Virus record (IMG/VR): IMGVR_UViG_3300034375_001949
Coordinates: 1 to 21,252 of that record
Reading direction: 5' to 3' (one strand)
Length of the DNA stretch: 21,252 nt
Source: a virus
Below, in pieces: positions 1-21,252 of the stretch. The notes beneath the pieces were generated by a model that ran no database searches, had not been told where the DNA came from, and saw nothing but the letters and a program-made list of their open reading frames with translations. The translations under genes were made by a program, and so were the position numbers. Positions within the stretch are counted from its first letter, which is position 1. The number at the start of each line of letters is the position of its first letter.

Positions 1-2850
1 CGGCTCGTAAAGTTGCTGCAAGTTTGTCTGACGTTCTGCTTCCAGAACCGCTTGCTGTTGAGCCTGTTGCTGTTTGCCAAGGTCGAACAAGAAGCCTTGC
101 TCTCGCTGACCCATTTGCTGTTGTAGTTCGCCAAGCGATGCCTGACGTAGACCCAGAGTACCGAGCGCCTCGCCTTGTGCAAGACCAAGCTGGCCATACT
201 GAGTACCAAGACCGCCAATGCCTTCGCCGAGGCGGCCCATAAGTTCTTGACCTTGAAGACCAAGAGCGCCAGCCGCCTGAGAGCCTTGTACACCAAGACC
301 TGCTTGCGCCTGACCGAGCTGACCAGCTTGCAATCCAAGCTGACCTGCCAATTGTTCTGCACTGATGCCCATCTGACCGGCTTGTGCCGCGATGTTTGCA
401 CGTGCTTGCTCGCCCTGAAGACCCAAGGCTCCAGCTTGACCGGCCAACTGGCCTGCCAATTGAGCGGCGTTCATGCCCGTCGTAGCGGACAATTGCTGAA
501 TACTCATGCCTGTCTGGGCCAGAGCCTGCGCATTTGCGGCAGCCATCTGTTCGCCCGATAGACCAAGCTGACCGGCGACCTGTGCCGCCTGAATACCTTG
601 CTGACCAAGCTGGCCTGCGCCTGCTTGTGCCAACTGCTCCGCCGACAGACCAAGTTGTGCGCCTTGAAGCGCGGCTTGCTGTTGCTGTGCAGCCAAAGCT
701 TGAGCGTTTTGCGCAGCCATTTGCTGGGCAGACATGCCATATTGTCCGGCGAGCTGTTCTGCGGACAAGCCAAGCTGACCTTGTTGCTGGGCTGTTTGCG
801 CTGCGAGCTGTTCTGCGGACAGGCCAAGAGCGCCCGCTTGCTGGGCGGTACTTGCAAGAAGTTGAGAAGCGGACAAACCGGTTGCAGCTTGCTGTTGAAG
901 CAGTTGACCCGCCAATTGCTCGGCGGACATTCCCAAATTGGCTGCTTGACCGGCAAGTTGACCTTGCAACTGTGCCGAAGAAATACCTAGTTGACCCGCG
1001 AGCTGTTCGGCAGCTTGTCCAAGCTGACCGGCTTGAGCAAGATTCGAAGAAGCAAGCTGTTCTGCGGACAAACCAAGCTGACCAGCAGCTTGCTGCGCGG
1101 ATAGACCAAGTTGGCCGCCTTGTAGCGCCTGTTGCGCCGCAAGTTGTTCTGCCGATAGGCCCAAAGAACCTGCCGCTTGCGCTGCTTGCGTTCCAGCCTG
1201 CGCACCTTGTGCGCCGAGGGCCCCAGTAAGCTGTGCGGCTTGCTGGCCACGTGCTTGCTGGGCTTCATAAGCTTGTTGAGCGCGTTGTGCCGCGCTTTCA
1301 AAACCGGCCTGACGCATTTGAGCGGCAGTCCGGCCTTGCTGTTCAAGAACGTTTCTCTGCAATTCTGCTTCTGCGACGGCTTGTCGTGATCCGCCAAATG
1401 CGCCTGCACCAACGGCTTGCGCACCAAGCTGTTGCGCTTGAATATCGCCTGCTCGCTGAACGTCACGAAGTGCTTGCTGTACCGCCGCGTCTTCATAACC
1501 GCTCATAAACGGACTGATTTGGCTCGGATCAAAGGCTCCAGTGGTGCCTGCCAGACCTGCAATGCCCTGTTGGGCAGAAGTTGTGCCCAAAGCACCCGCT
1601 TGCTGCAACGCTCTTGCCGCATCGGCAGTAATACCGCGAGCGCCCGTTACGGCCTGTTGGCTACCCGCCAAAGCATCTTGATAAGCACCAATACCGCCAG
1701 TTCCGGCCTGTTGAGCCGCGGTCCGCGCTGCGTCAGACGTGCCACCTAAATCAGCGGCAGTTTGCGCGGCACCCATACGTGCGCCAAGACCAGCTTGAGC
1801 CGCGGCATCTGCGCCAGCTAAACCGGCTGCGCCAAGTGCTTGAGCGCCTGTTCCTGCAATACCACGAGCTGCGCCGGTAACGTCCGCTGCGCCAAGACCA
1901 AATTGATCCGCTGCGGACAAACCTGTTGTTCCCGCTGCAAGCAAGCCAGCTTGCGCACCCTGAACATTCGCTCGGGCTGCATCAATAGCGGCCTGTGTTC
2001 CTGTGCCCGCCGTCTGCGCTGCGCCTCGTGCGCCCGCCGCTACGTCGGCAGCGGTCTGTCCCGCGCCAAGCGTTGCTGCACCCAAGCCTTGTTGAAGGCC
2101 GGGAATAGCGCCTGCCAAGCCTTGTTGACCCGCCTGCGCTTGAAGACGCGCTTGGTCAGTGGCTTGAAGTAAATTCTGTTGTGCTAATTGCTGCGATTCC
2201 AGCGCACCTTGGCCCATTGCGCCGTAGGCTCGTGCGCCTTCCGTTGCAGTTCCAAGCTGACCAGCCAACGTTTCGCCAACACCAGCTCCGCCAAGAGCTG
2301 CGCGGTCCGCAACACCCTGACCAAGACCCGCTGCAAGACCCATAGCGGTCTGCGCGTCAGCCGTTTGGCCCGGAATAGCGTCATATGCACGAAGTTGGTC
2401 GGCAACCGATTGAGCGGCAATGTCCCGTGCGCCTTGGGCCGCGGTACCCATCGCGCCAGTCGCGGTTTCTACCGCACCGGCACCATAATCGATAGCTCCG
2501 CCAATACCTGTTTGAGCAGCTTCTAGTTGGCCCGCAATATTGCCTGCGCCTGTGCGCATAAGACCGGCAGCTTCCGTTTGAAACGGGATAGCATCGGCCA
2601 TTGTTGCGCCGATTGCGGTTTGTGCGTCACCAAGAGTGTAGCCTGCTTCAGTAAGGTAAGGCTGATAACCGCCAATACCGGCGGAAGCCAGCTCTGCGGC
2701 GGTAGTTTGGAGGCCGGACATCTCCGCAACCATTTGCGGAGGGATCGTGATGCCTTGGTCAGCGAGTGCTTTTGCGGATTGTAGAAGCCCAATTTTATAG
2801 GCTTCAATATCCGGGGCTTCGCGGACTATCTGTTCAGTAACTTCGGCCAT
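1..2850 (-). CDS. Giant Ala/Gln/Gly-rich helical repeat protein, partial (C-terminus off left edge)
   Basis: The minus strand is open from an ATG at 2850 to base 1: 950 codons translated by hand with no stop, so the protein is longer than 950 residues. The ATG shares a base with the TAA of the upstream gene (TAATG), which supports this start. Residues 1-100 are mixed. Residues about 100-430 are Ala/Gly/Gln-rich with loose AAQTA and GLGA repeats. Residues about 440-540 form a less repetitive module with FDPSQISPFMSGYEDAA near 440 and GAFGGSR near 483-489, a signature I know from large virion proteins of marine phages. From residue 563 it becomes a regular lattice of units such as LGLSAEQLAGQ, every unit being 11, 14, 18 or 29 residues long. 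There is no signal peptide, cysteine cluster or catalytic motif. An internal, ejection or fibre-like virion protein is likely; the exact role is unknown. Confidence 0.9.
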   Translation of the reverse strand, partial: MAEVTEQIVREAPDIEAYKIGLLQSAKALADQGITIPPQMVAEMSGLQTTAAELASAGIGGYQPYLTEAGYTLGDAQTAIGATMADAIPFQTEAAGLMRTGAGNIAGQLEAAQTGIGGAIDYGAGAVETATGAMGTAAQGARDIAAQSVADQLRAYDAIPGQTADAQTAMGLAAGLGQGVADRAALGGAGVGETLAGQLGTATEGARAYGAMGQGALESQQLAQQNLLQATDQARLQAQAGQQGLAGAIPGLQQGLGAATLGAGQTAADVAAGARGAAQTAGTGTQAAIDAARANVQGAQAGLLAAGTTGLSAADQFGLGAADVTGAARGIAGTGAQALGAAGLAGADAAAQAGLGARMGAAQTAADLGGTSDAARTAAQQAGTGGIGAYQDALAGSQQAVTGARGITADAARALQQAGALGTTSAQQGIAGLAGTTGAFDPSQISPFMSGYEDAAVQQALRDVQRAGDIQAQQLGAQAVGAGAFGGSRQAVAEAELQRNVLEQQGRTAAQMRQAGFESAAQRAQQAYEAQQARGQQAAQLTGALGAQGAQAGTQAAQAAGSLGLSAEQLAAQQALQGGQLGLSAQQAAGQLGLSAEQLASSNLAQAGQLGQAAEQLAGQLGISSAQLQGQLAGQAANLGMSAEQLAGQLLQQQAATGLSASQLLASTAQQAGALGLSAEQLAAQTAQQQGQLGLSAEQLAGQYGMSAQQMAAQNAQALAAQQQQAALQGAQLGLSAEQLAQAGAGQLGQQGIQAAQVAGQLGLSGEQMAAANAQALAQTGMSIQQLSATTGMNAAQLAGQLAGQAGALGLQGEQARANIAAQAGQMGISAEQLAGQLGLQAGQLGQAQAGLGVQGSQAAGALGLQGQELMGRLGEGIGGLGTQYGQLGLAQGEALGTLGLRQASLGELQQQMGQREQGFLFDLGKQQQAQQQAVLEAERQTNLQQLYEP
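115..1164 (-). repeat. Coding repeat lattice of 11-, 14- and 18-residue helical units
   Basis: Inside the giant protein (residues 563-912) units begin with an LG(L/I/M)SAEQLA-type motif. Hand-measured unit lengths in order are 18, 11, 18, 11, 18, 18, 18, 18, 11, 29, 29, 18, 11, 18, 18, 11, 14, 11, 11, 14, 11, 14. They sum to exactly 350 residues. All are sums of 7 and 11, the heptad and hendecad steps of alpha-helical coiled coils. The DNA repeat makes the opposite strand open in several frames. Confidence 0.85.
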
Positions 2851-4772
2851 TACGCTGTTGCCCTCCCGCGGGCTTCAAGATTACGCATGACTGAGTACAT
2901 ATTCTTGATGCCGTTATTAAGGTTTCCGTTGCCCATTCCACGAACGGCGTCTGTCGTCATGACAAACTCGCCGGGCATGAGCATTGCTCGGACACTGTCC
3001 TGCCCCGGAATACCCTCATCGGGCATGATGCCGCCATTGCGGCGCGGGAAAATGGCTCCGCCATCAGCCGCAGTCACGTAAGGACGGGCGAAAGGACCAC
3101 CCGGGGTGCTGCCCCGAAGGTAATTGCCGCCCGGTGTATACGCATACTGCGTTGGAGCCTGATAAGTTGAGTATTCTGGTGCGCGGATCGTTAGATCGCT
3201 GACCATACCTGACGAATAACTTTCGCGTGGGACGTATTCACCGGTTTCTGGGTCAAGAACCACCGCGCCAAGGTCGCCGACCAAGTATTTGCCGGGGTCT
3301 GCCTCAACAAGGTCTTCGCCAGTGATGACGTTGCCCTGCTCATCGCGCATTGCGATGTCCAAAGGCTCTGCTTCAACCGGAGTAAATGCGCCCAAGGCAC
3401 CAGCGGTTGCCAACCCTGCGGTTGCCAACGGTGCGTAGGTACGCAAGAAGCCCGGTCCTGCCGCCGCAGTAGCTGCGTTCATGGCCGAAGTTGCCTGCGT
3501 TGCTGCCAGTTCAGGCGTCATGCCCGGCAAGCTCATCGCATTGTTATAGGCTGCGGTGTAAGCTTGGTTGCCCGCCGCGGTCGTTTGAGCTGCCGTTGGG
3601 CCTCCGGGGAAGAATGCGTTCTTCAAGCCTTCGCCAAATCCAATGTCGTCACCCGGAGTAACCGCGCCTTTGATGCTTTCCATGAAGCTAGGCGGCTCGT
3701 AAACAGCCGGGGTAGGCGCTACGCTTTGATTGATTGTTGCGCCCGCTGGGATTTGACCGCCAGCCGGAACGCTCATACCGTTTCCATTTGCCAAAGTGAC
3801 TTCGACCGGAGCGCCAGTGTTGTTCAAACGAGCAATTGATGTGTCCGAAGCACGAAGCGCGTCGGTAGCCGAAGCCTGTTGTGCCGTTTGAGGGCTGGTT
3901 GCCTCGGCACGAACGGCAGCCGTATCGCCCGCCGCTTCTGCAACACCTTGGGTCGACAAAGTCGCTTCGCTGACCGGAGCTTGGTATTGGCTGAAGAACC
4001 CTTGCTTGCCTGCGTTGGCTGCTTGAGCCGCTTCGCCGCCAAATACATTGGAAAGCGACGTTTGTGCGCCGGAAACCGTCTGTCCAAAACGACCAATCGG
4101 GTCCGCAAGACCCGTCTTGATGTTTTCCATGAAGCTGCCGCTGCCGGTGAAGCCTTGGAAGACCGCACCAGTTGCGCCTGCCACCAATGCCGACTTCAGA
4201 GCGTCTTTGATCGAGCCGCCTTGGATCAGTGTACCGATACCAGAACCCAGTGCCGCACCGTAGATAGGTCCGAGAGGCGTGAACGACAAAGCAATCGGCA
4301 AGATGATGGGAGCCACCTTCTTGACCACTTTGACGACCGACTTAACGGTGTTCTTAACGCCTTTGACGATGCCTTTTACAAGCTTCTTGAGAAAAAACTC
4401 AGGTGCGCCGGTCTCAGGGTTCAAGCTGTTAGCTTCAGAACCTACGACATAACGCTCCGGGTCTTCGACCCCGTTATCCATCAAGAATTTAAAAATGCTT
4501 TCTTTCCATTCCGGGTTCTGTTCCAAGAACTCTCGCGGAATGACCAGTTCGCCGGTTTCAAGGTGACCAACCATGTCGTCACCTTCGCGACCCATGGCAG
4601 CCATTTTCTTGGTCAGGGCAGGGAACTGTGCGATGCCCTCATCGCCGTACTCTTCTACGCCGTCATCGTCATCGCCGTAAACTGCTTCAATCTCATCATC
4701 GTCCATGATAAGATTGCCAATACCACCATCGGGAACGTTTAACTCTTCAATTTTTTCTGCTGCTTCTGCCAT
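2850..4772 (-). CDS. Large virion protein with basic/hydrophobic membrane-active segment
   Basis: This 640-residue protein has a very acidic N-terminus (residues 1-50), then a GELVIP motif near 74-79. The stretch LNPETGAPEFF (117-127) leads into a lysine-rich amphipathic helix (about 129-152). A hydrophobic, glycine-rich stretch (about 153-184) and a short helix to about 207 follow. This NPxTGxPEFF-plus-basic-helix module is familiar from marine phage structural proteins of unknown role. The middle (210-520) is Ala/Thr/Gly-rich and low in complexity. The last 50 residues carry a second GEFVM motif followed by an NNGIKNMYSVMRNLEARG helix. Its ATG shares one base with the stop of the zinc-ribbon gene, and its own stop overlaps the start of the giant repeat protein. 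The membrane-active segment and the position after the tail genes suggest an internal or ejection protein; that is inference. Confidence 0.8.
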   Translation of the reverse strand: MAEAAEKIEELNVPDGGIGNLIMDDDEIEAVYGDDDDGVEEYGDEGIAQFPALTKKMAAMGREGDDMVGHLETGELVIPREFLEQNPEWKESIFKFLMDNGVEDPERYVVGSEANSLNPETGAPEFFLKKLVKGIVKGVKNTVKSVVKVVKKVAPIILPIALSFTPLGPIYGAALGSGIGTLIQGGSIKDALKSALVAGATGAVFQGFTGSGSFMENIKTGLADPIGRFGQTVSGAQTSLSNVFGGEAAQAANAGKQGFFSQYQAPVSEATLSTQGVAEAAGDTAAVRAEATSPQTAQQASATDALRASDTSIARLNNTGAPVEVTLANGNGMSVPAGGQIPAGATINQSVAPTPAVYEPPSFMESIKGAVTPGDDIGFGEGLKNAFFPGGPTAAQTTAAGNQAYTAAYNNAMSLPGMTPELAATQATSAMNAATAAAGPGFLRTYAPLATAGLATAGALGAFTPVEAEPLDIAMRDEQGNVITGEDLVEADPGKYLVGDLGAVVLDPETGEYVPRESYSSGMVSDLTIRAPEYSTYQAPTQYAYTPGGNYLRGSTPGGPFARPYVTAADGGAIFPRRNGGIMPDEGIPGQDSVRAMLMPGEFVMTTDAVRGMGNGNLNNGIKNMYSVMRNLEARGRATA

Positions 4773-5005
4773 TATCCCGCTCCACCAGTGATACCTTGAG
4801 GCATAGTTACGTTAATTATTGTACTTCTCTTTTCCCCTCCAGTCCATGAAGAACCGCACTGCGGGCAGTTCCCATCGGGATAAGATGCAATTTCTTCAGG
4901 TGTATCCACCTCATTACTACATGTAACACAATGCACCACATCTACGCTAGTAGAAGGTAGCCATTTACTTCCATTTGGCATTGTAATGATAGTTTGATTA
5001 GTCAT
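4772..5005 (-). CDS. Small zinc-ribbon protein
   Basis: This 77-residue protein has two CxxC pairs, Cys26/Cys29 (HCVTC) and Cys47/Cys50 (CPQCG), separated by 17 residues. That is the layout of a zinc ribbon binding one metal ion. A TIITMPNG strand near the N-terminus is echoed by TIINVTMPQG near the C-terminus, so the ribbon is flanked by two similar strands. It lies 9 bases after the C1q-like gene and overlaps the next start by one base, so it is co-expressed with tail and internal genes. The DNA looks more AT-rich than its neighbours. The partner is unknown: it could be a minor structural protein or a small nucleic-acid or protein binder. Confidence 0.8.
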   Translation of the reverse strand: MTNQTIITMPNGSKWLPSTSVDVVHCVTCSNEVDTPEEIASYPDGNCPQCGSSWTGGEKRSTIINVTMPQGITGGAG

Positions 5006-5014
5006 AGCTTTTCC

Positions 5015-6112
5015 TCACAACTGGAGCTGAGATATATTTAACAGCACCGAGGGTGCCGACGGCGCAAAGGCTGATGCCGTTAATGCGTCCAACAAAACGT
5101 TTGTATCGTTCGCCGCCCAATACAGCTCAACGTAATCGGTGGCGGCGAGAGAGATGGTGTAGTTCAACGATATGGGCAAATATGCGTTGATAGAGCTTAT
5201 TGTCACGGCTCGGGTGGAATCCCCAACATCGGTGCCGTTCTTTCGAAGCCAGAAAAATATGTTTTTCGCACTGGCGCTCGTCGAAGTTAACTGGATTGTG
5301 GCGTCGACCTGATAATACCCCGCCTCCACAACGTTTAACCGCGACCCGCTGCTCAAAGTAACGCCGTTACTCACAAGCGTATTCGTCAGGGTGATTGCGT
5401 TTGCCGTGTTGATAGCCCCCAGCGTTTGATCGACCGTAGCGTCAAAACTACCGTAGTCCAAACCGATTGGAACGGTGGGCCGCACCATGATTTCGCCATC
5501 TGTGGCGTCTACGGTAAGCACCGCAGCGATAACAATCACACCATTTGGTGCCGTTGGGCGCACATTAGTAAGCAAACCCGCTGTTGTGGGAGATGCGTAC
5601 AAAATATCGCCCACACTCCACGTCTCTGCCCCGGGGCCCGTGGTGTCTATGCCGCGGACTTTCCCATACACGGTTATCGGGCCAATATCTTGATCCGGCA
5701 TGTCGTGCGTGGCTACACCCACAAAATACAGCTCGTTTGCCGTGTTGTTGGCAATATAGGGCGCAACCTTGATTTCGCCGTTTACCCCAACAAAACCTAC
5801 GACTTCGCCATTGTTGATTTGGCTGCCGGTGTCGTTTTTGGCCCGCATGTAGGTCTCAAAACCCACTTGTTGGACAACCCCATCTCCCATGGTCAAATCC
5901 ATGGTGTCTTCCGTGGTGTTCCACGTCATTTGACCGCGGTCCACGTTTCCCGTGTCTTGCGTCAGGGTGATTTCAGTGGCACGAAGCGGACCGGGGTTCA
6001 AAGATTGCTGGGCAAAGACCGAAAACGCACGAACGACCTCGGTTAAATACCGCTGGTCGTATTGCGCCGGAGGGATTGGAAAGTACGGAAACGGTTGCCC
6101 ACGAGAAGCCAT
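5015..6112 (-). CDS. Tail fibre/adhesin-like protein with C-terminal C1q-like domain
   Basis: The protein has 365 residues. Residues 1-35 are a proline/aromatic-rich start and a helix ending in VVRAFSVFAQQ, as in phage fibres that dock by the N-terminus. Residues about 80-212 form a beta-rich module (KNDTGSQINNGEVVGF, GVATHDM, YGKVRGIDT, VGDILYAS, GEIMVRP) that recurs in many phage tail proteins. Residues about 220-365 look like a C1q/TNF-type jelly roll: LNVVEAGYYQVDATIQL, then alternating strands with FFWLRKNGTDVG and YVELYWAANDTNVL. C1q-like domains are usually trimeric binding heads, so a receptor-binding or decorating role is likely. The ATG overlaps the hub gene's stop by one base (TGATG), which suggests translational coupling and a tail location. 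Confidence 0.78.
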   Translation of the reverse strand: MASRGQPFPYFPIPPAQYDQRYLTEVVRAFSVFAQQSLNPGPLRATEITLTQDTGNVDRGQMTWNTTEDTMDLTMGDGVVQQVGFETYMRAKNDTGSQINNGEVVGFVGVNGEIKVAPYIANNTANELYFVGVATHDMPDQDIGPITVYGKVRGIDTTGPGAETWSVGDILYASPTTAGLLTNVRPTAPNGVIVIAAVLTVDATDGEIMVRPTVPIGLDYGSFDATVDQTLGAINTANAITLTNTLVSNGVTLSSGSRLNVVEAGYYQVDATIQLTSTSASAKNIFFWLRKNGTDVGDSTRAVTISSINAYLPISLNYTISLAATDYVELYWAANDTNVLLDALTASAFAPSAPSVLLNISQLQL

Positions 6113-8202
6113 CAGCGCCTCCCGTCTGGTCGCATGTCGTAGCGAAGGCTACCCAAACGCCATGCAACTCCTGTTTCGTCGGACTGAACCTGAATGCTGA
6201 ACTGACGACCACGGAGCCGTAAGTTAATCTGTTCCGTGTCGTCCCCAACCTGACTGGTCACCGTTTTCAGGTAATTACCGTTGCTGTAATTGCGTACACG
6301 CGTCGTAATATCAAGCAAAGGCACCGGTGCGCTGGAGTTTCGGAAACCAACGTCGGGGATAAGCCTGCTCAAGAACGTAAATTGCTGACCGTCGCCCATG
6401 TCCATTGGGCTTGAGCTGACATATGCCGTAATAGCCCCCGCTGGGGACACGCTGCCATCGTCAAATCCAAACTCGTGGTTGTACAAGAAGTTGTCTGGCG
6501 ATGCCGCAATCGGATATTGCTCAATCCCGCGGTCAATCCAGCAAGTACGGGGCAAGTTGCCGTAATACCAAACCTGTTCTAGCGTGTTGTATACCACATA
6601 ACGGTCGTTTTCAGAGCTGCTCGAAGACGGGTAGAACCACCAAATCTCATTGTTTTCGGAGTTTACCGCCGCGGTGACCTTGTCAAACTGGCCGACGTTG
6701 ATGTCGTCAAAGACGTAATCCCGTACCGAACACGGAATTTTCTGAACCGCGCCGTTGTACATGTAGAACTCAGAGATACCCATCCAGAAAATCTGGTCCT
6801 CGACAGGAACCGCGGTCAGCGGGCCAGCAATCGTGGTATTTTCAGAAATAAGCTGGATACCAAAGGTAAACGGAGGGCCAAGGTACTGCATTGCGTACAT
6901 CGAGCTGTCCGTAAAGACGATAACCTGTTGGCGCGTCTCTACCGCAGTCACAATCTCGGACCCCGAGCCGAGGCGCAAGTCCCCAGCCGTAGTCAACGCG
7001 GTGCTTTCCCACTCGGTCAGGCTTTCTTGGTCAGAAAACCGGATCAAAAGCGGGTCTTGTACGCCCGGATCGTTCTGTGGATCACACCCAAATGCAATTA
7101 CGTGGCGGTCACGGTCAGAGACCAAAACCTGCTTGGCAATTGTCGGCGTGTAATTTGCGCCTGCCAGAGACGAAAGCTCAACACCGCGTGTGCTAGTGCC
7201 GTTGGTTTTGTCCCAATAGTAAATACCGCCATCGCGGACGTTAAACAGCAAATCCTCGCCGAAGTTGTCATGGCTCCAAATGCGGAGCTTTGAACCTTCT
7301 GCGGTAAGGTTTGCTGCCGATCCCCACGCGCCGCGGGACCAAGTCCCGGCACCCCAGCCCGAACCGACAACTGTCGTGTCCAGACCGGTGTTTATCTGAT
7401 ACGCGCCCACTACTGCCGCGCCGCCATTGCCGCTATCACCGGTGGTGGCAAAAACAGGCGTTTCGTCCAACCCGCCAGATACCGTGATCGATGGAATGGT
7501 CGCTACTTCGCGAGCAGTGATGTAGTACGTGTCGTTGTCTTCAACGTGAACCACTTGGTATTGCTGGTTCAAGATGTCCGCCGTTATGGCATCTCCTAGC
7601 GACACTGCGCCAGAAAAGGTCACGAAGTCGTTGTCTTCGCAGCCATGACCCGTGTCATTTACAGTGATTGTCGCGCAAGTAACGGCATCGCCGCTGGTGT
7701 GCGCGGCAGCCGTCGTATCAAACTGGGCACGAACGCAGTTTTGCAGATCATTACCTGAAACGTTTGAATATAAAATGATTTCGGAATTGATCTTGATGTA
7801 GCCGTTTGACGGAAACCCTGTCGTTGAAGACAGCGTAATCGTCACGTCCGCATCTGTGATGTTGCCGTTTAACGTGTTAGCCGCAGCGGAAAACGTGACG
7901 TCTCCCGCAGCGGTCGTATTACGAATAGGCGTAATATCGGAATAACCGCCACCTTCGTTAATGTAGTATTTCAGGTGCGTTCCCACACCCAAATAACGCT
8001 CACCCGCAAGCGCCACCCATGGATGGAGGGCGCGGCATGTGCCTAAAAAAGTGGTGGATGACAGCTTTTGCCACCCACCAATCTTTTCAGGGAAGCCGTA
8101 GCGAAACCTGACCTTGTCACAGTCGTACCAACCACCTTCGTTGGTGTACGAGGTTACCTCTCGGTTAATCCCGGGTCTGAACTGTAACTTGGTAAGAGGC
8201 AT
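6112..8202 (-). CDS. P22 gp10-like / T7 tail tubular B-like tail hub protein
   Basis: This 696-residue protein opens with a pattern typical of short-tail hub proteins (FRPGINREVTSYTNEGGWYD, then KVRFRYGFPEKIGGWQ). Many beta strands consistent with a propeller follow: HPWVALAGERYLGVG, VETRQQVIVFTDSSMYAMQY, VPVEDQIFWMGISEFYMYNG and ENNEIWWFYPS. The end (LRLRGRQFSIQVQSDE, then VAWRLGSLRYDMRPDGRR) resembles the C-terminal strands of P22 gp10. Residues about 95-260 look like inserted beta modules, including TGFPSNGYIKINSEIILYS, a unit seen in other marine phage proteins. In this family the protein closes the connector below the adaptor ring and carries the fibres. The two fibre-like genes in the surrounding cluster (about 0.5 kb upstream and directly downstream) fit that role. 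Confidence 0.8.
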   Translation of the reverse strand: MPLTKLQFRPGINREVTSYTNEGGWYDCDKVRFRYGFPEKIGGWQKLSSTTFLGTCRALHPWVALAGERYLGVGTHLKYYINEGGGYSDITPIRNTTAAGDVTFSAAANTLNGNITDADVTITLSSTTGFPSNGYIKINSEIILYSNVSGNDLQNCVRAQFDTTAAAHTSGDAVTCATITVNDTGHGCEDNDFVTFSGAVSLGDAITADILNQQYQVVHVEDNDTYYITAREVATIPSITVSGGLDETPVFATTGDSGNGGAAVVGAYQINTGLDTTVVGSGWGAGTWSRGAWGSAANLTAEGSKLRIWSHDNFGEDLLFNVRDGGIYYWDKTNGTSTRGVELSSLAGANYTPTIAKQVLVSDRDRHVIAFGCDPQNDPGVQDPLLIRFSDQESLTEWESTALTTAGDLRLGSGSEIVTAVETRQQVIVFTDSSMYAMQYLGPPFTFGIQLISENTTIAGPLTAVPVEDQIFWMGISEFYMYNGAVQKIPCSVRDYVFDDINVGQFDKVTAAVNSENNEIWWFYPSSSSSENDRYVVYNTLEQVWYYGNLPRTCWIDRGIEQYPIAASPDNFLYNHEFGFDDGSVSPAGAITAYVSSSPMDMGDGQQFTFLSRLIPDVGFRNSSAPVPLLDITTRVRNYSNGNYLKTVTSQVGDDTEQINLRLRGRQFSIQVQSDETGVAWRLGSLRYDMRPDGRR

Positions 8203-8203
8203 A

Positions 8204-8434
8204 TCATCCGTTCACTACTTCGGGCTCTTCTTCAGGCGCTTCGAGCGCCGCAGCGAGCATATTAACGAAAGCTTCGCGTCCGACAGCCAACTGGTCCATA
8301 TTGAAACGAGCGTTGTCCATTTTTCGGCCAAGGTCGTTAATGTGGTTCAGTAACGTGCGCTGTTCTTCGTTCATGTCTTCGACAAAGTATTCTGTGTCGT
8401 TGACTGTGATGGGGGTCTTTTCATTTTTACCCAT
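8204..8434 (-). CDS. Small conserved phage protein, strand plus helices (DUF6447-like)
   Basis: The protein has 76 residues. It starts with a short beta segment (ITVNDTEYFVEDM), continues with a long helical region (EEQRTLLNHINDLGRKMDNARFNMDQLAVGREAFVNMLA, given here as one helix in outline) and ends in an acidic tail. The layout of a TVN-x-x-EY strand followed by a helix ending in an LAVGREA-type motif resembles the DUF6447 family of small phage proteins. That name is from memory and tentative. It ends one base before the hub gene's start and has a usable upstream GGAG. The function is unknown; a chaperone or minor virion role is possible. Confidence 0.75.
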   Translation of the reverse strand: MGKNEKTPITVNDTEYFVEDMNEEQRTLLNHINDLGRKMDNARFNMDQLAVGREAFVNMLAAALEAPEEEPEVVNG

Positions 8435-8455
8435 GTTAGTCTCCTATGTTTAAGT

Positions 8456-8701
8456 TTAAGATGCGGTGTAACCATTACCCGCAGTGATTGCAGCGTTTGC
8501 CGCTGTCATATCCTCATCGCCCCAGAAATCTTTTGCAACCATTATTTGCAAGTGTTCAACATTGCGATCAACTCGGTCTTGACGCTCTGCCGCATCACGA
8601 TCCGCATCGACATTACCGGCGATGATGTCGTTGATTAAATCAACACTGTGACCCATTGCTGTGTAGTGTTGTGCGATTTGTTCTGCTGTTTGTTCGTCCA
8701 T
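8456..8701 (-). CDS. Small acidic conserved phage protein
   Basis: This 81-residue acidic protein is predicted to be mostly helical. It has a repeated Asp/Arg stretch (DADRDAAERQDRVDRNVEH) and a C-terminal WGDEDMTAANAAITAG segment. Proteins with this RNVEHL...WGDEDMTAAN pattern accompany fibre genes in marine phages; no function is established to my knowledge. An AAGGAG Shine-Dalgarno lies a few bases before the ATG in the short gap after the fibre gene. Its place next to the S74 fibre suggests a fibre-linked accessory role, which is inference only. Confidence 0.75.
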   Translation of the reverse strand: MDEQTAEQIAQHYTAMGHSVDLINDIIAGNVDADRDAAERQDRVDRNVEHLQIMVAKDFWGDEDMTAANAAITAGNGYTAS

Positions 8702-8719
8702 TTTAATACTCCTTATAAA

Positions 8720-11530
8720 TTAGGACTCAAGTGCGGCTATACGAGCCTCTAGTGCGTCAATCTTTGTTAGTGCTTCCTGCAATGCTGCCGTTAGCAGTGG
8801 TACTAGCTTGCTTTGGTCAATGGATTGTGGTCTGATATTACCATCTTCATCAACCGCATCCTTCTCGCCGCTAATAGCTTCTGGCACAATGTCAGCAACT
8901 TCGTGTGCAAGGAAACCATCAACAGTTTTGTCAGCTTCTGCAATAAAATTGAACCGCTTTGGTGCAAGCTGCTGAACACGGTCTGCTGCACCAGTTAGGT
9001 CAACCACATTTTCCTTTAGACGATAGTCTGAGGATGTATTGTAAGTGGTACCACTTGTTCCGAGTGTTATGTTACCGATAGCTGTCCCTGCCGAATTAAA
9101 GAAAGAACAGGCGTGTGCGTTATCTCCATCTGGTAAAAACTGTATGCCATATTCAGACCCTCCCCCAAGATATCGTAATGTGAGTATACCCGAATAACCA
9201 CCAGAACCTTCATTTGGGTTGCCTATGGTTGCCCTGCCGCTATCAGTAAAGTGCATATAAGGGGTACCAGCGCCATCCGACAGCACGATGTAGTTGCTGG
9301 CTGTGATGATGCTTAGGCCGCCTTGATTGCCGGTGTAGCCGCCAAGAATGGTGTTCATAGAGCCTGTGGTTATAGACTGACCACAGAAGTTACCTGATGA
9401 ACTTCTTGCACCAACAAAAGTATTATGATTACCTGTAGTTAAGCTATAACCTGCCCCATAACCAATCAAGGTATTGCTTTGTGCTGTAGTTCCAGTAAAA
9501 CCAGCATTCGCACCTAAAATTGTTTGATAGTTACCGTTTCCAGTATATCCTGCTTGATATCCCACGACAGTGCTGTAAGCTGCGGTGGTGTTGGAGGCTA
9601 ATGCAGAACGTCCCAAAGCCGTGTTGTAAGGGCCTGTAGTTGTGTCAAACATAGCAGATCGTCCAACAGCTACGTTTTCAGCACCCGTTGTATTATTATA
9701 CAACGCCTGATACCCCACGGCTGTGTTGTTGCTTGCGGTGGCGTTGGAGTACATAGCCGCATATCCAACAGAAACATTGTTAGCACCAGTTGTGTTTGTT
9801 CTTAAAGATGCCGCACCAAAAGATGAATTATAATTGCCTGTGGTGTTTAAGTATTGTGAACGATAGCCAAAGGCAGCATTTGGAGTGCCAGTAGTGTTAG
9901 ATGTTAGTGCCTGATAACCCACAGCGGTGTTTTCGCTGGCGGTGGTGTTGGAAAGAAGTGCGCTTGTTCCTACGGCTACGTTTGCTGTGCCAGTCGTGTT
10001 AGTATATAAAGCAACTTGACCAATCGCAGTAATGCTGCCTGTAGTATTACTATATCCAGCTGCGTTTCCAAAAGCAGTAACTTCACCAGTTGTATTCGCA
10101 TACCCAGCCTGATACCCAACAGCAGTGTTATTGCTGGCGGTGGTGTTGGCTAGTGCATCACGCCCAATAGCAATATTGTTTTCACCACTTATATTGCTTG
10201 TAAGTGATGCGTGTCCAATGCCAATATTATTGCCACCAGTAGTGTTGGCATCCAAAACATTTCTACCAACCGCAATGTTATGCGCACCTGATGTATTTGA
10301 AGCCAATGGGCTAGAACCAATAGCCACATTGTTTGAGCCAGTTAAAGATGCACCAGCTAAAGCGCCGTCACCCAACGCCACGTTATGGCTACCAACAGGA
10401 TAATTCCCGTCCAGCTTGATCGTGCCGCCATCGAAGGAGACGTTCGAAGACGCGGTCAGCGTGGTAAACGCGCCGCTGTTGGCCGTACTTCCGCCAATGG
10501 CCGTGCCGTCAATCGCACCGCCGCCAATATCTACGGAGTTCGAGATGAACGACGTGATCGTCACGGCACCCGTGCTGTTCGCAATCGAACCCGCCGCAGT
10601 GCCGTCGTTGGCCTTGATGTTGGTAATCTCAAGGTTCGTCGCATTGACGCCGTCGTCTTTAAGCAAGACGCTGTCAATGGTCACACCGCTTCCCGCAGTG
10701 GTTTCGTTGATCGTATTTGCAGTAAGCGCCTGACCGCTATCGATAATCAGATTGTTCGCGCCAGACGTATTGCCGTTTGCCAAAACTTCGGCCAGCGTAT
10801 CCACCGTAGCTACTTGGTCATCAACATACGTTTTAATAGAAAGCGATGTCGCCAACGTCGTGGCAGACGCATCGGACATATTTGTAGTCGTGTTGATGCC
10901 GGTGACCGTTGCACCCGTGGCAAGACTTAGGTCCGTGTTGGCCGTCAAATTCGTGAACGTGCCCGCCTTCGGTGTAGTACCGCCAATGACCGCTTCGACC
11001 GTACCATCATTAATGTCTGCGGTTCCTGCGGTGAGGTCGTCCGTGGTAAGCGTGGGTGTGGTGATTTCTGTCGCGCGGAGCTTGGTAAAAATGTCAGTAG
11101 TGGTCGCAGTGGCTCCGCCTCCACTAAATTTGACTACCATGTCGACACCCGCCGGAACCTCAAGGTCGCGGCCAGCATCGTATGTGCCTTGGAAAAGAAT
11201 TACCGAGCGGCTACCAGACAAGCTGTTGCGGATGAAAACAATCTTTTCCGCATCATTCGGCGTAAGCTGAACATAAGCCGTCGCGCCCAAATCGCCACCG
11301 TCAACAAATTCAATCCATTTGTTGCGGCCATCCGAGGTCGCGCCGTCGCTAATCGCCAGCGTATTCGGAGAACCCGAAGTGCCCGCCGAAGCAAGTGTCA
11401 GGGAAAGACATCCGTTGATCGCCTGATCCAGAAGGTCAAAGTTAATGTTTGTGGTATCACCCCAAGTACCCGACTGTTCACCGGTAGCCGGTTTCTCGAT
11501 ACCGAGGTTAACTGTATAGGTGCTTGGCAT
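8720..11530 (-). CDS. Tail fibre with 17-residue beta repeats and S74 self-cleaving chaperone domain
   Basis: The protein has 936 residues. Residues 1-45 (NLGIEKPATGEQSGTWGDTT) are a conserved phage-fibre N-terminus, probably the virion-docking part. Residues 45-380 are a beta-rich shaft with two IGG(T/S)T-x-(K/N)(A/S)G(T/A)FT(N/T)LTA units. Residues about 383-735 are tandem 17-residue NTAVGYQAL...NTTG repeats. Residues about 834-936 match the Peptidase_S74 intramolecular chaperone: SSDYRLKENV with Ser834, Asp835 and Lys839, then FLAHEVADIVPEAISG, and a final coiled coil (ALEARIAALES). In this family the domain drives trimerisation and then cuts itself off just before the Ser. The gene has a marked composition change near 10390, at the junction between shaft and repeats, which suggests module exchange. 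Receptor binding is the likely role. Confidence 0.88.
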   Translation of the reverse strand: MPSTYTVNLGIEKPATGEQSGTWGDTTNINFDLLDQAINGCLSLTLASAGTSGSPNTLAISDGATSDGRNKWIEFVDGGDLGATAYVQLTPNDAEKIVFIRNSLSGSRSVILFQGTYDAGRDLEVPAGVDMVVKFSGGGATATTTDIFTKLRATEITTPTLTTDDLTAGTADINDGTVEAVIGGTTPKAGTFTNLTANTDLSLATGATVTGINTTTNMSDASATTLATSLSIKTYVDDQVATVDTLAEVLANGNTSGANNLIIDSGQALTANTINETTAGSGVTIDSVLLKDDGVNATNLEITNIKANDGTAAGSIANSTGAVTITSFISNSVDIGGGAIDGTAIGGSTANSGAFTTLTASSNVSFDGGTIKLDGNYPVGSHNVALGDGALAGASLTGSNNVAIGSSPLASNTSGAHNIAVGRNVLDANTTGGNNIGIGHASLTSNISGENNIAIGRDALANTTASNNTAVGYQAGYANTTGEVTAFGNAAGYSNTTGSITAIGQVALYTNTTGTANVAVGTSALLSNTTASENTAVGYQALTSNTTGTPNAAFGYRSQYLNTTGNYNSSFGAASLRTNTTGANNVSVGYAAMYSNATASNNTAVGYQALYNNTTGAENVAVGRSAMFDTTTGPYNTALGRSALASNTTAAYSTVVGYQAGYTGNGNYQTILGANAGFTGTTAQSNTLIGYGAGYSLTTGNHNTFVGARSSSGNFCGQSITTGSMNTILGGYTGNQGGLSIITASNYIVLSDGAGTPYMHFTDSGRATIGNPNEGSGGYSGILTLRYLGGGSEYGIQFLPDGDNAHACSFFNSAGTAIGNITLGTSGTTYNTSSDYRLKENVVDLTGAADRVQQLAPKRFNFIAEADKTVDGFLAHEVADIVPEAISGEKDAVDEDGNIRPQSIDQSKLVPLLTAALQEALTKIDALEARIAALES
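9326..10384 (-). repeat. Tandem 17-residue (51-bp) coding repeats in the tail fibre
   Basis: There are about 19 consecutive units with consensus NTAVGYQALYSNTTGxx. Most are 17 residues, a few are 16 or 18. Several units share almost identical stretches, for example NTAVGYQA at least three times. These hydrophobic-x-hydrophobic-Gly repeats resemble YadA/collagen-binding-type beta repeats of trimeric fibres. The block is more AT-rich than the 5' part of the gene. Confidence 0.85.
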
Positions 11531-11542
11531 CTCTCAATTCCT

Positions 11543-12436
11543 CTACGCTGCTATTGGTGTCCAATTAGCATTCTGTGCTGGCGACTCCTCAGACCACGTT
11601 GGACTTTGACTTGGTGTTTCCTCACTATAACCCGGATTTTGATTTGGAACAATCCGGCCATATACAAGTACCGTACCAGTCTCAGTTGTCGCACTCACTC
11701 CTGTTACATTCACGATAGCGCCCGCATCTACGGTAACACTACCAACTGTTGCTGTCGCCGATACGCCGTCGACGTTAATGTTTTGATCGGTTTGAGTTGA
11801 GACAGACCCAACCCCACCTGTTGCCTCAAGACCAACAACGGGAACATTGGCTTCCGCATCTACCGCCGCTTGGCCGACTTGACCAGTAGCCGACACGCCC
11901 GTGACAGCTACATCCGCAGCGGCAATAACGGTAACAGACCCAACAGAACCCGTGGCCGCAATGCCCGTAACCGGAACATTGGCCTCGGCATCGACACTAA
12001 CAGTGCCTACCTCGCCAGTTCCAGCAACTCCCGTAACGTTAACGTTTGCATCTGCGGTAACTGAAACAGAGCCAACAGCTCCTGTCGCAGCCAGTCCGGT
12101 TGGATAGACGTTTGCGTCAGCCGTAACACTGACGGAACCGACTTGGCCAGTACCGGAAACCCCGGTCACGTCTACATTGGCCTCGCCGATGACGCCGACA
12201 GAGCCAACCTGACCCGTGCCAGCAACCCCGGTGACAGATACGTTGGCTTCGGCAACTACCGTTACACTGCCAACATTACCCGTCGCTGCTATCCCAGTAA
12301 CCGGTGCGTTTGCTTCCGCAACAACGGTTACCGAGCCAACAGAGCCCGTGAGTAGCGGGAAACCGCTCTGGGACCACGGGCCTTCGCCCCAACCAGAGCG
12401 GCCCCAGCCGCCGATTGGAACGACAACATCAGTCAT
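11543..12436 (-). CDS. Tandem 22-residue repeat structural protein
   Basis: This 297-residue protein starts with a Trp/Gly-rich segment (GGWGRSGWGEGPWSQ). Ten consecutive 22-residue units fill residues 33-252, consensus VGSVTVxAEANVxVTGVAATG, each with two short beta strands. The last 45 residues carry an 11-residue repeat: PGYSEETPSQ, PTWSEESPAQ, ANWTPIAA. There is no catalytic motif. The Trp-rich ends and the C-terminal PxWSExxPxQ pattern occur in marine phage virion proteins next to fibre genes. The start shares its first base with the stop of the 150-residue gene. An elongated beta structure such as a fibre, whisker or decoration is likely; the function is unproven. Confidence 0.82.
   Translation of the reverse strand: MTDVVVPIGGWGRSGWGEGPWSQSGFPLLTGSVGSVTVVAEANAPVTGIAATGNVGSVTVVAEANVSVTGVAGTGQVGSVGVIGEANVDVTGVSGTGQVGSVSVTADANVYPTGLAATGAVGSVSVTADANVNVTGVAGTGEVGTVSVDAEANVPVTGIAATGSVGSVTVIAAADVAVTGVSATGQVGQAAVDAEANVPVVGLEATGGVGSVSTQTDQNINVDGVSATATVGSVTVDAGAIVNVTGVSATTETGTVLVYGRIVPNQNPGYSEETPSQSPTWSEESPAQNANWTPIAA
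11681..12340 (-). repeat. Ten tandem 66-bp coding repeats (22 residues each)
   Basis: Units all begin VG(S/T/Q) and end near (A/S)(A/G)TG. All ten are exactly 22 residues (66 bp) with no indels, followed by one partial unit. Conserved positions are the VGSV strand, the AEANV turn and the VTG(V/I)(A/S) strand. Several unit pairs are nearly identical at protein level, consistent with growth by duplication. Confidence 0.88.
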
Positions 12437-12888
12437 TACGCTATCCGAATAATCGCATTACTTGCGTCTGCGGTTGGAAACACAATGGTGAAGTCGCCAG
12501 CGGTGGACGTCTTGTCCCCGCCAAAATCCAAAACAACTACCGCCGGATTAGATACCGAAAGCGAATCTGTGTTTGGAGTTGTGTTATAAATCAACGCGCC
12601 GCGAGCAGTAATGGTTGCAGTCGTGAAAGTCTCGTCTGCAAAATCAGTGAAAGCCGTCGTACCAGAAGTCGTCGGGTTTACGTTAGTTAAAGCCTGACCG
12701 CCCGCCGAATAGCCGGTGCCACTGGTTTCGTTCGTTGCCGAATACGCAGTCGTCGACGCATCTAGCGTCGCGGCACTCGTATAAAGCGCGATGTTAAAAG
12801 TGTCGCCCGTCGAGGCATCAAAGTCGTGTACACCATAAAGAAGCTCGTTCTTAAAGGATGTACACATGTAGTTTCCTGAGAAAGCCAT
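12436..12888 (-). CDS. Conserved marine-phage structural protein (beta-rich)
   Basis: The protein has 150 residues. It begins MAFSGNYMCTSFKNELLYGV, continues with FNIALYTSAATLDASTTAYS and ITARGALIYNTTPNTD, and ends VVVLDFGGDKTSTAGDFTIV...NAIIRIA. This is a recognisable family that sits between adaptor and fibre genes of marine phages. It is beta-rich with Thr/Ser/Ala loops and has a single Cys. A strong AAGGAG ribosome site lies about 10 bases before the ATG. The stop overlaps the next start (TAATG). It is probably a virion component such as a tail or decoration protein; the exact place is unknown. Confidence 0.8.
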   Translation of the reverse strand: MAFSGNYMCTSFKNELLYGVHDFDASTGDTFNIALYTSAATLDASTTAYSATNETSGTGYSAGGQALTNVNPTTSGTTAFTDFADETFTTATITARGALIYNTTPNTDSLSVSNPAVVVLDFGGDKTSTAGDFTIVFPTADASNAIIRIA

Positions 12889-12889
12889 G

Positions 12890-13189
12890 TCACAGTCTCC
12901 TTATCAGTTCAGCAAGCTCCTTGTGGCCTGCGTCGGTTAGCGCGTTGTACACAGTGGTTCTATCACTTTTTATCGCTTCGCGCATGTAAATTTCTAAAAG
13001 CTTTACAATTTGCTTGCGAAAGGCATGTGCCTGTGCCCGAATAGCAGGGTTCGCGTCATCACTAATAGAAATAATCTTATTAGCCGCACGTTCAGCGATT
13101 TCCTCTGGAGTAAACCCGCGACCGCTGGTGGTGTGTACCTCCACCGTAAAACCGGGGTCAATATTCATATCTAATGCTGGAAAACTCAT
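12890..13189 (-). CDS. Small conserved hypothetical protein
   Basis: This 99-residue protein has an N-terminal beta-like stretch (IDPGFTVEVHTTSGRGFTPEEIAER is the outline). Three helices follow: IAERAANKIISI, AHAFRKQIVKLLEIYMREAI and DAGHKELAELIRRL. The ATG overlaps the stop of the adaptor-like gene by four bases. I recognise the pattern only as a marine phage hypothetical protein. The helix-rich layout and location suggest a small connector or assembly helper, but no motif assigns a function. Confidence 0.72.
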   Translation of the reverse strand: MSFPALDMNIDPGFTVEVHTTSGRGFTPEEIAERAANKIISISDDANPAIRAQAHAFRKQIVKLLEIYMREAIKSDRTTVYNALTDAGHKELAELIRRL

Positions 13190-13836
13190 TGTTTCGGCCT
13201 CACAACCATACCAGTACGATATTCATCGGTGACTTCTTTGCTCTCGCCGAACATTTTCAGACCGGTAATCGCTTCAGCAAACCGTTTTTCGTACTGTTGC
13301 ATTATATCAGGCTCGCCCTTCATGAAGATGTAAGCTTCGATCAAGCTGCCGTACAAAAGAGCCAACTGAGCGTTTTCACTCAGCCATGTCGTGCCGCTGC
13401 CGCCAGACTGCGTCAAACTCAGCGGACGATAGAAGTAATGAAGCTCCACCGCGTAGTTTGCGTCCGGTGTAGGCCCCAAAATGAAGTTATCGATGTCAAA
13501 AACAGCGTAATACCGCGGATTTCCCGTCGTAGACGCGTTTGGATTGAAAGATTGCACAAAATCCGGGTCTTTAAAGTCCAAAAACACCTGATTTGAGCTG
13601 GCATCCGTAAAAGATAGCGAAAATGGCGCTAAAAAGTCGCTCGGGCAGGCCAAATACTTGTTCGACGCCGACATTGCACCGCTTACGTTCTTGCGGAACA
13701 GGCTTAACTGGACGTTTTTGAGGATACGCTCCTCTGCCTGCACAATAAACACAGGAATATTGGCCACAAACGAGGTTTCGTCGTACTGCGTGTAGTCTTG
13801 AATGGCCTGCGTTAGCTGATCGTATGTAAAGCTCAT
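13186..13836 (-). CDS. Head-tail adaptor-like protein (SU10/T7 gp11 type)
   Basis: The protein has 216 residues. Helical N-terminus: MSFTYDQLTQAIQDYTQ, then FIVQAEERILKNVQ. A beta-rich middle follows (CPSDFLAPFSLSF, PRYYAVFDIDNFILGPTP, YAVELHYFYRPL). A helical end has ENAQLALLYGSLIEAYIFMK and YEKRFAEAITGLKMFG. This helix-sheet-helix plan is that of podovirus adaptor (tail tubular A-like) proteins that form the ring below the portal. The ATG overlaps the previous stop in an ATGA. A second adaptor-like gene lies just upstream at 14136-14804, so the two may form successive rings. The family call is by pattern only. Confidence 0.72.
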   Translation of the reverse strand: MSFTYDQLTQAIQDYTQYDETSFVANIPVFIVQAEERILKNVQLSLFRKNVSGAMSASNKYLACPSDFLAPFSLSFTDASSNQVFLDFKDPDFVQSFNPNASTTGNPRYYAVFDIDNFILGPTPDANYAVELHYFYRPLSLTQSGGSGTTWLSENAQLALLYGSLIEAYIFMKGEPDIMQQYEKRFAEAITGLKMFGESKEVTDEYRTGMVVRPKQ

Positions 13837-14135
13837 GTCACCACCGTCACTTGGCCCACCTTGCCGAACGCTTGGACCGGTCTTAGGTTAGGGGCTTCGA
13901 CCAGAGGCACACCGACAAACACGTCTAGCGGCTCAACACGGTCAGGTCTTGCATTTTCAAGGGCTTCTGGGTCTACGACCTTACGAAACGGCCCTAATTG
14001 CGGGTGTTTTGGCTCATATTCGTCCGGTCCAACAAGCAAACCGTTCCACTCCCGCTTCATTACCTTATAGGGGTAACGAAAACCGGAGCGGTCGGATATT
14101 GCCCATGAATCTTTACCGGAAGCAAATTTAGCCAT
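13833..14135 (-). CDS. Small conserved protein between the two adaptors
   Basis: This 100-residue protein contains an N-terminal DRSGFRYPYKVMKREWNGLL segment and a middle LGPFRKVVDPEALENARPDR stretch. It ends in a hydrophobic beta tail (GKVGQVTVVT). I know this family only as small structural-cluster proteins of marine phages that sit beside the head-tail adaptor. It begins immediately after the upstream adaptor's stop and overlaps the next ATG by four bases, so it is tightly coupled to both adaptors. A stoichiometric partner or connector subunit is plausible. Confidence 0.75.
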   Translation of the reverse strand: MAKFASGKDSWAISDRSGFRYPYKVMKREWNGLLVGPDEYEPKHPQLGPFRKVVDPEALENARPDRVEPLDVFVGVPLVEAPNLRPVQAFGKVGQVTVVT

Positions 14136-14804
14136 CTACCCCGCCCTATAATATTCGTACTTTGGAACGACGTTGAAGGACGACCGATCACGGTCTTCCG
14201 TCGCTGCGCGTTCAAACTCCTCTTCATACACCGCTTTTAGCATCTGAACACGGTTCGGTGCCCGCTTCAAAGCAATGTAATAGGCCAAACCCGCTGCTAG
14301 GCACGGGTAAAACCGAAACGGCATGTCCATCGTGTCCGTATAGATGTCGGCATCATCCATGCGAGTAAGCGCATCATAGATGACAACGTCCGTCGTGTTC
14401 TCTGGGACAGGCCAAATCTTCAAATTCGGTGTCGTCTGACGGTCCAAAAAGAACTGGTTCGGACGACCCTGCGTCGTTTTGTTGGGAATAGTGAGGTATT
14501 CGTCGCGGCTCAGACGCTCCAAAGAGTAATCCGTACCGTCTCGGCGGCAGATTACAGACAAAACGTCGATTACGTCGTTGCCCAAGTCATACTCACCGTC
14601 GCCAATAGCCAGTGTCACCGTGCGTTGCTTGATCGTCCACTGGTTTAGGCCGCGATTGGCCCAGTCCGCCAGCAAGAGGTTGAGCGAACGCTTGGCAGTT
14701 TTGAGGTCGTAACCAGTACGAACCTCAAGACCACACCGCTCGAAGGCTTCTTCGACGTATTCGGCTACGTCTAGCTCAAAATCTTTGCTACCGGATGTCG
14801 TCAT
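14136..14804 (-). CDS. P22 gp4-like head-tail adaptor / tail accessory factor
   Basis: The protein has 222 residues. The N-terminal helices (FELDVAEYVEEAFERCGLE, then LKTAKRSLNLLLADWANRG) match the helical ring-forming core of P22 gp4 and related adaptors. A beta middle region follows (TVTLAIGDGEYDLGNDVIDV, PNLKIWPVPENTTDVVIYDA). A helix bearing FRFYPCLAAGLAYYIALKRA and a Glu/Arg-rich helix come next. The C-terminal tail SSFNVVPKYEYY could bind the next ring. In this family the protein binds the portal and builds the platform for the tail hub. The start overlaps the stop of the 54-residue peptide gene (ATGA). Confidence 0.82.
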   Translation of the reverse strand: MTTSGSKDFELDVAEYVEEAFERCGLEVRTGYDLKTAKRSLNLLLADWANRGLNQWTIKQRTVTLAIGDGEYDLGNDVIDVLSVICRRDGTDYSLERLSRDEYLTIPNKTTQGRPNQFFLDRQTTPNLKIWPVPENTTDVVIYDALTRMDDADIYTDTMDMPFRFYPCLAAGLAYYIALKRAPNRVQMLKAVYEEEFERAATEDRDRSSFNVVPKYEYYRAG

Positions 14805-14965
14805 GACTTCTTAGTCCCCCGCTTCTTGGCAGTTTTAGCGGATTTCTTGAACGCTTTTGCAGTTGGCGCACCTTTGCTGCCGGGCTTGCGCATCTTTTCG
14901 CCAGACCCCGCTGCAATGCGTTTGCGCTTTGCATGAATATTTGCGTACAAGCCCCGTTTTGCCAT
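14801..14965 (-). CDS. 54-residue lysine-rich peptide
   Basis: This short gene reads M-A-K-R-G-L-Y then NIHAKRKRIAAGSGEKMRKP, GSKGAPTAKAFKKSAKTAKK and a basic end. Nearly a third of the residues are Lys or Arg. The pattern GLYANIHAKRKRI...GEKMRKPGSKGAPT is familiar as a small conserved phage protein without known function. It starts in a TAATG overlap with the 49-residue gene and ends in an ATGA overlap with the adaptor, which strongly supports real translation. Its charge suggests nucleic acid or acidic protein binding, for example packaged with DNA; this is inference. Confidence 0.82.
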   Translation of the reverse strand: MAKRGLYANIHAKRKRIAAGSGEKMRKPGSKGAPTAKAFKKSAKTAKKRGTKKS

Positions 14966-15114
14966 TACGCGTTCCTTACCGCACAGCCTTTTTTGCTGCC
15001 GCGCTTGCTAGAAGTTCGAACGGCACCGCCGCTCTTCATCTTCTTGACCATTCCGCCGCCGCGCATTTTCTTAACCATGCCGCCGCCGCGCATCTTTTTA
15101 GGTTTCATTGCCAT
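14965..15114 (-). CDS. 49-residue Lys/Gly/Met repeat peptide
   Basis: The peptide starts MAMKPK and then has three near-copies of a 9-residue unit: KMRGGGMVK twice and a diverged KMKSGGAVR. A tail RTSSKRGSKKGCAVRNA with one Cys ends it. The ATG is 17 bases inside the end of the DUF1415-like gene and is preceded by GGAG at a normal distance; the stop overlaps the next ATG (TAATG). KKMRGGG-repeat peptides are common but unexplained in marine phage structural clusters. The basic, glycine-rich, flexible character suggests binding to DNA or an acidic partner. Confidence 0.8.
   Translation of the reverse strand: MAMKPKKMRGGGMVKKMRGGGMVKKMKSGGAVRTSSKRGSKKGCAVRNA
15015..15097 (-). repeat. Three 27-bp coding repeats (9 residues, KKMRGGGMV)
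   Basis: Inside the 49-residue gene, two adjacent 27-base units differ at only a few positions and a third is diverged. On the plus strand they show as repeated blocks of CCGCCGCC. Boundaries are approximate. Confidence 0.75.
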
Positions 15115-15694
15115 CTTTCAGTCTCCTATACAGACGCTCCCGCTTTTCAAAGATTTCACGGGCGTTATACTGGCCATTATATGTATCATAATAGCCCTTT
15201 TTGTCGAGCTTGTCTGCCGCTTCCTGCAACTTAGACAATCTCTGTACAAAAATCATTGCGTATTCAGCATCAATTTGAGGTTCAAAGCCATGTTCGACGT
15301 CTTTTACGAAATCGCTTTCCTCGTCATCCGGATGAAAACCCATTACCCAAATATCACGATCAATAAACATGCCGTCAGCAATGACGTCGTTCATCTCGTC
15401 TAAATAGGTGTGAAAGATTTCGGGGTCTTCGTCGTATTTAAAATCGACAATAATTGCGACATCGAAGTTGTCGTCGAACTGAGAAACTGTCGTGTACAAC
15501 GACTGCTTGTTAGCTTCGTACTTATACAATACCGCTACGCGGCCATCGGCCCAAGCTTGACGTGCGTATGGACAGGGCGGGAGGTTGTTAAAGTAAGGGC
15601 TTGCTTTTTCTAAGACCGTGGAAGACCAGTCTACCAACTCGTGATAAACGGCTTTTTCTACTTCAAGAGATGGTTTTAAAAAAGCAAGACCCAT
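15098..15694 (-). CDS. DUF1415-like protein
   Basis: The protein has 198 residues. The order of conserved features matches DUF1415, a family of unknown function in proteobacteria: CPYARQAWADGRV at 41-53 (family CPFAKPxxxxGxIR), an acidic beta stretch FDVAIIVDFKYDED, a helix YLDEMNDVIAD, WVMGFHPDD at 116-123 (family FHPD), then a strand AMIFVQRLSKLQEA near 146-159. A Lys/Glu-rich C-terminal helical tail is extra. The Cys41 and Phe-His-Pro-Asp residues are the obvious candidates for an active or binding site. The ATG overlaps the preceding stop by one base. Why a phage structural cluster carries it is unknown. The family match is from memory, without a search. Confidence 0.68.
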   Translation of the reverse strand: MGLAFLKPSLEVEKAVYHELVDWSSTVLEKASPYFNNLPPCPYARQAWADGRVAVLYKYEANKQSLYTTVSQFDDNFDVAIIVDFKYDEDPEIFHTYLDEMNDVIADGMFIDRDIWVMGFHPDDEESDFVKDVEHGFEPQIDAEYAMIFVQRLSKLQEAADKLDKKGYYDTYNGQYNAREIFEKRERLYRRLKDGNET

Positions 15695-15879
15695 TAAACT
15701 CCCCAGAACTTATGCACTACAGGAGCAACAAGAATTAAAATGGCCAGCCCCCAAATTTTAATGTCCAAGCTTTTCAACGTAGACTTCTGGTCGGCCAACT
15801 TTTCCTCAATGTTCTGGTAGCGCAGATTGCACTCAGCTTCATGCTTTTCCAGTTTGGCTAAGACGTCTTCTACTCGCAT
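15694..15879 (-). CDS. 61-residue coiled-coil protein with C-terminal membrane helix
   Basis: Residues 1-38 are charged helix or coiled coil (VEDVLAKLEKHEAE, YQNIEEKLADQKSTLKS). Residues about 43-57 are hydrophobic (IWGLAILILVAPVV). The protein ends HKFWGV. The layout is that of XhlA/holin-like small membrane proteins. I chose the ATG at 15879, although the frame is open to 16107, because GAGGA lies four bases before it and the longer frame lies on top of the preceding gene. The stop overlaps the next ATG by one base. It could be a holin-type lysis protein or a membrane-anchored accessory protein; no endolysin is visible in the window. Confidence 0.7.
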   Translation of the reverse strand: MRVEDVLAKLEKHEAECNLRYQNIEEKLADQKSTLKSLDIKIWGLAILILVAPVVHKFWGV

Positions 15880-15883
15880 ATCG

Positions 15884-15888
15884 TCCTC
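15884..15888 (-). promoter_or_regulatory. Ribosome binding site that decides the 15879 start
   Basis: GAGGA lies four bases before the ATG at 15879 and overlaps the TGA of the upstream gene (ends 15887). It supports the short 61-residue product over the longer open frame from 16107. Confidence 0.65.
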
Positions 15889-16171
15889 ACCAAGCTTTAC
15901 ATGACCAGTAACGGGCGCTGAACTTGTCTTTTGCTGTCCCGCACGAATGACGCGCTCTAAAGTTTTTTCGACGTCCCGGTTGATCTTTTTTAATTGCCAT
16001 GTCCGGATCGCCGAAACGAACCAACTTAACTTCACTGCCCTTTTTTGCCAGAACAGCACTTTTCTTTGATTTACCGGGTGTCCGCTTTGGTTTGTTATAT
16101 CCTGCAAAGGTCTCTCCCCGGTACTTTATTCTGCCGGAGGGCAGTTTCTTAACGTCTTTCGTTGTAGCCAT
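15887..16171 (-). CDS. 94-residue basic protein with conserved C-terminal motif
   Basis: The sequence is strongly basic. It begins KKLPSGRIKYRGETFAGYNK, continues with SAVLAKKGSEVKLVRFGDPD and ends FRARHSCG...KDK...ARYWSCKAW. The C-terminal RARHxC...KDK...YWSCKxW pattern, with Cys77 and Cys91, is familiar as a conserved phage family; I do not recall a solved function. The two Cys and His75 could hold a metal or pair up. The start follows a 25-base gap with only a weak G-rich ribosome site. The region is also open in another frame, but the conserved motif marks this as the real one. It is possibly a small virion or assembly protein. Confidence 0.8.
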   Translation of the reverse strand: MATTKDVKKLPSGRIKYRGETFAGYNKPKRTPGKSKKSAVLAKKGSEVKLVRFGDPDMAIKKDQPGRRKNFRARHSCGTAKDKFSARYWSCKAW

Positions 16172-16196
16172 TATGAAATGCCCCCAGTCACATCAT

Positions 16197-16823
16197 TTAT
16201 GCGTAAAATCCTGTAATGCTGGTAAAGCCCGGACCGGTTTGCGTGTAAGCCACGTACCCACCGTTTTCGAACATGATACCGTTATCACGCATTTCCACAT
16301 CGCTAATTACAGTCGCGTCAGCAACCGTTCCCAACGTAACGTTTGCAGTGCCTGTCGCACTTCCATCACGCACAGAAACGGAACCCGCCGTGCCAGAATT
16401 TACAATGTAAAGACCACGTAGGCGCATACGACCTGCAAAGATAACTTCCAAAGCATCTGCGGACATTCCAACCGTGATTGCTCCATCGGTATCGTCATCA
16501 ACCGTGACTTGGGTCACCGTCTTGAAATACGCAGTGGTAGTTACCGCCGCAGTATCTGGTCCAGCAATGCTTTCTGTTTGAGCGTCACCATGGACGTCTG
16601 TGCCAACAACAGTGAAAGTCCGCCCGTCGTCCGTACCCGCAGAAGTAATGGTTACTTTGCGAGCTGCGGTAAACGTTGCCACCCCGCCAGAAGCGTTTGC
16701 GCCGTTAATCGTCAAGTTTTGCTCGCCACCGCTTGCAGGAGTTTGAGATTGGCAGATGCTATCTGCATCCGCCGCGTCGCCATCGGCAGCAAAGTATTTG
16801 GATTTAATGTCAGAATTAGCCAT
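16197..16823 (-). CDS. Beta-rich phage structural protein
   Basis: The protein has 208 residues. Motifs include ITSAGTDDGRTFTVVGTDVH then DAQTESIAG, and TAYFKTVTQVTVDDDTDGAI, a pattern common in phage structural proteins with Ig-like or decoration folds. A C-terminal RLRGLYIVNSGTAGSVSVRD strand pair and a GYVAYTQTGPGF end follow. The ATG overlaps the stop of the lysine-tail gene (TAATG). No enzyme motif is present. The repeated Thr/Ala/Gly beta strands suggest a capsid or tail surface component. Confidence 0.78.
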   Translation of the reverse strand: MANSDIKSKYFAADGDAADADSICQSQTPASGGEQNLTINGANASGGVATFTAARKVTITSAGTDDGRTFTVVGTDVHGDAQTESIAGPDTAAVTTTAYFKTVTQVTVDDDTDGAITVGMSADALEVIFAGRMRLRGLYIVNSGTAGSVSVRDGSATGTANVTLGTVADATVISDVEMRDNGIMFENGGYVAYTQTGPGFTSITGFYA

Positions 16824-17035
16824 TATTTGCTCTCCGCTTTCTTCGTTGTTTTCTTAGCAACTTTTTTGGGAGCGGCTTTTTTAACAGGTTTTTCTTCCCA
16901 CGCCTCATTAACGTCAGGCGTCGAAGGATCATCAGCCTTCAACGTGCCGTCGTCATTACGTGCGCGAACTTTTTCGACCTTAATGCCGCGAGCTGCTAGT
17001 TCTTCTTCAGAAGGTGGCTGAAACCGATTGCTCAT
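16823..17035 (-). CDS. Small protein with histone H1-like lysine/alanine tail
   Basis: The 70-residue product has an acidic/mixed first half (PPSEEELAARGIKVEKVRAR, then DDPSTPDVNEAWEE). The last 20 or so residues are almost only Lys, Ala, Pro and Thr (KKAAPKKVAKKTTKKAESK). A near-perfect ribosome site (AAGGAGGT) precedes the ATG by about five bases. The N-terminal PP(S/T)EEELAARGIKVEKV motif recurs in marine phages beside structural genes. The tail resembles H1 or AlgP tails and may bind DNA or an acidic protein; the function is unproven. Confidence 0.82.
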   Translation of the reverse strand: MSNRFQPPSEEELAARGIKVEKVRARNDDGTLKADDPSTPDVNEAWEEKPVKKAAPKKVAKKTTKKAESK

Positions 17036-17046
17036 GTTTCACCTCC

Positions 17047-17271
17047 TTATGATGCCGCGATAGTGCCGCCAGTGTCAGAACGCTTCCAGTTGGTGCCGTC
17101 AGAGAACGCAAGAATTGCAGAACCTGCCGCGCCGTCAGAAACATACACAAGCGTACCCGCGCCTGCCGAAGAAGCAGAAGGTGCAGTCGCAACTGTATAG
17201 GTGGGAACTTTGATGTCACCAACAAAACCGTTGGTGGAGGTCACTGGACCAGAGAAAGTAGTCGAAGCCAT
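17047..17271 (-). CDS. Small structural protein with SDGTNW motif
   Basis: This 74-residue protein contains TTFSGPVTSTNGFVGD, then YTVATAP and LVYVSDGAAGSAILAFSDGT followed by NWKRSD. The VSDGAxGxxxxAFSDGTNW signature is a widespread short beta module of phage tail and structural proteins. This copy consists of little more than the module. It is the first gene after the capsid terminator and its leader. An AAGGGG ribosome site sits eight bases before the ATG. A virion surface or appendage role is likely. Confidence 0.8.
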   Translation of the reverse strand: MASTTFSGPVTSTNGFVGDIKVPTYTVATAPSASSAGAGTLVYVSDGAAGSAILAFSDGTNWKRSDTGGTIAAS

Positions 17272-17282
17272 TTTAATACCCC

Positions 17283-17314
17283 TTGCACAAGGTTTCGCTT
17301 CGCAGTCCGTGCAA
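17283..17314 (-). promoter_or_regulatory. Leader hairpin before the 17271 gene
   Basis: TTGCAC and GTGCAA pair perfectly across a 20-base loop, extendable by two G-U pairs in RNA. The 3' arm reaches the first A bases of the AAGGGG ribosome site, so the stem could partly hide it. This is a short stem with modest support. Confidence 0.35.
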
Positions 17315-17355
17315 TGTCAGGTGGGCCGACCCCTGTCTGCAAAGCTAATGTTAAG

Positions 17356-17375
17356 CCCTATCGTGACTATAACTT
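17356..17375 (-). promoter_or_regulatory. Possible T7-type phage RNA polymerase promoter
   Basis: The minus strand reads AAGTTATAGTCACGATAGGG, which matches the T7 class III consensus at 13 of 20 positions, including TCAC and ATAGGG around the start. It lies just after a strong terminator and about 85 bases before the next gene, where a promoter would be expected. No RNA polymerase gene is in the window, so the assignment is weak. Confidence 0.35.
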
Positions 17376-17383
17376 AGCTTGAG

Positions 17384-17414
17384 ATAAAAAGAAAGGGGCC
17401 TCGTAAGAGGCCCC
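17384..17414 (-). terminator. Rho-independent terminator after the capsid gene
   Basis: Minus-strand RNA forms a perfect 8-bp GC stem (GGGGCCTC / GAGGCCCC) with a TTAC loop, followed at once by TTTCTTTTTA. It is about 57 bases downstream of the capsid stop. This is the clearest terminator in the window and ends or attenuates the head-gene transcript. Confidence 0.9.
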
Positions 17415-17431
17415 AAGTGCAGTCATCAGGG

Positions 17432-17455
17432 AGGTGGGTAATGAAAAACCCACTT
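17432..17455. other. Second small hairpin between capsid gene and terminator
   Basis: GTGGGT and ACCCAC pair across a loop of eight A/T-rich bases in the capsid 3' region. On the minus strand no U-tract follows, so it may be a 3' stabilising or processing stem rather than a terminator. Confidence 0.45.
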
Positions 17456-17470
17456 CTCTTATACCACAGA

Positions 17471-18379
17471 TTACGCCGCGCCGGGAGTACCAAATACGCA
17501 GCGCCAGTCGGAAACGCCGAAGCTGTAACGCTCACGCGCTTTAAAGCGCATGTTACCGGTGTCAAAGTCTCCTTCCATTGCCGTTTTGATTGGCGAACGG
17601 TTGAAGTATTTGAAGCCGTTAGGAGCGTCAGTCTTGATGAAGAATGCGTCGGTGTCTGTCAGGAAGTGGTTAACCACTGCACCTTCAGGCAACATACCCA
17701 TGCTCTTCATGGCGTTCAGATCGTTGTCCGCAGTGCCCGAACGCAGGTTCGAGTTGATAACTCGCTCTGCGATGAACTGAAGCTCTTTCGGAATGATAAG
17801 CTTCATGCCGCGTACAGCAATCTTCAGACCGCGTTCGTCAGTCATACCCGCGATGTCGATCAGCATTTGCTCAAGCGAAGTCTCGTTGAGGTCAGCCGCA
17901 GTAGACAGCAAGTTGCGCTGGTTACCAGACAAAGATGGGTGAGCAGACGAACATAGCGCCGCGCCGTCACCAACAGGGCTGCCAGTCGAGAACGCATTGT
18001 TCAGGATGGAAGCAGCTTTGATTTGCTTGGTCTGAGCCATTGAGCGAGCCAAAGCTTTGGTGTAGCGAGATGCGAGACGATCATAAAGGTTATCTTCGAT
18101 AGCTTCTTCAGTGATCGAGAACGCAAGCGCGATGGTTTCGTGAGTGTAACGAGCAGTGTAAGTTTCCTGCGCTTCGTCAAAACTGATGGCACCGCCCTCA
18201 GATTTCGTTGGAGCTGTGGAAAAACCACCGAGCATAACTTCCTCTTCAAATGCACGGTCAGATGACTCTTCTTCGAAGATTTCAGAATGCTCATTCTCGT
18301 AACGGTTGTATTCGAGCCCGAACAAGGCATTAAGGCCGGGTTCCAGCTCTTTCGCTAGTTGTGCGCGAGAGATAGCCAT
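17471..18379 (-). CDS. Major capsid protein (HK97 fold)
   Basis: The protein has 302 residues, normal for the coat shell of a short-tailed phage. Residues 76-101 (ARYTHETIALAFSITEEAIE) fit the start of the HK97 core. A long spine helix (RYTKALARSMAQTKQIKAAS) follows at about 105-125. The loop DGAALCSSAHPSLSG (138-152) is typical of the Mu GpT-like capsid group. LKIAVRGMKLIIPKELQFIA near 185-204 and the final beta stretch RERYSFGVSDWRCVFGT fit the P and A domains. A consensus AAGGAGG sits nine bases before the ATG, in keeping with the highest expression in the cluster. The scaffold-like gene and decoration protein lie just upstream, and a strong terminator follows. Confidence 0.88.
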   Translation of the reverse strand: MAISRAQLAKELEPGLNALFGLEYNRYENEHSEIFEEESSDRAFEEEVMLGGFSTAPTKSEGGAISFDEAQETYTARYTHETIALAFSITEEAIEDNLYDRLASRYTKALARSMAQTKQIKAASILNNAFSTGSPVGDGAALCSSAHPSLSGNQRNLLSTAADLNETSLEQMLIDIAGMTDERGLKIAVRGMKLIIPKELQFIAERVINSNLRSGTADNDLNAMKSMGMLPEGAVVNHFLTDTDAFFIKTDAPNGFKYFNRSPIKTAMEGDFDTGNMRFKARERYSFGVSDWRCVFGTPGAA

Positions 18380-18388
18380 TGATTAAGC

Positions 18389-18395
18389 CCTCCTT
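18389..18395 (-). promoter_or_regulatory. Strong ribosome binding site of the capsid gene
   Basis: AAGGAGG lies nine bases before the capsid ATG and overlaps the stop codon of the upstream gene. It is one of the two closest matches to the 16S tail in the window, the other being before the 17035 gene. Confidence 0.75.
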
Positions 18396-19044
18396 AAATG
18401 CCGGTGGAGTCCGCAGTGGTTTGAGAATCAAACCGGCGGGTTCCAGCGTTGAAGTGTGCGTTCAGACGAACGATCAGCGGGATACCGGCTGCGGTATAGT
18501 CGCTGTTTGCTACGTCGTCCATGATGCCTACGATACGCAACGGCAAAGTAGCCGTAGTTGCAATCGAGGAAACGCTCAAAGCGGAATTAGACGAGCCAGT
18601 ATCGGTCGAACCGGTACGAGCCGACGTACCCAGCGAAGCGTTTGCGAACACAGCCGCAAGTGCAGTCGCACGGTCAGTCAGAGACGCGTCAGACGCTACT
18701 TTGAACAGTTGGTTCGGGTTGTCCGCCACAAACGCCTTTACAGGGTGGTTTGTGTCTACGCTGACAGCGCCAGAACCGGGCCAGTAGTTAAGCCATACAG
18801 GTTTTTTCTGTACGGAATCGTGGTACTCCACACCCATCAGGACACCAAGCGCCTGCGTAGTGCCACCGTTTGTGGCACCAGCATAGTCGATAACGCCGTC
18901 CGCAGTTGGGACAACGATACCGTACTGGTAGATCGCGTTGGTGTTGTCAGAAGCGATTTCGTACTGGGTTACACCAGTCGAGTTTGCACCGCTACCAACT
19001 AGCCCGATAGGACGTAGACCATAGGCAGTAGATTGATTTGCCAT
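18394..19044 (-). CDS. Probable head decoration / capsid-associated protein
   Basis: This 216-residue protein lies directly upstream of the capsid gene. It starts ANQSTAYGLRPIGLVGSGAN, has YEIASDNTNAIYQYGIVVPT and continues with GVLMGVEYHDSVQKKPVWLN, a pattern shared by proteins paired with marine phage capsids. It is beta-rich with few charged helices, as in decoration or cement proteins. A Ser/Thr-rich loop (TSARTGSTDTGSSNSA) may be surface-exposed. An AGGAGA ribosome site precedes the ATG. No protease or enzyme motif is present. The decoration role is inferred from position and pattern. Confidence 0.75.
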   Translation of the reverse strand: MANQSTAYGLRPIGLVGSGANSTGVTQYEIASDNTNAIYQYGIVVPTADGVIDYAGATNGGTTQALGVLMGVEYHDSVQKKPVWLNYWPGSGAVSVDTNHPVKAFVADNPNQLFKVASDASLTDRATALAAVFANASLGTSARTGSTDTGSSNSALSVSSIATTATLPLRIVGIMDDVANSDYTAAGIPLIVRLNAHFNAGTRRFDSQTTADSTGI

Positions 19045-19070
19045 TTTAGGTTTCTCCTATTGGGGCAGCC

Positions 19071-19556
19071 CTATCTTTTGGGGCCACCGAAGGTTACACG
19101 AGATTGACGGTCAGGCTTGCTGATCGTCATAGTCGAATGTGCATTCTCGCGCATCATGTCAGAATCAACTGCTTGCATCTGGTCACGGTTACGTTGGTTA
19201 AAGTAATCGCTACGTTCTGCAATCGTTTCCTCTGGAATACGAGCGAGAAGCAGTCCGCCTACTCCAAACACACCTTGGTATTTACCTGTTTCCACGACGG
19301 GAGCTTCGAAGTCTGGATATTCGTCCGCACGGACCAATTCCCAACCTTCTCGCATTTTTGCACTGACGTTCTTCGTGTCGTCAAAACCACGCGTTTCGGC
19401 GCGAATCCAACGATGCTTAAAGCCATCAGGCGCAGGCGGTGCATCTAACATCGACGGGGGAGCCCAAGGCTTACGAACGGCCTGTTTCTCCCGGGTTTGG
19501 TTGGCGCGAGAAGTACGGTTGATGGTTGATCCATCCTGTTTAGTTTGGTCATTCAT
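19071..19556 (-). CDS. Conserved protein between scaffold and decoration genes
   Basis: The protein has 161 residues. It has a polar N-terminus (SRANQTREKQAVRKPWAPPS), then DGFKHRWIRAETRGFDDTKN and REGWELVRADEYPDFEAP. A glycine-rich YQGVFGVGGLLLARIPEETI segment and a helix DYFNQRNRDQMQAVDSDMMR follow, and the end is basic. It fits between scaffold and decoration genes in a layout I know from marine phages, where this family is called only hypothetical. The product could help in head assembly or be a minor capsid protein. It starts five bases after the scaffold-like stop. Confidence 0.76.
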   Translation of the reverse strand: MNDQTKQDGSTINRTSRANQTREKQAVRKPWAPPSMLDAPPAPDGFKHRWIRAETRGFDDTKNVSAKMREGWELVRADEYPDFEAPVVETGKYQGVFGVGGLLLARIPEETIAERSDYFNQRNRDQMQAVDSDMMRENAHSTMTISKPDRQSRVTFGGPKR

Positions 19557-19560
19557 CTTC

Positions 19561-20418
19561 TTACTCCTTCACGTATTTCGCATATTCTTCAAGCGGCACA
19601 CCCAATTTCTTCGCTATTGCGACTTGGCTCGGGGTGAGTCGAACCTTTTTCCCACTGCGCCCAGAAGTTGTTCTCGAAGCGCCAACAACCGTCTGAGCGG
19701 CACGTTTGTTGGTGGCTTTTCCGCCATTTCCGAACTTGTCAGATATACGACGGTCGAGTTCAGTATAGTAGTCATCGCTCTGCGGGTCAAACCCTTCGTC
19801 TTCCACCAACTTTTTGTGGATACCAAAGGCCGCATAAGTCATGGCTTCATCTTGACCAAACCAAGAGTTGCGTAACGCCCACTGCTCCGCTTTTGGATCA
19901 GGACGGCGAGGCTGTTGCGCAGGCATCGGCTGACGCGCTTGGTGTTGCGCTGCCGCCTGTTGCTGACGCAAATAACGCTCTTGCTGCATCTTGGCCTGAT
20001 TTGCACGATCTTGTTGGATCGCTAAAGCAGTCAGTTTGCGCTGTGCTTCGACCGTTTTGCCGGAGTCCCCGACTTCGATAGCACGTGCAAGCTCATTTTC
20101 AGCCTGTTTAATTTCGGTGTTTACACGATTTGTGTATTCCGTGACGTAGTTTGTATCCAAACTACTGACGCGCTGCTTGAGACCTTGAGCCTCATTCTGG
20201 ACCGCTTGAGCATAACGAATTGCTTCTTGCTCACGGCGTTCCGCTTCACGCATCTTTTTGGTTAGGCGGTCAATACGCTTCTGCGTAGCTGTCTCCGCCT
20301 TACGAAAATTCTCGTCACTGTCACTGTCATCGTCTGAAGCTTGCGCCTCAATCTCGATTTCAGTGTCTTGCTCGTCCATATTCAGTTCGAGCTGGTCGTC
20401 GTCTCTATCTTCAGCCAT
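19561..20418 (-). CDS. Scaffold-like capsid assembly protein
   Basis: The protein has 285 residues. The N-terminus is very acidic (residues 1-35). A long charged coiled coil covers about 40-155 (RIDRLTKKMREAERREQEAI, then EIKQAENELARAIEVG). A Gln/Pro/Arg-rich linker (155-175) leads to WALRNSWFGQDEAMTYAAFG and a helix through DDYYTELDRRISDKFG. The C-terminus is basic and ends in a small helical hairpin (LTPSQVAIAKKLGVPLEEYA), the sort of positively charged end that binds coat proteins in podovirus scaffolds. It lies two genes before the capsid gene. No protease motif is visible. Scaffold is the best call from composition and position. Confidence 0.78.
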   Translation of the reverse strand: MAEDRDDDQLELNMDEQDTEIEIEAQASDDDSDSDENFRKAETATQKRIDRLTKKMREAERREQEAIRYAQAVQNEAQGLKQRVSSLDTNYVTEYTNRVNTEIKQAENELARAIEVGDSGKTVEAQRKLTALAIQQDRANQAKMQQERYLRQQQAAAQHQARQPMPAQQPRRPDPKAEQWALRNSWFGQDEAMTYAAFGIHKKLVEDEGFDPQSDDYYTELDRRISDKFGNGGKATNKRAAQTVVGASRTTSGRSGKKVRLTPSQVAIAKKLGVPLEEYAKYVKE

Positions 20419-20427
20419 GTTTCACCT

Positions 20428-20913
20428 TTATAAATGATGGATGTCTTCTGGGTCCATAATGGTCGCGAGTATCTCGTCATCGTTGAGAATACGGACCTCC
20501 CCGCCATCGATCTGGAAGCGTGAACCCGCATAGCGAGCAAACATAACCCACTGCTTTTCTTCACACCATGGACCGGACGGAAACTTGTCTTTGTCCTTGT
20601 AAGCCAAAGGACCGACTTTAAGGACGTAACCAACTTGAGTAGAGATGTTGCTCTTCTCTTGTACTTCGCTGGGGATAAAAATACCGCCCGCGGTTTTGGC
20701 TTTTCCTTGATATGGAAGGATCAGAATACGCCAGCCGGTAGGGGCGGGCATTCTTTCCAAAAGACTTGAACCAATCGCATCAGGATTGAGACGAGGTTTT
20801 TCGACGTAAGCGTCGGCGAGATTAGGCTTGTCGCCATTGTTCTCGGTAGTTTTAGCTAAAGCGGCTACACCTTCGGCGGCTGCCGCTAAGTCAATTTTTG
20901 CTGACTCAGTCAT
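20428..20913 (-). CDS. GroES-like co-chaperonin
   Basis: The protein has 161 residues. The Cpn10 core is about residues 56-153: APTGWRILILPYQGKAKTAG, then the mobile-loop tripeptide IFI in GGIFIP (76-81), VGYVLKVGPLAY, a WVMFARYAGSRFQIDGGEVR segment and LNDDEILATI. This matches GroES strand by strand, including the AGGI loop that docks on GroEL. Compared with bacterial GroES (about 97 residues) it has an extra N-terminal arm of about 55 residues rich in Ala and acidic side chains, and a short insert in the roof region. No GroEL gene is near, so it would act with the host GroEL, as T4 gp31 does for its capsid protein. The start overlaps the previous gene by eight bases. Confidence 0.87.
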   Translation of the reverse strand: MTESAKIDLAAAAEGVAALAKTTENNGDKPNLADAYVEKPRLNPDAIGSSLLERMPAPTGWRILILPYQGKAKTAGGIFIPSEVQEKSNISTQVGYVLKVGPLAYKDKDKFPSGPWCEEKQWVMFARYAGSRFQIDGGEVRILNDDEILATIMDPEDIHHL

Positions 20914-21103
20914 TAGATCGCTCCTGTTTATCTAGCAGGCCCTTGAGTTCCTGTTCCACGTGATTAAGGCATTCTAAGTTGCCCATAAGCTCACGATAAT
21001 GCTCCATCGACTTAACGTTTCCGTTTTGCATGTAGTCGACGCAACCTTGGCGACGTTCACGGATAATCCGAAACACCGCTTCGGCTATATAGATTTCATC
21101 CAT
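20906..21103 (-). CDS. Small helical conserved hypothetical protein
   Basis: The product has 65 residues and is almost entirely helical: EIYIAEAVFRIIRERRQGCV, then NVKSMEHYRELMGNLECLNH and VEQELKGLLDKQERSND. An AGGA sits a few bases before the ATG, and the stop lies inside the GroES-like gene. It is the first gene after the 92-base gap with the inverted repeat. I do not recognise its family. Size and helical hairpin plan are compatible with a small dimeric regulator or assembly helper, without evidence for either. Confidence 0.75.
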   Translation of the reverse strand: MDEIYIAEAVFRIIRERRQGCVDYMQNGNVKSMEHYRELMGNLECLNHVEQELKGLLDKQERSND

Positions 21104-21130
21104 TCAGTCCTCGCATATTATCGTACAACA

Positions 21131-21180
21131 TCTAGTGCATCCTAGCACAGCTAGTATAAGATATGCTAGGACAAACTAGA
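21131..21180 (-). promoter_or_regulatory. CTAG-rich 50-bp inverted repeat / hairpin
   Basis: The arms TCTAGT-4-CCTAGC and GCTAGG-4-ACTAGA are exact mirror complements around 21155/21156. CTAG occurs five times, at 21132, 21142, 21151, 21166 and 21176. Minus-strand RNA can pair 15 of 16 arm positions (13 Watson-Crick, 2 G-U, one mismatch) around an 18-base loop; plus-strand RNA can pair only 13. No U-tract follows, so it is not a classical terminator. It lies in the 5' region of the head-gene operon and may be an operator, an RNase III site or a leader structure. Confidence 0.65.
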
Positions 21181-21195
21181 TATTTATGCGAGTTC

Positions 21196-21252
21196 TTAGG
21201 GGCATAACCGCTCATACGTCTCGTTGTGAACGGTTACGTCGACAAGAAGACC
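21196..21252 (-). CDS. Possible C-terminal end of an upstream gene (partial)
   Basis: The minus frame from the right edge reads GLLVDVTVHNETYERLCP and stops at a TAA, 18 residues. Its codons look like those of the neighbouring genes. It would place the end of the next upstream gene 92 bases before the 65-residue gene. A competing plus-strand frame from an ATG at 21186 is also open to the edge but has no clear ribosome site and uses more rare-looking Arg codons. Confidence 0.4.
   Translation of the reverse strand, partial: GLLVDVTVHNETYERLCP

Follow-up and report, generated by a model that had tools for sequence, protein, structure and literature searches.

A CTAG-rich hairpin before a phage head operon is most likely a palindromic DNA site with a built-in promoter

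We analyzed a linear virus record of 21,252 bases, referred to as the window, in which the initial annotation had correctly placed a CTAG-rich repeat before the head operon. The repeat lies directly upstream of an ORF for a 65-aa protein, and this ORF is followed by the genes for a GroES-like co-chaperonin, a 285-aa protein and the major head protein (Table 1). The window ends 72 bases beyond the repeat and the gene upstream of the element is cut off. In one relative (G001), the order is a gene that we take from its sequence to be a terminase small-like gene, a 487-aa gene that by position is the terminase large subunit, portal (phrog_1216), endolysin (phrog_181), the element, and then the 65-aa, GroES, scaffold-like and capsid genes. 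The 65-aa ORF, which precedes GroES, was present in all 17 related records searched, HTVC027P among them. At the DNA level, Pelagibacter phage HTVC027P came closest among isolates, with 1 record matching 20% of the query, and the GroES protein matched 14 of 50,697 phage records, the best match being Phage DSL-LC04 (56%).

Table 1. Genes and sequence features at the head-operon start, in window coordinates; counts refer to the 89 upstream haplotypes of relatives
Feature	Position	Strand	Remarks
65-aa first ORF of the operon	20906..21103	-	phrog_32603; function unassigned
GroES-like co-chaperonin	20428..20913	-	phrog_3188, PF00166
285-aa protein	19561..20418	-	phrog_28737 (function unassigned); presumed scaffold-like from its position
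Major head protein	17471..18379	-	phrog_371, PF25209
32-bp dyad, operator-like	21140..21171	-	centre between 21156 and 21155; majority consensus TCCTAGCACATCTTATATAAGnTGTGCTAGGA, TA centre
Extended -10 TGCTAGGAT	21139..21147	-	TG 21147-21146, hexamer TAGGAT 21144-21139; reads toward the head operon
Left half-site TCCTAGCA	21164..21171	-	about -39 to -32; occupies the usual -35 place
Predicted transcription start	21131..21134	-	about 7 nt past the -10 hexamer, placed from the -10 position
Start-site palindrome of relatives, TATCnGACATTGTTCGATA	21119..21137	-	degenerate in the window, which reads CACTAGATGTTGTACGATA
Upstream box TCGCATAA	21184..21191	-	about -59 to -52; columns 8-15 conserved; the word is also present at further promoters in relatives
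Leader box TATGCGAGG	21109..21117	-	columns 82-90 conserved; covers most of the Shine-Dalgarno GCGAGGA (21108-21114)
Outer left CTAG	21176..21179	-	3/89 haplotypes, lineage-specific
Outer right CTAG	21132..21135	-	2/89 haplotypes, lineage-specific
Central CTAG	21151..21154	-	2/89 haplotypes, lineage-specific

The repeat itself is as had been described. Five CTAG tetramers, starting at positions 21132, 21142, 21151, 21166 and 21176 (whole cluster 21132-21179), fall within 50 bases, and the mirror pair shows the same outer-to-inner spacing of 10 in the left and the right arm. Across the window, CTAG occurs 25 times vs. 47.5 expected, and 25 randomly placed sites gave five within 50 bases in 0 of 20,000 trials. 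On the minus strand, the stem ATCTAGTTTGTCCTAGCA / TGCTAGGATGCACTAGAT combines 15 Watson–Crick pairs with 2 G–U pairs and 1 T–C mismatch, and for the window stem it holds that the two G–U pairs form solely in the minus-strand RNA. The minus-strand RNA of 21104-21200 was predicted to fold at -41.4 kcal/mol (z -7.15, equalled by 0/200 shuffles), and the plus-strand RNA of the repeat region at -30.9 kcal/mol (z -4.20, equalled by 1/200 shuffles). An outward extension of the stem, absent from the initial annotation, pairs CTCGCATA (21185-21192) with TATGCGAG (21110-21117), the Shine-Dalgarno included. A repeat search with a minimum length of 16 listed no inverted repeat of that length or longer. 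In a search of Rfam at a loose threshold, the sole match was mir-3146 at 19.4 bits (gathering threshold 96), which we attribute to chance.

Relatives were collected by four protein searches with GroES proteins of the phage family and consist of the best 80 IMG/VR phages in three of the searches and of all matches in the fourth, so the sample leans to close kin. Of 309 sequences, 290 contained the 65-aa gene. After starts less than 100 nt from a sequence end had been dropped, the distinct 95-nt upstream stretches numbered 90; that of HTVC027P (L096) did not align in register and was omitted, leaving 89 haplotypes. Positions 1-98 of the alignment correspond to window positions 21198-21101. Both inner CTAGs were present in 22 of the 89 haplotypes and both outer ones in 2. 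The initial annotation had stated that absence of the repeat from close relatives with the same gene order, or random substitutions in both arms, would speak against its hairpin, and results of this kind were seen for the outer pair: the outer left CTAG is present and the outer right one missing in two relatives (L211 and L375, the latter from a pattern search), and a third (L295) has both with an uncompensated base change in the right outer arm. As the outer and central CTAGs are rare among relatives, the four-CTAG mirror is peculiar to the local lineage, and what is conserved is the dyad inside it.

The halves of this dyad hold the inner CTAGs (21166-21169 and 21142-21145). Over alignment positions 28-59, 15 of the 16 pairs in the majority consensus of the 89 haplotypes are symmetric about a centre that falls between T43 and A44 (each found in 88/89), and 14 of 16 are so after collapsing the haplotypes to 49 or 25 clades. 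The symmetry depends on the register: 66.6% of the dyad cells were paired in register vs. 28-44% when slid, and among collapsed clades the Watson–Crick agreement was 56% in register vs. 15-37% when slid by 1-6. The inner eight pairs were symmetric at 7/8 in all haplotypes and at 6/8 in the collapsed set, while single sequences are moderately symmetric (median 9/16 Watson–Crick pairs). The symmetry had been said to fit a dimeric or tetrameric repressor; the inner 32 bp agree with a dimeric regulator, but the tetrameric reading is unsupported because the outer CTAG pair is lineage-specific.

The right half of the dyad contains a near-invariant block, T52 G53. T55 A56. G58 A59 T60 or TGnTAnGAT (T52 86, G53 86, T55 86, A56 89, G58 85 and T60 82 of 89), which has the TGnTAnnnT form and whose hexamer matches TATAAT at 4/6 positions. 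In the left half, a TCCTAG[C/T] box lies at alignment positions 28-34, and TCCTAGC was matched at no fewer than 5 of 7 positions in 74/89 haplotypes. The mirror position of T60, the T ending the hexamer, is A in just 9/89 haplotypes, and the dyad could thus serve as a promoter one way only.

The left half and a TTG-type -35 element were mutually exclusive. A TTG at a spacer of 16-19 was found in 0/74 haplotypes with the left half vs. 7/15 without it, in the latter at exactly 18 bp and in three sequence types; the remaining 8/15 also had no TTG -35. A strict consensus scan of the window for sigma-70 promoters found none, as expected for a promoter without a -35. The head operon of HTVC027P (MN698241) starts alike, with the same order of GroES, capsid and 65-aa homologue and with a promoter-like site (TTGACA...TAGTAT) followed by TTATGCGGG, but, unlike the element, it has a TTGACA -35 and no dyad. 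HTVC027P is reported to have no RNA polymerase gene and to depend on the host enzyme (PMC12753301), and CRP-901 and CRP-902 are reported to have no RNA polymerase genes (PMC10149686). A profile of single-subunit RNA polymerase (PF00940) matched 0/9 relatives, in a setting where its control matched 0/14 genomes too.

We asked how specific the element is to this place. A gene-blind pattern search of viral contigs gave at least 119 stretches, and 118 new loci from the matches listed, one of them from the genome-collection search, were scanned with the promoter profile. Among these listed matches, 34 of the 118 loci scored 43 or more, all having the upstream sequence of this operon, and the other 84 scored 18.2 or less. 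A GroES motif lay downstream in 33 of the 34 high-scoring loci listed; the one without it (L391) has the same upstream sequence as L327. The dyad pattern with an ATAT centre matched one contig, a Bacillota MAG, in a collection of bacterial and archaeal genomes, and a host operator was rejected. With 34 loci carrying the upstream sequence of the operon and one contig in the genome collection, the element belongs to this operon and this phage family. In most records, the promoter profile gave a single strong site per genome. Of 10 records, 6 had the core word TGCTARGAT once, 1 had it twice and 3 lacked it; on these counts, a repeated phage promoter was discarded. A direct repeat of TCCTA with a 10-bp period, a lambda CII-like geometry, was also set aside, as the dyad describes the consensus better.

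The initial annotation had read the two strand-specific G–U pairs as a hint of selection for RNA structure and had proposed compensatory changes in the arms as the check. The check went against it. Over the 89 haplotypes, the dyad arms showed 32 cells with compensatory changes on both sides vs. 46.7 in shuffled data (496/500 shuffles were at least as high), and pairing was 66.6% vs. 67.7% in shuffles, so the arms are symmetric without covarying. On the gene tree, we counted 44 inferred changes from Watson–Crick to G–U and 44 from Watson–Crick to A–C in the dyad, and with these numbers equal, the strand-specific hint fails to generalize. Single columns illustrate the pattern: among 75 haplotypes that have the left motif, column pair 30/57 has a left C in all but two and G, A or C on the right, and in pair 33/54 the left G stays opposite C, A or T. 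Among the 89 haplotypes, no covariation was found in the outer stem either (7 G–U vs. 15 A–C events on the gene tree), and many lineages retain one of its strands without the partner. The lack of covariation in the arms and the equal numbers of G–U and A–C changes favor DNA recognition and argue against an RNA hairpin. On the other hand, in 75/89 haplotypes the coding-strand RNA folds more stably than the complementary strand, an asymmetry not expected from DNA recognition alone, and the leader folds with z < -2 in 47/89.

The start-site palindrome behaves differently from the dyad and covaries mildly, with pairing of 82.8% vs. 80.0% and 23 vs. 14.0 compensatory cells (0/500 shuffles as high) and with 22 Watson–Crick to G–U vs. 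15 Watson–Crick to A–C events on the gene tree. We read it as a second operator, since its first bases would precede the predicted start. It is clearest in two relatives (L089:2802-2820 and L092:1691-1709). A conserved three-way RNA junction of the outer stem, the dyad and this palindrome was rejected, as the outer stem and the dyad show no covariation.

Rather than an RNA structure, the CTAG hairpin is most likely a DNA switch for the capsid genes: a conserved palindrome that binds a protein and contains a promoter. Given the conservation, symmetry and position of the element and its lack of covariation, we consider it probable that it is a host-polymerase promoter of the head operon with a built-in DNA operator. 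As read from the sequence, the extended -10 TGnTAnGAT on the minus strand would direct transcription into the 65-aa, GroES, scaffold-like and capsid genes, with host RNA polymerase using the promoter without a -35 element. The -10 would form the right half of the 32-bp dyad, centred at about -23.5, and TCCTAGC the left half at about -39 to -33; most likely, a putative dimeric, phage-encoded regulator would bind the dyad in place of the -35 contact. The hairpin would then be a by-product of the DNA symmetry, and the outer and central CTAGs local decoration. As for the sign of the regulation, we lean slightly toward an activator over a repressor because a TTG -35 at 18 bp is often seen in lineages that lost the left half. 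Against the promoter–operator reading stand the empty sigma-70 scan and the 4/6 match of the hexamer, the greater stability of the coding-strand RNA, the mild covariation of the start-site palindrome, the moderate symmetry of single sequences, the lack of a gene that tracks the dyad, and the eight haplotypes with neither the left half nor a TTG -35. More tentatively, and less likely than not, the element may represent a single-copy type of promoter, in which the -10 makes up one half of a 32-bp operator and a late regulator replaces the -35 role, driving capsid genes in aquatic phages without an RNA polymerase of their own.

The opposite sign, a sub-case of the same promoter–operator model, is a serious possibility: a phage repressor bound to the dyad, across the spacer and the -10, would keep the polymerase off until late in infection. 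The dyad, centred at -23.5, overlaps the promoter, the second palindrome covers the predicted start, and relatives encode a Cro/CI-type helix-turn-helix protein (L083:18686-19093, PF01381), all of which suit a repressor; however, a promoter without a -35 and with a 4/6 match at the -10 should be weak unaided, and TTG -35 elements appear just where the left half has been lost. Phylogenetic profiling gave no candidate for the regulator: across 15 labelled genomes (12 with the dyad and 3 without, several of them incomplete), no gene tracks the presence of the dyad, and we therefore name none. Relatives also encode an HTH_17 protein (L101:3818-4294, PF12728), excisionase/AlpA-like and placed among their early genes, with a hydrophobic C-terminal stretch resembling a membrane helix.

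In PMC3014915, T4 genes e, soc, 49 and I-TevI are described as having their start region hidden in read-through RNA, and late promoters inside the structure of gene e as yielding open RNA. With this precedent, read-through RNA could hide the Shine-Dalgarno of the 65-aa ORF, and RNA started internally, without the 5' arm, would be translated; we regard this as unlikely. As in the T4 leaders, the promoter lies inside a hairpin able to hide the Shine-Dalgarno: judged by sequence only, it sits in the 3' arm, downstream of the 5' arm, and the Shine-Dalgarno is in the outer stem. The predicted openness of the Shine-Dalgarno in the window was 0.16 in read-through vs. 0.34 in promoter-start RNA, with 7% of shuffles as closed, and the medians over the 89 haplotypes were 0.27 and 0.51 (shuffle mean 0.36), the promoter-start openness being rough (83/89 values) as start sites were partly mis-picked (e.g., the TGATAATGT rows). 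However, just 19/89 haplotypes were in the lowest tenth of shuffles, where about 9 are expected, neither the inner dyad nor the outer stem covaries, G–U and A–C changes are equal in the dyad, and an outer-stem strand is often kept without its partner; unlike in the T4 leaders, the pairing is not conserved. Closure is weak overall and suggestive in one clade (L112, L118, L122, L124, L130, L131 and L233), whose AGGAGG Shine-Dalgarno is predicted to be nearly all paired (openness 0.00-0.03 in read-through RNA) because the left box contains CUCCUA, the complement of this sequence. Judged from these predicted folds, an RNA switch would be sought with better prospects in the 95 nt before the 65-aa ORF of this clade than in the window.

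It is slightly less likely still that the symmetry arose by chance from two unrelated motifs, the left-hand box and the extended -10. The two halves vary independently and the constraint on the -10 alone explains the right half, but the symmetry reaches beyond both motifs (inner pairs 7/8, collapsed 6/8) and the TA centre is kept in 88/89. An RNase processing site or terminator between the lysis and head genes is very improbable, for although the fold is stable and in relatives the site sits between the endolysin and head genes, no terminator-like site (a GC-rich stem and a T run) was found and there is no selection for pairing.

Extended -10 promoters of host RNA polymerase carry TGnTAnnnT, have no recognizable -35 and start transcription 6-7 nt downstream. 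The element resembles them in the first two respects but differs in having an almost invariant G as the fourth base of the hexamer (85/89) and a -10 that belongs to a long dyad as one of its halves. MerR-type promoters have a TTG-type -35 with a spacer of 19-20 bp. The element shares with them a palindrome centred in the spacer between -35 and -10 (here at about -23.5) but has no TTG -35 (0/74 at spacers 16-19; the consensus at spacer 20 is CCTAGC), its dyad is 32 bp long and covers the -10, and profiling gave no dedicated regulator. In lambda CII sites and T4 MotA boxes, an activator site replaces the -35 and host RNA polymerase is used, the same logic as proposed here, but those are TTGC direct repeats or a single box, and the element is a dyad of unrelated sequence. 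The CII-type site consists of TTGC-N6-TTGC direct repeats flanking the -35, and this pattern is absent from the window sequence at the element. Operators of the TrpR type have CTAG in both half-sites; here, both inner CTAGs occur in just 22/89 haplotypes.

We found no published description of the head-operon promoter in the literature on HTVC027P and phage promoters, and the word "promoter" is absent from the main texts of PMC12753301 (the 2025 HTVC027P transcriptome), PMC10149686 and PMC9599517. The element is conserved regulatory DNA of an ordinary type, in a group of phages that has received little study, and it offers a precise and testable model of a late promoter for widespread aquatic phages related to HTVC023P and HTVC027P. 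The window also exemplifies how a hairpin that is striking in a single sequence can be a by-product of DNA symmetry.

Two further observations concern other sites. Early-type promoters of relatives (e.g., TTGACA-17-GATAAT) contain the words TATGCGATA / ATCGCATA, in many cases directly repeated at a distance of about 10 bp, at L101:4804-4984, L091:2811-2944, on the reverse strand of L083 and in other intergenic regions. The same word also flanks the window element, at its upstream and leader boxes (21184-21191 and 21109-21117), and the set looks like the operators of a phage-wide regulator. In Phage DSL-LC04 (L427:2180-2225), an unrelated inverted repeat, CAGACGGT...ACCGTCTG, is followed by TGCTAC or similar before the 65-aa homologue, a layout similar to that of the element in a different sequence.
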